Below are positions 1 to 64,000 of a stretch of DNA of 64,000 bases, in pieces. This DNA comes from Bryobacteraceae bacterium CoA2 C42 (GTDB taxonomy: Bacteria; Acidobacteriota; Terriglobia; Bryobacterales; Bryobacteraceae). The position numbers were made by a program, and so were the translations under genes. Position 1 is the first letter of the stretch, and each line of letters starts with the position of its first letter. The DNA lies in the NCBI GenBank assembly GCA_019931245.1, contig JAINDL010000076.1, positions 1-64,000 of the forward strand, written 5' to 3'. The notes beneath the pieces are model-generated. The model worked only from the letters and a program-made list of their open reading frames with translations, had not been told where the DNA came from and did no database searches.

Positions 1-1
1 T

Positions 2-829
2 GCGCGTGCGATGCGACAGCGATTGATCGATGCCGCGCGCCGGCTGGACATTGATGTCGTGTTGGTTTGGCGACTGGATCGTTGGGGCCGGTCGGTTGCC
101 GACCTGGTATCGAGGTTGCAGGAACTTACGGCGCTTGGTGTGGGATTCGTTTCGGTGACGGAGGCGTTGGACCTGACTACGCCGGCGGGCCGGGCGATGG
201 CGGGACTACTTTCGGTTTTCGCGGAGTTTGAAAGGGACATTATGCGGGAGCGGGTGCGGGTGCGGGCCGGCTTGGCGCATGCTCGGCTGCAAGGGAAGCG
301 GCTTGGACGGCCGCCGACGGCCGCTGGCAAAGCGGGCACCGTCAGGGACCTATTTCTCGCAGGAATCAGCAAATCGGAGATCGCGCGGCGGTTGAAGATC
401 GGCCGAATATCGGTTCGGCGGCTGCTGGAAGAAAAGAAATCCCGATCGGAACTGGCTTACGCAGGCTTGCCGAAAGGACACCGGAACACCAGGATTTTCC
501 GCATGGGCCGATGCCGGAAATCCTGGTCCCCTTTTTTGGCGATGTCGAAGATGAGTATCGGACGAGGGAGCGTGCATTTCCGGACCCAACGTCCTTGGTC
601 TTGGTCGATGAGGCAGACCGGCTCCGGATGGCCAGCCTCGAACAAATACGGGGCATCTTCGATGAGGGAGACATCGGGTTGGTTCTCATCGGGATGCCGG
701 GGATCGAGAAGCGTCTGGCGCGCTATCCCCAGTTCTACTCGCGCATCGGCTTCGTTCACGAGTTCCGCCAGCTGGGCGTGGCAGAGATTCGCCGCTTGCT
801 GGCCCAACCGTGGGTTCCTTCCGGCGTGA
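2..829 (+). pseudogene. Serine recombinase (resolvase), 5' end outside window, 3' end fused to foreign sequence
   Basis: The frame is already open at the window edge, so the N-terminus with the catalytic serine lies outside. Visible are the WRLDRWGRS and FAEFERDI motifs of the resolvase/invertase catalytic core, then a C-terminal helix-turn-helix (KSEIARRLKIGRISVRRLL, near residues 120-140 counted from the ATG at 11). Resolvase homology ends near position 446. The frame then runs about 380 bases through the out-of-frame 5' part of the following ATPase gene and stops at 829. The tail after residue ~146 looks like non-native read-through. The closest relative in the window is the intact resolvase at 6125. 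Family known: site-specific resolution of transposon cointegrates or DNA inversion. Chimera inferred. Confidence 0.75.
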
Positions 830-1017
830 AGCTGCCGCCGCAGCCGTGGGCCGACGACGCCATCGCTGCCATCATCAGAATCACGAGCGGGAACTTCCGC
901 TTGTTAAACCGGCTTCTCACTCAGATGGAGCGCATTCTCGAAATCAACGGAATACAGGAGATCACGAAGACCGTCGTTGAAACAGCTCGTGAGACTCTGG
1001 TGATCGGCGTGGCCTGA
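511..1017 (+). pseudogene. Transposition AAA ATPase (TniB/TnsC/ExeA-like), 3' fragment
   Basis: The 168 codons encode the C-terminal half of a transposon AAA ATPase. They contain a Walker B motif (LVLVDEADRL), the following GLVLIGMPGIEKRL sensor-1-type strand, and a lid region ending SGNFRLLNRLLTQMERI. The Walker A P-loop and the upstream half are absent. In their place is the resolvase frame, which overlaps this one in a different register. The homologous frame may extend upstream of the ATG to about 446. Proteins of this kind regulate DDE transposases in Tn7-, Tn5053- and Mu-like elements by target DNA binding and ATP hydrolysis. Without a P-loop this copy should be inactive. No DDE transposase is visible in the window. 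Confidence 0.7.
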
Positions 1018-1307
1018 TGTGGTTTTCTGTTCGCGCCAGTACGACAGCGAGGGCCGTACTGGTCTACGGATGCCTTTGCCGTTGATCGGGTGCTGGTTAG
1101 GCCTTGTCCATGCAAGTGAAACAGGATTAAGGAAATGAGGAGCCGCACTCCGACTTTGTCGCGCGGCCCCAGCGTCATATCGAGCTTCTTAGTCGCGCTT
1201 ATCGATTCGGCACGGTTCTCGTCTATCGGCACTTGCCACCTCATCTGGACAAGATTACCCGGCGCCGAACCCCTGACACGATCCGCAGAGTGGCACGATT
1301 GCAGCGA
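1018..1307. other. Intergenic element DNA with one inverted repeat
   Basis: I see no convincing gene in these 290 bases. An 8-bp inverted repeat (CCAGTACG at 1036-1043, CGTACTGG at 1055-1062, 11-base loop) lies 18 bases after the ATPase stop. It has no T tract, so a terminator role is uncertain. The rest contains short open frames without recognisable motifs and may be decayed element sequence. Confidence 0.5.
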
Positions 1308-2876
1308 CTACCGAACTGCCAAGCGTTCAGTCAGGTCCAGGTTGCCACCTTTCACTGCGCCCCCCAAAATGAGCAGCGCGCCCGCGGCCGGGACCATACG
1401 ATGGGCGAGCCGTTGTGCGCTACGGCCAACGCGCTGCCACGGCTCGCCAGCCGCGTTGAGGACAAAAAGGCTGCCGTCGCCGGTGCTGGCGTAAAGCTTG
1501 TCCTGCAGTACTGCTGCGGCGGGTGCGAAACCGCTCATCGCGTCTCCGGGCAGGGCGGGCCCCTTGGTCCAAACGTTGGTCACCGGATCGTACACGTCCA
1601 CCTCCGTGCTCACTTTGCCCGACGGCGTGATGCCGCCGATTACGTACACGCGTCCGTTCCAAACCGCGGTAACGAGAGCGCGGCGTTCATACGGCTGCGC
1701 AACCTCGCGCCATCCGGCTGAGGGATTGTGCAGGTCGAGCAGCAGGGTGGTTTTGGCCCAGAGCGACGGCTCGGCGCCGCGTAAAGTCCACCCGCCGGTC
1801 ACGATGAGCTGATGGCCCACCACCGCAACATCGTGCGAGGATCTCGGCACCGGTAGCGCGGGCCAGGCGGCCCAGGCGCCGGACGTGCCTTCAAAGCACG
1901 CCACTTCGTCTACCGAATGATTGTCTGCCTTCTGACCCTGCGCGTTGCGCGGCTGCATGCCCCCGACACGGCAGACCTTGCCGGCGTGCGCCGCCAGGTT
2001 CAACCCCTGCAGTGGCGTGGCGGCCGGCAGACGCTCCCAATCGCCGCCGGCGAGCTTGCGCCGGCTGAACTGGCCAGACACCGACGCCTGCGAATAAGAA
2101 TGCGTTTGAGCAATATGGCCGCCATAGACATAAAGCCAGTCGCCCTCCACGGCCGCTCCGAAGCTGGATGTCTTTTCCGGCAGCGACGTGACGGCTTCCG
2201 GCTGCGCCAGAGAGTCGAACACCAGCATGGCGTAGTGGCGGGTCTGCTCATAACGCTTGCCCGCCTGCTCGCCGGTCTTGTTCTCCCAGAAGCGGGCCCA
2301 AGCGCCGTAGCGGCCGTGCTGATGAAATGGCCCGGCCACTCCAGAGGCGTCCGTCTTTGCCTTCTGTTGCTGGCCGTCCGGAAGCAGCACGGTGATCTCC
2401 GCGCCGGCGAGCGGCTCCCCGCGAACCAGCAGGCGCAAGCTCATGTGTCCGGGCTTGCCCTGTGGTGTCATCTCAACCACCTGGTCTCCGCCGATGATAG
2501 TGGCGGGCGTGAAGGCGTTGCCCAGAATCGTTTTCGGATAGTAAAGCAGTAGGTGTGGCGTGGTGTCCTTGCCCCGGCTCGCCACGCCGAGATTGGCCGA
2601 GCCGTAAACGACGCGGTCACCAGTGCCCGGCAGGGCCAACACAAAACGATGCCCATCCTGCTCCATCTTTAGGTTCGTCACGGTTCCCTGGGAATTGCGA
2701 AGGTAGAGTTGCGCGCCGGCAGCTAGCGCCGGGTTTACCGTGTCCCGGGAGGAGAGCGTTTCACCGAGAATCATCTCGGCGGCTTCGTCGCCGGGCAGCG
2801 GCAGAATGAAAGTGAAGTGCGCCTGAGCCACGGTGGCCAGCGCGACACAGGTGTAAAGGAGCTTGGTTATCTTCAT
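1308..2876 (-). CDS. Secreted DUF4198-like / kelch-repeat fusion protein
   Basis: The 522-residue protein starts with a signal peptide (MKITKLLYTCVALATVAQA). Predicted cleavage after AQA would expose an N-terminal histidine (HFTFILPLPG). Residues ~20-215 resemble DUF4198/NikM-like periplasmic metal-associated Ig domains, with a carboxypeptidase-regulatory-like loop near 160-190. Residues ~225-522 carry kelch-type propeller repeats (for example VYVIGGITPSGKVSTEVDVYD followed by W and P-A-L-P). It is the last gene of a three-gene minus-strand operon, 18 bases after the TonB receptor stop, with an AAAGGAC ribosome site. The receptor next door suggests a role in handling a metal or metal complex at the outer membrane. 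This role is inferred. The two-domain architecture is unusual. Confidence 0.8.
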   Translation of the reverse strand: MKITKLLYTCVALATVAQAHFTFILPLPGDEAAEMILGETLSSRDTVNPALAAGAQLYLRNSQGTVTNLKMEQDGHRFVLALPGTGDRVVYGSANLGVASRGKDTTPHLLLYYPKTILGNAFTPATIIGGDQVVEMTPQGKPGHMSLRLLVRGEPLAGAEITVLLPDGQQQKAKTDASGVAGPFHQHGRYGAWARFWENKTGEQAGKRYEQTRHYAMLVFDSLAQPEAVTSLPEKTSSFGAAVEGDWLYVYGGHIAQTHSYSQASVSGQFSRRKLAGGDWERLPAATPLQGLNLAAHAGKVCRVGGMQPRNAQGQKADNHSVDEVACFEGTSGAWAAWPALPVPRSSHDVAVVGHQLIVTGGWTLRGAEPSLWAKTTLLLDLHNPSAGWREVAQPYERRALVTAVWNGRVYVIGGITPSGKVSTEVDVYDPVTNVWTKGPALPGDAMSGFAPAAAVLQDKLYASTGDGSLFVLNAAGEPWQRVGRSAQRLAHRMVPAAGALLILGGAVKGGNLDLTERLAVR

Positions 2877-2894
2877 GATTGAGGTCCTTTCGAG

Positions 2895-5117
2895 TTACTG
2901 GTCTTGACGGAAGCGATAGCGCAGTCCCAAGCGGAACGTGCGGCCGTAGTCGGGACGGTCAAAAGAAGCGGGGGTAAGTTGCAACTTCCCGTCGCGGCTG
3001 TTGTTGAGATTGTCGATGGCTACGAAGGTTTGAATTCCCCGTCGCAGGTCCTTGGCGGCAAACGCATCCCAAATCTGGAAGGGAAGTCCTCGCGTGCCGG
3101 TAACAGCGTTCAACAGCCAATGGCTGTAGAACGAGCCGCGCAGGTTGGCATTGACGCCCCAGCGCGGAATGGCATAGTCGAGCCGCGTCTGGCCGTGATG
3201 GCGGTGACGCTGCGGCAGGCCCAACCGCGTGTTCCGATCGAGCGCGTTCAGGAACGTGTAGGCGCCGCTCAGTCGCAGATTGCGGTTGAAGGCAAACTCC
3301 CCATCCAGTTCCACTCCCTGGGTGAAGATGCGCGCCTGGTTGACGTAGACGAACGTCTGCCGGCCGAGCAGCGGATCGAAGAAGGCCGGAATTCCGTAGC
3401 TGGTGAGGATGGCGTTTAATTCCGTGGCGGAACGCGGCGTACCCGTGAGCCGGCTGTCGATCAGATCGCGGATATCGTTACGGAAGAGCGTGACGCCCGC
3501 ACGATAGCGGCGGTGTCGATAGAGCGCGCCCGCCTGGAATGTACGGCTATGTTCCGGCTTCAAGGTTGGGTTACCGATTACCTGATAGAAATTCGCCGGA
3601 TTCGCAAACCGGAAGTAGAGTTGGCCGAGATCGGGCGCGCGAAACCCCAGGCCGAAAGATCCACGCAGAATCCAGTTGTTGCTCAGCTTCACGATCGCGC
3701 CGGCTTTGGGCACGGCGGCATTGCCGAAGAGCGAATGCGCCGTCACCCGCCCGCCCATGGTCAGCGTCAGCCAGCGGTTGACGCTCCACTTATCCTGCAG
3801 CCACGTATCGGTCGATGTGACCTGCTGGCCAACGTTGTCTCCCACCAACCGGTTGGCGCCGCGATAGAGGTTCTGGCTCCACTCAACGCCGCCTTGGACG
3901 AAATGCGCTCCGTCGACTTGGCGCGAGAGCGTGGCGTCCAGCCGCTTCAACCGTTCGTTCAGGTTCGAAGGCGACGGCGGTTCGGGGCGGCCGAGCGGCG
4001 TGGTGAGGTTGTTCTCGTCGTAGCGGGCCGAGTATCCGCGCGCCTGCAGGGTGGTAGCGTGGTCGAGTACCAAATCGGCGACGAGCGCGAAGGTCTGCGT
4101 AGAGTCATTCGAGACACCTGAAACGGGACCGGTCTCGCTGGCGTTGCGGCCCCTGTCGCGGTTGTGATAGGCGTTCGCCGTAAAGCCCAGCGCCAGCTTC
4201 GGATGGAACTGATAGCGGATCTTGGCCAAGCCATCACGACGTTGCGTATCGGGACCCACGGTGGTCGGACTCCCCGGAATCAGTTGATAGGAGTCGAGTC
4301 GGCTTTCGCCCAGATTCACGAAGTAGCTCACCGGTCCGCGGCGTCCTCCGAGATCACCGCGGACGTCAACCATGCCGAGCGAACCCCCGGACGCCGATAC
4401 CCCTGCTTCAAACGGTGACGACGGTTCCCGCGTGATCATGTTGATCACGCCGCCCATCGCGTCGCTGCCATACGTGGATGAGCCGGAACCCTTGGCCACT
4501 TCCACTCGCGCGAGCCGGTCGGAAGTCTGCCGGTTCAGATTGACCGCGCCCGACTTGATCCCGCGCGCGCCTACGATGGGTAGGCCATCCTGTAAGACCA
4601 ACACCTGGCGGGAGTCGATGCCCTGGATCTGCTCACCTCCCACCGTGGACGTGCTGCCGCGGCGCACAAGCACGCCGGGGATTTCCTGCAGAGCATCGGA
4701 GACCCGCTCGTAGCCGGTGTTCAGCATTTGCTCGCGCGTAACGGCTTCCACTTTGGTGGGCGATTCCTCCTGGAGTTCCTCCGTCCGCGAAGCGCTTACC
4801 ACCGTGACAGAGGTGCGCATACTGCGGGGCTGCAACGTCACCTGAAGGGCCTGCCGTGGCTCGGTGAGATTCAGTTCCGCGCGGCCCTCCAGGTCTTGGT
4901 TCGATGCCGTGATGAGGTAGAATCCCGCCCCGAGTTCCAAGTCGCAGACGCCCAGCGAGTCGGTGGTGCATGACTTGTGGGCTCCGGTGGCGCGATGCTG
5001 AGCCCGGACGGCGAGACCGGAGGCAATCGAACCGCTTCCATCCTTCGTGCGGATCTCAAGTCTCGTACCCTGGGCCAGCACGGCCGATGCAGCCGCGAGA
5101 AGCAAAACGGTTCTCAT
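2895..5117 (-). CDS. TonB-dependent outer-membrane receptor (BtuB/FepA-type plug)
   Basis: The 740-residue protein has a short signal peptide (MRTVLLLAAASAVLAQ), an Ig/carboxypeptidase-regulatory-like N-domain (~20-95), a plug (~110-230; LQEIPGVLVRRGS, QVLVLQDGLPI, ARVEVAKGSGSSTYGSDAMGGVINMIT) and a beta-barrel ending in aromatic-rich strands (FRLGLRYRF). Length is typical of metal-chelate, siderophore or cobalamin receptors and shorter than the Oar-type receptor at 18703. The start is supported by AGAGGAGT upstream. Its ATG overlaps the stop of the upstream small gene as ATGA, indicating translational coupling. It imports a ligand across the outer membrane using TonB/ExbBD energy, but the substrate cannot be named from sequence. 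The operon lies between two resolvase genes, so it may be transposon cargo. Confidence 0.92.
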   Translation of the reverse strand: MRTVLLLAAASAVLAQGTRLEIRTKDGSGSIASGLAVRAQHRATGAHKSCTTDSLGVCDLELGAGFYLITASNQDLEGRAELNLTEPRQALQVTLQPRSMRTSVTVVSASRTEELQEESPTKVEAVTREQMLNTGYERVSDALQEIPGVLVRRGSTSTVGGEQIQGIDSRQVLVLQDGLPIVGARGIKSGAVNLNRQTSDRLARVEVAKGSGSSTYGSDAMGGVINMITREPSSPFEAGVSASGGSLGMVDVRGDLGGRRGPVSYFVNLGESRLDSYQLIPGSPTTVGPDTQRRDGLAKIRYQFHPKLALGFTANAYHNRDRGRNASETGPVSGVSNDSTQTFALVADLVLDHATTLQARGYSARYDENNLTTPLGRPEPPSPSNLNERLKRLDATLSRQVDGAHFVQGGVEWSQNLYRGANRLVGDNVGQQVTSTDTWLQDKWSVNRWLTLTMGGRVTAHSLFGNAAVPKAGAIVKLSNNWILRGSFGLGFRAPDLGQLYFRFANPANFYQVIGNPTLKPEHSRTFQAGALYRHRRYRAGVTLFRNDIRDLIDSRLTGTPRSATELNAILTSYGIPAFFDPLLGRQTFVYVNQARIFTQGVELDGEFAFNRNLRLSGAYTFLNALDRNTRLGLPQRHRHHGQTRLDYAIPRWGVNANLRGSFYSHWLLNAVTGTRGLPFQIWDAFAAKDLRRGIQTFVAIDNLNNSRDGKLQLTPASFDRPDYGRTFRLGLRYRFRQDQ

Positions 5118-5356
5118 GCGGCACTCCTCTGGTGATGGGCCCAGATCTCAAAGTTTGCGGCGGCTCGATTCAATAGAATGACCAATGATTGAAAGCCGGC
5201 GAGGTCGGTACGTAGGTGTACGTCGCCGAGACAAAGGTGAATGTGTTCGCACTTGTTGCAGGCGAATACGGTTCCAAGGGCGGGTTCGATGGCCAACACC
5301 CGTTTCCGAGGGGAGCTAGCCGAAACGCTCCGGTGGGGCGCATGCGGAATTTCCAT
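5114..5356 (-). CDS. Small Cys/His protein coupled to the TonB receptor
   Basis: The protein has 80 residues. The start at 5356 is preferred over a longer frame because AAGGAGAA lies directly upstream. Residues 33-42 hold a compact cluster, CNKCEHIHLC (Cys33, Cys36, His38, His40, Cys42), suited to binding a metal ion. The segment after it (GDVHLRTDLAGFQSLVILL) resembles small Bacteroidota proteins of the DUF6686 kind, a tentative match from memory. There is no signal peptide, so it is probably cytosolic. Its stop codon overlaps the receptor ATG (ATGA). It is the first gene of the operon. A metal sensing, buffering or delivery role is plausible but inferred. Confidence 0.65.
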   Translation of the reverse strand: MEIPHAPHRSVSASSPRKRVLAIEPALGTVFACNKCEHIHLCLGDVHLRTDLAGFQSLVILLNRAAANFEIWAHHQRSAA

Positions 5357-5489
5357 GACAATTCTCCTTGACGAAGCTTGCCCGGATTCCGCTATTCTGG
5401 AAGCCGCAGGCTGCTTCGGTGGTTTGCGATCAGGTCCTGCGGGTTGCTCGGCCAAGAACGGCCCGCGGGACTTCCTCTTGCCCCGCAAG

Positions 5490-5508
5490 TTCGCAACTGA
5501 GTTGCAAA
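5490..5508. promoter_or_regulatory. Fur-family-like operator palindrome
   Basis: TTCGCAACTGAGTTGCAAA is a 19-base interrupted palindrome centred on G5499, with eight of nine base pairs matching. It lies about 134 bases upstream of the first gene of the TonB operon. The TGCAA-type half-sites recall Fur-family boxes. The regulator is inferred from the operon's content and is not shown by the sequence. Confidence 0.4.
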
Positions 5509-6025
5509 ATGAGGGACTACCAAATAATACGACCGAAATGGTCCGGTAGTCAACCCACAGTTTGGATACCGGGTTCCGGCTGTCCAGTGGACAACGCGCT
5601 ATCGTGCCCCGATGCTTGATTTACGGGGGATCAAGCCTCTAGTTCAAGGCGCAGTTCTTCCCGACCTGGACCCCTCTATGCTCCCAGGCTGGTCATCGGT
5701 GTGAACACGGCCCGGAAGACTCTCGGGACATGTTTCTGATGCAAATGGATTGCAGTGTCCAGTGGCAACGGCACCCGGCGTAGCCCCATAAGCCATGAAT
5801 CGCCGTAGCCAGTCGCAGCCTAGTAGAGCTGCTGCACCGGGCCACTTCGCGTTTGAAACCTGCAATTCGGTCTACGCACGGGCTTGGGTTTGCTTCGATC
5901 ATTGACAGCGCCCACCGGTCTGTCGGTTGTTCACAAATCACGATAAGTCGCGCAGTGTAGGGCAGACTGGTACAGTTCCGGAACCGGTACCAGCCGGGCA
6001 TGTTCGCTGGGTTGGCCCCATGTGA

Positions 6026-6067
6026 AAAAACTAAAGTTTTTGGGCATACTGGTATCGAGTGCCCAAA
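6026..6067. promoter_or_regulatory. Paired palindromes upstream of resolvase (possible res/operator site)
   Basis: Two overlapping perfect inverted repeats lie here. AAAAACT (6026-6032) and AGTTTTT (6035-6041) are separated by AA. TTTGGGCA (6039-6046) and TGCCCAAA (6060-6067) are separated by 13 bases. They end 57 bases before the preferred resolvase start. Resolvase genes commonly sit beside their own recombination/operator sites, so this is the best local candidate. Confidence 0.4.
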
Positions 6068-6124
6068 GCCCTTAAAAAAGCCCGTTCTTCGAGCCCCAAA
6101 CAGGGAGGGGTTTTTGGACAGGGG

Positions 6125-6715
6125 GTGTCGGCGCTTCGTGTCGGCTTGTACGCCCGAGTCTCCACGCATGATCAGCAAACGCTACCCATGCAACTCTCGA
6201 CCATGAGGGACTACGCCAAGCGAAGGAAATGGGCGGTTGCGGTCGAAATCCAGGATGTTGGATCAGGAGCCACTACCCGCCCGGAGCGTCAGAAGCTCAT
6301 CGAGGCCGCCCGGCGGCGCGAGATCGACTTGGTTTTGGTGTGGCGGCTCGACAGGTGGGGCCGGTCTTTGGTGGATCTCGTGACGACGATGCAGGAGTTG
6401 ACGGCTCTGGACGTGGGCTTCGTCTCCCTGAGCGAGGCCCTGGACATGACGACGCCGAGCGGCCGAGCACTCGCCGGTATGCTGGCAGTGTTCGCGGAGT
6501 TCGAACGCGATATTCTCCGGGATCGCGTTAAGGCAGGAATTGATCAGGCTCGTAAGGAGGGCAAACCTCATGGGCGGCCCCAGACTGCGGCGAAGTTGAT
6601 CCCTGAGATGAAGCTTCTTCGCAAGGACGGGCTGAGCAAACGCGCGATCGCCAAGGAACTGGGGATCAGCCGGACCTCCGTGATTCGACTTCTACGGGCA
6701 AAGAAGCGATCTTAG
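6125..6715 (+). CDS. Serine recombinase (resolvase family), intact
   Basis: With the GTG start at 6125 the product has 196 residues and begins a few residues before the catalytic motif LYARVSTHDQQ (Ser13). That is the normal geometry for small resolvases. A longer frame from 6059 is open but would swallow half of an upstream hairpin. The protein has the WRLDRWGRSL and FAEFERDILRDRV core motifs and a C-terminal helix-turn-helix (KRAIAKELGISRTSVIRLL). It is closely similar to the partial resolvase at 2-445. Role: resolution or inversion by a serine-linked covalent intermediate. It lies 16 bases before the terminal repeats at 6732, so it probably belongs to the same transposable element. Confidence 0.9.
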   Translation: MSALRVGLYARVSTHDQQTLPMQLSTMRDYAKRRKWAVAVEIQDVGSGATTRPERQKLIEAARRREIDLVLVWRLDRWGRSLVDLVTTMQELTALDVGFVSLSEALDMTTPSGRALAGMLAVFAEFERDILRDRVKAGIDQARKEGKPHGRPQTAAKLIPEMKLLRKDGLSKRAIAKELGISRTSVIRLLRAKKRS

Positions 6716-6731
6716 CGAACGTCTAGCCGGG

Positions 6732-6781
6732 TACGCCAAATAGCGTGCAAACTTCTACGCCAAATAATTTGCAAAGTGACA
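6732..6781. repeat. Transposon right-end terminal repeats (two tandem copies, ending TGACA)
   Basis: TACGCCAAATAGCGTGCAAAC (6732-6752) and TACGCCAAATAATTTGCAAAG (6756-6776) are offset by exactly 24 bases and differ mainly in a four-base core. TGACA follows (6777-6781). Read outward-in, the end is 5'-TGTCACTTTGC. Several transposase-binding repeats at an end starting TGT are typical of Tn7/Tn5053/Mu-type elements. The DUF262 reading frame loses homology at exactly this point. Confidence 0.65.
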
Positions 6782-8153
6782 GGAATCGGTGGTGCGGATG
6801 GTCTTGTTGGCGAAGGCGGAGCGGAAAACGGAGTCGTCGGGATAGATGCTGCGCAGGGGTTGGAGAGCGCCGGTGAGGGTGGTGAGCTGGCGGGTGGCGA
6901 TGTGCTCGGTGACCTCGTTGTATCGTCGCTCCTGTTCCCCGGTGCTGTAGGAGCCAATGACGTTGAAGCGCATCGAGATGACCACGGTGGCGCGCAGCAG
7001 GGCGGTGAAATCGGCTGGAGCGAAGGCGCGCCGGGCGGCCAGGAGCAGTGGGAAAGGCTGGCGGACGCGGAAGAGTTTCAGGGTTGCAGCCAGGAGCTTG
7101 TCTTCTGGGCTCCAGTCGGATGGCTCGGGCGAAGACAGGGCCAGGTAGGTATCGAGGTCCTCCTCGATTTCGCGGAGGAGTTGGAAGGCCACCTGCCGGG
7201 TGCGTACGGCGGACCGGATGGTCTTGAAGAGATCGGAATGGCGGGAGAAGGGGTGGCGGCTGTTCCAGTGGGCGCGAAGAAAGTCCGGGAAGTTCTCAGC
7301 CTGGAGGCGACCGACGACGAGCTCCCAACGGTCTTCGCGGAACACGCGCACAACGGACTCGCTACGGCCTGTGCGCTGCGAGAGAACGGAGTTCGTGATC
7401 AGACTCGGCGCCGGAGTCAAGGAGGGAGAACAGGTAGTTCTTGAGCAGATCCGTGGCCGAGAGGCGGACGCCGCGGGCGTTGAGCGTTTCGAACACCTTG
7501 TAGGCATTGAGTTCGTCGGTGACGGTGATGACGGTGAAGAATAAGCGATCGCAGAGGTCTTCGCCCAGTTGGGCAAGTCGCCTGCCTTCCTGACCGGCAG
7601 TTGCTTTGAGGTATTCGTTGATACGCTGGTCAAACCATTCGAACGCCTTGCGCAGGGCGTGTTCCGAGGCGCGGAGACCGCGCTGGGGCAGGCGGCCGAG
7701 CGGCACCAGGTGGTTTTGAAAGTAGCTGTTGTTGTTCCGATTGAGGGTGAGCTTCGGGCGGGCGACGAGGGTGACGGGGTCGAGGTATCCGATGTAGGTT
7801 TGTCGCATCTGGTCGATGCGGCGCTGGTTGGATGCGGCATCGTCGCCGGCATCGATCAGACGTTGGAGGTTTTTCAGAATGGCCAGCAGAATGATGGTGA
7901 TGGTGGTGAGGCGCTGCTGGCCATCGATGACGTCAAAGGTCTTGTCATCGGCGGACTGGAGGACGAGGTAACCCATGTAGTGAGCGCTTTCCCCATGGGC
8001 CTGGAGCGTGCCCTGGATATCCATCCACAGATCCTCCCATTCGTCCTGGGTCCATGTGTAGTCCCGCTGGAAGCGGGGGATACGGTAAGTGAGGCCGTTG
8101 CCGAGGAGCTTCCGGAAGGTGTCGCTTTCGGTTTTGAAATTGGTGGCGGCCAT
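6782..8153 (-). pseudogene. DUF262 family protein, frameshifted and truncated by element insertion
   Basis: Reading from 8153, residues 1-~255 are a DUF262 domain with YRIPRFQRDYTW and the DGQQRLTT motif (DVIDGQQRLTTI). Homology then continues in another frame (WELVVGRLQAENFPDFLRAHW onward), so there is a frameshift at about 7362-7400. The second frame keeps the expected family sequence up to FRSAFANKTIRTTDS, where it meets the TGTCA end of the element at 6781. The C-terminal DUF1524 HNH region expected in full-length relatives is missing. DUF262/DUF1524 proteins include GmrSD-type modified-DNA restriction enzymes. This copy should be dead. The lost 3' part may lie outside the window, beyond the other end of the element. 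Confidence 0.8.
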
Positions 8154-8233
8154 GACGTTTCGCGGCGGGATCGAAGAGAAGGGCGGTGCTTTTCGAGGCG
8201 TTAGCCTTTATTGTAGCTTTCCGGGCATCGGGG

Positions 8234-10777
8234 CTATTGGCGGGAGTATTCGACGCCGGTGGGGGTGAGGCGGATGGTGTCGGTCCAGGTGGGGGCAGTG
8301 ATGATGAGGGCGCCGTCGTCGGCGCGGCGGAAGCCGGTGATTTCGGGTTCGGCGCCGTAGGGTTCGAGGAGGGAGATGAATTCGGTTTTAACGCCGCGGC
8401 GGCGGGCCATGACATAGGGGACCGGCTTGGTCAGATCCTCTCCGAGGCCATTGCCGGTGACTACTTCCGTGCCCGGTTCGCCTAACATCCAGACGCGGAG
8501 GCTCTGGAGGGGTACCTCGAACTCGGCGATCCGCAGCGGGTCGCCCGTTTCATAGAGCAGGTCGATGTCGTCGATGAAGAAGGCTCCTTCGGCGGGCGCG
8601 CCGGTGGTCTGCTGGAGTTCGAGAGATAAGGTGCGGAGAGGGAGATCGATGACCCCATCGTCGTTGCCGAGATAGTGCGTCCAGGTCTGGGGGTTGGTTA
8701 CGGTTACCTCCTTCCAACCGGTCCAGTCGATGGTGAGGAGCGGGGCGACGAAGCGCTCGTCGGTTGTATCGTTCACCCGAAGGGCGATGCGGTGGCGGGA
8801 GCCGTCGCCGTAGATCCTCAGGCGAAGGCCGGCGGGACGGTTGGCGGGCTGAGGGAGATTGGTGATGTTGGGGGTTGAGTAGAGTAAGTAGCCGGGGCCG
8901 CTGAAGCGGTAGTCGAGGCGGCCGGAGCCGGTGCCGGAGGCGGCCTGTTCGCGGGAGGTGGTGAAGGCTCCTTTGACGTTGGTCGTGCTGGCGTAGACGG
9001 AGCCGTAGGCGCCGAGGCGGGCGCGGGCGCCATCGAAGCGGAGCTGCCAGTCGCCGGGGGCGGGGGCGGAGCGGTTGTTGGTGAGGTGCTGGTAGCCCAT
9101 GGCGCGGGGCAGGGGCGGAGCGGGGACGAGGGGCAGGGAGGTGAGGACCTCGCCCTGGTTGTGGTACGCCCAGTCGAACTGGTGGGGCTGCTGATCGGTG
9201 GCGGCGGCTTCAAAGAGATCGAGAGTGTATTCGCTGGTATGGAGGAGGGAGCGGGTGAGGCTGGCTTGGGGATAGGCCTGGCCGGCCGAGGCGCGGACGA
9301 AGGAGAAGTTGGGTTCGAACTGGCTGGCGAGGAGTTGGCCGGTGGCGGCGGCCTGGGTGCGCTCGTCGACGGTGATGGTGTTGTGGGCGATGGTTTGCTG
9401 ATCCCAGGTGGCATGGGTGGGGGCGCCGTAGGCCTGGGTGCCGGGGTCGATGGCGAGGATGCCGCCGCGGGCGTAGGAGACGAAGTTGAGCTTGTCGTAG
9501 TGGCCGTGGCCGCCGCCGTGGGGGCCGTACTTGAGAATCAGCGTATGGTCGGAGGGGGCGGGGGCGCGGAGGACGGCGTAGCCGGAGTCGGGGAGCAGGG
9601 CGCTGGTGAGCGGGGCGGGCGGGGCGGCGGGGAGTTCGGGGACGCCGAACAGAAGGGCTTCGCGGCCGCGGGCGCGGGAGGCGGCGAGGAGGGCGAACAG
9701 GGGATCGCCCCAGCGGGCGTAGGCGGATTCGTACCAGCGGCTGTAGTTTTGGAGGTTGACGGTGACGGCGTCGTTGAAGGGCGGGAGGGTGCCGCCGGGT
9801 AGGGCGAAGCGCAGGGGAGCGGAGAAGAGATTCTGGAGCGAGGGTTCGGCGAAGAGGCTGGATTCTCCGGCGCGGGCGGCGAGTTCGGCGGTTTGCCAGA
9901 GGGCGTCGAGGGCGTAGTAGTGATAGGTAAAGCTGCCTTCGTACCAGAAGCCGTCGGGGGTGACGGATTGGCGGAGCTGGAAGCGGAGGCCGCTGGGGCC
10001 GTCGAGGGCCTGGGAGAGGAGGGGGCTGTCGTTGAGGGTGACGGCGACGGCGGCGAGGGCGGCGTTGTGCCAGGACTGCCAGTTGGAGATGCCGGCGTCG
10101 TGGCGGAGGATGGTGGCGGCGGCTTCGCGGAGGAGGTGGCGTTCGATGCGGGCGGATTGATCGGGAGAGAGGATGTCGGCACCCTGGAGGAGATCGAAGG
10201 CCCAGGCGAGGGGGAGGAGCCAGATGGCTTCATCGAGGGTTTGGGCGTGGACGCGGGCGCCGGAGCGGGTGTTGCGATTGTCGCGGTCGTGGAGGGGGAG
10301 GGCGGGGTAGCGTTCGGCGTAGGCGTTGAGGATCCAGGCGGCTTTTTCGGCGTAGGTGATGTTGCCGGTGAGGCGGTAGGCGAGGGCGAGGTCGCGGGCG
10401 GCGTTGGCGAGGGCGTCGTGGCGGTTGGCGTAGATGACCTGGTCGTAGGGCCAGCCGGTGAGGCGGCGGTTATCGCTGGGGCAGACGTGGCCGTTGGGCG
10501 GTTCAAAGCGGAGGGGGACGCCGGTGGTGGGGCAGACGTACCAGTGGGGCCACTGGCCGCCTTCGGGAGGGAGGGCGAGTTCGCGGAGGCCGAAGCGGGC
10601 GAGGTGGGACTGGGGCCAGGAGTCGGCGGTATTGATGAGGGTGGCGCGGACGGCGGCGGCCCAGCCGTACTGGCTGATGTTTTCCTGGAGGCGGGCGAGA
10701 TCGGCATCCGGGAGGAGCCGCGACTGGGCGGAGAGGCAGCCGTGGCTCACGAGGGCGGCGAGGAGGGCGAGGCGCAA
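8234..10777 (-). CDS. Heparinase II/III and alginate-lyase-like polysaccharide lyase
   Basis: The 847-residue protein has a signal-like N-terminus (LALLAALVSHGCLSAQ). An alpha-toroid alginate-lyase-type domain covers ~90-340, with the conserved NWQSWH at 232-237 and FWYEGSFTYHYYAL near 277-290. A heparinase II/III-like beta-sheet domain covers ~400-560 (KYGPHGGGHGHYDKLNF, 416-432; AIDPGTQAYG; TIAHNTITVDERTQ). The remaining ~280 residues resemble a carbohydrate-binding module. Such enzymes cleave uronic-acid polysaccharides by beta-elimination in the periplasm or outside the cell. The only workable start is TTG, five bases after the upstream gene's stop and without a clear ribosome site, so translation may depend on re-initiation. 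Confidence 0.82.
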   Translation of the reverse strand: MRLALLAALVSHGCLSAQSRLLPDADLARLQENISQYGWAAAVRATLINTADSWPQSHLARFGLRELALPPEGGQWPHWYVCPTTGVPLRFEPPNGHVCPSDNRRLTGWPYDQVIYANRHDALANAARDLALAYRLTGNITYAEKAAWILNAYAERYPALPLHDRDNRNTRSGARVHAQTLDEAIWLLPLAWAFDLLQGADILSPDQSARIERHLLREAAATILRHDAGISNWQSWHNAALAAVAVTLNDSPLLSQALDGPSGLRFQLRQSVTPDGFWYEGSFTYHYYALDALWQTAELAARAGESSLFAEPSLQNLFSAPLRFALPGGTLPPFNDAVTVNLQNYSRWYESAYARWGDPLFALLAASRARGREALLFGVPELPAAPPAPLTSALLPDSGYAVLRAPAPSDHTLILKYGPHGGGHGHYDKLNFVSYARGGILAIDPGTQAYGAPTHATWDQQTIAHNTITVDERTQAAATGQLLASQFEPNFSFVRASAGQAYPQASLTRSLLHTSEYTLDLFEAAATDQQPHQFDWAYHNQGEVLTSLPLVPAPPLPRAMGYQHLTNNRSAPAPGDWQLRFDGARARLGAYGSVYASTTNVKGAFTTSREQAASGTGSGRLDYRFSGPGYLLYSTPNITNLPQPANRPAGLRLRIYGDGSRHRIALRVNDTTDERFVAPLLTIDWTGWKEVTVTNPQTWTHYLGNDDGVIDLPLRTLSLELQQTTGAPAEGAFFIDDIDLLYETGDPLRIAEFEVPLQSLRVWMLGEPGTEVVTGNGLGEDLTKPVPYVMARRRGVKTEFISLLEPYGAEPEITGFRRADDGALIITAPTWTDTIRLTPTGVEYSRQ

Positions 10778-10782
10778 GGGGT

Positions 10783-11430
10783 TCAGAGCACCATGGTATC
10801 GTTTCGGCGGAGGAGCGAGAAGGCGATGTCGCGGCCGTAGCCTTCGAGCATGGCGAGGGAGATCCAGAGAAGGGCGAAGGGTTCGAGGAGGCGGGCGCGG
10901 AGGAGGCGTCCGGCGTCTTCGGGGGCGAAGCCGGCGTCGGCGGCAAGGGAGCGGACGGCGGCTTTGGCGGCGGGGTCGTCGCCGCAGTAGAGGAGGGTGA
11001 CGGGGGCACCGTGAAAGGTGGGGTTTTCCATGATGTTGTAGCCGATGGTGTTGAAGGCTTTGACGACGCGGGCGCCGGGGGCCCAGGCGGCGACCTGTTC
11101 GGCGCCGGAGGTGGTGTTGGCGAACTCGAGACCGGCGAGGGCGGGGAGGAGGGGGTTGGTGGCGTCGATGAGGATTTTGCCTTCCCAGGGGAGGTTGGCG
11201 ACCGCATCGCGGGTGGCGGGCCAGGGGGTGGCGAGGAGGACGATGTCGCTCGAGGCGACGGTTTCGGCGGCGGTGGCGGCGCGGGCGAGGGGACCGGCGG
11301 CGGCGACGAGGGCGGCCATGCGGGGGGAGTCCGGTTCGCGGGAGGCGAACAGGACGGGGTGGCCGGCGGCGGCCCAGCGGCGGCCGAGGGCGCCGCCGAC
11401 GTTACCTGATCCAAGGATTCCGATTTGCAT
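10783..11430 (-). CDS. NADP-binding oxidoreductase (F420H2:NADP-reductase-like)
   Basis: The 215-residue product opens with a Rossmann dinucleotide motif, MQIGILGSGNVGGALG, and contains the ATPW, DATNPL and KAFNTIGYNIMENP segments typical of the NADPH-dependent F420 reductase-like family. Many members are reductases of unknown substrate rather than true F420 enzymes. The ATG at 11430 is preferred over a longer frame because all family homology starts there and a TetR operator lies just upstream. It diverges from the TetR gene at 11506, 75 bases away, the standard layout for a repressor and its target. The heparinase-like gene follows five bases after its stop. Confidence 0.85.
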   Translation of the reverse strand: MQIGILGSGNVGGALGRRWAAAGHPVLFASREPDSPRMAALVAAAGPLARAATAAETVASSDIVLLATPWPATRDAVANLPWEGKILIDATNPLLPALAGLEFANTTSGAEQVAAWAPGARVVKAFNTIGYNIMENPTFHGAPVTLLYCGDDPAAKAAVRSLAADAGFAPEDAGRLLRARLLEPFALLWISLAMLEGYGRDIAFSLLRRNDTMVL

Positions 11431-11462
11431 AAGATGGCTCCGGGTGGGGGGTGTGGTCTCTT

Positions 11463-11479
11463 TACGATACTGTATCGTA
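11463..11479. promoter_or_regulatory. Perfect TetR-type operator palindrome
   Basis: TACGATACTGTATCGTA is a perfect 8-1-8 palindrome centred between the divergent reductase (start 11430) and TetR regulator (start 11506). Size, symmetry and position are typical of TetR-family operators. It would control both genes. Confidence 0.8.
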
Positions 11480-11505
11480 TCTAAAATGATTGTCAAGATG
11501 GGAGG

Positions 11506-12096
11506 GTGGCAAGCGAGAAGATTGCGGGGCGGGGGCCGGGGCGTCCGCGGGACGGTGAGGCCGAGGCGCGGATTCTGCAGGCGGCTTTGCGCTTGCTGGC
11601 GGAGCAGGGGTATACGCGGATGTCGCTCGACGGGGTGGCGGAGGAGGCGGGGGTGAGCAAGCCGACGATTTACCGGCGGTGGTCTTCGAAGGCGGATCTG
11701 GCGACGGCGGCGTTGCGGACGATCCAGACGAGTGAGCCGGTGGTGGCGACGGGTACGACGGCGGGGGATTTGACGGCGGCGCTGCAGAACTTTGCGCGGT
11801 CGCTGCTGCGGCCGAACGGGATGTCGTTGATTGGGACGGTGCTGGCGGAGGAGGGGCACACGCCGGAGTTGTTGGCGCTGTTTCGGGAGAGGCTGGTGGC
11901 GAACCGGCGGGCGCAGTTGCTGGGCATCTTGCGGCGGGCGCAGCGGGGTGGGGAGTTGCGGGCGGGGGTGAGTTTGGACGCGGCGGTGAACCTGCTGGTG
12001 GGGGCGTTTTATGCGCGGTATCTGGCGTCGTCGACGATTCCGCCGGGGTTTGCGCGGGAGTTGGTGGAGGTGGTTTGGCGGGGGATGGCGAAGTAG
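11506..12096 (+). CDS. TetR/AcrR family transcriptional regulator
   Basis: The 196-residue protein starts at GTG 11506. An N-terminal DNA-binding domain covers residues ~14-60 (ARILQAALRLLAEQGYTRMSLDGVAEEAGVSKPTIYRRW), and a C-terminal ligand-binding domain resembles the TetR_C/AcrR group. It should act as a ligand-responsive repressor of the divergent oxidoreductase and of itself through the palindrome at 11463-11479. The ligand cannot be predicted. Confidence 0.93.
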   Translation: MASEKIAGRGPGRPRDGEAEARILQAALRLLAEQGYTRMSLDGVAEEAGVSKPTIYRRWSSKADLATAALRTIQTSEPVVATGTTAGDLTAALQNFARSLLRPNGMSLIGTVLAEEGHTPELLALFRERLVANRRAQLLGILRRAQRGGELRAGVSLDAAVNLLVGAFYARYLASSTIPPGFARELVEVVWRGMAK

Positions 12097-12145
12097 GGGA
12101 CGTTCTCCGGGAGGGGGCTGTCGGTCACGCCGGGCAGGGGGAGGC

Positions 12146-12176
12146 AGCCAGAGGGCCTGCAGGGACTCTGGCTTTT
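12146..12176 (+). terminator. Candidate intrinsic terminator after the TetR gene
   Basis: AGCCAGAG (12146-12153) pairs with CTCTGGCT (12166-12173) around a 12-base loop. A short T run (TTTT, 12173-12176) follows. It lies 50 bases past the TetR stop, between convergent genes. The T tract is short, so strength is uncertain. Confidence 0.5.
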
Positions 12177-12211
12177 CCGGGGTGGCGAGATAGGCCGCAG
12201 GGAAGCGCGGA

Positions 12212-13423
12212 TCAGGCTTGGATGCGGTAGAGGTGGCGGTCGCCGCGGAGGTAGAGGGCTCCGCCGGAGACGGCGAGAGAAGCGAGGGTGCGTTCGCCGA
12301 TTTCGTTGCGGGCGACCTCCTGGTAAGTGGCGCCGGGGGTGAGGACGGTGCATTCGCCCTCTTCGCTGAGGAAGTAGATTTTGCCCGCGGCGTAGACGGG
12401 GGAGGCCGAGTGGTTGCCGCCGATGCGGTGCTGCCAGGCGAGTTTGCCGGATTTGGCGTCGAGACAGGTGGCGACGCCGTTGTCGCTCACCATGTAGAGC
12501 AGGTCGTCGACGACGAGGGGGGAGGGGGTGAGGGGTACGGAGCGGGGGAAGGTCCAGGCGACTTCGGACTGGGTGACGTTGCCGCGGCCGCCTGGGCGGA
12601 CGGCGAACAGGACGGGCTGGAAGAAGCCGGAGCAGATGTAGACGAGGCCGTGGGCGTAGACGGGGCGGGGGACGTTGGAAAAGCCGGAGCCGTACTCGAT
12701 GTACCAGAGTTCCTTGCCGGTGCGGGGGTGGTAGGCGTAGGCGTGATGGGCGCCGGGGCTGATGAGCTGGGGCTGGCCGTCGACGGTGATGAGGAGGGGT
12801 GTGGTGTAGGCCTGGTTGCCTTTGCCGCGGGGCGTTTTCCAGCGGACGCGGCCGGTGGCGGTGTCGAGGGCGACGACGAACTGGGCGTCGAAGCCGTCGC
12901 AGCTGATGATGAGGAGGTCTTCAAAGAGGGCGGGGGAGCCGCCGGGGCCGTGCTGGGGTTCGTAGCGGAGGACCTGCTTCCAGAGGATTTCGCCTTTGGT
13001 ATTGAGGCAGGCTGTACCGAAGAAGCCGTAGTGGACGTAGAGGCGGTCGCGCTGGACGATGACGGTGGGTGAGGCGTAGCTGTTTTTGGCGTGGACGCCG
13101 GGGCCGGCGCCGGCGGCGCGGAAGAGTTCGGTATCGAGGGTGATTTTGCCGGAGGCGGTGTCGAGGGCGAGGAGGCGGAGGGAGGTATTTTTGTCCGTGG
13201 CCGTGGTCAGGTAGAGGCGGTCGCCGGAGATGGCGGGGCTGGACCAGCCGGAGCCGGGGAGGGGGGATTTCCAGCGGACGTTTTTGGAGTCGGTCCAGGT
13301 GGTGGGGAGACCTTGTTCGATGGAGTGGCCCTGGCCGCCGGGGCCGCGGAACTGTGGCCAGTCTTCGGCGTAGAGGGGCGCGGCGAGGAGGTGGGTGAGG
13401 AGGGAGCGGCGGTGCATGGCCAC
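12212..13423 (-). CDS. Secreted PQQ/BamB-like beta-propeller protein
   Basis: The 403-residue protein has a weak export signal (MHRRSLLTHLLAAPLYAEDW; the start could be the second Met, two codons in). Repeated propeller blades follow with tryptophan-docking patterns such as RLLALDTASGKITL, VVALDTATGRVRWKT and TCLDAKSGKLAWQH. The opening WPQFRGPGGQGHS matches a family common in Acidobacteriota and Planctomycetota. Members are periplasmic or surface scaffolds; most are not shown to bind PQQ. It stands alone between a TetR gene and a two-component pair. Confidence 0.85.
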   Translation of the reverse strand: MAMHRRSLLTHLLAAPLYAEDWPQFRGPGGQGHSIEQGLPTTWTDSKNVRWKSPLPGSGWSSPAISGDRLYLTTATDKNTSLRLLALDTASGKITLDTELFRAAGAGPGVHAKNSYASPTVIVQRDRLYVHYGFFGTACLNTKGEILWKQVLRYEPQHGPGGSPALFEDLLIISCDGFDAQFVVALDTATGRVRWKTPRGKGNQAYTTPLLITVDGQPQLISPGAHHAYAYHPRTGKELWYIEYGSGFSNVPRPVYAHGLVYICSGFFQPVLFAVRPGGRGNVTQSEVAWTFPRSVPLTPSPLVVDDLLYMVSDNGVATCLDAKSGKLAWQHRIGGNHSASPVYAAGKIYFLSEEGECTVLTPGATYQEVARNEIGERTLASLAVSGGALYLRGDRHLYRIQA

Positions 13424-13458
13424 TATTGAATCACGGGAGGGCGGGGCGGCGGCAGGGG

Positions 13459-14133
13459 TTAGGGGCGGGAGGAGACGAGTCCTTCGCGGAGGGCCTTCGA
13501 GACGGCGGCGGTGTTGGTGGTGACCTGGAGTTTTTCGTAGACGCGCCGGATGTGGGTGGCGACGGTGTGGACGCTGACGTGTAGGCGGGCGGCGATCTCC
13601 TTTTTGATGAGTCCCTGGACCATGAACTCGAGGACTTCGCGTTCGCGGTCGGTGAGGGAGTAGTCGGGGGAGCGGAGGGCGTGGGCGGCCATGCTGCTGA
13701 AGCGTTCGAGGACGAGTTTGGCGACGCGGGGGGTCATGGGGGCGCCGCCGTCGACGGCCTGGCGGATGGCTTCGGCGACTTCGGCGATGCTGGCGGTTTT
13801 GAGGAGATATCCGGCGGCGCCGGCGCAGATGGCGGCGAAGATTTTCTGGGGGGCGTCGAAGACGGTGAGGATGAGGATTTTGGCGCCGGGGTGGAGGGCG
13901 CGAATGCGGGCGATGGCGGAGATGCCGTCGAGGCCGGGGAGGCCGACATCGAGGAGGATGACGTCGGGCAGGGTGGGGTCGTGGAGGCGGGGGAGGGCGT
14001 CTTCAAACGAGGGGAAGCTGCTGGTGCAGCGAAGGCCTTCCATGCGATCGAAGGCGCGGAGGACGCTGTGGCGGTAGCTGGCGTTGTCTTCGATGAGCCA
14101 GACGGTTATTCGGCGGGGGGTGCTGGAGATCAT
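13459..14133 (-). CDS. NarL/FixJ-type response regulator
   Basis: The 224-residue protein has a receiver domain (~8-125) with phospho-acceptor Asp62 (DVILLDVGLPGLDG) and the conserved Lys in AGYLLKTAS. A LuxR-type helix-turn-helix follows (~155-215; LTDREREVLEFMVQGLIKKEIAARLHVS). The ATG at 14133 overlaps the kinase stop as ATGA, so the pair is co-translated. It is expected to be phosphorylated by the adjacent kinase. Targets are unknown; the divergent PQQ-dehydrogenase gene beyond the kinase is an attractive candidate. Confidence 0.95.
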   Translation of the reverse strand: MISSTPRRITVWLIEDNASYRHSVLRAFDRMEGLRCTSSFPSFEDALPRLHDPTLPDVILLDVGLPGLDGISAIARIRALHPGAKILILTVFDAPQKIFAAICAGAAGYLLKTASIAEVAEAIRQAVDGGAPMTPRVAKLVLERFSSMAAHALRSPDYSLTDREREVLEFMVQGLIKKEIAARLHVSVHTVATHIRRVYEKLQVTTNTAAVSKALREGLVSSRP

Positions 14134-16148
14134 ACGGGGGCTCGAAAGTCGACGGTGGTACCGCGTCCGGCCGCGCTGGCAAAGCAGGCGGCACCGCCGA
14201 GGCGTTCGGCGCGCTGGCGGATGTTGTTGAGTCCGTGGCCCTGGGCGGCGGAGGCGGGAGAGAAGCCGCGGCCGTTGTCGTCGATGCGGAAGGAGAAAGC
14301 GCCGCGGTGGGCGGTGATTTCGACGCGGATGGAGGTGGCTTCGGCGTGGCGGACGACGTTGTGGAGGGCTTCTTTGAAGGCGAACAGGACGTTGCGGCGG
14401 AACTCGAGGTTGAGTTCCTGGGGCGGGGCCTGTTCGTGGACGACGATATCGAAGTGATGGCCGGCGAGGAGCCGGCGGGTGACCTCTCTGAGTTGGGTGA
14501 TGAGTTCGCGGGAGTCGATGCGGTGGGCGTCGAGGAGCCAGACGATATCGCGCATGGATCCGGCGGTGGCCACGGTGGTGGCTTCGATTTCGCGGAGGTC
14601 GGCGAGGACGGGTTCGGGGGTGCCTTCGGTGGTTTGGGCGACCTGGGTGGTAAGGCGAATGCTGCCGAGGGAGCTGCCGATTTCGTCGTGGAGGTCGCGG
14701 GCGAGGCGTTCGCGGAGTTCGCGGAGCTGTTGTTCGCGTTTGCGGCGGGAGAAGAGGAGGGAGCCGGCGAGGCCACCGGCGAGGAGGAGGGCGAGGGAGC
14801 CGGCGACGATGGCGGCGAAGGTTTGGGTTTCGTCGATGATGGCGGCGCGGCGGGTTTCGAGGTGTTGGCCGGCCTGTTCGAGTTGGGCGCGGCGGGCGAG
14901 TCCGAGGAGCCATTGATCGAGGGGGGCGAGGCGATGCTGGCTGCTGAAGCCGTCGACGAGATAGGAGAGGGCCCAGGTGGGGCCTTTGGGGAACATGCCG
15001 GCGATGTGGGGCAGAGGAGGGCCGGAGAGGAAGTCGAGGGCCTGGACCGGGCGGCCGCGGGCGAGGTTGTGGTTTCCGCTGAGCACTTCGAGTTCGGCGA
15101 GGGCGAACAGGTAGCGGGCGCGGGGGTCGTGGATACCGTAGAGTTTGGTGGCGGTGACGCGGACGTAGCGGGCGGGGAGGCGGCGGGCGGGGATGGCGAC
15201 GATGTTGTCGCCGGGGTTAATGAAGTCGCGTTGGGAGTGGTCGGCGAGGAGGAGGGGTTTTGCGAATGTGGGTTCGAGGGCGGCTTCGACGCGGAAGCGG
15301 AGGGGGAAGCCGTAGCCTGGGGTGGGGCTGTCCTGGGGATGGGCGGGAAGGAGGCGGACTTCATCGAGGGGGAGGACGGCGCCGAGGTCTACCTGGACCC
15401 ATTTGGGGTGGTCGGGGAGTTTTTCGGGCAGGGAGCAGTAGCCGTGGGTGAGGCTGCGTTCGGGTTGGATGGGGAGCCCGAGGTTGGATTGATGGTCGAC
15501 GAGGTTTTCGTCGAGCCAAACGGGGGCGTTGGCGGTGGTGAGTTTGTTCCAGGGAAGGACGGTGGCGCCGGCGGCGACATTGCGTCCGTGGGAGATGACC
15601 ATGACCTCGCCGAGGGCGACGAGCCAGATGCGATCGTCCTGGCGCCAGCGTTCGCCGGCGTAGATGCGGAGGTAGCGGGCGCGGCGGCCGAGGCCGTGGG
15701 CGAGGTAGGGATAGGGGCCGGGGTTGGGATAGGGCTTGAGGACCTCCCGGGCGATGGTGGTGAAGTTTTCGAAGGCGGGGTCGTCGGTGAGGTCGATCTG
15801 GAAGCGGCTGGGGAAGCCGTAACCGGGTTCGAGGAAGCCGGCGCCGCCGCCGACGGGGATGAGGGCGACGAGGTCAACCGGGTAGGAGGCGCCGAGGTCG
15901 ATGATGATCCAGAAGGGCTTTTTGGGAAGGGGGGTGTAGCTGCTGTGGAATCCGCGGCGAATGCCGGCGCCGCCGAGCAGGAGCGGGGGCAGGTGGGTCA
16001 AATCGTTGCGGATCCGGTTGATTTCTCGCTCGATCTGCCGGAGTTCAGGCCGCAGGAGGCTGAGGGCGTCGAGCGGGTGGACGAAGGCCGGCAGCGAGGG
16101 AGCGAACAGCAGGAGGAGGGCGACGAACGGGGAACGGGGGCGATACAT
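14130..16148 (-). CDS. HisKA_3 sensor kinase with two discoidin-like extracellular domains
   Basis: The 672-residue protein has a signal/anchor at 1-~22. Two F5/8-type-C (galactose-binding-like) segments follow: the first around FWIIIDLGASYPVDLVALIP, the second around KWVQVDLGAVLPLDEVRLLP. Each has a GYGFP motif and an ARYLRIYA/ARYVRVTA strand. A single membrane helix lies near 437-460. The cytoplasmic kinase core is HisKA_3: phospho-acceptor His487 (DLHDEIGSS), N-box EALHNVVRHAEAT, G-boxes DNGRGF and GHGLNNIRQRAERLGG. Discoidin folds bind carbohydrates or phospholipids, so sensing of an extracellular glycan is a reasonable inference. It diverges from the PQQ dehydrogenase gene 123 bases away. 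Confidence 0.85.
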   Translation of the reverse strand: MYRPRSPFVALLLLFAPSLPAFVHPLDALSLLRPELRQIEREINRIRNDLTHLPPLLLGGAGIRRGFHSSYTPLPKKPFWIIIDLGASYPVDLVALIPVGGGAGFLEPGYGFPSRFQIDLTDDPAFENFTTIAREVLKPYPNPGPYPYLAHGLGRRARYLRIYAGERWRQDDRIWLVALGEVMVISHGRNVAAGATVLPWNKLTTANAPVWLDENLVDHQSNLGLPIQPERSLTHGYCSLPEKLPDHPKWVQVDLGAVLPLDEVRLLPAHPQDSPTPGYGFPLRFRVEAALEPTFAKPLLLADHSQRDFINPGDNIVAIPARRLPARYVRVTATKLYGIHDPRARYLFALAELEVLSGNHNLARGRPVQALDFLSGPPLPHIAGMFPKGPTWALSYLVDGFSSQHRLAPLDQWLLGLARRAQLEQAGQHLETRRAAIIDETQTFAAIVAGSLALLLAGGLAGSLLFSRRKREQQLRELRERLARDLHDEIGSSLGSIRLTTQVAQTTEGTPEPVLADLREIEATTVATAGSMRDIVWLLDAHRIDSRELITQLREVTRRLLAGHHFDIVVHEQAPPQELNLEFRRNVLFAFKEALHNVVRHAEATSIRVEITAHRGAFSFRIDDNGRGFSPASAAQGHGLNNIRQRAERLGGAACFASAAGRGTTVDFRAPV

Positions 16149-16271
16149 GGGCGGCCGCGCTCTTCAATTCTATGCAAAGCCGGGCGTTGGTACAGGGTGT
16201 TTCGGTCGCACGATCGTGGGATGTCCCTGGGGGCGGGGCGCCGGATAGACTTGCTGGGAAGAAAAGTAAGG

Positions 16272-18650
16272 ATGTTGATGCAGAGATTGGCGGGCACGAT
16301 ATTGTTGGGGGCGGCGGCCGTGATGCTGGCGGCGGACGAGGGCGAATGGCGCCATTATGGCGGGGACCGGCAGGGGACGAAGTATTCGAGTTTGCGTCAG
16401 ATCAACAAGTCGAATGTGGCGCGACTGCAGCCGGCGTGGATTCTCGATACGGGTGATTTTAGCGACGGGAAGACCTACGGGGTGAAGTCGGCGTTCGAGA
16501 CGACGCCGCTGGTGGTGGATGGAGTGATGTATGTTTCGACGTCGTTTCACCGGCTTCTGGCGCTGGATGCGGAGACGGGAGCGCTGCGGTGGGAGTTTGA
16601 TCCGAAGTTTGACCGGAATACGCGGGTGACGCTGTTCCTGAGCCGCGGGGTGGAGTACTGGACGGATGGGAAGCGGAAGCGGATTCTGCTGGGCGATCAG
16701 AGCGGGAGGCTGTTCTCGATCGACGCAGTGACGGGGAAGCCGGATCCGGGGTTTGGCCAGGGAGGGGTGCTCGATCTGCGGAAGGGGGTAGCGGCGGAGT
16801 TTCCGCGCACTCCTTACGGGTTGACGTCACCGGCGACGGTGTGCCGGGATACGGTGGTGGTGGGTTCGTGGATAGCGGATGGGGAGCCGCGGGGCCCGGC
16901 GGGAGATATCCGGGGATTTGATGTGCGGACCGGGGCGCTACGATGGACGTTTCATACGGTGCCGCGGCCGGGGGAGGTTGGCCATGAGAGTTGGGCGGGG
17001 GAGAGTTGGAAGCAGCGGACGGGGGTAAACGCGTGGTCGATCTTCAGCGCTGACGAGAAGCTGGGTCTGTTGTATGCGCCGTTGACGTCGCCGGCGGCGG
17101 ATTTTTACGGAGCCGACCGGGCGGGCGACAACCTGTTTGCCGATAGCCTGGTGGCGGTTGATTGTCAGACGGGGAAGCGACGGTGGCATTTTCAGACGGT
17201 TCACCATGATTTGTGGGATTACGATCTGCCTGCGCAACCGGTGCTGTTTACGATGAAGCGGGCGGGGCGGCCGGTAGATGCCGTGGCGCAGATTACGAAG
17301 ACGGGTTTTGTGTTTGTGTTTGACCGGGCGACCGGCAAGCCGCTGCACGAGATCCGGGAGATGCCGTTCCCGAAGAGTCCGGTGCCTGGGGAGCAGAGTT
17401 CGCCGACGCAGCCGGTTCCGGTGAAGCCGCCGCCGTTTGCGCGGCAGTCGATGCGTCCGGAGGATTTGACGACGGTGACGGCGGAGTCGCGGGCGGAGTG
17501 TCTGGAGAAGACGAAGGGGGTGAACCTGAGGACGGATCTATTTCCGCCGGTGACGGAGCAGCCGACGGTGTTTTTTCCGGGGACGAACGGGGGGGCGAAC
17601 TGGGGAGGGGGATCGTACGATCCGGAGACGGGCACGCTATATGTGAACTCGATGGATGTTGGGGCGCTGATGCGGCTGATCCGGCGGCCGGAGGATGCGA
17701 CGCTGCGGTACCGGAATCAGGGGTTCGGGCGTTTTTGGGACTCGCAGGGGTATCCCTGCCAGCAGGCGCCGTGGGGGACGCTGACGGCGATTGATCCGAA
17801 CCGGGGGGAGTTTCGCTGGCAGGTGCGGCTGGGAGAGTTTGAGGAGTTGAAGCGCCGGGGTGTCCCGAAGACGGGGGCGCCGAATCTGGGCGGGTCGATT
17901 GTGACGGCGGGAGGCCTGGTGTTCATTGCGGCGACGAACGATGGTAAGTTTCGGGCGTTTGACAAAGACACGGGGGCCGAGCTTTGGGAGACGGCGATTC
18001 CGGCGAGCGGACATGCTACGCCGATGACGTACCTGGGCAAGCGGACGGGCAGGCAGTTTGTGGCGATTGCGGCGGGGGGTGGCAACAAGTACAACCGGAG
18101 CGTGAGCGGCAAGCTGGTGGTGTATGCGCTGCCGGCGGAGGGGGCGAGGGAGGCGCCGGTGATTTCCGTGGCGCCGCCGCCGCGGCTGCGGCGCGATTAT
18201 CAGAGCCGGCCGGAGTCACTACCGGTGACGGTGGGGGCGCAGCCGGTGGCCTTCAACCACCGGCTGCACGCCGGGCTGGGGGCACGGTGCGTGGACTGCC
18301 ATGCTTCGGCGGCGCAGGGCGCGCGGGCGAGCATTCCGGATGCGCCGCAGTGCATGAGCTGTCATCGGGCGGTGAAGGGGGAGAGCGCGGCCTTGGCGGC
18401 GCTTCGGCGATTTGCCGAGGAGCGGAAGCCGATTCCGTGGGTGCGGGTCTACCAGGTGCCGGATTTCGTCTTTTTCGGGCACGATAAGCACGTCAAGGCA
18501 GGGGTTTCCTGCACGGATTGCCACGGGCCGGTGGCGGAACGAGAGGTATTGTCGCGGGAGGTTTCGACGAGCATGGATGCGTGTATGAGCTGCCATGTCC
18601 GGCGCGGGGCCTCGACGGATTGCAGTCGCTGTCATGAGTTGGGGCAGTGA
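16272..18650 (+). CDS. PQQ-dependent dehydrogenase fused to a five-CxxCH cytochrome c domain
   Basis: The 792-residue protein begins at one of two nearby ATGs (16272 or 16278) with a signal peptide (LAGTILLGAAAVMLAADEG). Residues ~25-620 are an eight-blade PQQ propeller of the soluble/membrane glucose dehydrogenase type (EWRHYGGDRQGTKYSSL, LDAETGALRWEF, VHHDLWDYDLPAQPVL, NWGGGSYDPETGTLYVN, PNLGGSIVTAGGLVFIAATNDG). After a linker, residues ~655-792 carry five CxxCH motifs (cysteines at 673, 694, 747, 771, 784) and upstream histidines (FNHRLH, FGHDKHVKAG) typical of cytochrome c7 axial ligands. Single-heme PQQ fusions are familiar; a multiheme c7-type tail suggests direct electron transfer to a periplasmic or extracellular partner. 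The frame is open far upstream, but that stretch is antisense to the kinase. Confidence 0.88.
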   Translation: MLMQRLAGTILLGAAAVMLAADEGEWRHYGGDRQGTKYSSLRQINKSNVARLQPAWILDTGDFSDGKTYGVKSAFETTPLVVDGVMYVSTSFHRLLALDAETGALRWEFDPKFDRNTRVTLFLSRGVEYWTDGKRKRILLGDQSGRLFSIDAVTGKPDPGFGQGGVLDLRKGVAAEFPRTPYGLTSPATVCRDTVVVGSWIADGEPRGPAGDIRGFDVRTGALRWTFHTVPRPGEVGHESWAGESWKQRTGVNAWSIFSADEKLGLLYAPLTSPAADFYGADRAGDNLFADSLVAVDCQTGKRRWHFQTVHHDLWDYDLPAQPVLFTMKRAGRPVDAVAQITKTGFVFVFDRATGKPLHEIREMPFPKSPVPGEQSSPTQPVPVKPPPFARQSMRPEDLTTVTAESRAECLEKTKGVNLRTDLFPPVTEQPTVFFPGTNGGANWGGGSYDPETGTLYVNSMDVGALMRLIRRPEDATLRYRNQGFGRFWDSQGYPCQQAPWGTLTAIDPNRGEFRWQVRLGEFEELKRRGVPKTGAPNLGGSIVTAGGLVFIAATNDGKFRAFDKDTGAELWETAIPASGHATPMTYLGKRTGRQFVAIAAGGGNKYNRSVSGKLVVYALPAEGAREAPVISVAPPPRLRRDYQSRPESLPVTVGAQPVAFNHRLHAGLGARCVDCHASAAQGARASIPDAPQCMSCHRAVKGESAALAALRRFAEERKPIPWVRVYQVPDFVFFGHDKHVKAGVSCTDCHGPVAEREVLSREVSTSMDACMSCHVRRGASTDCSRCHELGQ

Positions 18651-18702
18651 AGGGTATGGTTAACGGAAAATGGACGGCGGCGAGGCCGTCCTGGAGGTTC
18701 GA

Positions 18703-21700
18703 ATGCGCAAAATGATTCTTCCCCTGTTGGTAATGCTGCTGTGGCCATCGCTTGAGCCGCTGCGGGCGCAGCTTCTTTACGGTTCGATGGTCGGGAATGT
18801 TACGGACCCGGCGGACGCCGCAGTGCCTGGCGCGACGGTGACAGTGACCAGCGTGGAGACGAACGCGACGCGGTCCGTGGTGACGAACGAAACCGGGTAT
18901 TTTGTGATTCAGAATTTGCTGCCGGGCGCCTACCGGGTGCAGATCGGCAAGGAAGGATTTACGCCTACGACGATCAGCGGGGTGGTGGTTTCGATCAACA
19001 GCGTGGTGCGGGCCGATGCGACGATCAAGATCGGGCCGGTGGCGGCGACGGTGCTGGTGAGCGCGGAGACGGCGGCGCTGCAGACGGACCGGGCGGAGGT
19101 GCGGGCGGAGGTGAGTTCCCGGCAGCTGGTGAATCTGCCGATGCCTCCGGGCCGGAACTACCAGCAGCTGATGGTGACGGTGCCGGGGTTTGCGCCGCCC
19201 GACAACGCGCATTCGGCGCCGGCCAACCCGTCGCGGGCGCTGCGGTTCAACGTGAACGGGACGAGTTCGAACTCGGTGAATACGCGGATTGACGGGGCCA
19301 GCAGTACGAACATCTACATTCCGCACATGGCGGGTTATGTTCCGCCGCTGGAGTCGATTGAGACCGTGAACGTGGTGACGAATTCGTTTGATGCCGAGCA
19401 GGGTCTGGCGGGGGGCGCCGCGATCAACGTGCAGATCAAGAGCGGGTCGAACCAGAGTCACGGGTCGGCGTTCTGGTATCACAACAACAATGCGATGAAG
19501 GCGCGACCGTTCTTTCTGCCGCAGGGGGAGCGAAACCCGAAGCTTGTGTACAACCAGTTTGGCGGGACGATGGGCGGGGCGGTGAAGAAAGACCGGCTCT
19601 TTTACTTTACGAGTTACGAGGGAACGACGGATCACAAGTTTTCGTCGGGAATCGGGAGCGTGCCGACGGCGGCGATGCGGGGCGGGAACTTTTCGGGGAG
19701 CCCGACGGCGATTTTCGACACGATGAGCGGGAACCTGGCGGACGGATCGGACCGGGCGCCATTTCCGGGCAATCTGATCCCGGCCAGCCGGATCCATCCG
19801 GCGACGGCGAAGATTCTGCCGCTGTACCCGGATCCGAACATAGCCGGTCGCCCGCGTCCGCAGAACAACTATTTCGCGGCGGGGCAATACTATCTGGACC
19901 GGCACGCGGCCGATGTGAAGATGAACTGGAACGCGACGGAGAAGTACAACATGTACGGGCGGTTCAGCCTGCTCGATTTCGGGACGGCCAACCAGCAGTG
20001 GTTTGGGCGGCAGCTGGGGGGACCGACCATTGTGGCGGGCGGGCAGCCGGGGCAGGCCACGGGGAGAATCTACAATTCGACGATTGCGGCGAATTACACC
20101 TTTACGCCGAGCTTTTTGATTGACACCTACTTTGGATGGTCGAAGATGACGGTGGATTCGCGGCAGGATCGGCTGGAGGAGCGGGTGGGATTGGAGGTGC
20201 TGGGGATTCCGGGTACGAACGGTACGCGTTACTTTGAGGGGGGCTGGCCGCAGTTCAACGTGGAGAACTTCACGGTGATTGGCATTCCGAACAACTTCAT
20301 GCCGATGGCGCAGGATGATCCGCAGTTTCAGTACGTGATGAACGCGAACTGGAACAAGGGGAGCCATGACATCCGGATGGGTTTTGACTTCTACAACCAG
20401 CATCTGAATCAGGCGCAGCCCGAGTTGTCGGGCGCTCCGTTCGGGGCCTCGGGCGGGTTTCAGTTTCAGCAGGGGATGACGCGGACGCGGAACGGTCCGG
20501 TGGGGAGTGAGTTCAATTCGTTTGGGGCGTTTCTGTTGGGAGCGGCGTCGCGGGTAGGGCGGACGGCGATGGTTCCGGATGCGCTAGTGACGCGGTCATG
20601 GCTCTACAGCGCCTATATCCGGGACCGCTGGCAGGTGAACCGGAAACTGACGATTTCCTATGGGATGCGGTGGGAGTACTTTCCGCTGTTGACGCGGGCG
20701 GACCGGGGCATTGAGATCTATGATTGGGGCCGGAATCAGATGGTCATCTGCGGGGTGGCCAACCAGCCGCGCAACTGCGGGATCGACGAGAGCAAGCGGC
20801 TGTTTGTCCCGCGGTTCGGATTGGCGTACCGGGCGACGAACTCGTTTGTGATTCGCGCGGGGTACGGGATCACGAACGATCCGTACACGCTGGTGCGGGC
20901 GCTGCGGGGGAACTACCCGGTGCTGTTATCGTCCGACATTGTTTCGGCGAACGGATTTGTGCCGGCGACGGATTTGACGCGGGGGATCCCGCGGATTGAT
21001 GTGCCGGACTTTTCGACGGGGGTGATTCCGGTGGATCCGCGGGCGGCGATTATCAGCCTGATGCGGGACAACTGGCGGCGGGGGTACATCCAGAGCTGGA
21101 ATGTGACGCTGCAGAAGCAGTTTGGCGGTTGGACGGCGGAGGCGGGCTACGTGGCGACCCGGTCGATTGGCCAGTTGGGGAATCTGGACCGGAACGCGGG
21201 CTATCCGGGCGGCGGCAACGCGAGCCGGCCGTTGAGTCAACGGTTCGGGCGGATTACGCGGACGGCGCAGATAACGGGGTTGGGGACCTACCGCTATGAC
21301 TCGCTGCAGACGCGTCTCGACCGCCGTTTTGCGGCGGGCTATCAGGTGGGGGCGGCGTATACGTTTTCAAAGAGCATGGGCATTGCGGGTAACGACAACT
21401 CGGACGGCGTGCCGCGGATCCATTTGCCGGAGTTTTTCCGGCTGAACCGGGCGGTTTCGGGTTTTGACCGTCCGCATAACTTTCAGGCGACGGGCATTGC
21501 GGAGTTGCCGTTTGGACGCGGCAAGCGGATGGCGTCGAGCGGGTTTGCGGCCGCGGTATTGGGGGGATGGCAGTTGAATACGGTGCTGAGCCTTTACTCG
21601 GGTCCGCCGTTCAGCGTCACGGCGCCGGGGGCGGACCTGAACGCGCCGGGCAATGATCAGCGCGCGGACCTGGTAAATTCGAATGTCCGGAAGCTGGGGG

Positions 21701-22026
21701 GAGCGGGTCCGGGGCAGAAGTTTTATGATCCGAGCGCGTTTGCCCAGGTGCGGGCGCCGCGGTTTGGCACGGCGGGCTGGAACCTGCTGCGGGGTCCGGG
21801 GACGGTGAACGTGGATCTGGGTTTGTTCCGGAAGTTTCGAGTCCGGGAGGGCTTTTCGGCGGAGTTCCGGGCGGAGGCGTTCAATGCGACGAACACGCCG
21901 AAGTTCGGCAATCCGAACGGGGATGTTTCGGCGGGCAACTTCATGGAGATCAACTCGACGCGGGGGGTAGGACGGGAGGGCGTGGACGAGCGGGTGTTTC
22001 GGTTGGGACTGCGGATGGCTTGGTAG
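18703..22026 (+). CDS. Oar-like TonB-dependent receptor with carboxypeptidase-regulatory domain
   Basis: The start at 18703 has GGAGG at 18693-18697; an earlier in-frame ATG at 18670 has no such site. The product has 1107 residues: signal (MRKMILPLLVMLLWPSLEPLRA), a carboxypeptidase-regulatory-like domain (~25-105; GNVTDPADAAVPGATVTVT, NETGYFVIQNLLPGAYRV), plug (~130-250) and a large barrel ending FRLGLRMAW. This type is greatly expanded in Solibacter-like acidobacteria and is thought to import or bind large oligomers. It starts 52 bases after the PQQ-cytochrome gene on the same strand, so they may be co-transcribed. Substrate unknown. Confidence 0.92.
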   Translation: MRKMILPLLVMLLWPSLEPLRAQLLYGSMVGNVTDPADAAVPGATVTVTSVETNATRSVVTNETGYFVIQNLLPGAYRVQIGKEGFTPTTISGVVVSINSVVRADATIKIGPVAATVLVSAETAALQTDRAEVRAEVSSRQLVNLPMPPGRNYQQLMVTVPGFAPPDNAHSAPANPSRALRFNVNGTSSNSVNTRIDGASSTNIYIPHMAGYVPPLESIETVNVVTNSFDAEQGLAGGAAINVQIKSGSNQSHGSAFWYHNNNAMKARPFFLPQGERNPKLVYNQFGGTMGGAVKKDRLFYFTSYEGTTDHKFSSGIGSVPTAAMRGGNFSGSPTAIFDTMSGNLADGSDRAPFPGNLIPASRIHPATAKILPLYPDPNIAGRPRPQNNYFAAGQYYLDRHAADVKMNWNATEKYNMYGRFSLLDFGTANQQWFGRQLGGPTIVAGGQPGQATGRIYNSTIAANYTFTPSFLIDTYFGWSKMTVDSRQDRLEERVGLEVLGIPGTNGTRYFEGGWPQFNVENFTVIGIPNNFMPMAQDDPQFQYVMNANWNKGSHDIRMGFDFYNQHLNQAQPELSGAPFGASGGFQFQQGMTRTRNGPVGSEFNSFGAFLLGAASRVGRTAMVPDALVTRSWLYSAYIRDRWQVNRKLTISYGMRWEYFPLLTRADRGIEIYDWGRNQMVICGVANQPRNCGIDESKRLFVPRFGLAYRATNSFVIRAGYGITNDPYTLVRALRGNYPVLLSSDIVSANGFVPATDLTRGIPRIDVPDFSTGVIPVDPRAAIISLMRDNWRRGYIQSWNVTLQKQFGGWTAEAGYVATRSIGQLGNLDRNAGYPGGGNASRPLSQRFGRITRTAQITGLGTYRYDSLQTRLDRRFAAGYQVGAAYTFSKSMGIAGNDNSDGVPRIHLPEFFRLNRAVSGFDRPHNFQATGIAELPFGRGKRMASSGFAAAVLGGWQLNTVLSLYSGPPFSVTAPGADLNAPGNDQRADLVNSNVRKLGGAGPGQKFYDPSAFAQVRAPRFGTAGWNLLRGPGTVNVDLGLFRKFRVREGFSAEFRAEAFNATNTPKFGNPNGDVSAGNFMEINSTRGVGREGVDERVFRLGLRMAW

Positions 22027-22062
22027 CGGGTCAAATTCAGTCCGCCACCGCAGTCCGGCCGG

Positions 22063-23286
22063 TTAGCGGTTGAGAAGGGTCTTGCGGAGCCAGTCGAGGG
22101 CCTGGATGACGGCGAGGCTGCGGACGCGGTGGCGGTCGCCGAAGAGTTTGAGCTGACGGCAGTGGACGTGTTGGGGGGTGGCGAGGCCGGCGAAGCAGAG
22201 GCCGGCCTGGTCTCCTTCGGCGTAGCCGGTGAGAGAGAGGGCGTAGTTGGCGCCGGTGCGTTCGCGGGCGGCTTGGGCCATGGCGAGGGCGACGGGTTCG
22301 GAGACGGCGGTGTGGGCGGCGAGCAGGGCCGGGTCGACGCCGAGGAGTTTGGTCTTCATGGCGTCGGTATAGGTCTGGAAGCCGCCGGCGTAGTAGGCGC
22401 TGGAGCCGGAGGAGTCGGTGATGCGGCCGCCGAGGAGGCCGGCGGTGATGCTTTCGGCGGTGGCGAGGGTTGCGTTTTGGGCGAGGAGAAGGCGGCCGAC
22501 GGTTTGTTCGAGGGTGGCGCCATCGGAGCTATAGATGCGATCGCCGAGGAGGGCGACGATGGGGTCGGCGACGGCGGCGAGGAGGCGTTCGGCTTCGGCT
22601 TCGTCGTCGGTGCGGGCGCGGAAGTGGATGTGCACGTCGCCGGGGGCGGCGAGGATGGTGGTAACGGGGTTGGTGAACTGGGTGTAGACGGGGGCGATGA
22701 GGGAGTCGAGATCGCTTTCGCCGATGCCGGCGACGCGGTACCAGCGGGTGCGGATGACCGAGGGGGGGATGAGTTGGCGGAGGCGGGGCAGGATCTGATC
22801 CTGGACCATGGGCTTGAGTTCGCGGGGGGGGCCGGGGAGGAGGGCGACGTAGCGGCCGGGGGCGGGGGAGAGCCAGAGGCCGGGGGCGGTGCCGTTGGGA
22901 TTGGGGAGGACCGCGGCGCCGGCGAGGACGTTGGCTTGGCGGCGGTTGTTATCGCTGGGGGTGCGGCCGAAGCGGGAGAAGCGTTCTAGGATGGCGTCCC
23001 AGATGGCGGGGTCGAAGTGCTGGGTGAGGCCGAGGGCGGCGGCGGAGGCATCGCGGGTGACGTCGTCTTCGGTGGGGCCGAGGCCGCCGGTGAGGAGGAC
23101 GAGTTCGGAGCGGGAGGAGCTGGACCGGATTTCGTTGGTGAGGCGTTCGCGGTCGTCGCCGATGATGCATTTGGCGACGACTTCGATGCCGAGGTCGTTG
23201 AGATGCTGGGTGAGATAGAGCGAATTGGTATCGACCTTTCCGGGGGTGAGGAGTTCGCTGCCTACGGCGATGATTTCGGCGTTCAT
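22063..23286 (-). CDS. cinA: CinA-family nicotinamide-nucleotide amidohydrolase
   Basis: The 407-residue protein has an N-terminal MoCF/COG1058 domain (~1-170; EIIAVGSELLTPGKVDTNSLYL, TGGLGPTEDDVTRD) and a C-terminal CinA/PncC domain (~250-405; LATAESITAGLLGGRITDSSGSSAYYAGG). Family function: hydrolysis of NMN/ADP-ribose in pyridine nucleotide salvage. The usual Cys of AESCTGG is Ile here, but the catalytic Ser of AES is kept. It is the last gene of the rimO-yacG-pgpA-NHL-cinA run, six bases after the propeller gene. Confidence 0.93.
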   Translation of the reverse strand: MNAEIIAVGSELLTPGKVDTNSLYLTQHLNDLGIEVVAKCIIGDDRERLTNEIRSSSSRSELVLLTGGLGPTEDDVTRDASAAALGLTQHFDPAIWDAILERFSRFGRTPSDNNRRQANVLAGAAVLPNPNGTAPGLWLSPAPGRYVALLPGPPRELKPMVQDQILPRLRQLIPPSVIRTRWYRVAGIGESDLDSLIAPVYTQFTNPVTTILAAPGDVHIHFRARTDDEAEAERLLAAVADPIVALLGDRIYSSDGATLEQTVGRLLLAQNATLATAESITAGLLGGRITDSSGSSAYYAGGFQTYTDAMKTKLLGVDPALLAAHTAVSEPVALAMAQAARERTGANYALSLTGYAEGDQAGLCFAGLATPQHVHCRQLKLFGDRHRVRSLAVIQALDWLRKTLLNR

Positions 23287-23292
23287 GGGAGT

Positions 23293-24324
23293 TTAGTAGA
23301 GGGGGCGGCCGGTGATGCCGACGTCGAGGCGGTAGAGGGTGTTGTTGGTGGTGATGGCCATGGCGCCGGAGGGGGTGAAGGCGAGGCCGACCATGCCGGG
23401 ACCGGAGACGAACAGGGAGGATTCGCGGTCCGGGGTGAGGCGGACGATGCCGCAGCGGCCGGCATGGGAGGCGGCGACGTAGAGGTTGTCGTCGATGTCG
23501 AAGGCGAGGCCCTGGGGACGGCCGAGGCCGCGGAAGAAGACTTCGACTTCGCCCTCGCGGGAGATGCGGTGGACGCAGTCGTAGCTTGAAGTGGTGGGGC
23601 CGGTGACATAGAGGTAGCCGGCGGGGCCGAAGGCGAGGTGGTATGCGGCGACGGAGGGTTCGATGGTGGCGAAGACGTAGATCTGGCGGTCGCGGGAGAT
23701 TTTGAAGATGGTGCCGGAGCGGTCGCCGACGTAGAGGTTGTCGTCTTCGTCGAAGGCGATGCCGGTGGCGACGCCCATGCCTTCGACATAGACGGACATT
23801 TCGCCGCGGGGGGAGACCTCGTAGACGATGCCATCGTGTCGGGAGGAGACGTAGAGGTTGCCGTCGGCGTGGAAGGCCAGACCGGTGGCGTTCATGATGT
23901 CAGAGAGGAAGGGCTGGGCGCCGCTGTCGCGGGGGTCGATGCGATAGACGCTGACAGGGGTGGACTGGCCGCGGGAGCCGGAGAAGGTGGTGAAGATCTG
24001 GCCGGAGTGGTCGACGGCGGGGCTGGAGACGGGGTGGAGGCCGTCGGCGAGGGGGATGCCGATGTCGCATTGCCAGGCGGGGAGGCTGACGTGGGGTCCG
24101 CTGGTGACCATGAGTTCGCCGGTAGCGTCTTCGGGGACGCGGGCGATGACGAGGGAGTCAGAGCCGACGATGATGGGGGCAAAGTTTTCGCCGAGGAGGA
24201 CACGGGGCCGGGCCGTTTTGGCGAAGCCTTTGCCGCGGATGCGGAGTTCGCCGCCGGGGATGGCGGCTTCCGGGGAGACGTGGGAGATTTTGGGGGCGGT
24301 GTCGGAGATTTTTCGGGGGGGCAT
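23293..24324 (-). CDS. TIG/IPT domain plus NHL-type propeller protein
   Basis: The 343-residue protein starts at 24324, after which all homology begins. Residues ~10-95 form an IPT/TIG immunoglobulin-like fold (PKISHVSPEAAIPGGELRIRGKGFAKTARPRVLLG). Residues ~100-340 form an NHL/SMP-30-like propeller with repeated A-x-D-x-D-G/D-N-L-Y-V blades (GLAFHADGNLYVSS, GIAFDEDDNLYVGD, GLAFDIDDNLYVAA). No signal peptide is visible, so it may be cytosolic. It lies between pgpA and cinA in a tightly packed operon. Function unknown. Confidence 0.85.
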   Translation of the reverse strand: MPPRKISDTAPKISHVSPEAAIPGGELRIRGKGFAKTARPRVLLGENFAPIIVGSDSLVIARVPEDATGELMVTSGPHVSLPAWQCDIGIPLADGLHPVSSPAVDHSGQIFTTFSGSRGQSTPVSVYRIDPRDSGAQPFLSDIMNATGLAFHADGNLYVSSRHDGIVYEVSPRGEMSVYVEGMGVATGIAFDEDDNLYVGDRSGTIFKISRDRQIYVFATIEPSVAAYHLAFGPAGYLYVTGPTTSSYDCVHRISREGEVEVFFRGLGRPQGLAFDIDDNLYVAASHAGRCGIVRLTPDRESSLFVSGPGMVGLAFTPSGAMAITTNNTLYRLDVGITGRPLY

Positions 24325-24340
24325 GGTGCGTAGTGAAGGG

Positions 24341-24802
24341 CTAATAGAGATTGTTCCACCCGGCCACCTGCATGACAACCGCGCCGAACAGGCCGGCGAG
24401 GAGATCGTCGGCGATGATGCCGTAGCCGCCGGGGAGTTTTTCGAGGCGGCGGATGGGCCAGGGTTTGACGATATCGAAGAAGCGGAACAGGACGAAGGCC
24501 CAGAGCCAGGCCTGCCAGGAGTGGGTATGGACGGCGGCGGCGAGGGTGACCCACTGGCCGAGCACCTCGTCGATGACGACATCCTGGGGGTCTTTTCGAC
24601 CGGTGAGGCGGGCGTGGACATCGGCGGCCCAGACGCCGGGGGCGAGGAAGAGGGCGGTGAGGAGCCAGGGGGAGAGGGGGACGAGGTAGGCGAAGAGGAG
24701 GCCGCCGAGGGCGCCGGCGGTGCCGGGTCCGTAGGGGAAGCGTCCGCAGCCGAACCAAATTGCCAGCTGAGTGGCGAGGCGGTTAACGCCCGAATTCGTC
24801 AT
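24341..24802 (-). CDS. pgpA: Phosphatidylglycerophosphatase A
   Basis: The 153-residue membrane protein has the PgpA signature: GCGRFPYGPGTAG near the N-terminus, KDPQDVVIDEVLGQW in the middle and RFFDIVKPWPIRRLEKLPGG near the end. It dephosphorylates phosphatidylglycerophosphate to phosphatidylglycerol in the inner membrane. Its start overlaps the last 20 bases of yacG. Confidence 0.94.
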   Translation of the reverse strand: MTNSGVNRLATQLAIWFGCGRFPYGPGTAGALGGLLFAYLVPLSPWLLTALFLAPGVWAADVHARLTGRKDPQDVVIDEVLGQWVTLAAAVHTHSWQAWLWAFVLFRFFDIVKPWPIRRLEKLPGGYGIIADDLLAGLFGAVVMQVAGWNNLY

Positions 24803-24962
24803 CGGAGTCCAGATTGGCCAGTTCGTTGGGGCTGAGGGGGGTGGAGATGACGTACTTTTCCTCCGCCCAGTTGCCGAGGTCGACGAGTTTGCAGCGTTCG
24901 CTGCAGAAGGGCATGAAGGGGTCGTGGAGGGTGACGGTCTTCTTGCAGATAGGGCACTTCAT
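24783..24962 (-). CDS. yacG: DNA gyrase inhibitor YacG (zinc-ribbon)
   Basis: The 59-codon frame encodes MKCPICKKTVTLHD at the start and PFCSERCKLVDLGNW in the middle, giving the four zinc-ligand cysteines (CxxC and CxxxC) of YacG. The SERC-x-x-x-DLGxW motif is diagnostic. It then runs EEKYVIS and an acidic tail. YacG binds GyrB and inhibits gyrase in E. coli. It lies six bases after rimO and overlaps the pgpA start by 20 bases. Confidence 0.93.
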   Translation of the reverse strand: MKCPICKKTVTLHDPFMPFCSERCKLVDLGNWAEEKYVISTPLSPNELANLDSDDEFGR

Positions 24963-24968
24963 GATGGG

Positions 24969-26378
24969 CTAGCGGTGCGGCAGAAGGTTGGGGGTGGCGT
25001 GGGGCGCCAGGATCGGGAAGTGATGCTGCGCGGAGGCCACCGGGACGCCGGTATCGATGAGGTTGCCGACGACGTCGTAGTCGTGGGCCTCGGTGACGAC
25101 GAGGCGACGGATCTGGCCGGGGGCGAGGACGCCTTCGCCGGGGTCGGAGATGTAGCAGAGGCCGTCGATTTCGGGGGCTTGCGTCGAGAGGCGGGCCTGC
25201 CAGAGGAGGTCGGATTCCGGGGAGGGGCCTTCGACGAGGACGCTCATCTCCTTGCCGAGGAGGGCCTGGTTGGCTTTGCGGCTGATCTTGCGCTGAATGG
25301 CCATGAGGCGGCGCTTGCGGTTGTAGATGGTGCGGGCGTCGACCTTCTGATCGAGGTGGAAGCTTTGGCTGGTCTCTTCGTCCGAGTAGGAGAAGACGCC
25401 GAGGCGGTCGAAGCGGGCGGTTTGGACGAACTGGCAGAGCTCTTCAAAGTCGGCTTCGGTTTCGCCGGGGAAGCCAACGATCATGGAGGTGCGGACGGCG
25501 ACGCCGGGGATGGTTTTTCGAATGGATTCGAGGAGTTTGAGGAAGGCGTCACCGTGCTGGCCGCGCTTCATGCGTTTGAGCACGTTGCGGGAGGCGTGCT
25601 GGAGGGGCATGTCGATGTACTTGACGAGGTGGGGGTGGGCGGCGATGGTTTCGAGCAGGACGGGGGTGACGCGATTGGGGTAGGCGTAGAGGAAGCGGAC
25701 CCACTTTTCGTAGGGGGTTTCGATTTCGGCGAGGCGGGCGAGGAGGGAGGCGAGGCCGTTTTTGAGGCCGAGGTCTTCGCCGTAGCTGGTGACGTCCTGG
25801 CCGATGAGGTTGATTTCACGGACGCCGTCGTCGAACAGGCGGCGGGCTTCGAGGATGACGCCTTCAAAGCGGCGGCTGCGGAACTGGCCGCGGAACTGGG
25901 GGATGATGCAGAAGGTGCAGGGGTGGTCGCAGCCTTCGGCGATTTTGATATAGGCGTGGTGCTTGGGGGTGGTGCGGACGCGGGGGGAGCCTTCGTGATA
26001 GAGGAAGGGGGAGACGGGGTTGGCGGCCGGTGGGAGGCCTTCGCAGAGGGCGGCGATGTTGGCGAGTTCGTTGGTGCCGATGACGGCGTCGACTTCGGGC
26101 ATGTTGGCGACGATGTCGGCGCGATGGCGTTCGACGAGGCAGCCGGCGACGATGAGGCGCTGGGCGCGGCCGGTTTCCTTGTACTGGGCCATTTCGAGGA
26201 TCGTGTCGATGGACTCTTTTTTGGCCGGGTCGATGAAGGAGCAGGTGTTGACGACGATGACGTCGGCTTCATCGGGGTGGGGGGTGAGTTCGTGCCCTTT
26301 CGAGACGAGATCGCCCATCATGACTTCCGAGTCGACGAGATTTTTGGGACAGCCGAGGCTAACAAAACCGATTTTCAA
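24969..26378 (-). CDS. rimO: Ribosomal protein S12 methylthiotransferase RimO
   Basis: The 469-residue protein has an N-terminal UPF0004 domain (MKIGFVSLGCPKNLVDSEVM; NTCSF), a radical-SAM core with CxxxCxxC (GCDHPCTFCIIPQFRG) and a C-terminal TRAM domain. The LGCPKN opening and overall order fit RimO rather than MiaB. It methylthiolates Asp89 (E. coli numbering) of ribosomal protein S12 using two Fe-S clusters. First gene of the run that continues with yacG, pgpA, the TIG/NHL gene and cinA. Start confirmed by family alignment. Confidence 0.95.
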   Translation of the reverse strand: MKIGFVSLGCPKNLVDSEVMMGDLVSKGHELTPHPDEADVIVVNTCSFIDPAKKESIDTILEMAQYKETGRAQRLIVAGCLVERHRADIVANMPEVDAVIGTNELANIAALCEGLPPAANPVSPFLYHEGSPRVRTTPKHHAYIKIAEGCDHPCTFCIIPQFRGQFRSRRFEGVILEARRLFDDGVREINLIGQDVTSYGEDLGLKNGLASLLARLAEIETPYEKWVRFLYAYPNRVTPVLLETIAAHPHLVKYIDMPLQHASRNVLKRMKRGQHGDAFLKLLESIRKTIPGVAVRTSMIVGFPGETEADFEELCQFVQTARFDRLGVFSYSDEETSQSFHLDQKVDARTIYNRKRRLMAIQRKISRKANQALLGKEMSVLVEGPSPESDLLWQARLSTQAPEIDGLCYISDPGEGVLAPGQIRRLVVTEAHDYDVVGNLIDTGVPVASAQHHFPILAPHATPNLLPHR

Positions 26379-26402
26379 GGTGAACTTCAGTTTAGCATTT
26401 GG

Positions 26403-27477
26403 CTAGCCTACCTCTTCGTTGGCGCGGCGGAGGAGTCCGCGCATCGACGCGATGCAATAAGCTACGCCAGCGCGGTGCATGCCGTGGTCGCCGGCGAAGT
26501 CGGGGACGTGATCGGGAACGACGATGCCATTGAAGCGGACCTGGCGGAGGGCCTTCATCACCTGGTACATGTCGACGTAGCCATCGTCGGGGAAGGTTTC
26601 GACGAAGCGGGGCAGGGGGCTTGAGACGTTGCGGAAGTGGACGTCGAGGATCTTCCCGCGGCGGCCGTAGTCGGCGATCATGGCGAAGATATCTTTTCCC
26701 ATGCGGCCGCCGCCTTCCATCCAGGTGCCGACGCAAAAGGTCAGGCCCCAGGCCGGCGAGTTGCCGGCGATGCGCTCGGCGCGGGCGTAGCCGTCGGCAT
26801 GGACGAAGATCTTGGCGACGCCGTTCATTTTGGCCAGCGGTGGGTCGTCGGGGTGGAGGGCGAGTTTGACGCCGGCCTTTTCGGCGGCCGGAAGCACGGC
26901 CTTCATGAAGTACGTGTAAGTGGCCCAGATCTCCTCGGCGGCGTATTCTCGGTCAAAGGCGGGCTTTTCTATTTTGGTGCGGAAATCGGTTTTGCGAGAA
27001 CTCGCGGGCGCGGTAGCCGCGGGGGGAGTTGACGAGGGCGGTCGTGTAGGTGTTGGCCGGGTGCCAGTCGTAGTCGGCGACTGGGATGCGGAGGTGGCCG
27101 CAGTTGGTGAGAAAGCGGCAGTATTTTTCGATGAACTCGTCGCGGCGTCCGCGGCCGAGTTGGACGTCGAGTTCGCGGTAGTTATAGTCGACGGCGGAGT
27201 AGATCTCCATGCCGAAGCGGCGGAGGCGCTGCTGGGTGGCCCGCATGAACTCGAAGGAGGCATCGGCTCCGAACTCGATACGGGCCCAGCGAATGCCGAG
27301 TTGCTGGAGAAAGAGCAGGTCGTCATCGGAGAGGCTGCGAATGGGCATGCGATGCGACAGCTTGGTGTTGGCGGGGTCGTACTCGTCGATTTTGGGGCCG
27401 GGACCGCGCTGGTTGGGCAGTTGAGCGTGTAGCGCGGCGGCGGAGGCGGCGAGGGAGAACAGGCGGCGGCTGAGCAT
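26403..27477 (-). pseudogene. Mannonate dehydratase-like (UxuA family) protein with a frameshift
   Basis: The first frame (27477 to 26953) encodes a signal-like start (MLSRRLFSLAASAAALHAQL) and the N-terminal TIM-barrel half. At about 26985-27000 homology moves to a second frame, starting KTDFRTKIEKPAFDREY and running to 26403. The second half has LALHPDDPPL, HVDAD-like and LDVHFRNVSSPLPRFVETFPDDGYVDMYQVMKAL, the signature of UxuA, which dehydrates D-mannonate in glucuronate breakdown. The exported N-terminus suggests a diverged paralogue. A single-base indel explains the break. It could be a true pseudogene or a sequencing error; both halves look otherwise well conserved. Confidence 0.75.
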
Positions 27478-27508
27478 CGCGGGGATTGTATCACCCGGGG
27501 GGGCAGGG

Positions 27509-30391
27509 TCAGCGGCGGATGGTGATGGTAATCGGGTCGCTTTGTTCAGCGCGGCTCAAGCTGCGGACCTGCAGGACGGCGGGACCGGGCTGGAGGGTTT
27601 CCGGGATCTGGGCGGAGATCTGGCCGTCGGCCGTTTGAATCAGGGGCAGCGGCAGTTCGTTGATGACAACACAGGAGCCGCCGAGGACGGTGGGCGCAGG
27701 GATGGTGTCGGCCACGGCGGGGGTGGCGAGGCGGGAGCCGTTGACGGTGATAAAGGAGCCGGGGCGGAAGTTCTGCGTGCCGTCGGTGGAGTTGACGATG
27801 CCGCGGGCGCCGGTGGTGATGACCGGGCGGGGCGCGGTGCCGGTGGTGTAGACCGGAATGACGCTTAAGCCACTAACGCCAATGCTGTAGGCGTTGCCCT
27901 GGCTATCGACGACTAACTGGCGCGGGGGGACGTTCACGCGGGCGGCGCCGAAGACGCTGAAGGCGGGGTTTTCGGGGGCGATCGCGATGACGGTTTCCGC
28001 ACCGGTTTCGATGTTGACGAGTTCGATGGTGGGGCGGGCGTCGTCGCGGGTGACGCTGGTGAGGTTTTGGCGCACGGGGGTGGTCATGCGGAGGAAGCGT
28101 TTTTCGTCGAGGGGATAGACGCTGGCGACGTTACGCTGGCCGTTGGAGACGATGGTCTGTGTGGGCGGCTGGCCGGGGGCGGGCGGCGGGCCGAACTGAG
28201 TTACACCCGGGCGTTCGCTGCCACCGATGACAGCGAGCGAGGGGCTGAGGATGAGGCCGTTGGCAAGGAAGTACGCGCCGTTGGAGGAGCCGGCGAGGGG
28301 GCCGAAGTAGCTGACGGGGGCCTGGTCGTAGAGCTGTCGGCTGGCGGTGTAGGTGTCGGCAAGGGCGTCGTAGAGATAAGCGTTCGAGTTGCCCGCCATG
28401 GTGAGGATGGATTCCCCGTTGGGAGTGGCGACCATGGAGATGGGGCCGGGGACGGTGACCGGGGTGACGTTGTTGGCTGGGCGGGGGGTGGCCTGGTTGC
28501 CGATGACGCGCCAGAAGGTTCCGTTCGACATCATGAACTGGAGGCCGGAGACGCCGTAGGCGAGCGCGAGCGGGCGTACGGCGTTCTGGGCGCCGACGCG
28601 GGGAATGGGGGGGAATTCGATTTTGCTGATCGGCTTGCGGGATTCGAGGTCGACGACCGTGATGGACTCGCCGCCCGAGTCGCCCACGTAGAGGATGCTG
28701 CCATCGGGCGTCATGGCCATGGCGTGGGGAAGCTGTCCGACTTCGATGGGGTCGAGCAGTTTTTGCCGGCGGGTGTCGAAGACCTCGATCCGGTTGAAGC
28801 CGGAGTTCGAGATGTAGAGGCGTCCGCGGGGTTCATCGAGGACCATGTCCCAGAGGCCTTCGCCGTTGTTGAGGGCCACGGGGATGGGGTAGATGACGCC
28901 GCGTTGATCGCGGACGCGGTAGTTCATGTAGACGCGGATGGTGTTGGGGAAGTTGATGGCATCGTTCGAGGACACCGTGACGTTGAGCGCGGTGCCACCG
29001 CCGCCGGCGGCCGCGGTAAAGAGGTTGGTTCCGGGCTGTCGGACGACGCCGCTGCGTCCGGGGTCCATGGTCATGGTGATCGTGGAAGGGGCCAAGCCGC
29101 TTGAGACCTGCATGATCAGGGCGGTGGTGGTGTTCGGAATGCTGTAGCTCAAGCGGCCTTTGCCGAGATTGGTCACCCGCACGGTGGCGCGGGCGATGCC
29201 TTTATTGCATTCGTCGTTGGCGAGGAATACCTGGGTGGTTTCGGGATTGAGAATGGGGTAGTCGTAGATGGTGGAGACGGGCAGGTAGAGCAGGCCGGAT
29301 TCGCTGAGGGCCCAGAGGTCGTCGCCGCTGGCGGTGGAGACGATCTGGCCGAGGATGGATTCGCGCAGTTTGAGGCCGAGGCGGACGCCGAGGTTGGATG
29401 TGTTGGTCAGGTACAGGACGTTGGAAACGGGCCGGGCGGTGGTGGCGGCGGTGTTGAAGGCGCTGTAGATGGTGTCGCCGGCGCGGTTGAAGGAGCTGCC
29501 GCCGAGGTTGCGCTGGACGTTGAAGCCGGGGTTGAAGCCGGCGCCGACGAAGAAGGGGAGATTGGCGGTGCTCATCTGGCCGATGACGGCGAGGGTGGCC
29601 GTGTCATAGAGCGTGGAGCCGGCCATGAAGCGGCTCCCATCGGGCGCCATCGAAAGAATCGTGGACTGGCCGGTGACGGTGCGGCTTTTGACGACCGTGC
29701 CGGAGGCTACCTCGTAGACGAAGAGGGTGGTTTGGGCCGCATTGGTCGTCTGGTTGATGGCGACCATGCCGATGAGGAAGCTGCCGCCGGGGGTCGGGAG
29801 GAGCCGACCGGGGAAGGCGGTGGCCGGGCGGCCGGCGAAGACGGCGGGCAGGGGATTGGGAGTGGTGATGGCTGGGGGGAAGGGAACCGAGTAGATCTGC
29901 TGGCCCGACTGCTGGGTGCGGTCGAACAGAAGGAGGGTGTTGAGGGCGTTGTTCGTACCGGTGCCCTGGGTGGTGACGAGGGCGCGGCCATCGACGCCGA
30001 CGGCGACGCCTTCGGGCCTGGCGGGGAGGGAGACGGTGTTGATGACGCTTTCGGTGCCGAGGTCAATGACGGAGAGGGAGGCGCTTTGGGTGTTGGTGAC
30101 GTACAGGAAATTGTTGTCGGGCGAGATGGCCGCGGCGAGCGGAAACTGGCCAACGGTAATGCGGCTGGTGATGCGCTTGTCCGCGGTGGAGAAGACGTCG
30201 ATGCGGTTGGCCGAGGAGTTGACGAGGTAGAGTTTCCCGCGGATTTCGTCGAGAATGGCGTCGGAGGGGGTGCCGCCCAGGCTGTAGACGGTGCCGAAGG
30301 TGGCTCCGGTGTTCTGCGCGAGGAGCGTGGCAGAGGCCAGAAGGAGGAGGACCGAACAGCGGGCGAGGACCGATTGCAGGAGCATAAGCAA
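27509..30391 (-). CDS. Secreted YVTN-propeller protein with TIGR03437 (Solibacter-type) C-terminal domain
   Basis: The 960-residue protein has a signal peptide (~1-25; LLLLASATLLAQ). A first propeller covers ~30-370 (ILDEIRGKLYLVNSSANRIDVF, PDNNFLYVTNTQSASLSVIDL). An Ig-like segment covers ~380-510, and a second propeller ~510-850 (VLDEPRGRLYISNSGFNRIEVF). The C-terminal domain (~870-960) reads FRPGSFITVNGSRLATP, then GGSCVVIN, LIQTADGQISAQIPETL. That matches the TIGR03437 domain largely confined to Solibacter relatives. Probably cell-surface or exported; function unknown. Single gene. Confidence 0.88.
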   Translation of the reverse strand: MLMLLQSVLARCSVLLLLASATLLAQNTGATFGTVYSLGGTPSDAILDEIRGKLYLVNSSANRIDVFSTADKRITSRITVGQFPLAAAISPDNNFLYVTNTQSASLSVIDLGTESVINTVSLPARPEGVAVGVDGRALVTTQGTGTNNALNTLLLFDRTQQSGQQIYSVPFPPAITTPNPLPAVFAGRPATAFPGRLLPTPGGSFLIGMVAINQTTNAAQTTLFVYEVASGTVVKSRTVTGQSTILSMAPDGSRFMAGSTLYDTATLAVIGQMSTANLPFFVGAGFNPGFNVQRNLGGSSFNRAGDTIYSAFNTAATTARPVSNVLYLTNTSNLGVRLGLKLRESILGQIVSTASGDDLWALSESGLLYLPVSTIYDYPILNPETTQVFLANDECNKGIARATVRVTNLGKGRLSYSIPNTTTALIMQVSSGLAPSTITMTMDPGRSGVVRQPGTNLFTAAAGGGGTALNVTVSSNDAINFPNTIRVYMNYRVRDQRGVIYPIPVALNNGEGLWDMVLDEPRGRLYISNSGFNRIEVFDTRRQKLLDPIEVGQLPHAMAMTPDGSILYVGDSGGESITVVDLESRKPISKIEFPPIPRVGAQNAVRPLALAYGVSGLQFMMSNGTFWRVIGNQATPRPANNVTPVTVPGPISMVATPNGESILTMAGNSNAYLYDALADTYTASRQLYDQAPVSYFGPLAGSSNGAYFLANGLILSPSLAVIGGSERPGVTQFGPPPAPGQPPTQTIVSNGQRNVASVYPLDEKRFLRMTTPVRQNLTSVTRDDARPTIELVNIETGAETVIAIAPENPAFSVFGAARVNVPPRQLVVDSQGNAYSIGVSGLSVIPVYTTGTAPRPVITTGARGIVNSTDGTQNFRPGSFITVNGSRLATPAVADTIPAPTVLGGSCVVINELPLPLIQTADGQISAQIPETLQPGPAVLQVRSLSRAEQSDPITITIRR

Positions 30392-30481
30392 GTTCGCTAG
30401 TCTAACCCATTAGCATCGCAAAAGTTTCCGTGCCGGGCGCAACATCTTGCCGCCAGCCGGGTTGAAGAGGGACATCGTATC

Positions 30482-30850
30482 GTGACCGTGAAATTGTCAG
30501 TGAGAAATGTAACCCGGGGGACGGTTGTTGCCTCGGAGGCGGATATCGCGGACACGAGCGCCAAACGGCGGGCAGGATTGCTCTCCCGGACGGGTTTAGC
30601 GCCGGGTGAGGGCCTGTGGATTGTTCCCTGCGAGGGCGTGCATACGTTTGCGATGAAGTTTCCGATCGACGTGGTCTATTTGAGCAAGAGCCGGAAGGTG
30701 TTGAAGATACGGGATCGGATGAAGAGAAGCCGGATCTCGTTTTGCCTGACGGCGCATTCGGTGCTGGAGTTGGCGGCGGGCCGGGCGGCGGAGACTGGAA
30801 CTGTCGTAGGGGACCAGTTGGAGTTTGAGAAGCGGCAGGTGACGTCATGA
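30482..30850 (+). CDS. DUF192 family protein
   Basis: The 122-residue protein uses a GTG start after AGAGGGAC. Its core matches DUF192: RRAGLLSRTGLAPGEGLWIVPCEGVHTFAMKFPIDVVYLS, then KILKIRDRM-like and a late LELAAGRA. DUF192 proteins are small beta-rich domains of unknown biochemical role, often exported elsewhere, but no signal peptide is seen here. The last codons overlap the next gene's ATG (ATGA), tying it to the Tad locus. Confidence 0.88.
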   Translation: MTVKLSVRNVTRGTVVASEADIADTSAKRRAGLLSRTGLAPGEGLWIVPCEGVHTFAMKFPIDVVYLSKSRKVLKIRDRMKRSRISFCLTAHSVLELAAGRAAETGTVVGDQLEFEKRQVTS

Positions 30851-31818
30851 GAGCCCGGCGATTAGTGCTGGCGGCGACCCTCGCGGCTTTGGGGGCGGTG
30901 AGTTGCGCCCGGCAGCAGCGGGCGGCCAGGGGGGTGCGACCGGAACTGCCGCCCATGATGCGGCAGCAGGTCGTGAACGCCGTGAACGCGGGGGACGGGA
31001 ATCTGCGGGTGCGGCGGCTACGGGAGCGGTTGGCGGCCGAGCCGTTGCACGTGGCGGTACGGCTGGAACTGGCGGCGGAGTACGGGGCGATGGGATATCC
31101 GGAGCTCGAACTGGAGCACTGCCGGATTGCCGTCGAGCGTTTCCCGGGTTCGACGGCGGCGGTGGAGCGGCTGGCGAAGGTGCTGCGGCGGGCGGTGCCG
31201 GCCGGGGAGGCGGCGGCGGTGCTGGCGGGGTTGGTGGCGCAGCAGGCCAAGCCGAGCGCCGAGACCCTGGCCTGGGCCGGCATTCTGCTCGATGAGGCCG
31301 AGCGGTACCGGGAGGGCGAGGCGATGCATCGGCGGGCGATTGCGCTGGACGGGCGCCGCGACTATCTCCACAACAATCTGGGCTATAACCTGCTCCTGCA
31401 AGAGCGGTACGCGGACGCGGCAGGAGCCTTCCGGCGGGCGCTGGCGCTGAACAGCACCTCGGCGATTGCGCGGAACAACCTGGGGCGGACGCTGATGCGG
31501 CTGAGTCCAGCGGAGGCGAAGGCGCAGTTTGAACGAGCGGGCGATGCGGCCGTGGCGCAGAACAACGTGGCGGCGGCGCTTTATGAGCAGGGCGATGTGG
31601 CGGGGGCGCGGCAGGCGCTCGAAGTGGCGCTCGCCTACCGGCGCGATCAGCCGCAGATTCTTGAGAATCTGCGGCTGGTGGCCGCCGCCGATGGTCAGCC
31701 GATTGTGCTGCCGCCGCGGCGGCCGGGAGTGTGGCAATCGGTGAGCCACGCATTGAAAGTAGCGTTCGGGACCCCGGACGTGCGACAACAGACAGGGACG
31801 GCGGAAGCTGTCCGCTAA
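30847..31818 (+). CDS. TPR lipoprotein, TadD-like
   Basis: The 323-residue protein starts with a lipoprotein signal (MRARRLVLAATLAALGAVSC; lipobox cysteine at residue 20). Tetratricopeptide repeats follow, e.g. GEAMHRRAIALDGRRDYLHNNLGYNLLLQ and AAGAFRRALALNSTSAIARNNLGR. TadD is a TPR lipoprotein required for Flp pilus assembly and acts near the secretin. Position directly before flp supports that role. It shares ATGA with the DUF192 gene. Confidence 0.8.
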   Translation: MRARRLVLAATLAALGAVSCARQQRAARGVRPELPPMMRQQVVNAVNAGDGNLRVRRLRERLAAEPLHVAVRLELAAEYGAMGYPELELEHCRIAVERFPGSTAAVERLAKVLRRAVPAGEAAAVLAGLVAQQAKPSAETLAWAGILLDEAERYREGEAMHRRAIALDGRRDYLHNNLGYNLLLQERYADAAGAFRRALALNSTSAIARNNLGRTLMRLSPAEAKAQFERAGDAAVAQNNVAAALYEQGDVAGARQALEVALAYRRDQPQILENLRLVAAADGQPIVLPPRRPGVWQSVSHALKVAFGTPDVRQQTGTAEAVR

Positions 31819-31837
31819 GGAAGAGACAGGAGTTCCT

Positions 31838-32026
31838 ATGATGAAACAGATTTTGCTTCGGCTTTGGAAAGAGGAAGACGGCCAGGACCTCGTCGAGTAC
31901 GCGCTGATTGTGGCCGCGGTGGGCTTGGCGCTGATCACCACGGTGAACCAGCTTTCGACGGCCGTCGTCAGTCTCTACTCTTCCATCACGCAGGGTTTGA
32001 CCTCGATCGGCGCCACCGGTCAGTAG
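31838..32026 (+). CDS. flp: Flp-type pilin
   Basis: The 62-residue prepilin has a short basic leader, the processing region EEDGQDLVEYALIVAAVGLALITTV with the conserved Glu-Tyr pair, one hydrophobic helix and a short C-terminus. It is the major subunit of the Tad pilus. Start preceded by AGGAG. It should be cleaved after the Gly before QDLVEY by a prepilin peptidase, which is not encoded in this window. Confidence 0.95.
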   Translation: MMKQILLRLWKEEDGQDLVEYALIVAAVGLALITTVNQLSTAVVSLYSSITQGLTSIGATGQ

Positions 32027-32038
32027 GCCGTTGCTGGC

Positions 32039-33439
32039 ATGGAGCCGCGTCCGCCGACGAGGATGGTTCGCTGGCTCCTGCCGGATTTGCGTCTGCTGGT
32101 AGCGGCGGTTACGCTGTTCTGCGCGCTCGTGCTGTATGATGCGCCGACGCAGTTGTTCCGCGACTCGGACGCCGGTTGGCACATTCGCAACGGGGAACGG
32201 ATTCTCGCCACCGGAGCGGTGCCGCGGGTAGATTCCTGGTCGTTTGCCAAGCCGGGAGAGTCGTGGTTTGCCTGGGAGTGGGGCGCGGACGTGGCGATGG
32301 GTTGGGCGCACCAGCGCGCGGGTTTGCGCGGCGTGGTGCTGCTGTACCTGGGGCTGATTGTGCTGGGCAGCTGGTTGTGGGTAGGGTTGCACTGGCTGTA
32401 TGGCGGCAGCTTTGCTTTGGCGGCGCTGTTCGCGGCGCCGTACTTGACTACGGTTCAGCTGCATTGGCTGGCGCGGCCGCATGTGTTTGGCTGGGTTTGC
32501 CTGCTGCTCGCCCTGCACCTGGTGGAGCGGGGGCGCCGCGGGTGGCTGCTGCCGTTGGCGGTGGTCTGGGCGAACGTCCACGGCAGCTTTCTGCTGCTGC
32601 CGCTGCTGCTGGCGGGCTACGGGCTGCGGGACCGCCGGAACTGGTGGTGGGCGGGGGCGACGGCGGCGGCCACGCTCGTGAATCCGTACGGCTGGCGAGT
32701 GCATGCCCACATTGCGCACTATCTGCAGGACCATGAGCTGCTGGACCGGATTGCGGAGTTTCAGAGCTTCAATTTTCATGCCGCGGGGGCGGGACAGGTG
32801 ATGGTGGCGCTGCTCGTGGTGATGGGCGGGGCGGTGTGCGCGCTGCAGGCAGGCCGTTGGCCGCACGCGGTTTGGATGCTGGGATTGGTGGTGCTGGGGC
32901 TGCGGGCGGCGCGGGGGCTGCCGGTGCTGGCGTTGGCGGGGCTGCCGATGGCGAACGGGGCGTTGACGGAGGCGCTGCGGGAGCGCTGGCCGGCGCAGTT
33001 TGGCTATTTTGCCCGGCTCCGGGCTTGGGACCGGCAGGTGCACGGCGGGGTGTGGGGAGCGGTGCTCGTGTTGGGGGCGGTGCTGGCGGTGTTGGGGTCG
33101 CGGGCGGAGTTTCCGGCCGGGCAGTTTCCGGTGGCGGCGTTGGGGCACGTGCCGGCCGGGGCGCGGGTGCTGGCGCCGGACGCCTACGGCGGCTATCTGA
33201 TCTACCGGGGCCGGAGCGTGTACTTTGACGGGCGCAGCGACTATTACGGGGCGGAGTTTCTCAAAGAGTACGTGCGGCTGGTGGAGGTGCGGCCGGGGTA
33301 TCGGGAGATCCTGAAGAAGTATGGGTTTACGCACGCGCTGCTGCCGGTGCGCTACTCGCTGGTGGAGGCTTTGACGGTGGAGGGATGGCGTGAGCTTTAC
33401 CGGGATGAAGTTTCTGTCGTGCTGGAGCGGAACTTCTAG
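32039..33439 (+). CDS. Polytopic membrane protein, GT-C-like, inside the Tad locus
   Basis: The 466-residue protein has about nine to ten hydrophobic helices. An early acidic loop reads LFRDSDAGWHIRNGERIL, then AVPRVDSWSFAKPGESWFAWEWGADV. This matches a bacterial membrane-protein family recognisable by a D-x-D-x-W-H-L-x-x-G-x-x-I pattern and resembling GT-C glycosyltransferases in layout. A soluble C-terminal ~110 residues follows the last helix (YGGYLIYRGRSVYFDGRSDYYG). It sits 12 bases after flp. Pilin glycosylation or envelope polysaccharide work is possible; no function is proven by the sequence. Confidence 0.75.
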   Translation: MEPRPPTRMVRWLLPDLRLLVAAVTLFCALVLYDAPTQLFRDSDAGWHIRNGERILATGAVPRVDSWSFAKPGESWFAWEWGADVAMGWAHQRAGLRGVVLLYLGLIVLGSWLWVGLHWLYGGSFALAALFAAPYLTTVQLHWLARPHVFGWVCLLLALHLVERGRRGWLLPLAVVWANVHGSFLLLPLLLAGYGLRDRRNWWWAGATAAATLVNPYGWRVHAHIAHYLQDHELLDRIAEFQSFNFHAAGAGQVMVALLVVMGGAVCALQAGRWPHAVWMLGLVVLGLRAARGLPVLALAGLPMANGALTEALRERWPAQFGYFARLRAWDRQVHGGVWGAVLVLGAVLAVLGSRAEFPAGQFPVAALGHVPAGARVLAPDAYGGYLIYRGRSVYFDGRSDYYGAEFLKEYVRLVEVRPGYREILKKYGFTHALLPVRYSLVEALTVEGWRELYRDEVSVVLERNF

Positions 33440-33487
33440 AGGTATGCTGTGTTATTACTCAATCGACCAGATGACCAAGGATAGGGA

Positions 33488-34456
33488 ATGGACCGGCAGA
33501 AGCTTCTGATGATCTTCGGCGGCGCCGCACTGGCAGCGGCCCTGCTGACGTGGTTTCTCTATTCCGCGACCGTGGCGCCAAAGACGGAAAAGCTGACGCA
33601 GGTGCTGGCGGCCAACGGCAACCTGGCCGCGGGGACGCGGCTGCAGGCGAATCATTTCAAGAAAATTACGATGGCGGCCAAGGATGTGCCGCCGGGGGTG
33701 TTGACGGACGGGAAGGCGGGGATCGATCGGACGCTGCTCTATCCGTTGAGTTTGAACGAACCGGTGCTGGCGGCCCGGCTGTCGAGTGTGTCCGGGGCCG
33801 ATGGCGTAGCGTCGCTGATCGAGCCGGGCAAGCGGGCGGTGAGTGTTGCGGTGAACGATGCCGCGAGCGCGAGCGGGCTGATTCAGGCGCGTTCCCACGT
33901 GGATGTTCTGTTCACCAAGCCGGGTTCGATGCTCGAAGCGGTAACAACGACAGTGATTGAAAACGTAGTGGTGCTCTCGGTTGGCCGGGCGGTGGAACCG
34001 GTGGCGACGGCGCCCCCGGCCGGCGGGGGCAACGCGGCGACGACGCCGGCGCCAGCCACGAGCGGTCAGAGCCGTGCGGTTACGCTGCTGGTGACGCCGG
34101 AGCAGGCGCGGGTGCTCGAACTGGCGAAGAATCAGGGGCGGGTGTCGCTGGCGCTGCGAAACCCCAAGGATGAATCGAAGTCGGAGGCGGCCGAGCCGCC
34201 TTCGGTGACTGCGGAAGCGATTGACCCGGGCGGCGCCTACCGCTCGCAGCGGCTGAAGATGCAGGCGCAGAACCGGATGCGGGGAGCCGGGCCGAACCTG
34301 CGGGATGACAAAGCCTGGGCCGATCTCATCGGTGCGGACCCGAACCAGCCCCCCGCCGCGCCACGGCCGCCGGCGAAGAAAGAGCCCCCGAAGCCGAAAT
34401 TCGTTATCGACGTCTTCCGCGGCGAGAAGCACGTGCAAGAGTCCTTTCAGGAATAG
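33488..34456 (+). CDS. cpaB: Flp pilus assembly protein CpaB (RcpC)
   Basis: The 322-residue protein has one N-terminal membrane helix (KLLMIFGGAALAAALLTWFLYS) and a SAF-type domain (AAGTRLQANHFKKITMAAKDVP). The RcpC core follows (LIEPGKRAVSVAVNDAASASGLIQARSHVDVLFT), then a Pro/Ala/Lys-rich C-terminus of ~60 residues. It belongs to the periplasmic or outer-membrane part of the Tad machine and works with the CpaC secretin, whose gene follows after 11 bases. Confidence 0.93.
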   Translation: MDRQKLLMIFGGAALAAALLTWFLYSATVAPKTEKLTQVLAANGNLAAGTRLQANHFKKITMAAKDVPPGVLTDGKAGIDRTLLYPLSLNEPVLAARLSSVSGADGVASLIEPGKRAVSVAVNDAASASGLIQARSHVDVLFTKPGSMLEAVTTTVIENVVVLSVGRAVEPVATAPPAGGGNAATTPAPATSGQSRAVTLLVTPEQARVLELAKNQGRVSLALRNPKDESKSEAAEPPSVTAEAIDPGGAYRSQRLKMQAQNRMRGAGPNLRDDKAWADLIGADPNQPPAAPRPPAKKEPPKPKFVIDVFRGEKHVQESFQE

Positions 34457-34467
34457 CCCGACAACCC

Positions 34468-35880
34468 ATGCGATTGAAGCCCCTCTTACTTCTTTTCCCG
34501 CTGCTGTGTTGGTGTTCGATGGCATGGGGACAGGCCGGACCCGCCAAGGAGATCGCGCTGACCGTTGGCCGTGGTGAACTGCTCCAATTTGAAGGCGAGG
34601 TGAAAACCGTCGCCGCGTCCGAACCGAAGATTGCCGATGTGGTGGTCGTCTCCCCGCGCGAGGTCATGGTGAACGCCAAGGGGATCGGCAAGGCGACAGT
34701 GATCATCTGGGAAGATCGCGCGCTGCCCAAACGTTACGAGATAAACGTGATCGGCGACCAGCATCAATATGATCTCGTGCGCCGCGCCGTGCAGCAGGCC
34801 GTGGGGGATAACGCCATCAGCGTGCAGGGCAACCTAGAGACGATGGTGCTCTCCGGCGCGGTGAAGAACACGGAGGAGGCCAAGCGTGCCGAGGCGATTG
34901 CGTCGACCTACAGCAAGAAAGTGGTGAATCTGCTGACGGTGCCGCCCCCGGCCGACCCGCGCCAGATTTTGCTCGAAGTGAAGTTTGCCACCGTCGACCG
35001 GAGCGCTTTGCAGGAGATCGGCTTCAACTTCTTCTCGCGGAACGGGAAGACCTTGGGGCTGGGTTCGACGCAGCAGTTCGCCACGCCCCGGTTCAGCCAA
35101 CTGCAGTTTCAGGATCAGGAGTTCGCCAACTCGACGCTGAACTTTTCGGACCTGTTGAACCTGTTCGTCTTCCGGCCCGACCTGAACATCGGCGCGACGA
35201 TCCGGGCGATGCAGGCGCGGAATCTTTTGCAGGTGCTGGCGGAGCCGAACCTGATTGCGCTCGAAGGCAAAGAAGCCAGCTTCCTGGCGGGCGGAGAGTT
35301 CCCGTTCCCGACGCTGACAGCTACCTCGACCGGCGGCGCCACGGCGCCCGTGGTCACCGTGCAGTTTAAGAAGTTCGGCGTGCAGCTCGACTTTACGCCA
35401 ACCGTGACCGCCTCGGGCGGCATCCATCTGAAAGTTCGCCCGCAGGTCAGTTCGCTCGATTACGCGAACGCGGTGACGCTGCAAGGGTTCCTGATTCCAG
35501 CTGTCGCGACGCGCGTGGCCGAGACCGAAGCGATCCTCAAGGACGGCGAGAGCTTTGCCGTCGCGGGTCTGATTGACAGCCGCGTGATCCAGAGTCTGAG
35601 CCGCGTGAAGTGGTTGGGCGATGTGCCAATCTTGGGACAGCTCTTCCGGAGCCGGTCGGTCCGCAAGACCAATGACGAACTGCTGGTGGTGGTTACCCCG
35701 CGCTTTGTGCGCCCGGCGCCAGCGGGCGAGAAGGTGGCGCTGCCGGACACCGTAGAGGATTTTCTGCCGGCGACGAAGGATGACAAAAACGCCGGTTTGA
35801 AGAAGCCGAAGGACAAGAAGAAAAAGAAGTCCAGCCCGGAGTTTATCGGCCCCAGTGGACATCAGGAACCCAAGAAGTAA
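34468..35880 (+). CDS. cpaC: Flp pilus secretin CpaC (RcpA)
   Basis: The 470-residue protein has a signal peptide (LLLLFPLLCWCSMAWGQA). A pilus-formation N-domain follows (~30-110; LTVGRGELLQFEGEVKTVAASEPKIADVVV), then a BON-like segment (~115-160) and the secretin domain (~180-420; LLQVLAEPNLIALEGKEASFLAGGEFPFP, VAGLIDSRVIQSLSRVKWLGDVPILGQLFRS). A lysine-rich tail ends it. It forms the outer-membrane channel for the pilus. Its last 26 bases overlap the next gene. Confidence 0.95.
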   Translation: MRLKPLLLLFPLLCWCSMAWGQAGPAKEIALTVGRGELLQFEGEVKTVAASEPKIADVVVVSPREVMVNAKGIGKATVIIWEDRALPKRYEINVIGDQHQYDLVRRAVQQAVGDNAISVQGNLETMVLSGAVKNTEEAKRAEAIASTYSKKVVNLLTVPPPADPRQILLEVKFATVDRSALQEIGFNFFSRNGKTLGLGSTQQFATPRFSQLQFQDQEFANSTLNFSDLLNLFVFRPDLNIGATIRAMQARNLLQVLAEPNLIALEGKEASFLAGGEFPFPTLTATSTGGATAPVVTVQFKKFGVQLDFTPTVTASGGIHLKVRPQVSSLDYANAVTLQGFLIPAVATRVAETEAILKDGESFAVAGLIDSRVIQSLSRVKWLGDVPILGQLFRSRSVRKTNDELLVVVTPRFVRPAPAGEKVALPDTVEDFLPATKDDKNAGLKKPKDKKKKKSSPEFIGPSGHQEPKK

Positions 35881-37156
35881 CCGGCCAGCGCCCCCTCGGC
35901 ATGGGCGCCGGCGGGGTAGTGTGTCCATGCAGGTGCTGGTGCTGATGGTGCCGGTTTTCTTTGGATTCATGGGCTTTGCGATCGATCTCGGCCGTCTTTA
36001 CATGGCTCGCAACGAACTGAAGACGGCGGCGAATGCGATGGCTCTGGCGGCGGCGCAGCGGCTGAACGGGACGGAGTCGGCGGTGGAAGCCGCCACGCTT
36101 TACGCGCGCATTCCGATTGACGCCACCGGCGGCCGGGCCAATAAGTATGACTTCGGCGGCGCGACGATCGGGCAGACCAACGGGACGCTGAACAGCGCCG
36201 AGCCGGAGCTGACGTTTTATGATGCCTCGTCGGCGGCGGTGGGCGCCGAAGGGGCGACGGGAGGAGAGGCCGGCGGGACCACGGCCAGGCACGTTCGCGT
36301 GCTGGTGCGCGGGGAGGCTCCGACGATCTTCTGGCGTTTTCTGGCCATTGGACTCGAGGGCCGGGTGAACCTGGCCGCGCAGGCGGTGGCCGGCCAGAGC
36401 GCGCCGGTCTGCCAAGCGTGCGGCGTCGAGCCGATTGCCGTCCAGGCGGTCTCGACCGAAGACACGACGGATTTCGGTTTTGTCCCGGGGACCCGCTACA
36501 CGCTCGGTTATCTGTGCACGGGCGGCCCCACCCCGGGTACGCTCGCTAACACCGTTTCGCGGGTGCCCTACGTGATGCTCAACCGCTATAACGAAAGCGC
36601 CACGGTGCTGGCGGACGAGCTCACGCAGCTCTATCGCATTGGCTCGCAGGGGCTGCCGCCGGCCTCCGACCCGGCGGTCTACTGCCTGCGCGTGAATCAG
36701 GAGGAGCCGGTGTGGGTGAACGCTGCGCCGCTCGGCTGCAACACCAACCGGGTGGCCAATCAGGTATCGACGTTCCTGTGCGGACTCGCCGCCCGCTTTG
36801 ACAATACGACGGTGCCGGCCGCCTGCAGCGCCGTGGCCGAAGCGGACACCGTGCTGGGCGCCTACCCGGCCGACACCGACCTGACCGACCTGGACGACTA
36901 CTCCGCCTACACCGGCAACAACCGGCGGATCATTACGGTGCCGATTGTCGAAACCGCGTCGGAATCGACCATGGCGGTCCTCGGCTTCCGGCAGTTTCTG
37001 GTGGAACCCGCCGCCAACGACACGACCGTGAACGCCGCGGACCAGAACGGCCGCTTCGCGGCGCTATATCTGGGGAGCCGCATCCCGGTGAAGCAGGGCC
37101 GCATTGACGGCTGCACGCAGGCCGCCGGACCCGGCAAGGTGGTGCTGCACCAATGA
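35855..37156 (+). CDS. TadG-like pseudopilin with large periplasmic domain
   Basis: The 433-residue protein has an Arg-rich start (RPAPPRHGRRRGSVSMQ) and one TadE/G-type helix (VLVLMVPVFFGFMGFAIDLGRLYMARNELKTAANAMALAAAQ). About 370 extracytoplasmic residues follow with several cysteines (CQACG, YLCTGG, FLCGLA, IDGCTQ) that could form disulphides. TadG-type minor pilins anchor or guide the Flp pilus. It overlaps cpaC by 26 bases and the next gene by ATGA. Confidence 0.85.
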   Translation: MDIRNPRSNRPAPPRHGRRRGSVSMQVLVLMVPVFFGFMGFAIDLGRLYMARNELKTAANAMALAAAQRLNGTESAVEAATLYARIPIDATGGRANKYDFGGATIGQTNGTLNSAEPELTFYDASSAAVGAEGATGGEAGGTTARHVRVLVRGEAPTIFWRFLAIGLEGRVNLAAQAVAGQSAPVCQACGVEPIAVQAVSTEDTTDFGFVPGTRYTLGYLCTGGPTPGTLANTVSRVPYVMLNRYNESATVLADELTQLYRIGSQGLPPASDPAVYCLRVNQEEPVWVNAAPLGCNTNRVANQVSTFLCGLAARFDNTTVPAACSAVAEADTVLGAYPADTDLTDLDDYSAYTGNNRRIITVPIVETASESTMAVLGFRQFLVEPAANDTTVNAADQNGRFAALYLGSRIPVKQGRIDGCTQAAGPGKVVLHQ

Positions 37157-37662
37157 GGCGCCTCCGGACGCAGCGCGGCAACTCTCTGCTGGAAGCGGTG
37201 CTCTTTCTGCCGATTCTGATGCTGCTGCTGTGGGGGCTGATCGAGTTCGGCCGCATCACGTACACCTTCTACACGCTGCACAAGATGCTGCAGACGGTGG
37301 CGCGTTATACGGCGCAACAGCCAGGACTGAATTTTTGCGACGACGGCGACGTGCAACTCGCGCAGGCCAAGACGCTGGCGCTGCGCGGGGCGGGGGAGAG
37401 CGCCGGCGGCGATATCATTACCGGCCTCACCGCGGACCAGTTCCGCATTCAACTCGAACGGGTCGATCCGGCGACTTCGCAACTCGGCGAGTGCGAGTGC
37501 TCGTCCACCGGCTGCGATATTGCACAGGGCGGGCGGAACCCGGATTTCATTGTCGTTTCCTTCACCGACGGCTTTCCCATGCGGCCGAACATTCCCTTCT
37601 TCAACGCGGCCGAAACCTTTGCCCTGCGCCCGCTCGTGCGGATGCCGGTGGGAGGCAACTGA
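37153..37662 (+). CDS. tadE: TadE-like minor pilin
   Basis: The 169-residue protein starts with a basic stretch and the TadE motif (QRGNSLLEAVLFLPILMLLLWGLIEFGRI): a Gly before the cleavage point, Glu five residues later, then one helix. The exported part has Cys-rich segments (CDDGD, GECECSSTGCD). It is probably processed by a prepilin peptidase and assembled as a minor pilin. It overlaps both neighbours (ATGA upstream, TGATG downstream). Confidence 0.88.
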   Translation: MRRLRTQRGNSLLEAVLFLPILMLLLWGLIEFGRITYTFYTLHKMLQTVARYTAQQPGLNFCDDGDVQLAQAKTLALRGAGESAGGDIITGLTADQFRIQLERVDPATSQLGECECSSTGCDIAQGGRNPDFIVVSFTDGFPMRPNIPFFNAAETFALRPLVRMPVGGN

Positions 37663-38162
37663 TGCGGCGCCGGCGGGGACAGGCTTCGGTGGAGTATGTC
37701 ATCGTCTCGGCGGGCGTGCTGATCCCGCTGTCGTTCATGATCGTCTTCACGGCGCAACTGCTGTGGACGTGGCATTCGGTGGTGGAATGGACGCGCCTCG
37801 GCGCCCGCTACGCCGTCACGCACTGCTATCAGAACGCCGGCGAAAATGTCCGCACCCACATGCGCGCGAACGTGCCGCCCAACCTCGACCAACTCGAGTT
37901 CCAGTCCGGCGGAGCCACCATTCAGATCGACTACTTTCAGCGCGACCCGGCCACCGGCTCGCTCACCGAGTTCAACTGCTCGGGCGGCGACTGCTCCACC
38001 GAGTGCGTGCCCGACGCGGTCACGGTGGGCGTCACCGGCTATCAGTTCCGCGCCTTCATGGCCTTTCTCGGCTTGCCGCCGGTAAGCCTGCCCAACTTTC
38101 AAACCTCGCTGCCGGTGGAAAGCGCCGGCTGCGACGCCGAATCCGGCACCTGTACCCCGTAA
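37662..38162 (+). CDS. TadE/TadF-like minor pilin
   Basis: The 166-residue protein starts at 37662, sharing its A with the TadE stop (TGATG). It has the pseudopilin motif RRRGQASVEYVIVSAGVLIPLSFMIVF with the Glu-Tyr pair also seen in Flp. The exported part includes NCSGGDCSTECV, probably disulphide-bonded. Third pseudopilin in a row; the assignment to TadF rests on order and size. Confidence 0.83.
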   Translation: MRRRRGQASVEYVIVSAGVLIPLSFMIVFTAQLLWTWHSVVEWTRLGARYAVTHCYQNAGENVRTHMRANVPPNLDQLEFQSGGATIQIDYFQRDPATGSLTEFNCSGGDCSTECVPDAVTVGVTGYQFRAFMAFLGLPPVSLPNFQTSLPVESAGCDAESGTCTP

Positions 38163-38180
38163 GGAGACCTTCGAGACCGC

Positions 38181-39350
38181 ATGTCGTTTACCCTGATGAT
38201 CGCCTCCCCTGATGACCAGCTCCGGGAACTGGTCCGCGACGCCGTGGCCGCCACCCCCAGCGCCCGTATCCTTACCGAGTTCGTCGACGTTTCGGCCAAT
38301 CTTTACATCCGCGTTCTGCAGGAGCTCGATCGCTTTCCGGAAGCCGCGCTGCTGCTTGATATCTCGAGCGATCCGGTGAACGGACTCAAGGCGCTCGAAA
38401 AGCTTCGCCTCGCCGTACCGGAGCTCTACATCCTCGCCACCGACTACAGCGAAGACGGCGAGAGCATTCTGATGACCATCCGCGCCGGAGCCACCGACTA
38501 TCTCACCCTGCCGCTCAAACGCAGCGACCTCCGCGACGCGCTGCTGCGCCTCGACCGGGCGCCGCGCCGGGCCGCGAGCGGGGGCAGCCAACTGGGCAAG
38601 ATCTACACCTTCCTCGGCGCCAAGGGCGGCGTTGGCACGACATCGCTCGCCGTCAACTTCGCCACCATTCAGGCGCAGCGGAAAAAGCAGACCGTCCTGC
38701 TCGATCTCGACTGGCCCGCCAACGACGTCGCCATGATGCTGGGTTCGACGCCGCAGTACACGCTGGCCGAAGTGGGCGACAACCTCGACCGCATGGACCA
38801 GACGCTGTTTGAAGGCTTTGTCTCGCGCGACCCGGCCGGCTTCTTCTACGTTGGCCCGCCCGACAGCCTTGACGCCAATCGCGGGGCGTTTACCGATTCC
38901 ATGCTGCGGGAGTTCGCCACGTTTCTCGTCGAAAAGTACGAGTGCATCGTCATCGACGCCGGGCGTAACATCAACGACGAACTCGCGCTGGCGGCCCTGC
39001 AGGTTTCCACTTCGGTCTTCCTCGTCTCAACCCAGGAGTTTCCCGCGGTGCGCAACGCCCAGCGCTACCTGGGCTATCTGATGCGCCTGGGCTTCACGCA
39101 GGATCAGATCCGGATCGTCATCAACAAGTACCAGAAGAAGCCCGCGGCGCAGTACGCCACACTCGACCAGGTCAAGCAGACGCTGAGCCAGCCCGTCTTC
39201 TACGGCATTCCCGACTCGCCCGCCGTGCTCGCCAGCATCAATAAGGCTCGGCCCCTCGTCACCGACCGGCAGGCGTTCGCCGAAATGGACAAGACACTCC
39301 GCGCCTTCGCCGACAAGGCCACGGGCGTCAAGCGGGAGCAGGCAGCATAA
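38181..39350 (+). CDS. cpaE: Tad localisation ATPase CpaE (TadZ)
   Basis: The 389-residue protein combines an N-terminal receiver-like domain (~1-120; ALLLDISSDPVNGLKALEKL retains an Asp at the phospho-acceptor place) with a MinD/ParA ATPase (~135-385). The latter has the deviant Walker A FLGAKGGVGTTSLAVNFATI and the motif VLLDLDWPANDVAMMLG. TadZ/CpaE places the Tad machine at the pole. It starts 18 bases after the third pseudopilin. Confidence 0.94.
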   Translation: MSFTLMIASPDDQLRELVRDAVAATPSARILTEFVDVSANLYIRVLQELDRFPEAALLLDISSDPVNGLKALEKLRLAVPELYILATDYSEDGESILMTIRAGATDYLTLPLKRSDLRDALLRLDRAPRRAASGGSQLGKIYTFLGAKGGVGTTSLAVNFATIQAQRKKQTVLLDLDWPANDVAMMLGSTPQYTLAEVGDNLDRMDQTLFEGFVSRDPAGFFYVGPPDSLDANRGAFTDSMLREFATFLVEKYECIVIDAGRNINDELALAALQVSTSVFLVSTQEFPAVRNAQRYLGYLMRLGFTQDQIRIVINKYQKKPAAQYATLDQVKQTLSQPVFYGIPDSPAVLASINKARPLVTDRQAFAEMDKTLRAFADKATGVKREQAA

Positions 39351-39356
39351 TCCCCC

Positions 39357-40682
39357 ATGGCCACCCGCACCCCCCTTCGCCCCGCTCCCGCCACCACCAG
39401 CGGTAACGCCCGGTGGCACGGCATCCGGTCGAAGGTCCACGCCAAGCTGCTGCAGTTGCTGACGCCGGACCAGCTCCGCGCGCTCAACAAAGACGGCGTG
39501 CGCGAACAGCTTGGCATCCACATCGAGCGCATCGTCCGCGAAGAGAACATCCCCCTCACCCAGGCCGAACGCGACCGGCTCATCGAGGAGGTCCTCGACG
39601 AGGTCTTCGGCCTCGGCCCGCTCGAAATCCTTTTTAAAGACCCCACCATCAGCGACATCATGGTCAACGGGCCGGACTCGATCTACGTCGAGCGCAACGG
39701 CAAGGTCGTTGAAACCGAGATTCGCTTCAAAGATCAGGCCCACCTGCGGATGATCATCGACCGCATCGTCTCCAACATCGGCCGCCGCATCGACGACTCC
39801 TCGCCGATTGTCGACGCCCGCCTTCCCGACGGCAGCCGCATGTGCGCGGTGATTCCGCCGCTCTCGCTCATCGGCCCGGTGATGTCCATCCGCCGCTTCG
39901 GCAAACGGCAGCTGACCATTGAAGACCTGCTGAAGCTCGAAGCCTTCACCCCGGGCATGTACCAGTTCCTGGCGGGCGCCGTGCGCGCCCGGCTTAACGT
40001 GGTGGTCTCCGGCGGCTCCGGCTCCGGCAAGACGACCATGTTGAATACGCTCTCGCGCTTCATCCCCGAAGACGAGCGCATCGTCACCATTGAAGATACG
40101 GCCGAACTCACGCTGCAGCAGGAGCACGTGGTGCGTCTGGAAACCCGCCCGATGAACATCGAAGGCGCGGGCGCCATCACCCAGCGGGACCTGGTCATCA
40201 ACGCGCTCCGCATGCGTCCGGAACGCATCGTCATCGGCGAGTGCCGCGGGCCGGAGGCGATGGATATGATGCAGGCGATGAACACGGGCCACGACGGGTC
40301 GATGACCACCACGCACGCCAACACCGGCCGCGATGCGTTCTCGCGCCTCGAAACCATGGTGATGATGGCCAGTTCGTCGATACCGGATCGCGTCATCCGG
40401 CAGATGCTGGCGAGCGCCGTCCAACTGGTGGTCCACTGCGCCCGACTCACCGACGGCACCCGCAAGATCGTCTCCATCGCCGAGGTCGTGGGCATCGAAG
40501 GCGATCTCGTGAAGATGGAGGATATCTTCCTGTTCGACCGGCAGGGCATCTCGCCGGGGGGGCGCGTGCTGGGCTGCTTCAAGGGCACCGGTTACCGGCC
40601 GAACGTCGCGCAGCGCATCCGCGCCTACGGTACGAAACTCAACGACGGCATCTTTGACGAAGTCCAGGAGGTGGTGGACTAA
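39357..40682 (+). CDS. cpaF: Tad pilus assembly ATPase CpaF (TadA)
   Basis: The 441-residue secretion ATPase has an N-terminal ~80-residue helical domain, then FKDPTISDIMVNGPDSIYVER. Walker A is SGGSGSGKTTMLN, the Asp box IVTIEDTAEL, Walker B RIVIGECRGPEAMDM, and the His box SMTTTHANTGRDAFSRLE. It powers pilus extension, and in TadA systems probably retraction too, at the inner membrane. Its stop abuts the tadB start. Confidence 0.96.
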   Translation: MATRTPLRPAPATTSGNARWHGIRSKVHAKLLQLLTPDQLRALNKDGVREQLGIHIERIVREENIPLTQAERDRLIEEVLDEVFGLGPLEILFKDPTISDIMVNGPDSIYVERNGKVVETEIRFKDQAHLRMIIDRIVSNIGRRIDDSSPIVDARLPDGSRMCAVIPPLSLIGPVMSIRRFGKRQLTIEDLLKLEAFTPGMYQFLAGAVRARLNVVVSGGSGSGKTTMLNTLSRFIPEDERIVTIEDTAELTLQQEHVVRLETRPMNIEGAGAITQRDLVINALRMRPERIVIGECRGPEAMDMMQAMNTGHDGSMTTTHANTGRDAFSRLETMVMMASSSIPDRVIRQMLASAVQLVVHCARLTDGTRKIVSIAEVVGIEGDLVKMEDIFLFDRQGISPGGRVLGCFKGTGYRPNVAQRIRAYGTKLNDGIFDEVQEVVD

Positions 40683-41651
40683 ATGGGCTTCTTCCTGGTT
40701 GCCTTTCTCATCTTCAGCCTCGCCTGGCTCGCCGCCGGCTACTATGTCTTCTCCGTGCCGCAGCAGCAGGCGGCCGATGTCCTCGGCGGCCGCCTGCGCC
40801 AACTCCGCGCCCGCAGCGGCGAACGGGCCAGCGGCCGGGCCAACCTGGTCCGCCGCGAGGAGCAGGGCTCGTTTGCGTTTCTGGCCGACCTGCTCAGCTG
40901 GGGCGGCCTCGTGGGCCGGCTGCAGAAGTCCATCCGGCAGGCCGATCTCAAGTATCAGGCCACCGACGTCATCGGCCTCTGCCTGATCCTGTTCGTCGCC
41001 TTCGGGCTGCTGTTCAGCCTGTTCATTCCGCAGTTGCTCGTCCGGTTGCTGTTTGCCGGCCTGTTCGCTTTCGCGCCGGTAGCTTACATCCTCCGCCAGC
41101 GGGCCGCGCGGCTGGGCAAGTTCGAACACCAGTTGCCGGATGCCATCGACCTGTTCAACCGGTCGATGAAGGCCGGCCACAACATTCAGTCCGGACTCGA
41201 AACGATCTCGACCGAGGCCTCCGATCCGGTGAAGCAGGAGTTCCGGAAGCTGATGGAGGAGATGTCGCTCGGCTCAACGCTCGATGCCGCCCTGCACAAC
41301 CTCGGCGAACGGGTCCCGCTGATCGATCTCAAGTTTTTCATCACCGGTCTGATTCTCCAGCGCCAAACCGGCGCCAACATGGTCTCGGTGCTGGAAAACC
41401 TCTCCATGCTCGTCCGCGAGCGTCTCGCGCTGCAGGAGAAGATGAAAGCCGCCACGGCGCAGCAGCGCTGGTCGGCCGCGCTGCTGTGCGGCATGCCCAT
41501 CTTTTTCGCGCTGGCCCTGTGGGTAATGAAACCGGAGTATATCGATGTATTGGTGAACGATCCGGTCGGCAGTAAGTTCTTCGCTTACGGCGTCATCTCC
41601 GAGGTCGTCGGCATTCTCGTGATCCGCAAGCTATCGAGCCCCAAGATATGA
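40683..41651 (+). CDS. tadB: Tad inner-membrane platform protein TadB
   Basis: The 322-residue protein has an N-terminal helix, a pair of helices near ~95-140 (LILFVAFGLLFSLFIPQLLVRLLFAGLFAF) and a T2SSF domain (QLPDAIDLFNRSMKAGHNIQSGLETIS; GTLDAALHNL-like; FFITGLILQRQTGANMVSVLENLS) followed by a C-terminal helix. TadB and TadC form the membrane platform driven by CpaF. It shares ATGA with tadC. Confidence 0.93.
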   Translation: MGFFLVAFLIFSLAWLAAGYYVFSVPQQQAADVLGGRLRQLRARSGERASGRANLVRREEQGSFAFLADLLSWGGLVGRLQKSIRQADLKYQATDVIGLCLILFVAFGLLFSLFIPQLLVRLLFAGLFAFAPVAYILRQRAARLGKFEHQLPDAIDLFNRSMKAGHNIQSGLETISTEASDPVKQEFRKLMEEMSLGSTLDAALHNLGERVPLIDLKFFITGLILQRQTGANMVSVLENLSMLVRERLALQEKMKAATAQQRWSAALLCGMPIFFALALWVMKPEYIDVLVNDPVGSKFFAYGVISEVVGILVIRKLSSPKI

Positions 41652-42589
41652 TCTCCGCGCTCTTCTTCGTCTTCAGTTTCGCCGTCGTGGCGGCTCTGCT
41701 CTGGAGCGGCTTCCAACTGCTGCAGCCCCAGGAGAACCCGCTCGACGACCGGCTCGATGAACTCGTCTCCATCAACCGCGGCGGCACGGCGGCGCAGCGG
41801 CGGCGGCAGTTCGGCACCGGCTTCTGGGAGCGTTTTCTCTACATCATCAACCTGGTGCCCGGCGTGGACGGCATCCTTGAAGAGAGCGAAATGCTGCTGC
41901 GGCAGGCCGGGATGCGGCGCCGGGAGGCGCTGGCCTACTACGCGATGTTCAACCTGCTGTTCCTGATCGCGCTGCTGCTCGCCTCCTGGTTCGTGCAGCC
42001 GGACGACAAGCCGGTCTTCAGCCGGATGCTGGGCCTCGCCCCGGCGTTTCTGCTCGGCTGGCTGCTGCCCAAGCAGGTGCTCTACCGGCTCATGAAGCGC
42101 TACCGGAACAAGCTGCAGGAGTCGCTGCCCGATACGGTCGATCTGCTCGGCATCGTGCTTGGCACCGGGCTGGCGCTCGACCAGGCGCTTACCCGCGTCT
42201 GCGAGGAAATGCAGTTTATCTACCCGGAGCTTTCGGCCGAGTTCTTCACCGTCGTTATGCAGGTGAAGGCCGGCCAGGACCGCAGCAAGGCGTTCCAGCA
42301 ACTGGTCCGCCGCACGGGCATTGAAGACATCAAGTCGCTGGCCGCGATGATCATTCAAAGCGAACGTTTCGGCACTAGTCTTTCGCAGGCGCTGAAGGTC
42401 TACGCCGATGCCCTGCGCTCGCGCCGCCGCCTGCGCGGCGAAGCGATGGTGGGCAAGGCCGGCATCAAGATGGTGCTCGCTACCGTAGTCTTCATCCTGC
42501 CGGTGGTCTTCATCATCACGCTGGTTCCCGCCATGCTCACCATGCTCAACAACCTCAAGGGCGGCATCGGCGCCAGCGCCGGGCGGTAA
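41648..42589 (+). CDS. tadC: Tad inner-membrane platform protein TadC
   Basis: The 313-residue T2SSF protein has the core SLPDTVDLLGIVLGTGLALDQALTRVCEEM and SLAAMIIQSERFGTSLSQALKVYADALRSRRRLRGEAMVGKAGIKM. Hydrophobic helices precede it and end it (VLATVVFILPVVFIITLVPAML). Partner of TadB. Last gene of the locus; a convergent gene begins nine bases after the stop, with no obvious hairpin between. Confidence 0.93.
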   Translation: MISALFFVFSFAVVAALLWSGFQLLQPQENPLDDRLDELVSINRGGTAAQRRRQFGTGFWERFLYIINLVPGVDGILEESEMLLRQAGMRRREALAYYAMFNLLFLIALLLASWFVQPDDKPVFSRMLGLAPAFLLGWLLPKQVLYRLMKRYRNKLQESLPDTVDLLGIVLGTGLALDQALTRVCEEMQFIYPELSAEFFTVVMQVKAGQDRSKAFQQLVRRTGIEDIKSLAAMIIQSERFGTSLSQALKVYADALRSRRRLRGEAMVGKAGIKMVLATVVFILPVVFIITLVPAMLTMLNNLKGGIGASAGR

Positions 42590-42598
42590 CCGCGCGGC

Positions 42599-42985
42599 TT
42601 ACGCCAGCAGCCGCCGGTGCTCTTTGAGCAGGCACCGGTCCTGCACCACGGTCATCCCCGCGGGAATCTCCCCGCACGTCACGCCCTCCTGCAGCCAGGC
42701 ATAGGGCAGGCCCAGCGCGTTCATCTCGCTGAGCAGTCCCGGCACCGCATCCGAGGCCCGGAACACGTCCACCAGGTCAACCGGCTCCGGCACCGCGGCG
42801 AGCGAGCGGTAAGCCTTCTCGCCCAGCACTGTGGTGGCCAGCGGATGCACGGGGATGATGCGATAGCCTTGGCGCTGCAGGTAAGCGGCGACGCCGTAGG
42901 CGGGCCGCTCCGGACGGTCCGACAAACCCACCACGGCAATGGTCTTCACCCGCGCGAGCAACGCGCGCATCTCCTCATCGCTCAC
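42599..42985 (-). CDS. CoA-binding domain protein (YccU-like)
   Basis: The 128-residue protein is a Rossmann-type CoA-binding domain: IAVVGLSDRPERPAYGVAAYLQRQGYRIIPVHP, VDVFRASDAVPGLLSEM, WLQEGV and MTVVQDRCLLKEHRRL. The family binds CoA; its cellular role is poorly defined. Its first 11 bases overlap the end of the rluB-like gene. Confidence 0.9.
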   Translation of the reverse strand: MSDEEMRALLARVKTIAVVGLSDRPERPAYGVAAYLQRQGYRIIPVHPLATTVLGEKAYRSLAAVPEPVDLVDVFRASDAVPGLLSEMNALGLPYAWLQEGVTCGEIPAGMTVVQDRCLLKEHRRLLA

Positions 42986-43721
42986 CGGTGGCTACCAACT
43001 TTTCGAGCTTCAAAATCCGCCGGAACTTCGCCACTTCCTTCGGATTCAACGACCGCCATTCCCCGTGCTTCAGTTCGCCGAGTTCGAGAAAGCCGATTTT
43101 CACCCGTTTCAACTTCTCCACCAACCGGCCGAAGTAGCGGAACATCATGCGGATCTGGTTCTGCCGGCCTTCAATCAGCTGGACCTCGTACCACGGGTTC
43201 TCCTGGTTCTTGAGCATCCGCAGTCCGGCCGGCGCCGTGCGCTTGCCGTCGAGCGGCACCCCGCGCCGGAAATGCTCTTCCTGCTCGAGGGTCAGATTTC
43301 CGGTGGTTTTGACGATGTAGGTTTTCACCAACTGGCTATGGGCGCTCATGACGCGGTTGGCGAACTCGCCATCGTTGGTCAACAGCAGCAGTCCTTCGGA
43401 GGCATAGTCAAGCCGGCCAATAGGATAGACGCGTTCCTTCAAGCCTTTCATTAACTGCTGTACCGTGGGCCGGCCCTCGGGGTCATGCATGGTGGTGACG
43501 TAGCCGGCCGGCTTGTTCAGCGCGAGATAGAGAAAGCCCTTGGGCTTTTTGATGAGCTTGCCGTCCACTTTGATGTGGTCGGTGTCGAGGTCCGCCTTGG
43601 TGCCGAGTTCGGTGACGATGTTCCCGTTGACGGTCACCCGGCCTTGGACAATGAGCTGTTCCGCCTTCCGGCGGCTGGTCACACCGGCGCCGGAGAGAAT
43701 CTTCTGGAGACGTTCCTGCAT
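42975..43721 (-). CDS. rluB: RsuA/RluB-family pseudouridine synthase
   Basis: The 248-residue protein has an N-terminal S4 RNA-binding domain (RLQKILSGAGVTSRRKAEQLIVQGRVTVNG) and a catalytic domain with the GRLDYASEGLLLLTNDGE motif containing the catalytic Asp. The LIEGRQNQIRMMFRYFGR and LKRVKIGFLELGEL segments follow. RluB-type enzymes modify 23S rRNA. RsuA-type specificity (16S) cannot be excluded from sequence alone. Adjacent to scpB, a very common arrangement. Confidence 0.9.
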   Translation of the reverse strand: MQERLQKILSGAGVTSRRKAEQLIVQGRVTVNGNIVTELGTKADLDTDHIKVDGKLIKKPKGFLYLALNKPAGYVTTMHDPEGRPTVQQLMKGLKERVYPIGRLDYASEGLLLLTNDGEFANRVMSAHSQLVKTYIVKTTGNLTLEQEEHFRRGVPLDGKRTAPAGLRMLKNQENPWYEVQLIEGRQNQIRMMFRYFGRLVEKLKRVKIGFLELGELKHGEWRSLNPKEVAKFRRILKLEKLVATGER

Positions 43722-44542
43722 TAGGCCGTCCCTTGTTCCGCGGCTTCCTGGCTGGCGGCTTCGAGGTTGCCGGCTTCCGGCTCCGGCGCCTCGACTGGCG
43801 CCTCGGCGTCCCGCAGGTCGAGAGCCTCGGCCGTGGCTTCGGCCTCCTCTTCGCTGAAGGCCAGACGGCGCAGCTCTTCAAACTCCTTGAGCGACGGAAG
43901 CTCTTTGAGCGAACTCAGCCCGAACTGGACCAGAAACTCTTTATTGGTCTTGTAGAGAATCGGCTTGCCGATGACGTTCTTTCGCCCGGCCACCTGCACG
44001 AGTTTCCGGTCGAGCAGCGTCTTCAGCACGCCGCCGCCCTGCACGCCGCGGATCTCCATGATTTCGGGCGCGGTGATGGGCTGCTTGTAGGCGATCACGG
44101 CCAGCGTTTCCAGAGCGGCCAGGGAGAGCTTTAACGGTGGTTTGAGGTTTTTGACAAAGAGGCGGACCTGATCGTGCAGCTCCGGCTTGGTGGCCATTTT
44201 GAAGCCGCCGGCGATCTCGCGGATCTGCAGGCCGCGCTCGGGCCGCGCAAACTCGACGACGAGTTCGGCGAGCAGGGCGTCGATGCGCGCCGCCGGCTGG
44301 CGCAGCGCCTGGGCGATCTGCCGGGCTTCGAGCGGCTCCTCAGTGACGTAGATGACGGCCTCGAGAATTGCCTTCAGTTCGGTATCGGAGTACTCGGCCG
44401 CGGGCTCCGCCGCCGCTCCGGGCGAGGGCTCCGCCTCGACCTGCACGGCGAGTTCCCCCACCGGTTCGACGAGTGCTTCCACTGCTTCTGCTTCCGCGGC
44501 GGCCGTCTCGGCCTGTTCCCGCGGTTCCAATTCGTCTGCCAT
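43721..44542 (-). CDS. scpB: Segregation and condensation protein B
   Basis: The 273-residue protein has a long acidic Glu/Ala-rich N-terminal extension (~1-48). The conserved winged-helix pair follows (LKAILEAVIYVTEEPLEARQIAQAL; LSLAALETLAVIAYKQPITAPEIMEIRGVQGGGVLKTLLDRKLVQVAGRKNVIGKPILYKTN) and then an acidic tail. ScpB binds ScpA and SMC for chromosome condensation. The acidic extensions at both ends are longer than usual. It overlaps rluB by one base. Confidence 0.95.
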   Translation of the reverse strand: MADELEPREQAETAAAEAEAVEALVEPVGELAVQVEAEPSPGAAAEPAAEYSDTELKAILEAVIYVTEEPLEARQIAQALRQPAARIDALLAELVVEFARPERGLQIREIAGGFKMATKPELHDQVRLFVKNLKPPLKLSLAALETLAVIAYKQPITAPEIMEIRGVQGGGVLKTLLDRKLVQVAGRKNVIGKPILYKTNKEFLVQFGLSSLKELPSLKEFEELRRLAFSEEEAEATAEALDLRDAEAPVEAPEPEAGNLEAASQEAAEQGTA

Positions 44543-44552
44543 AAAATCCTGG

Positions 44553-45341
44553 TTAAGTGTATTCTTCTTCGAGGCGGGCCATCGCCTCGCCTTCGGGGAA
44601 CGCTTCGTCGAAGCGGTCCGTCCTGGCGAGGCCGATATCGCCGAAAGCCTCGGCCTGCACGAGCTTGACGGCCTGGTTCTTCACCATCTCGAGGATAGCG
44701 AGAAACATGGCAATCATGGCGTTCCGGCTCCGCTGCCGCTCGAAGAGTTCGGTGGCGGACACGCTGGCGCCTTTGCGCAGATCTCGCATGACGCTCTTGA
44801 GGTAGTGAATCATGTCGGGAACCGTTACGTCTTCCTTGGTGATTTCGAACTGCGGCCGATTCTTGGCGCGTTCAATCACCTTTTGGAGCGTCTGCACGAG
44901 GTCGAACAGCGTGACCGACAGGCCCTGCTCCTCTTCGGCCTCGGCGAGAAAGTCCTTGAGCGCCGGGTTCGACCAGGCGGCCTCTTCCACAAGCCGCTTC
45001 TGCTGGAGCATCTCGGCGGCGTTCTTGAACCGTTCGTGCTCAATCAGCCGGTCGACCAACTCCTGGCGGGGGTCCTCCTGCGGGTCCATCTTTTCGAGTT
45101 CCGGGTCGCGGGGCAGCAGCGTTTTCGACTTGATGTGGATCAAGGTCGCCGCCATATAAATGAACTCCGCGCTCAGTTCGATGTCGAGCGCGTTGGCCTT
45201 ATCGATGTATTCAAGGTACTGCGAGGTGATCTTCGCAATCGGAATGTCGTAGATGTTCACCTGATGCTTGCGAATCAGATCGAGCAGAAGGTCCAGCGGC
45301 CCTTCGTACTGCTCGATATGGATTTGCAAGGGAGACGACAT
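44553..45341 (-). CDS. scpA: Segregation and condensation protein A
   Basis: The 262-residue kleisin starts IHIEQYEGPLDLLLDLIRKHQVNIYDIPIAKITSQYLEYI, the signature of ScpA. A helical middle and a C-terminal winged helix (ATELFERQRSRNAMIAMFLAILEMVKNQAVKLVQ) follow. It bridges SMC heads. Ten bases separate it from scpB. Confidence 0.95.
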   Translation of the reverse strand: MSSPLQIHIEQYEGPLDLLLDLIRKHQVNIYDIPIAKITSQYLEYIDKANALDIELSAEFIYMAATLIHIKSKTLLPRDPELEKMDPQEDPRQELVDRLIEHERFKNAAEMLQQKRLVEEAAWSNPALKDFLAEAEEEQGLSVTLFDLVQTLQKVIERAKNRPQFEITKEDVTVPDMIHYLKSVMRDLRKGASVSATELFERQRSRNAMIAMFLAILEMVKNQAVKLVQAEAFGDIGLARTDRFDEAFPEGEAMARLEEEYT

Positions 45342-45347
45342 TTGAGT

Positions 45348-47381
45348 TTAGGGTACCACCGTTGGGGGCTTTTTCGTCCATTCCGTGATCCAGTCAAGGA
45401 AGGTCTGATACCAGAGGAGGGTGTTCTGCGGCTTGCCGATCCAGTGCCCTTCGTCGGGGAAGGTGAGCAGTTTGGAGGGTACCTTTTTCATTTGCAGGGC
45501 CGTGAACAGCTGGAGGCCCTGGCCGAGCGGTACGCGGTAGTCCAGGTCGCCGTGGATGACCAGGGTCGGGGTGCGGAACTCGTTGACGAAGTAGCTTGGG
45601 GACCATTTGGCGTAGGCATCCGGGTTGTCCCAGGGCATGCCGCGGAACTCCCAGTTGACAAACCAGAGCTCTTCGGTCTCGCCGGCCATGCTGCGGAGGT
45701 CAAAGACGCCGGCGTGGGAGACGAGGGCTTTGAACTTCTGCGTATGGCCGAGCATCCAGTTGACCAGGTAACCGCCGTAACTGCCCCCGGCGGCAGCAAA
45801 CCGCTCGGCGTCGGCCCAGGGCTGTGCGGCGATGTGGTCGACGGTGGCCATGACGTCATCGTAGACCTTGCCGCCCCAGTCGTTGTTAATGTCATCGGTG
45901 AACTTTTGGCCGTATCCGGTTGATCCGCGTGGGTTTGGCATGACGACAACGAAGCCGGCCGCGGCGAACACCTGCGGATTCCAGCGGTAGCTCCAGGCTT
46001 CGTTCCACGCTCCCTGCGGCCCGCCGTGGATGAGGAAGAGCACCGGGTACTTGCGGTCCAGGCTGAAGCCGGCTGGCTTGACGAGGAAGCTCGAAACCTT
46101 GGCGCCTTCGGCGCCGGTGACCGTGATCTCTTCAAAGTTCGGCAGGTTGTACTCGGCCACAATCTCATCGTTCATCCGGGTGAGGGGCGCAATCTTGCCG
46201 TCGCCCGAGTTGACGCGGAAAATCTCGGTGGGGCGGGAGCCGCTCTGTTGGGTGAAGATCATGGTCTTGGCGTCCGGGGTGAACTGCATGTCGTCGTAGG
46301 TGGCGTTGCCCGAGACGATCGACCGCGCTCCGCCGGTGCCGTTGAGGACGAACATCTGGATGCTCTGCCGGCCGCGGTCTTCGATGGTGAAGAAGAGGCG
46401 GGTGGAATCCGGAGTCCAGGTGAGGCTTTGGACGTTGAGGTTGATGTTCTCGGTCAGATCGCGGACCTTGCCTTCGGTGCGCTTCATGAGGAAGAGGCGC
46501 CAGCGGTCGGATTCGTAGCCGGCGGTTTTCTGGGCGCGCCAGGCGATCCACTGCCCGTCGGGCGAGTAGGCGGGGGAGACATCGGCGCCGGCGGTGGTGG
46601 TAATTCGGGTGGCTTCGCCGCCGTCGGGCGAGACGGTGTAGAGGTTGCTGTTGGTGGAGAGAGCCTGGTCGGGGTCGGTATTGGCGACGTAGCAGATCTC
46701 TTTCGAGTCGGGGGAGATGGCATAGCCGTCGGGTCCGCCGAGCGAAAAGGTGGGCACCTCGTAGGGCCCCGGCGTCAAATCGCGCGACTCGCCGCCTTCG
46801 ACCTGAACGACGAGCAGATGGCTCCGGCGCCGGGAGCTCCACTGGTTCCAGTGGCGGTAGAGCAGGGAGGTGTAACTCCGCGCCTTCGTCTTGGCCGCCC
46901 TCTCGTCGGCCAGCTTCTGCTCGTTGCAGGATTCGTCTTTGCAGCCCGGGAAAACTTCGCTGACGAACAGCAGGCGGGTGCCATCGGGGAAGAAGGTGAC
47001 GCCGCCGGCTTCGGTGGCGATCTTGGTCACCTGGCGCTGTTCGGTCCCGTCCGGATTCATCATCCAGATCTGGGAGGAGCCGGCCCGGTCGGAGATAAAG
47101 GCGACGCGTTTCGAGTCGGGCGCCCAGCGGGGGCGATCGTTGCTGCCCGCCGTGGTGAGGGCCACAGGGGACCCACCCGTCAGCGGGACGGTGTAGATTT
47201 GGCTGGTTTTCTTATTGCCTTCGACATCGACGGTCTGCACGACGAACAGCACCGTTTTGCCATCGGGCGACAGTTGAGGATCGGACAACCGTTTCATTCG
47301 CAACAGTCCGGACACATCGAACGGCTTAGCCGCCGTGAGGCTTACGGCGAGGGCGGCGCACAGACAAAGAATCCGCAGCAT
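45348..47381 (-). CDS. S9 family (prolyl oligopeptidase-type) secreted peptidase
   Basis: The 677-residue protein has a signal peptide (MLRILCLCAALAVSLTAA). A TolB-like propeller covers ~25-400 (SPDGKTVLFVVQTVD, WAPDSKRVAFISDRAGSSQIWMM). The alpha/beta-hydrolase domain has nucleophile Ser in AAAGGSYGGYLVNWML, Asp in VIHGDLDYRVP and His in FPDEGHW. The GGPQGAWNEAWSYRWNPQ oxyanion segment is present. It trims peptides in the periplasm or outside. It begins the minus-strand run that continues six bases later with scpA. Confidence 0.93.
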   Translation of the reverse strand: MLRILCLCAALAVSLTAAKPFDVSGLLRMKRLSDPQLSPDGKTVLFVVQTVDVEGNKKTSQIYTVPLTGGSPVALTTAGSNDRPRWAPDSKRVAFISDRAGSSQIWMMNPDGTEQRQVTKIATEAGGVTFFPDGTRLLFVSEVFPGCKDESCNEQKLADERAAKTKARSYTSLLYRHWNQWSSRRRSHLLVVQVEGGESRDLTPGPYEVPTFSLGGPDGYAISPDSKEICYVANTDPDQALSTNSNLYTVSPDGGEATRITTTAGADVSPAYSPDGQWIAWRAQKTAGYESDRWRLFLMKRTEGKVRDLTENINLNVQSLTWTPDSTRLFFTIEDRGRQSIQMFVLNGTGGARSIVSGNATYDDMQFTPDAKTMIFTQQSGSRPTEIFRVNSGDGKIAPLTRMNDEIVAEYNLPNFEEITVTGAEGAKVSSFLVKPAGFSLDRKYPVLFLIHGGPQGAWNEAWSYRWNPQVFAAAGFVVVMPNPRGSTGYGQKFTDDINNDWGGKVYDDVMATVDHIAAQPWADAERFAAAGGSYGGYLVNWMLGHTQKFKALVSHAGVFDLRSMAGETEELWFVNWEFRGMPWDNPDAYAKWSPSYFVNEFRTPTLVIHGDLDYRVPLGQGLQLFTALQMKKVPSKLLTFPDEGHWIGKPQNTLLWYQTFLDWITEWTKKPPTVVP

Positions 47382-47428
47382 TCCCTTATTGTAGAGGAGC
47401 CCCGCGCGTTAAGATCGAAGAAACCGTT

Positions 47429-47947
47429 ATGATCCGCTCGTTTCAGGGCGTCCGCCCGTCCATGGCCGATTCGGCCTACATCGACCCCGCCGCCGTCGTC
47501 ATCGGCGATGTCACCATCGGCGAAAACGTAAGCATTTGGCCGCACGCCACGCTGCGCGGTGACGTCAACAAGATCTTCATCGGTGACGACTCGAACATTC
47601 AGGACAACGCCGTCGTCCACGTCGAACACAAGCTGTATGAATGCCACGTCGGCCGCCGCGTGACCGTGGGCCACTCGGTGGTCCTGCACGGCTGCGTGAT
47701 CGAGGACGATTCGCTGATCGGTATCGGCGCGATTGTGTTGAACGGCGCCCGGGTGGGTCAGGGGTCGGTGGTCGCCGCGGGCACGCTGGTGCCCGAAGGG
47801 ATGCAGATTCCGCCCGGCTCGCTCGTCATGGGGGTGCCGGCCAAGATCCGCCGCGAGGTGACGGCCGAAGAGCAGGATCGCTTCCGCCGGAACGCGGACC
47901 ACTACGTCAACCTAGGACAAAGCTACAAGAATGATCAAAGCAGTTAA
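47429..47947 (+). CDS. Gamma-carbonic-anhydrase-like hexapeptide protein
   Basis: The 172-residue protein is a left-handed beta-helix with repeats such as AAVVIGDVTIGENVSIWPHATLRGD and SNIQDNAVVHVEHKLYECHVGRRVTVGHSVVLHG. The GHSVVLHGC and NAVVH segments carry the metal-ligand histidines of gamma-class enzymes. Many homologues (YrdA type) have uncertain carbonic anhydrase activity. Overlaps hisS by 17 bases, so they are co-translated. Confidence 0.92.
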   Translation: MIRSFQGVRPSMADSAYIDPAAVVIGDVTIGENVSIWPHATLRGDVNKIFIGDDSNIQDNAVVHVEHKLYECHVGRRVTVGHSVVLHGCVIEDDSLIGIGAIVLNGARVGQGSVVAAGTLVPEGMQIPPGSLVMGVPAKIRREVTAEEQDRFRRNADHYVNLGQSYKNDQSS

Positions 47948-49181
47948 GGGCACGCGGGACATTCTGCCTCCCCAGTCCGCCGTCTGGAATCGCGTCGAAG
48001 CCACGGCCCGGGAGGTGTTCCGCACGTTTCACTATCAGGAAATCCGCACCCCGATCTTTGAGGAGACGGCGCTGTTCGCCCGCGGCGTGGGCGAGGAGAC
48101 CGACATCGTCTCAAAGGAGATGTACACCTTTGAGGATCGCGACGGAAGCAAGCTCACGCTGCGGCCCGAGAACACGGCCTCGGTAATCCGGGCCTATCTC
48201 GAACACCGGCTGGACCAGATTCCCGGGCCGAAGCGCCTGTACTATCTCGGGCCGATGTTCCGCCGTGAGCGCCCGCAGAAGGGCCGCTACCGCCAGTTTT
48301 TCCAGATTGGCGCCGAGGCGATCGGTCTGGAATCGCCGGTGCTCGACGCCGAGATCATCGAACTGGTTTCGACGCTGCTCGGCGCCTGCGGCGTCTCCGG
48401 CTCCCGTCTGCTGATCAACTCGGTGGGCGATCCGGATTCCCGCGCCCGCTACGTGGCCAAGCTCAAAGAGGTGCTCGGGGCGCACCTCGCCGACCTTTCG
48501 GCCGACTCGCAGCGCCGCGCCGTGACCAACCCGCTGCGGGTGCTCGACTCGAAGGACCCGCAGGACCAGCCCATCGTCGCCCTGCTGCCCAGCATCCATG
48601 ACTATCTCAACGAGGCGTGCCGCGACCACTTCGCCGCCGTCTGCCGCTATCTCAGCGACCGGGGCATCGCCTACGAAGTGAACCCGCGCCTGGTGCGCGG
48701 CCTGGACTACTACACCCACACGACGTTTGAGTTTCTGCACGGTGCGCTGGGGGCGCAGAACGCCATCTGCGGCGGGGGCCGGTACAACGGCCTGGCCGAG
48801 TCGTTGGGCGCGAAGACGCCGGCTCCCGGCATTGGCTTCTCGATCGGCCAGGACCGTTTGCTGATGGCCGTCGAAGAGGCGCAGCCGGCGGGTTTTGCGC
48901 CGAAGCCGCTCGATCTGTTTGTGGCGCCGATGACGGAGGCCGCCTTCCTGGCGGGCGCCCGCGAGGCGAAAGTGCTGCGCGGGGCGGGCTTCAGCGTGGA
49001 GGTGGCGCCGGCGGGTAAGTTCAAGAAGCTGCTCGAACTGGCGAGCAAGTCCGGGGCCCGGTTTGCGCTGTTGATCGGTGATGACGAACTGGCCGCCGGG
49101 CGCTTCGGTCTCAAGAACCTCGCCACCGGGGAGCAGCAGGCGGTGGCGGCTTTCGATCTCGCGGCGCACCTGCTCGGATGA
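47931..49181 (+). CDS. hisS: Histidyl-tRNA synthetase
   Basis: The 416-residue class II enzyme opens with IKAVKGTRDILPPQSAVWNRVE. Motif 2 is RPEKGRYRQFFQIGAEAIG-like (sequence RRERPQKGRYRQFFQIG). The histidine-specific motif is RGLDYYTHTTFEF and motif 3 GIGFSIGQDRLLMA. A C-terminal anticodon-binding domain (~325-416) follows. Dimeric, cytosolic. Shares ATGA with the OsmC gene. Confidence 0.97.
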   Translation: MIKAVKGTRDILPPQSAVWNRVEATAREVFRTFHYQEIRTPIFEETALFARGVGEETDIVSKEMYTFEDRDGSKLTLRPENTASVIRAYLEHRLDQIPGPKRLYYLGPMFRRERPQKGRYRQFFQIGAEAIGLESPVLDAEIIELVSTLLGACGVSGSRLLINSVGDPDSRARYVAKLKEVLGAHLADLSADSQRRAVTNPLRVLDSKDPQDQPIVALLPSIHDYLNEACRDHFAAVCRYLSDRGIAYEVNPRLVRGLDYYTHTTFEFLHGALGAQNAICGGGRYNGLAESLGAKTPAPGIGFSIGQDRLLMAVEEAQPAGFAPKPLDLFVAPMTEAAFLAGAREAKVLRGAGFSVEVAPAGKFKKLLELASKSGARFALLIGDDELAAGRFGLKNLATGEQQAVAAFDLAAHLLG

Positions 49182-49645
49182 GTGAACACACGACCGTGGT
49201 GGAGTGGCGGCGCGGCGCGGGGGAAGCGTTTCTCGATCGCCGTTACTCGCGCCGCCACACGGCGGCGTTCGATGGCGGCGCCACGGTGGTCCTGTCGGCG
49301 TCTCCGCACGTGGTGCGGGTGCCGTTTGCCGACCCCGCCGCCGTTGACCCGGAGGAGCTGTTCGTCACCTCGCTTGCCAGTTGCCACATGCTCTGGTTTC
49401 TCTCGCTGGCTGCTGAGGCCGGCTTCTGCGTCGATAGTTACCGTGATGCTGCGACCGGCGTGCTTGGCCCCGACGCCGCCGGCCGGGAGGGGATCACGAC
49501 GGTCACCCTCCGCCCCCACTGCTGCTTCTCCGACCAACGGATCCCTAGCGCCGAACAGATTACGGCCCTGCACGAGCGGGCGCACGAAGCCTGTTTCCTG
49601 GCCAACTCCGTCCGCTCGGAGATCCGCATAGAGCCTGTATTCTGA
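49178..49645 (+). CDS. OsmC family protein
   Basis: The 155-residue protein has the two redox cysteines of the OsmC/Ohr fold: one in LASCHMLWFLSLAAEAGF and one in HEACFLANSVRSEI. PEELFVTSLASC precedes the first. OsmC/Ohr proteins reduce organic hydroperoxides. The YhfA-like CxLANSV pattern indicates the broader OsmC branch rather than Ohr. Coupled to hisS by ATGA. Confidence 0.92.
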   Translation: MSEHTTVVEWRRGAGEAFLDRRYSRRHTAAFDGGATVVLSASPHVVRVPFADPAAVDPEELFVTSLASCHMLWFLSLAAEAGFCVDSYRDAATGVLGPDAAGREGITTVTLRPHCCFSDQRIPSAEQITALHERAHEACFLANSVRSEIRIEPVF

Positions 49646-49877
49646 GCCGCGGGGGGCGCCGCGCCCGCTCGCGTCGCGGGGAGCGGAGGTGCCTCGGCGC
49701 CTGCTGACCGGCCAACGCCGTCCGCGCGGCTTTGCCGGACCTCCGCCCCAACCGGCCTGCCCGGAGTTCCGGGCTCGGCCCGCGTGGCGAGGGGCGGGAG
49801 GTGCAGCGTGGGAACCAATCTGCGAAACTATAAGATTGTAATTTTCGGGGCTCCTGGCTTCGTTTCCCTAATCTTCC
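49646..49877 (+). promoter_or_regulatory. Structured leader upstream of aspS with three complementary segments
   Basis: In this gene-free stretch, segment 2 (ACCTCCGCCCC, 49739-49749) can pair with segment 1 (GCGGAGGT, 49683-49690) or with segment 3 (GGGGCGGGAGGT, 49791-49802), but not both. A small CCCGG/CCGGG hairpin sits between segments 2 and 3. A possible -10 box TATAAGAT lies at 49829-49836, after the structure. If transcription starts there, the pairing lies outside the aspS mRNA and may instead be a REP-like or osmC 3' element. No ribosome site is obvious before aspS. Confidence 0.4.
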
Positions 49878-51671
49878 ATGCCTGAACACGTACCATTGGA
49901 CTTTCTCGGAGAGCTGCGCCGCACCCACTCCTGCGGCCAACTGCGCGCCTCCGACACCGGCTCCCGCTCGCTCCTCATGGGTTGGGTCCACCGCCGCCGC
50001 GACCTGGGTGGGGTTATCTTTATCCACCTGCGCGACCGCGAAGGCGTGACGCAGATCGTCTTCCACTCGGACGAAAAGTACGCTGCCGTGCACGAGAAAG
50101 CCGAGATGCTGCGCAGCGAGTACGTGGTGGCCGTCGAAGGCCGCGTGGTCCGGCGCGACCAGGAAACGATTAACCCCGACATCCCCACCGGGGAGGTGGA
50201 ACTCGTCGCCGACCGCATCTGGATTCTCAACGAGAGCAAAACGCCGCCGTTCCCGATGGAGGAGACCGTGGACGTCAGCGAGGATGCGCGGCTCAAGCAT
50301 CGCTACGTGGACCTGCGCCGGCCCCGCATGCAGCGCAACATCATGCTGCGGTCCAAGCTCAGCTTCGCCGTCCGGGAAGAGCTTTACCGGCAGGGATTCC
50401 TCGAAATCGAAACCCCGTTTCTGACCAAGTCCACGCCCGAGGGCGCGCGCGACTTCCTGGTCCCTTCGCGCACCAGCCCCGGCGAGTTCTACGCCCTTCC
50501 GCAGTCGCCGCAGATCTTCAAGCAGCTGCTCATGATCAGCGGCTTTGAGAAGTACTTCCAGATCGTTCGCTGCTTCCGCGACGAGGACCTCCGCGCCGAC
50601 CGTCAGCCCGAGTTCACGCAGATCGATCTCGAGATGAGCTTCCCGCAGCAGGAGACCATCTTCTCGACGATTGAGCCGCTGCTCGAGCGCGTCTGCGCCG
50701 TGGCGGGCTTTGCGGACGTCAAGGCGCCCTTCCCGCGCCTCACCTACGCGCAGGCGATGCGGAGCTACGGGATTGATAAGCCGGACCTGCGGCTGCCGCC
50801 CTTCTACTGCGTCGAAGATCTGTTCCCGGTCGACGAGAACTTCGCGACGCCGGGCCTGCCCATCGCCGCCATCGTGATTCCCAACGTCGGGCCGATCGCG
50901 CGCCGGGAACGGGACGAGATCAAAGCGTTCGGGGTCGAACGCGGTCTGCGCGTCTTTGACGACGTCAAGCGCCTGGAGCGGGACTTCCCCGAGGTGATGG
51001 TGAAGGTGCGCGAGCGCGCCGGCGCCGGCGAGAACGATCTGCTGATCCTGGCCGGCTGGGTGGGAGAGGGCAAGGGGCCGATTCCCGAGTACACCGTGCT
51101 GCAGGGCGCCGGCCAGCTCCGGCTGTACTGCGGCCAGCGTTTCAACGACCGGCACAAGCTGCTCGACCCGACCGATTTCCGCTTCCTCTGGGTGGTGGAT
51201 TTCCCGATGTTTGAATGGGACGAGGAGGACCAGCGCTGGGTGGCGGCCCACCATCCGTTCACCTCGGTGCACGATGAAGATATCGACAAGCTGACGGCCG
51301 ATCCGGCCCGCTGCCGCGCCAAGTCCTACGACATCGTGTTGAACGGGACGGAGTTGGGTTCGGGTTCGATCCGTATCCACCGCCGGGATGTGCAGTCGGC
51401 CGTGTTCAGTTCGCTCGGGCTGTCGATGGAGGAGGCGCAGACGAAGTTTGGCTTCCTGCTGGAGGCGCTCGAGCACGGCGCCCCGCCGCACGGCGGGATC
51501 GCGCTGGGGCTCGACCGTCTGGTGATGATCCTGGCCGGGGAGAAGTCGCTGCGCGATGTGATCCCGTTCCCGAAGACGGCCAAGGGTACGGACCTGATGT
51601 GCGAGGCGCCGAGCGAGGTGCCGGACAAGAGTCTGCGCGACCTGCACATCCGGCTGGCCACCAAGAAGTAG
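49878..51671 (+). CDS. aspS: Aspartyl-tRNA synthetase, bacterial type
   Basis: The 597-residue class IIb enzyme has an OB-fold anticodon domain (~1-105; [24 protein letters not shown]). Motif 2 contains [23 protein letters not shown], a GAD insertion domain covers ~290-410, and motif 3 is [28 protein letters not shown]. Whether it is discriminating or also charges tRNA-Asn cannot be settled here. Single gene ending at a strong terminator. Confidence 0.97.
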
Positions 51672-51684
51672 GATCGTTTCGAGC

Positions 51685-51730
51685 ACAAAAAAGCGGGGCG
51701 CCGGACTCAGCCGGCGCCCCGCTTTTTTGT
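51685..51730. terminator. Perfect bidirectional intrinsic terminator
   Basis: A 20-bp perfect inverted repeat (51685-51704 with 51711-51730) surrounds the six-base loop ACTCAG. The GC core GCGGGGCGCCGG is flanked by A6 on one side and T6 on the other, so it terminates aspS (+) and ilvE (-). Confidence 0.95.
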
Positions 51731-51743
51731 GTCTCGGCCCGGG

Positions 51744-52670
51744 TTACTTCCGGACCGGGGTCAGCCAGCCTTCCGTATCGGGCGTTTCGCCGTTGATGAC
51801 GCGGAAGAACTCGGCCTGCAGTTTGGCGGTAATCGGGCCGCGGCTGCCGGACCCGATGGGGATGCGGTCGACCGAGCGGATGGGGCTGACCTCGGCGGCG
51901 GTACCGGTGAAGAAGACCTCGTCGGCGATGTAAAGCGACTCGCGGGGGATAGGCGTTTCGATGATTTCGATGCCCATGCGTTTGGCGAGGAAGATGATGG
52001 AAGCGCGGGTGATGCCGGGCAGGGCGCTGTTGCCGAGCGGAGGAGTGGAGATTTTGCCGTCGCGGATGACGAAGATGTTTTCGCCCGAGCCTTCCGAGAT
52101 ATAGCCGTTGGTATCGAGAGCGATGCCTTCGGCAAATCCGTTGAAGTGCGCTTCCATGCGGATCAGCTGGGAGTTCATGTAGTTGGCGCCGGCCTTGGCG
52201 AGGGCGGGCAGGGTGTTGGGCGCGATGCGGTTCCAACTGGAGATGCAGACATCGACACCCTGGGCGAGGGCTTCGGCGCCGAGGTACTGGCCCCAGGACC
52301 AGCAGGCGAGGTAGAGATCGTTGGGATTATTGATGCCGAGGACGCCGAGTTCGTAGTAGCCGCGCAGGAGGATGGGGCGGACGTAGCAGGCCTCGAGTTT
52401 GTTGACGCGAATGAGGTCCAGTACGGCTTCGCACATCTGGTCGATGGTGAAATCGACCTTGTCCATTCGGTAGATCTTGGCCGAATCCATCAGCCGGCGC
52501 ATGTGATCCCGCAGCCGGAAGACCTGCGGACCGGAGGGGGTGTTGTAGCAGCGGATGCCTTCAAACACCGAACTGCCGTAGCTGACGACGTGGCTCAAAA
52601 CGTGAATCTTCGCGTCGTCCCAATCAATGAACTTTCCGTTACACCAAATCTTCTCTGTGGGCGTCAACAT
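51744..52670 (-). CDS. ilvE: Branched-chain amino acid aminotransferase
   Basis: The 308-residue PLP fold-type IV enzyme has HVVSYGSSVFEGIRCY near the N-terminus and the catalytic Lys in LPALAKAGANYMNSQL. The cofactor-binding motif ISEGSGENIFVIRDGKI and the FFTGTAAEVSPI segment follow. It makes valine, leucine and isoleucine from their keto acids. It diverges from the M48 gene by 94 bases. Confidence 0.96.
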   Translation of the reverse strand: MLTPTEKIWCNGKFIDWDDAKIHVLSHVVSYGSSVFEGIRCYNTPSGPQVFRLRDHMRRLMDSAKIYRMDKVDFTIDQMCEAVLDLIRVNKLEACYVRPILLRGYYELGVLGINNPNDLYLACWSWGQYLGAEALAQGVDVCISSWNRIAPNTLPALAKAGANYMNSQLIRMEAHFNGFAEGIALDTNGYISEGSGENIFVIRDGKISTPPLGNSALPGITRASIIFLAKRMGIEIIETPIPRESLYIADEVFFTGTAAEVSPIRSVDRIPIGSGSRGPITAKLQAEFFRVINGETPDTEGWLTPVRK

Positions 52671-52764
52671 CCAATCATTATAGCGTTAGACGCCCGGCAG
52701 AGCGTATGGCATTGAAACGTGGCCGACGAGTCGGGCATCATAGCTAACGGAGACCTCGCCCCCG

Positions 52765-54144
52765 ATGATTCTGCGCCGCCTTGTTCCGCAACTGATTCTG
52801 ACCGCCACGCTGCTGTTTGCCCAGAAGCAGAAGGTGGTCAAGCCCGGCTTTAACATGTTTTCGATGGAGCAGGATATCCAACTGGGCCGGGAGGCAGCGG
52901 CGCAGATTGAGCGGGAGATGCAGATCGTCAACGATCCGCGCCTGACAGGACTGATCGACCGAATCGGACGGAAGTTGATGGCGGCCAACGCGGCGGACAA
53001 CAAGAACGGGCAGTTTCCGTTTTCGTTCAAGGTGGTGAACGATCCTTCGATCAACGCCTTTGCGCTGCCGGGCGGGCCGATGTTTATCCAGACGGGGTTG
53101 ATTGCGGCGGCGGATAATGAGGGGCAGGTGGCCGGGGTGATGGGCCACGAGATGGCCCACGTGATTCTGCGGCACGGGACCAACCAGGCTTCGAAGGCCA
53201 ACCTGATTCAACTGCCGCTGATGGTGGCCGGCGAGATGGCGGGGAGCCGGGGAATGCTTGGCACGCTGATGCAGCTGGGCATCGGCCTCGGGGCGAACTC
53301 GGTGCTGATGAAGTTTTCGCGCAGCGCGGAGTCGGATGCGGATCTGCTGGGCGCGCGGCTGCTGCACACGGCCGGGTACAATCCGGTGGAACTGGCGCGG
53401 TTCTTCGAGAAGCTGGAGGCCGAGGCGGGTAAGGGGAACGCGCTGACGCAGTTCTTTGCTTCGCACCCGAACCCGGGCAACCGGGTGAAGAACATTCAGG
53501 CGGACATGCAGTTCTATCCGCGGGCAAACTACCTGCCGGAGGCGCCGACGGCCGATTTTCTCGCGGCGAAAGCGGCGGCCAAGGCGCTGCCGGCGCCGCC
53601 CAAGCGGCCGCAGCAGGGTGGGCCGGCGCCGGCAGCGCAGAACGGCGGGCCGGGGCCGGATACCGTGCCGCCGGCCGGGTACAAGGTGCAGCGCAGTCCG
53701 TTGTACGCGATGGCCTACCCGGAGGACTGGCAGAGCCAGTTGGCGCAGGACCAGGTGTCGCTGACGCTGGCGGCGGCGGACGGTCTGGTGCGCGGGCAGA
53801 ACGGCCAGAACGACGTGGGCCACGGGGTGCTGGTGGCGATCAACCAGGCGCGGAGCCAGAACCTGGATCAGGAGACCGATACGCTGGTGCGGGGGTTACT
53901 GCAGGGGAACCCGGGGGTGCGGCAGACGGGAGGCGTGCAGCGGATGCGGGTAAGCGGCCAGGCGGCGAATCTGGTTTCGCTCGAAGGGCAGAGCGGAATG
54001 AAGCGCGGCGAGAAAGAAGTGATTCGGGTGTTGACGGTGCTGCATCCGCGGGGCTTGTTCCACGCGGTGTTCGTGGCGCCGGAGAGCCGGTGGCGGATCG
54101 CCGAAGGCGAATATAACGAGATGATGCGGAGCATCCGGTTCTAG
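52765..54144 (+). CDS. M48 family metallopeptidase
   Basis: The 459-residue protein has a signal peptide (LVPQLILTATLLFAQ) and an M48 catalytic domain with HExxH in GVMGHEMAHVILRHG. The distal Glu region is RSAESDADLLGARLLHTAGYNP and the end is FFASHPNPGNRVKNIQ. A further ~200 residues (from ~300) form a PsbP/Mog1-like or stress-type domain of unknown role. BepA/YfgC-type relatives maintain outer-membrane protein quality. Two bases separate it from the next gene. Confidence 0.92.
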   Translation: MILRRLVPQLILTATLLFAQKQKVVKPGFNMFSMEQDIQLGREAAAQIEREMQIVNDPRLTGLIDRIGRKLMAANAADNKNGQFPFSFKVVNDPSINAFALPGGPMFIQTGLIAAADNEGQVAGVMGHEMAHVILRHGTNQASKANLIQLPLMVAGEMAGSRGMLGTLMQLGIGLGANSVLMKFSRSAESDADLLGARLLHTAGYNPVELARFFEKLEAEAGKGNALTQFFASHPNPGNRVKNIQADMQFYPRANYLPEAPTADFLAAKAAAKALPAPPKRPQQGGPAPAAQNGGPGPDTVPPAGYKVQRSPLYAMAYPEDWQSQLAQDQVSLTLAAADGLVRGQNGQNDVGHGVLVAINQARSQNLDQETDTLVRGLLQGNPGVRQTGGVQRMRVSGQAANLVSLEGQSGMKRGEKEVIRVLTVLHPRGLFHAVFVAPESRWRIAEGEYNEMMRSIRF

Positions 54145-54146
54145 GC

Positions 54147-55124
54147 GTGTTCGATTACCGCGCTGCTCTGTTTGACGGACCCGGGCGGCCGCTGCGCTTG
54201 GCTTCGTTTCGCAATTTTACGTTGCAGGCGGGGGAGCGGCTGGTCCGCGTGACGGCGTGCACGATTTGCGGCAGCGACCTGCATACCTTAGCGGGGCGGC
54301 GGACGGCGCCGGCGCCGTCGATTCTGGGACACGAGGCGGTGGGCATCGAGGTGGCGACGGGGCGCCGGGTGACGTGGTCGATCCTGGCCTGCTGCGGGGA
54401 GTGTGACCGGTGCCGGCGAGGGATGGAGCAGAAGTGTGAGCGGCTGTTCAAGTACGGCCACGGGATGCACGCGGGGGCGCCGTCGGGCGGGTTGTCGGAG
54501 TTGATCGTGCTCCGGCCGGGGACGCTGGTGCTGGAGGTGCCGGAGGGGTTGGCGGATGAGGTGGTGTGTCCGGCCAACTGCGCAACAGCGACGGTGGCGG
54601 CGTGTTTCCGCGTGGCGGGACCGGTGCGGGGGCGGACGGTGCTGGTGCAGGGGGCGGGGCTGTTGGGGTTGACGGCGGCGGCGATGGCTTCGGCCGGGGG
54701 GGCGGCGGCAGTGCACGTGGTGGACCCGGACGGGGAGCGGCGGGCGCTGGCGGGGCGGTTTGGCGCAACGGCGACCGGAGCGGAAGACGCGCCGGCGGTG
54801 GATGTGGCTTTCGAGTTTTCGGGCCGGTCGGCGGCGATGCCGGCGCTGCGGGTGGGGGGAGTGTGGGTGTTGGCGGGGGCGGTGTTTTCCGTGCCGCCGG
54901 TGGCTATTGACCCGGAGGCGATGGTGCGGGGGCTGTGGCGGATGGAGGGGGTGCACAATTACCGGCCGGAGGACCTGGGGACGGCGCTGCGGTTTCTGGA
55001 CGGAGCGGGGAGGCGGTTTCCGTTTGGCGAACTGGTGGCGCGGAGCTTTCCGTTGGCGGAGGTGAACGAGGCGCTGGCTTGGGCGGCAGAGGCGCGGCCG
55101 GTGCGGGTGATGATCCGGCCTTAG
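54147..55124 (+). CDS. Zinc-dependent alcohol dehydrogenase, HpnZ/TIGR03366-like
   Basis: The 325-residue protein uses a GTG start two bases after the M48 stop. It has catalytic-zinc ligands Cys in TACTICGSDLH and His in ILGHEAVG, structural-zinc cysteines in ACCGECDRCRRGMEQKC, and a Rossmann motif VLVQGAGLLGLTAAAMA. The ANCATATVAA and KYGHGMHAG segments resemble the TIGR03366 dehydrogenases linked to phosphonate catabolism, but no phosphonate genes are present. Substrate therefore unknown. Its 3' end overlaps the convergent DUF1501 gene by four bases. Confidence 0.85.
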   Translation: MFDYRAALFDGPGRPLRLASFRNFTLQAGERLVRVTACTICGSDLHTLAGRRTAPAPSILGHEAVGIEVATGRRVTWSILACCGECDRCRRGMEQKCERLFKYGHGMHAGAPSGGLSELIVLRPGTLVLEVPEGLADEVVCPANCATATVAACFRVAGPVRGRTVLVQGAGLLGLTAAAMASAGGAAAVHVVDPDGERRALAGRFGATATGAEDAPAVDVAFEFSGRSAAMPALRVGGVWVLAGAVFSVPPVAIDPEAMVRGLWRMEGVHNYRPEDLGTALRFLDGAGRRFPFGELVARSFPLAEVNEALAWAAEARPVRVMIRP

Positions 55125-56536
55125 GCCAGAAGCTCCTTCATCACGCGGGCTTCGTCAGTGGGGCCGATGAGGCGTTGATTGAGTCCAAGATAGGGGTAGT
55201 GCAGGGTGTGCGGGTTCAGGCCGAGTTGGTGGAGGATGGTGGCCTGGAGGTCGCGAGGGGTCATCTTGTCTTTGGCGACATAGTAGCCGATGTCGTCGGT
55301 CTCGCCGAAGTTGAGCCCTTTCTTCACGCCGCCGCCGGCCATCCACATGGTGTAGGCGTAGGGGTGGTGGTCGCGGCCGAAGAAGGCGCCTTCGGTGCCG
55401 CCGCGGTTTTCGCGCATGGGGGTGCGGCCGAACTCGCCGCCCCAGACGACGAGGGTCTCATCGAGGAGGCCGCGCTGCTTGAGGTCTTTGAGCAGGGCGG
55501 TGACGGCCTGGTCGGCCGAGCGGATGTGGGGGCGGAGGGCGTGTTGGATATCGTCGCGCTTGCTGGTGCCGTGGTGGTCCCAGCCCCAGTCGAAGATCTG
55601 GACGAAGCGGACGCCGTTTTCGACGAGCCGGCGGGCGAGGAGGCAGTTGTTGGCGAGGCTCGTCTTGCCGGGTTCGGTGCCGTAGGCTTCGTGGACGGCG
55701 GGGGGCTCCTTTGAGATATCCATGACCTGGGGCACGGAGATCTGCATGCGGTAGGCGAGTTCGTACTGGCCCATGCGGGCGTCGGTTTCCGGGTCGCCGG
55801 CCTGTTGGGCCTGAAGAGAATTGAGGTCTTTGAGCGCGTCGAGGGTTTTGCGGCGGAGGGAACGGGTCATGCCCTCGGGGTCGGAGAGGAAGAGCACGGG
55901 GTCGCCGTGGGAGCGGCAGTGGACGCCCTGGTGGACGCTCGGCAAAAAGGCGCTGCCCCAGAGGCTTTTGCCGCCGTCGGGGTTGTTGCCGCCGCTCGTG
56001 AGGACGACGAAGCCGGGGAGATCCTCGTTTTCGGTGCCGAGGCCGTAGGTGGCCCAGGCGCCCATGGAGGCGAACCCGAAGCGGGGGTTGCCGGTGTGGA
56101 GGAAGAGCTGGGCGGGGGCGTGGTTGAACTGGTCGGTACTCATCGACCGGATGATGGTGAGGTCGTCGACGACGGTGGACAGGTTCGGGAGCAGTTCGCT
56201 GAGCCAGGCGCCGGACTGGCCGTGTTGCTTGAACTTGTAGGGCGTGCCGAGCATGCGGGGGACGCCTTTGATGAAGGCAAAGCGCTTGCCTTTGAGTAAC
56301 TCGTCGGGGCAGGGCTTGCCGTCGTATTTGACTAACTCGGGCTTATAATCGAACAGCTCGAGCTGGCTGGGGGCGCCGGCCATGTGGAGGAAGATGACGG
56401 ATTTGGCCTTGGCCGGATGGTCCGGTTTTTTGGCGCCCTGGGCTTCGGCCAGGAACATATTGGCAAGGCCGAGGCTGCAGCCGGAGAGGAAGTGGCGGCG
56501 GGTGGCCGCGAGGGCCGTTTCGAGTTTGGGGTTCAT
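55121..56536 (-). CDS. DUF1501 family exported protein
   Basis: The 471-residue protein begins with a Tat-like leader (ATRRHFLSGCSLGLANMFLAEAQG). A sulfatase/phosphatase-like fold follows (VIFLHMAGAPSQLELFDYKPEL, HAPAQLFLHTGNPRFGFASMGAWATYGLG, VVWGGEFGRTPMRENRGGTEG, GRDHHPYAYTMWMAGGG). DUF1501 genes nearly always accompany PSD1/DUF1549-DUF1553 cytochromes, as here (ATGA overlap). Biochemical role is not established. Confidence 0.93.
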   Translation of the reverse strand: MNPKLETALAATRRHFLSGCSLGLANMFLAEAQGAKKPDHPAKAKSVIFLHMAGAPSQLELFDYKPELVKYDGKPCPDELLKGKRFAFIKGVPRMLGTPYKFKQHGQSGAWLSELLPNLSTVVDDLTIIRSMSTDQFNHAPAQLFLHTGNPRFGFASMGAWATYGLGTENEDLPGFVVLTSGGNNPDGGKSLWGSAFLPSVHQGVHCRSHGDPVLFLSDPEGMTRSLRRKTLDALKDLNSLQAQQAGDPETDARMGQYELAYRMQISVPQVMDISKEPPAVHEAYGTEPGKTSLANNCLLARRLVENGVRFVQIFDWGWDHHGTSKRDDIQHALRPHIRSADQAVTALLKDLKQRGLLDETLVVWGGEFGRTPMRENRGGTEGAFFGRDHHPYAYTMWMAGGGVKKGLNFGETDDIGYYVAKDKMTPRDLQATILHQLGLNPHTLHYPYLGLNQRLIGPTDEARVMKELLA

Positions 56537-59094
56537 CGACGGGTTACCGTTTCATCGAGATTGAGGATCGTGTTGGCGACGACGACCCAGGCGGCCTTGG
56601 CGGCGTCGCCGGGTTGGGGTTTGCCGAGATTGAGGGGGACCGAGCCGATGAGGCCGGCGTCGAAGACCTGGCCCGCGCCGCGGATGCCGTTGCGGGCAAC
56701 GCGGATGGCGATCACGTTCCGGCCGGGGCGGAAGGCTTTCTGGCCGTCGTCGTTGATGGGGTACTCGTAGTGGCCGCTGCGTTCGAAGATATTCGACAGG
56801 GCGAGGACGCCGTTGATCCAGACATCGAACTGCGCGTTGGTGCGGGCGGGCAGTTTGAAGTTGGTCGGCACGGCGGCGGGGAGGTCGAGTTCGTAGCGGA
56901 GCCAGAGGACGTCGGTGTCCCAGGTGGTTTTGACGGGGGTGGCTTCGTTGGGTTTCGAGAAGTGGCCGAAGTAGCCGGGGCCGGCGGACCACTGGGAGGC
57001 GTCGTAGGCGGGCTTCATCCAATTGGGGTCTCCGGGGTCGGTCAAGCGGTAGCGCCATTCGCGGGGGGTGGTGCGGGCGTCGGGCAGGAGGGTGGCCTGG
57101 CGGTCTTCGCTATAGAGCACTTTGTCGTAGTTCAGGAGTTTGGCGGTGTTCTGGGGTTGGCGGGCGAGTTCGGCGGTGGTGGCGGCGTGGAGGGCGGCGA
57201 CGCGCCGGCGCTCGGCGGGAGTGGGGGGGCGGAGGAGGGTGAGGGCGAAGAGTTTGGCGAGGGGGTCGGTGGGGGACTCCTGGCGGGCGCGGGCGGCGAG
57301 GTGCTGGGCGGCCTCCATGAAGGTGGGGTCGTTCATGACGGTGAGGGCCTGCAGGGGGGTGTTGGTGCGGATGCGTTTGATGGTGCAGACTTCGCCGGTG
57401 GGGGCGTCGAAGTTCATCATGGAGGGGTAGGCGCTGGTGCGGCGCATGAAGGTGTAGAGGGCGCGGCGGTAGCGGTCTTCGCCGGGGGAGGTGACCCAGC
57501 TATCGCCGTTGTAGACGACGAGCCAGACGCCGTCGGGCTGCCAGGGCATGACGGGGGGGCCGTACCGTTTGGGGCTGAGGAGGCCGGCGGCGGCGAGGGC
57601 TTGGTCGCGGACCATTTCGGCGTCGAGGCGGAAGCGGCCGGCGCGGGCGTAGTACTTATTCTGGGGGTCCTTTTCGCGTAAGTCGGGGGTGAGGTCGGAG
57701 GCCTGTTTGTAAGTGGCGCTGCTGACGATGGTTTTGAGTAACTTCTTGACGTCCCAATCCTTTTGGAACTCGAGGGCGAGATGGTCGAGGAGTTCGGGGT
57801 GGGTGGGTGGGACGCCCTGGGTGCCGAAGTCCTCTTCGCTGTCGACGAGGCCGCGGCCCATGAGGCGGCTCCAGAAGCGGTTGACGGTGACGCGGGCGGT
57901 GAGAGGGTTTTCGGGGCTGACGAGCCACTGGGCGAAGCCGAGGCGGTTGCGGGGTGCTTTGGGGGGCAGGGGCGGGAAGGCGGCGGGGAGAGCGGCTTCG
58001 ACGGTTTCGCCGGGGGTGAGGAAGTTGCCGCGTTCGTAGATGCGGGTTTTGCGTTGTTTGTCGGTTGGAAGTTCCTTGAGGATGAGGGTGGAGGCTTTGT
58101 CGGTAAGTTTGAGGGTGGGGCGGTCGGAGGGGTGGTCGTCGTCGGCGGTTTGGTTGAAGAAGGCGTAGAGCTGGTAGAACTCTTTGTGGGTGAGGGGGTC
58201 GTACTTATGGGTGTGGCACTGGGCGCAGCCCCAGGTTTGGCCCATCCAGACCTGGCCGGTGGTGGCGAGGCGGTCGCGGATGGCGAGGTCGCGGTACTCT
58301 TCGTCGTCGGTGCCGCCTTCGGTGTTGGTCATGGTGTTGCGGTGGAAGCCGGTGGCGATGAGGTCGTCGATGGAGGGGTCGGGGAGGAGGTCGCCGGCGA
58401 GTTGGCGGATGGTGAATTCGTTGAAGGGGAGATTGTCGTTGAAGGCGCGGATGACCCAGTCGCGGTAGGGCCAGATGGTGCGTTTGTTGTCCTTTTCGTA
58501 GCCCTGGGTGTCGGCGTAGCGGGCGAGGTCGAGCCAGATTTTGGCCCAGCGTTCGCCGAACTGGGGGTTGGCGAGGAGGGCGTCGACGTATTGGGAGTAG
58601 TTGCCGGTGCGGATGAATTCGGCGGCGAGGGCGGGCGAGGGGGGGACGCCGAGGAGGTCGAGGGCGAGGCGGCGGGCGAGGGTGGGGCGGTCGGCTTCTT
58701 TCGCGGGGGTGAGCTTCTTTTCGGTTAGTTTTTGGAGGACGAAGAAGTCGATGGCGTTGCCGGGAGCGGGGGTGGGTTTGGGTTTCTGGTAGGCCCAGTG
58801 GGCGGTGTAGGGGGCGCCGGCGGCGACCCAATCTTCGAGGGTTTTGATTTCGGCCGGGGTGAGGCGGGGGCCGGAGGGGGGCATGGGGCGGTTGGGGTGG
58901 GAGACGCGGGCGAGGATGCGGGCGCCTTTGGCGTGGGGTTGGTCGAGGCGGAGGCCGGCTTGCCGCGAGTGCTCGTCGGGGCCATGGCAGGCGATGCATT
59001 TTTTGCTGAGCAGGGGGCGGACGTCCCGCTGGAAGTCGGGGGCTTCGGCCCGAAGGGTGAGGGCCAGCAAAGTAAGAGGCAGCCAACGCAGCAT
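56533..59094 (-). CDS. PSD1 / DUF1549-DUF1553 protein with N-terminal cytochrome c motif
   Basis: The start is set at 59094 (MLRWLPLTLLALTLRAEA signal); an ATG eight codons earlier at 59118 gives a poor leader. The product has ~853 residues. A PSC1-type cytochrome motif KKCIACHGPDEHSRQ holds one CxxCH. The DUF1549 domain (~120-330) has WAKIWLDLARYADTQGYEKDN and WGCAQCHTHKYDPLTHKEFYQLYAF (a second CxxCH), and the DUF1553 domain (~390-640) has NRFWSRLMGRGLVDSEEDFG. Discoidin/beta-sandwich residues end it. Common in Planctomycetota and Acidobacteriota. Translationally coupled to the DUF1501 gene. Confidence 0.92.
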   Translation of the reverse strand: MLRWLPLTLLALTLRAEAPDFQRDVRPLLSKKCIACHGPDEHSRQAGLRLDQPHAKGARILARVSHPNRPMPPSGPRLTPAEIKTLEDWVAAGAPYTAHWAYQKPKPTPAPGNAIDFFVLQKLTEKKLTPAKEADRPTLARRLALDLLGVPPSPALAAEFIRTGNYSQYVDALLANPQFGERWAKIWLDLARYADTQGYEKDNKRTIWPYRDWVIRAFNDNLPFNEFTIRQLAGDLLPDPSIDDLIATGFHRNTMTNTEGGTDDEEYRDLAIRDRLATTGQVWMGQTWGCAQCHTHKYDPLTHKEFYQLYAFFNQTADDDHPSDRPTLKLTDKASTLILKELPTDKQRKTRIYERGNFLTPGETVEAALPAAFPPLPPKAPRNRLGFAQWLVSPENPLTARVTVNRFWSRLMGRGLVDSEEDFGTQGVPPTHPELLDHLALEFQKDWDVKKLLKTIVSSATYKQASDLTPDLREKDPQNKYYARAGRFRLDAEMVRDQALAAAGLLSPKRYGPPVMPWQPDGVWLVVYNGDSWVTSPGEDRYRRALYTFMRRTSAYPSMMNFDAPTGEVCTIKRIRTNTPLQALTVMNDPTFMEAAQHLAARARQESPTDPLAKLFALTLLRPPTPAERRRVAALHAATTAELARQPQNTAKLLNYDKVLYSEDRQATLLPDARTTPREWRYRLTDPGDPNWMKPAYDASQWSAGPGYFGHFSKPNEATPVKTTWDTDVLWLRYELDLPAAVPTNFKLPARTNAQFDVWINGVLALSNIFERSGHYEYPINDDGQKAFRPGRNVIAIRVARNGIRGAGQVFDAGLIGSVPLNLGKPQPGDAAKAAWVVVANTILNLDETVTRR

Positions 59095-59141
59095 GGTGTC
59101 CCTATTGTATCGCCGCAATCGAGTTAGGCTAGAGGTACGGT

Positions 59142-59987
59142 ATGCGCCACATTCTATTCCCTGTCGATTTTTCCGCGCCCTGCGAGAACCTGGTTCCGGC
59201 CGTTGTGGCGTGGGCCCAGCGCTACGAGGCTGACCTGACGCTGCTGCATGTGCATGAGTTGCCGGTCGTAGCGATTGAGCAGCCGAACGTGGCAGCCGAA
59301 CTGGAGTTCTTGCGGGAGGCGGCGCAGCAGCGGCTGGATGCGTTTCTGCCGGCTGGGTTTGGCGGATTGCCGGTGCGGCGGGTGCAGGTGGACGGGCGGG
59401 CTGGTTCGGCGATTGTCGAGTATGCGGCGGCCAACGGGATGGACCTGATTATGATGCCGACGCACGGGTACACGCGGTTCCGGCAGATGCTGCTGGGATC
59501 GGTGGTGGCGAGCGTGCTGCACGATAGCGAAGTGCCGGTGTGGACGAGCGCGCATGCCGATACGGCGTTGGCGGCGCCGGCGCCGAAGCATGTGTTGTGC
59601 GCGATCGATTGTGGCCCGCAGACGCGGCACGTGCTCGAGGCGGCGGAGGCGGTGGCCAAGCGGTTCGGAGCGCCGCTGCGGATTGTGTATTCGCATCCGG
59701 CGCTGGACACGCGGTTTCCGAGCGCGACGGCCGAGCGGGCGCACCGGTTGGTGCACGAGGAGGCGTTAGCGGCGTATCAGGCGGTGGCGGCCGAGTTGGA
59801 TCTGCCGGAGTACCTGGAGGTGCTTGAGGAGCCGACGCTGGTGGCGGGGGTGTTGGGGGCGATTGCGACGCACCAGGCGGACTTGCTGGTGATTGGGCGG
59901 GGCCGGATTCAGGGAGTGATGGGCCGGTTGCGGACCAATGCGCATGATCTGATCCGGATGTCGCCGTGTCCGGTGTTGAGCGTTTAG
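59142..59987 (+). CDS. Tandem universal stress protein (two UspA domains)
   Basis: The 281-residue protein has two UspA folds. The first (~1-140) has the ATP-loop-like stretch MMPTHGYTRFRQMLLGSV; the second (~145-281) has VIGRGRIQGVMGRLRTNAHDLI. The second lacks the standard G-x-x-G-x(9)-G-S/T spacing and may not bind ATP. Its 3' end overlaps the convergent MgtC/DUF4010 gene by four bases. Confidence 0.92.
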   Translation: MRHILFPVDFSAPCENLVPAVVAWAQRYEADLTLLHVHELPVVAIEQPNVAAELEFLREAAQQRLDAFLPAGFGGLPVRRVQVDGRAGSAIVEYAAANGMDLIMMPTHGYTRFRQMLLGSVVASVLHDSEVPVWTSAHADTALAAPAPKHVLCAIDCGPQTRHVLEAAEAVAKRFGAPLRIVYSHPALDTRFPSATAERAHRLVHEEALAAYQAVAAELDLPEYLEVLEEPTLVAGVLGAIATHQADLLVIGRGRIQGVMGRLRTNAHDLIRMSPCPVLSV

Positions 59988-61237
59988 CGGGGCCAGGCGA
60001 CGAGGAAGCCGGTGGCGGTGCCGGCGAGCAAAAGCGCAAAGCCGGCGGCGGCGGCGGGGCGGAAGGGGCCGCGTCCGACGATGAGGACGATGGCGAGTTT
60101 GACGCTGGTGTTGGCGAGGCAGCCGACGGCCACGGCCATGGCGGCCTGCGCGGCAGGGGCGGCGGATTTGGCCATGGCGATGGTGAGGGCGTCGACCTCG
60201 GTCGTCCCGAGCAGGGCGCCGGAGAGGACCAGACCGGCTCCATTCCAAAGGTCTTTGACGGCGTCGAGACCGAACAGGACGGCCTGGAAGAGGGCGGCCA
60301 TCTGGAGCGCGGCGCCGACCTGCAGGGGGTTGGCGGCTTCCGTGAACGCTTCGGCGCCGCCGGAGCGGCGGAAGTAGGCCCAGAGGGCGACGGCGGTGCC
60401 GATGGCGGCGGGGGGGATGAGGTAGGGAAGCAGGGCGAGGGCGAGGGTGGGGTTGAGCAGGGTGGTGGCGACGCCGACGCGGTAGAACATGACGGTGCAG
60501 GCGGTGATGACGCCGAGGGCGAGGGGATGGCCGGAGAGGGGTTGGGCGGCGCTGGTGCGGGCAAACGAGAGGGTGACATTCGTGGAGGAGATGAGGCCGC
60601 CGAGCAGGCCCGAGAGCACGGAGCCTTTGCCGGGGCCGACGATGGCGCGGGCGGCATAGCCGAGGAAGCTCAGGCCGGAGATGAGCAGCACGACGACCCA
60701 GAGTTCGCGGGGCCGGATGCCGCCCCAGGGGCCGAAGGGTCCTTCGGGCACCAGGGGAAGCACTACGAGGGCCATGAGGGCGAAGTGGAAGCCTGAGCGG
60801 ACGCCTTTTTCGGGGGCGCGTTCGACCCAGCCGTGCAGTTGGGATTTTTCGGCGAGCAGAACGGCGGTGACGGCGATGATGCCGCTGGCGATGCGCCAGT
60901 GGCCGCTGCCGGCGAAGACGCCCGCGGCGAGGACGACGAAGGCGGCCATCTCCGTGGTGCTGCCGATGTCCTTGCGGCTCGCGAGGATGTAGGCCGCGAC
61001 GATGAGGGCGGCCGGGCCGGCGAGCAGGACGGTGGCGAGGGGGGCAAAGCCGAGGAGCCAGAGGAGGCCGGCGGCGCCGCCGAGGCCGCCGAGGAGGGTG
61101 AAGGTGCGGACGCCGGCAAACAGGGCGTGGTCGTTGCCGGGGCGGCTCGAGCGTTCGCGTTCGACGCCGATGGCGGCGCCGCCGACGGCGGCGACGACTA
61201 GACTGGCAATTTGTTCCCAACTGATGGCCGGAGTCAC
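59984..61237 (-). CDS. MgtC/SapB-DUF4010 membrane protein
   Basis: The 417-residue polytopic protein has an MgtC/SapB N-domain (~10-150; AAIGVERERSSRP, AGVRTFTLLGGLGG) and a DUF4010 C-domain (~185-390). It has about 11-12 predicted helices. MgtC-type proteins affect magnesium or phosphate homeostasis in other bacteria; the long MgtC-DUF4010 form is functionally uncharacterised. It diverges from tpx across 34 bases. Confidence 0.87.
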   Translation of the reverse strand: MTPAISWEQIASLVVAAVGGAAIGVERERSSRPGNDHALFAGVRTFTLLGGLGGAAGLLWLLGFAPLATVLLAGPAALIVAAYILASRKDIGSTTEMAAFVVLAAGVFAGSGHWRIASGIIAVTAVLLAEKSQLHGWVERAPEKGVRSGFHFALMALVVLPLVPEGPFGPWGGIRPRELWVVVLLISGLSFLGYAARAIVGPGKGSVLSGLLGGLISSTNVTLSFARTSAAQPLSGHPLALGVITACTVMFYRVGVATTLLNPTLALALLPYLIPPAAIGTAVALWAYFRRSGGAEAFTEAANPLQVGAALQMAALFQAVLFGLDAVKDLWNGAGLVLSGALLGTTEVDALTIAMAKSAAPAAQAAMAVAVGCLANTSVKLAIVLIVGRGPFRPAAAAGFALLLAGTATGFLVAWPR

Positions 61238-61271
61238 TGGTTCTTCAGTCTACATCGGCTATATTGAAAGC

Positions 61272-61787
61272 ATGACTCGATCTGGCGCAATTACGATGCG
61301 CGGCAACCCCAAAGACTTGTCCGGACCGGAGTTGAAAGCTGGCGATGCGGCGCCGGATTTTTCGGCGGTCGATGCGACGATGAAGGCGATTACGCTGGCG
61401 GAGACGGCCGGTTCGGTGCGGATCTTTTCGGTCGTGCCATCGCTCGACACGCCGGTGTGCGATATGCAGACCAAGCGGTTCAACGACGCGGCGTCGACGC
61501 TGCCGAACGTCAAAATTTATACGATTTCGATGGATTTGCCGTTTGCGATGAAGCGGTGGTGCGGCGCGATGGGCGTCGATAACCTGGTAATGATCTCCGA
61601 CCACCGGAATGCTTCGTTCGGGGAGGCGTACGGAACGCTGATTCCTGATTTACGGATTGAGTGCCGGGCAATCTTCGTGATCGACGCTGGGAATACGATC
61701 CGGTACGCGGAGTATGTCCGGGAGGTAGCGGATCATCCCGACTACGAGGCGACGCTGGCGGTGGCCCGGGAACTGGCGGGGCAATAG
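61272..61787 (+). CDS. tpx: Thiol peroxidase
   Basis: The 171-residue atypical two-Cys peroxiredoxin starts with MTRSGAITMRGNPKDL. The peroxidatic Cys lies in VPSLDTPVCDMQTKRF and the resolving Cys in FAMKRWCGAMG. It reduces alkyl hydroperoxides using thioredoxin. A longer in-frame ORF exists upstream but lies antisense to the MgtC gene. Confidence 0.94.
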   Translation: MTRSGAITMRGNPKDLSGPELKAGDAAPDFSAVDATMKAITLAETAGSVRIFSVVPSLDTPVCDMQTKRFNDAASTLPNVKIYTISMDLPFAMKRWCGAMGVDNLVMISDHRNASFGEAYGTLIPDLRIECRAIFVIDAGNTIRYAEYVREVADHPDYEATLAVARELAGQ

Positions 61788-61889
61788 CCAATCCGCTGGG
61801 TGGTAGCGCTCTCCAGTTTCTGGAATATTCCGGCGGCTTTTTACCGGTTTGGGCGATTGGCGGAACGATTAATGTTCTGATAGATTAGG

Positions 61890-61912
61890 CGCTTCCTGGT
61901 TTTCGGGAAGCG
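61890..61912 (+). terminator. Weak candidate terminator after tpx
   Basis: CGCTTCC (61890-61896) pairs with GGAAGCG (61906-61912) around a nine-base loop, followed only by a broken T run. A possible promoter for the next gene (TTGCAG near 61933, TGTATT 18 bases later) lies downstream. Confidence 0.35.
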
Positions 61913-61984
61913 GTTTCGCTTTCGGCCCAGCAATTGCAGAAAAATTCTTCGGCGTAGTGTATTCTTTCGATCAGATACCCGTCC

Positions 61985-64000
61985 GTGACTGACCTCAAAC
62001 GACAACTGATTGGAGCGTTCATCGTCATTCTGACGGTGACGGTGGTTGTTGCGGCGGCGATTAACTTCCAGCAGCAGAACAAGTTTGAGCTGCCGGAGGA
62101 TGGGGTGACCTGGGTGGACCGGTCGACCCCGTTGCATCCGCAGGCCGTGGTGGCTCTGCGGGTGGCGCCGGGCCGGGCGGGGGACAAGTTTGGGATCCAC
62201 GAAGGCGATGTGCTGCGGCGCATTGGGACGCTGCCGGTAGAGCGGGCGACGGATGTCGCGCAGATTCTGGCGGGGGCCGGGGCGTGGAAAAAGCTCGATT
62301 ATTACGTCGAACGGCTGGTGACGCGGCAGGGTGTTTCGGTGGCGCTCGATACGAAGCTGGCCGTGGTGGTGGAGGCGCGGACGGCGGGAACGGCCGTGCT
62401 GTACCAGTATGTGGTGGGCGCGGCGTACCTGTTTATCGGGCTTTTTGTGTTTTTCCGGCGCGGCTCGGCGCATCGGGCGGTGCATTTTTACCTCCTTTGC
62501 CTGGCCAGCTTTGTGCTGAACACGTTCCACTACACGGGGAAGCTGAATAACTTCGATAAGGTGGTGTACTACGCGAATGTAATTGCCGGGTTTTACCTGC
62601 CGACGCTGTTTTTCCGTTTTGCGGTGGCGTTTCCCGAGCCGGCGCGGCCGTTCCGGGTGCGCTCGATGCGGGCGCTCTTGTATGTGCCAGCGATGGTGCT
62701 TTCGCTCGCGTGGGTGCTGATCACCTCCGGGACCCTGCGTTTGGGGGTTCCGCTGACGGAGTTGCGCTGGATGATGGACCGGTTCTGGCTGCTGTTTGTC
62801 GTGGCGGGCCAGATGGCGGGGGCGGCGGTGCTGGCGGTGCGGTATCCGCGGGCGGAGGACCCGATTGTGCGGCAGCAGTTGAAGTGGCTGCGGAACGGGG
62901 CGATGCTGGGGGTGTTGCCGTTTGCGTTGCTCTACGCGGTGCCCTACGCGCTGGGGGTGGTGCCGACGGCGCGGATGGAGATGGCGGTGTTAGCGCTGGT
63001 GCTGGTGCCGGTGACTTGGGCGTACGCGATTTTCCGCTATCGATTGATGGATGTGGACGTAATTTTCCAGCAGGGTTACGTGTACACGGCCGCGACGCTG
63101 GGCGTGTTGGCGGTGTTTTATGGCCTGCTGGTTTCGATTACCACCGGTCGGACGGCGGGGCCGGAGGGTGGGGAGCAGCCGTCCCGGTTTGACGATTTGT
63201 CGCCGGCGGCGCTGGTGGTGCTGATTCTGGTGGCGGCGTTTGTGTTTCAGCCGATCCGGAACTGGCTGCAGGAGGTACTGGACCGGTATGTGTTTTACCG
63301 GGATCGGTACGACTACCGGCGAACGCTGATTGAGTTTGCGCGGGAGTTGAGCGCGGAGACGGACCTGAACCGGATGTTGAGTTCGGTGTCGGACCGGTTG
63401 TTGCGCACGCTGTCGATTCAGCACTTGGCGTTTTTCCTGTCCGAGGAGCGGAAGCAAGAGGGATTCCGGCTGTACATGACGGCGGGTTTGACGCGTCCGG
63501 TGCCGGAGGTGATGGATCTGTCGTTTCTGTCGTCGGCGGAGGCGGGGCAGACGCCGTATCTCTTTTTTGAGCGGACGCGGAACTTCGTGGATGTGCTGGC
63601 GCGGGAGTGGCCCGGGAGTGTGAAGCAGACGATTGCCGAGTTGGGGCTGACCTATTACATTCCCTGCACGGCGCGGGGCCGGGTGATTGCGTGGCTGGGG
63701 GTGTCGCGGACGGATAAGGGCGATTTTCTGTCGTCCGACGACGTGGAACTGCTGGTGACGCTGTGCGGCTACGTGGGGATTGCGATCGAGAATGCGCGGC
63801 TGTACCGGTCGCTCGAACGGAAGGCCGAAGAGGTGGAGCGGCTGAAGGAGTTCAGCGAAAACATTGTCGAGTCGATCAACGTCGGCATTCTGGCGGTAGA
63901 TCTCGAGGATCGCGTGGAGAGCTGGAATTCGCAGATGGAGCAGTTGACGGGGATCCGGCGGCAGGATGCCGTGGACCGGCGGCTGCGGGAGCTGCTACCG
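61985..64000 (+). CDS. Membrane sensor kinase with PDZ-like, GAF and PAS domains (3' end outside window)
   Basis: A GTG start at 61985 opens 672 codons that run off the window. Residues ~7-28 form a membrane helix (LIGAFIVILTVTVVVAAAI). Residues ~50-130 look PDZ-like (KFGIHEGDVLRRIGTLPVERATDVAQIL). Several helices then cover ~140-430, resembling 7TM-type sensor kinases. A GAF-like domain (~450-610; ending LVTLCGYVGIAIENARLYRSLERKA) and the start of a PAS domain (ENIVESINVGILAVDLEDRVESWNSQMEQLTG) follow. The kinase core is expected downstream, outside the window. No catalytic part is visible, so the assignment rests on order. Confidence 0.85.
   Translation, partial: MTDLKRQLIGAFIVILTVTVVVAAAINFQQQNKFELPEDGVTWVDRSTPLHPQAVVALRVAPGRAGDKFGIHEGDVLRRIGTLPVERATDVAQILAGAGAWKKLDYYVERLVTRQGVSVALDTKLAVVVEARTAGTAVLYQYVVGAAYLFIGLFVFFRRGSAHRAVHFYLLCLASFVLNTFHYTGKLNNFDKVVYYANVIAGFYLPTLFFRFAVAFPEPARPFRVRSMRALLYVPAMVLSLAWVLITSGTLRLGVPLTELRWMMDRFWLLFVVAGQMAGAAVLAVRYPRAEDPIVRQQLKWLRNGAMLGVLPFALLYAVPYALGVVPTARMEMAVLALVLVPVTWAYAIFRYRLMDVDVIFQQGYVYTAATLGVLAVFYGLLVSITTGRTAGPEGGEQPSRFDDLSPAALVVLILVAAFVFQPIRNWLQEVLDRYVFYRDRYDYRRTLIEFARELSAETDLNRMLSSVSDRLLRTLSIQHLAFFLSEERKQEGFRLYMTAGLTRPVPEVMDLSFLSSAEAGQTPYLFFERTRNFVDVLAREWPGSVKQTIAELGLTYYIPCTARGRVIAWLGVSRTDKGDFLSSDDVELLVTLCGYVGIAIENARLYRSLERKAEEVERLKEFSENIVESINVGILAVDLEDRVESWNSQMEQLTGIRRQDAVDRRLRELLP

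Follow-up and report, generated by a model that had tools for sequence, protein, structure and literature searches.

A transposon, very probably of the Tn552 family, that splits a GmrSD-like (DUF262-DUF1524) gene in an Acidobacteriota genome

Transposons of the Tn552 family, represented by Tn552 of Staphylococcus and Tn6870 of Listeria, encode a DDE transposase, an AAA ATPase and a serine resolvase, and duplicate 6 to 7 bp of their target. Their TGTCAC ends lie in inverted repeats of about 48 to 52 bp, with two presumed binding sites 23 to 24 bp apart, and their cargo consists of beta-lactamase or metal-efflux genes. Arrays of ∼20-bp transposase sites have been described at the ends of Tn552 (PMC8649781), and a transposase of the B3/Tn552 family leaves a 6-bp duplication (PMC8705779). 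The Tn552-like Tn6870 combines a transposase, a serine recombinase and an ATPase with 48-bp imperfect inverted repeats and 6-bp duplications (PMC7698968).

The DNA analysed here (the window, 64,000 nucleotides) corresponds to bases 1-64000 of contig C125, in a genome assembly of 6.07 Mb and 237 contigs, and the contig starts at the first base of the window. We found in it one part of a transposon which we assign, with little doubt, to the Tn552 family, inserted in a GmrSD-like (DUF262-DUF1524) gene; the host is an Acidobacteriota bacterium (Table 1). The family features are inverted TGTCA ends with two presumed sites of ∼20 nt, a 6-bp duplication, an ATPase of the p271 type and a serine resolvase. 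That a transposon has inserted here is clear, and in itself ordinary; its host and its cargo are unusual for the family.

Table 1. Features of the transposon and of its target gene in the window
Feature	Position	Strand	Remarks
Right-end piece of a second element (IS66/DruA/resolvase type), with resolvase 3′ part	1..481	+	Motif CTTGCCGAAAGGACAC at 466-481
AAA ATPase gene, 3′ part (Tn552 p271 / TnsC type)	482..1017	+	AAA_22
Cargo: kelch-repeat protein	1308..2876	-	Weak DUF4198 similarity
Cargo: TonB-dependent outer-membrane receptor	2895..5117	-	PF00593, E 1.2e-42; PF07715
Small ORF beside the receptor, putative gene	5114..5488	-	No Pfam match
Serine resolvase, pointing at the right end	6059..6715	+	PF00239, E 2.3e-42
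Site 2, second presumed transposase-binding repeat, 24 bp inwards	6732..6751	-	TACGCCAAATAGCGTGCAAA; TATTT core, offset 39
Site 1, terminal-proximal presumed transposase-binding repeat	6756..6775	-	TACGCCAAATAATTTGCAAA; TATTT core, offset 15 from end
Terminal GTGACA (TGTCAC inwards), last bases of the right end	6776..6781	-	
Target duplication copy GGAATC (GATTCC on minus strand)	6782..6787	.	Other copy C15:11909-11914
Interrupted target gene, N-terminal DUF262 part (GmrSD_N)	6782..8153	-	PF03235; PADLOC HEC-06 and Orf5 models
One 43-bp unit of a dispersed palindromic repeat, frameshifting the target gene	7337..7379	.	

The right end is marked by two 20-nt repeats, identical at 17 of 20 positions (85%) and starting exactly 24 bp apart, as the initial annotation had seen when it described two near-identical repeats abutting TGACA. 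Across the 64 kb no other pair with at least 17/20 identity was found at this spacing, and none occurred in 60 windows simulated with a first-order Markov model. Tn552-type relatives have the outer TATTT core at the same distance from the end, and the terminus itself recurs at C15:11915, at C123:86 and in the relatives L105, L110, L112 and L113. The boundary had been proposed to be precise. Indeed, the minus-strand DUF262 gene resumes at 6782, immediately after the terminal GTGACA, and this limit is exact since the missing remainder, found on contig C15, continues the reading frame from precisely there. When 396 genomes of the phylum were scanned for an exact match to the two repeats, only the genome of origin was returned; the ends thus diverge too much between species for a search of this kind.

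Because contig C125 begins at window base 1, the left end of the element cannot be on it. Searching the genome for the end sequence gave two further copies, on C15 and C123. The left end is the one at C15:11914-11965, at the very end of C15; it is inverted, identical at 52/52 positions, and followed inwards by different DNA. An inverted partner had been expected within 50 kb to the left: the partner exists, but on C15 and not at that place. Beside it, C15 encodes the missing DUF1524/GmrSD_C half of the target gene (PF07510, E 2.4e-27), which had also been anticipated, together with a short target duplication. When overlaps of 3 to 8 bp between the window and C15 flanks were tried, only the 6-bp overlap GATTCC matched, and a 5-bp duplication was therefore rejected. 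With one GATTCC removed, the two flanks read in one frame (…NKTIRTTDS from one side, RNNKVVRFLL… from the other), and the N-terminal DUF262 and C-terminal DUF1524 domains belong to a single gene. Uninterrupted homologues, the comparison that the initial annotation had called for, are present in two other Acidobacteriota genomes (L116, 594-aa frame, 54%; L117, 574-aa frame, 48%), and both run through the junction point unbroken.

Both halves were found, and the gene matches the PADLOC model HEC-06, a candidate defence system. The proposal that a defence-type (DUF262/DUF1524) gene had been hit agrees with the data; judged by its domains, the target is a GmrSD-like restriction-type gene, with a candidate function in defence, where genes of this type would restrict modified DNA. 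Relative to the intact homologues, it is also frameshifted upstream of the break, at the repeat unit listed in Table 1, a point absent from the initial annotation. The unit belongs to a dispersed repeat of 43-44 bp: at least 41 genomic copies of a 30-bp palindrome-like sequence, CGCACAACGGACTCGCTTCGGCCTGTGCGC, were counted, often arranged in tandem at a 43-44-bp period at contig ends (C158, C97, C148, C62, C21, C22 and others, L150-L161).

The other copy, C123:1-87, is a second right end that includes the tail of the resolvase gene and is identical at 86 of 87 bases. At least one further right-end copy is thus present in the genome. With its one changed base, this copy (L004, C123:21-87) is inserted beside an inverted-repeat terminator-like sequence, and no left partner for it was found in the assembly. 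The existence of this copy, an unassembled middle and a second element lying inside are what could be expected if the DNA between the ends had been rearranged after insertion, for instance by recombination with the C123 copy, in which case the window genes would not all derive from the element that duplicated GATTCC. We consider such a history quite improbable. The matching 6-bp duplication and the perfect 52-bp ends imply that both ends were inserted together, and the ATPase and resolvase genes follow the order found in L105, a complete relative; some internal rearrangement may still have come later.

Assignment of the element to the Tn552 family follows from the end plan, shared by the relatives and the staphylococcal Tn552-type elements, and from the gene order common to the relatives. 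The plan is here TGTCACTTT-N6-TATTT-N19-TATTT; staphylococcal, Scytonema and acidobacterial relatives have in common TGTCACTTT-N6-TATTT and a second TATTT 23 or 24 bases inwards. The complete relative, L105:6790-9956, is 3.17 kb long, comes from another Acidobacteriota genome and has the order end-transposase-ATPase-resolvase-end, between perfect terminal repeats of 26 bp; no clear target duplication was seen around it. It resembles the present element in gene order and end sequences, but it has no cargo and a single repeat at its right end. Its full-length transposase contains both the rve and Mu-transpos_C domains, and is 47-62% identical to Tn552-type transposases, versus 25% to Tn402 TniA. 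Elements of S. equorum and S. arlettae, not S. aureus Tn552 plasmids, were taken as the staphylococcal reference. Other pairs of a Tn552-type transposase and an ATPase were noticed on the Granulicella tundricola plasmid pACIX903 (L107, L111) and on Scytonema plasmid3 (L112, with a TGTCACTTT end at 8519), annotated just as 'Mu transposase C-terminal domain', 'integrase catalytic subunit' or 'hypothetical'.

In the present element, the transposase frame starts at C15:11975, just inside the left end, with MDQLAGLPEGARKLALDRFRLIQ, which aligns with MDDLAELSEHARKLALDRFRLIQ of L105. Only its first 23 codons are assembled, and most of the gene is absent from the assembly. A Pfam search of the genome for Mu-transpos_C gave no match, and the controls of this search were likewise silent. 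The ATPase fragment is 75% identical to that of L105, 65% to L106, 64% to the Scytonema protein and 54-55% to those of the staphylococcal elements. The resolvase gene lies beside the right end, as in L105; inspection of 5480-6070 revealed no clear res site. Similarity of the resolvase alone does not define the family, because the nearest plasmid resolvase, from Acidibrevibacterium, adjoins Tn3-family transposases.

The boundary had initially been attributed to the Tn7/Tn5053/Mu class. It is a transposon boundary; we narrow the family to Tn552, to which Tn7, Tn5053 and Mu are more distantly related. A member of the Tn5053/Tn402 family (TniA, TniB, TniQ and TniR, a 5-bp duplication, and a preference for res sites) would share with our element the Mu/TnsB-like transposase superfamily, TGTCA-type ends and a serine resolvase. 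Yet no TniQ was detected in the 6.8 kb of the window part or in the complete L105, while the Tn402 control did show it. The ATPase falls under AAA_22, not under TniB PF05621, and has no significant similarity to Tn402 TniB, the L105 transposase is far closer to Tn552 types than to TniA, and the duplication is 6 bp, not 5. On TniQ, the ATPase family and the duplication we rejected this assignment, which is very improbable. Least credible is an element that chooses its target sites, of the Tn7-like or CRISPR-associated (CAST) kind, also rejected: distant TnsB/TnsC homology (the ATPase fragment matches ShTnsC of the V-K CAST with E 1e-4) and repeat arrays near the ends are shared, but the closest relatives are of the Tn552 type, neither the assembled part nor L105 showed a tnsA, tnsD/tniQ or cas gene, each end has just two sites, the duplication is 6 bp, and the target is seemingly an ordinary gene.

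By analogy with the Tn552 family, we infer the following steps of transposition. The paired 24-bp-spaced repeats at each end would be bound by the transposase. The DDE transposase (p480/TnsB-like), together with the AAA ATPase (p271/TnsC-like), would join the TGTCA ends to target positions 6 bp apart, and this stagger would duplicate GATTCC. Transposition would be replicative and form a cointegrate, which the serine resolvase encoded near the right end would then resolve.

Compared with the described members of the Tn552 family, the element differs by its Acidobacteriota host and by terminal repeats that are perfect over 52 bp. It also differs by its cargo, a TonB receptor and a kelch protein instead of beta-lactamase or metal-efflux genes, placed between the ATPase and resolvase genes and on the strand opposite to both. 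No relative of the kelch protein was found in the plasmid collection. So far met mainly on resistance plasmids of Staphylococcus and Listeria, the family now reaches Acidobacteriota with a cargo other than resistance, and the compact end signature given above can be used to find further members. Acidobacteriota elements of the Tn552 type might even move outer-membrane nutrient-uptake modules (a TonB receptor with its DUF4198/kelch partner) instead of resistance genes, and disarm host defence in passing whenever they land in restriction-type genes; we hold this to be unlikely.

The window starts inside another element. Its resolvase part is 87-91% identical to L058, L038 and L050, and the motif that closes it is found inverted at both ends of L058:3497-7552, where it encloses an IS66 transposase, DruA and a serine resolvase. 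ATPase homology starts within about ten codons after the motif, so the ATPase gene of the Tn552-type element is probably interrupted by this IS66/DruA-type element, and this copy has probably lost its autonomy. The nested element would also account for the assembly break at the window start.

DruA is known from the Druantia defence system. In several acidobacterial loci (L058, L030, L031, L038, L039, L051, L052), DruA (PF14236) directly precedes an IS66-family transposase and a serine resolvase, and in L058 inverted ends GTGTCCTTTCGGCAAGC enclose these three genes. In L041, L044, L049 and L050, the IS66 transposase and resolvase were found with no DruA match. These arrangements suggest that IS66-type elements carry DruA-like proteins along as components.
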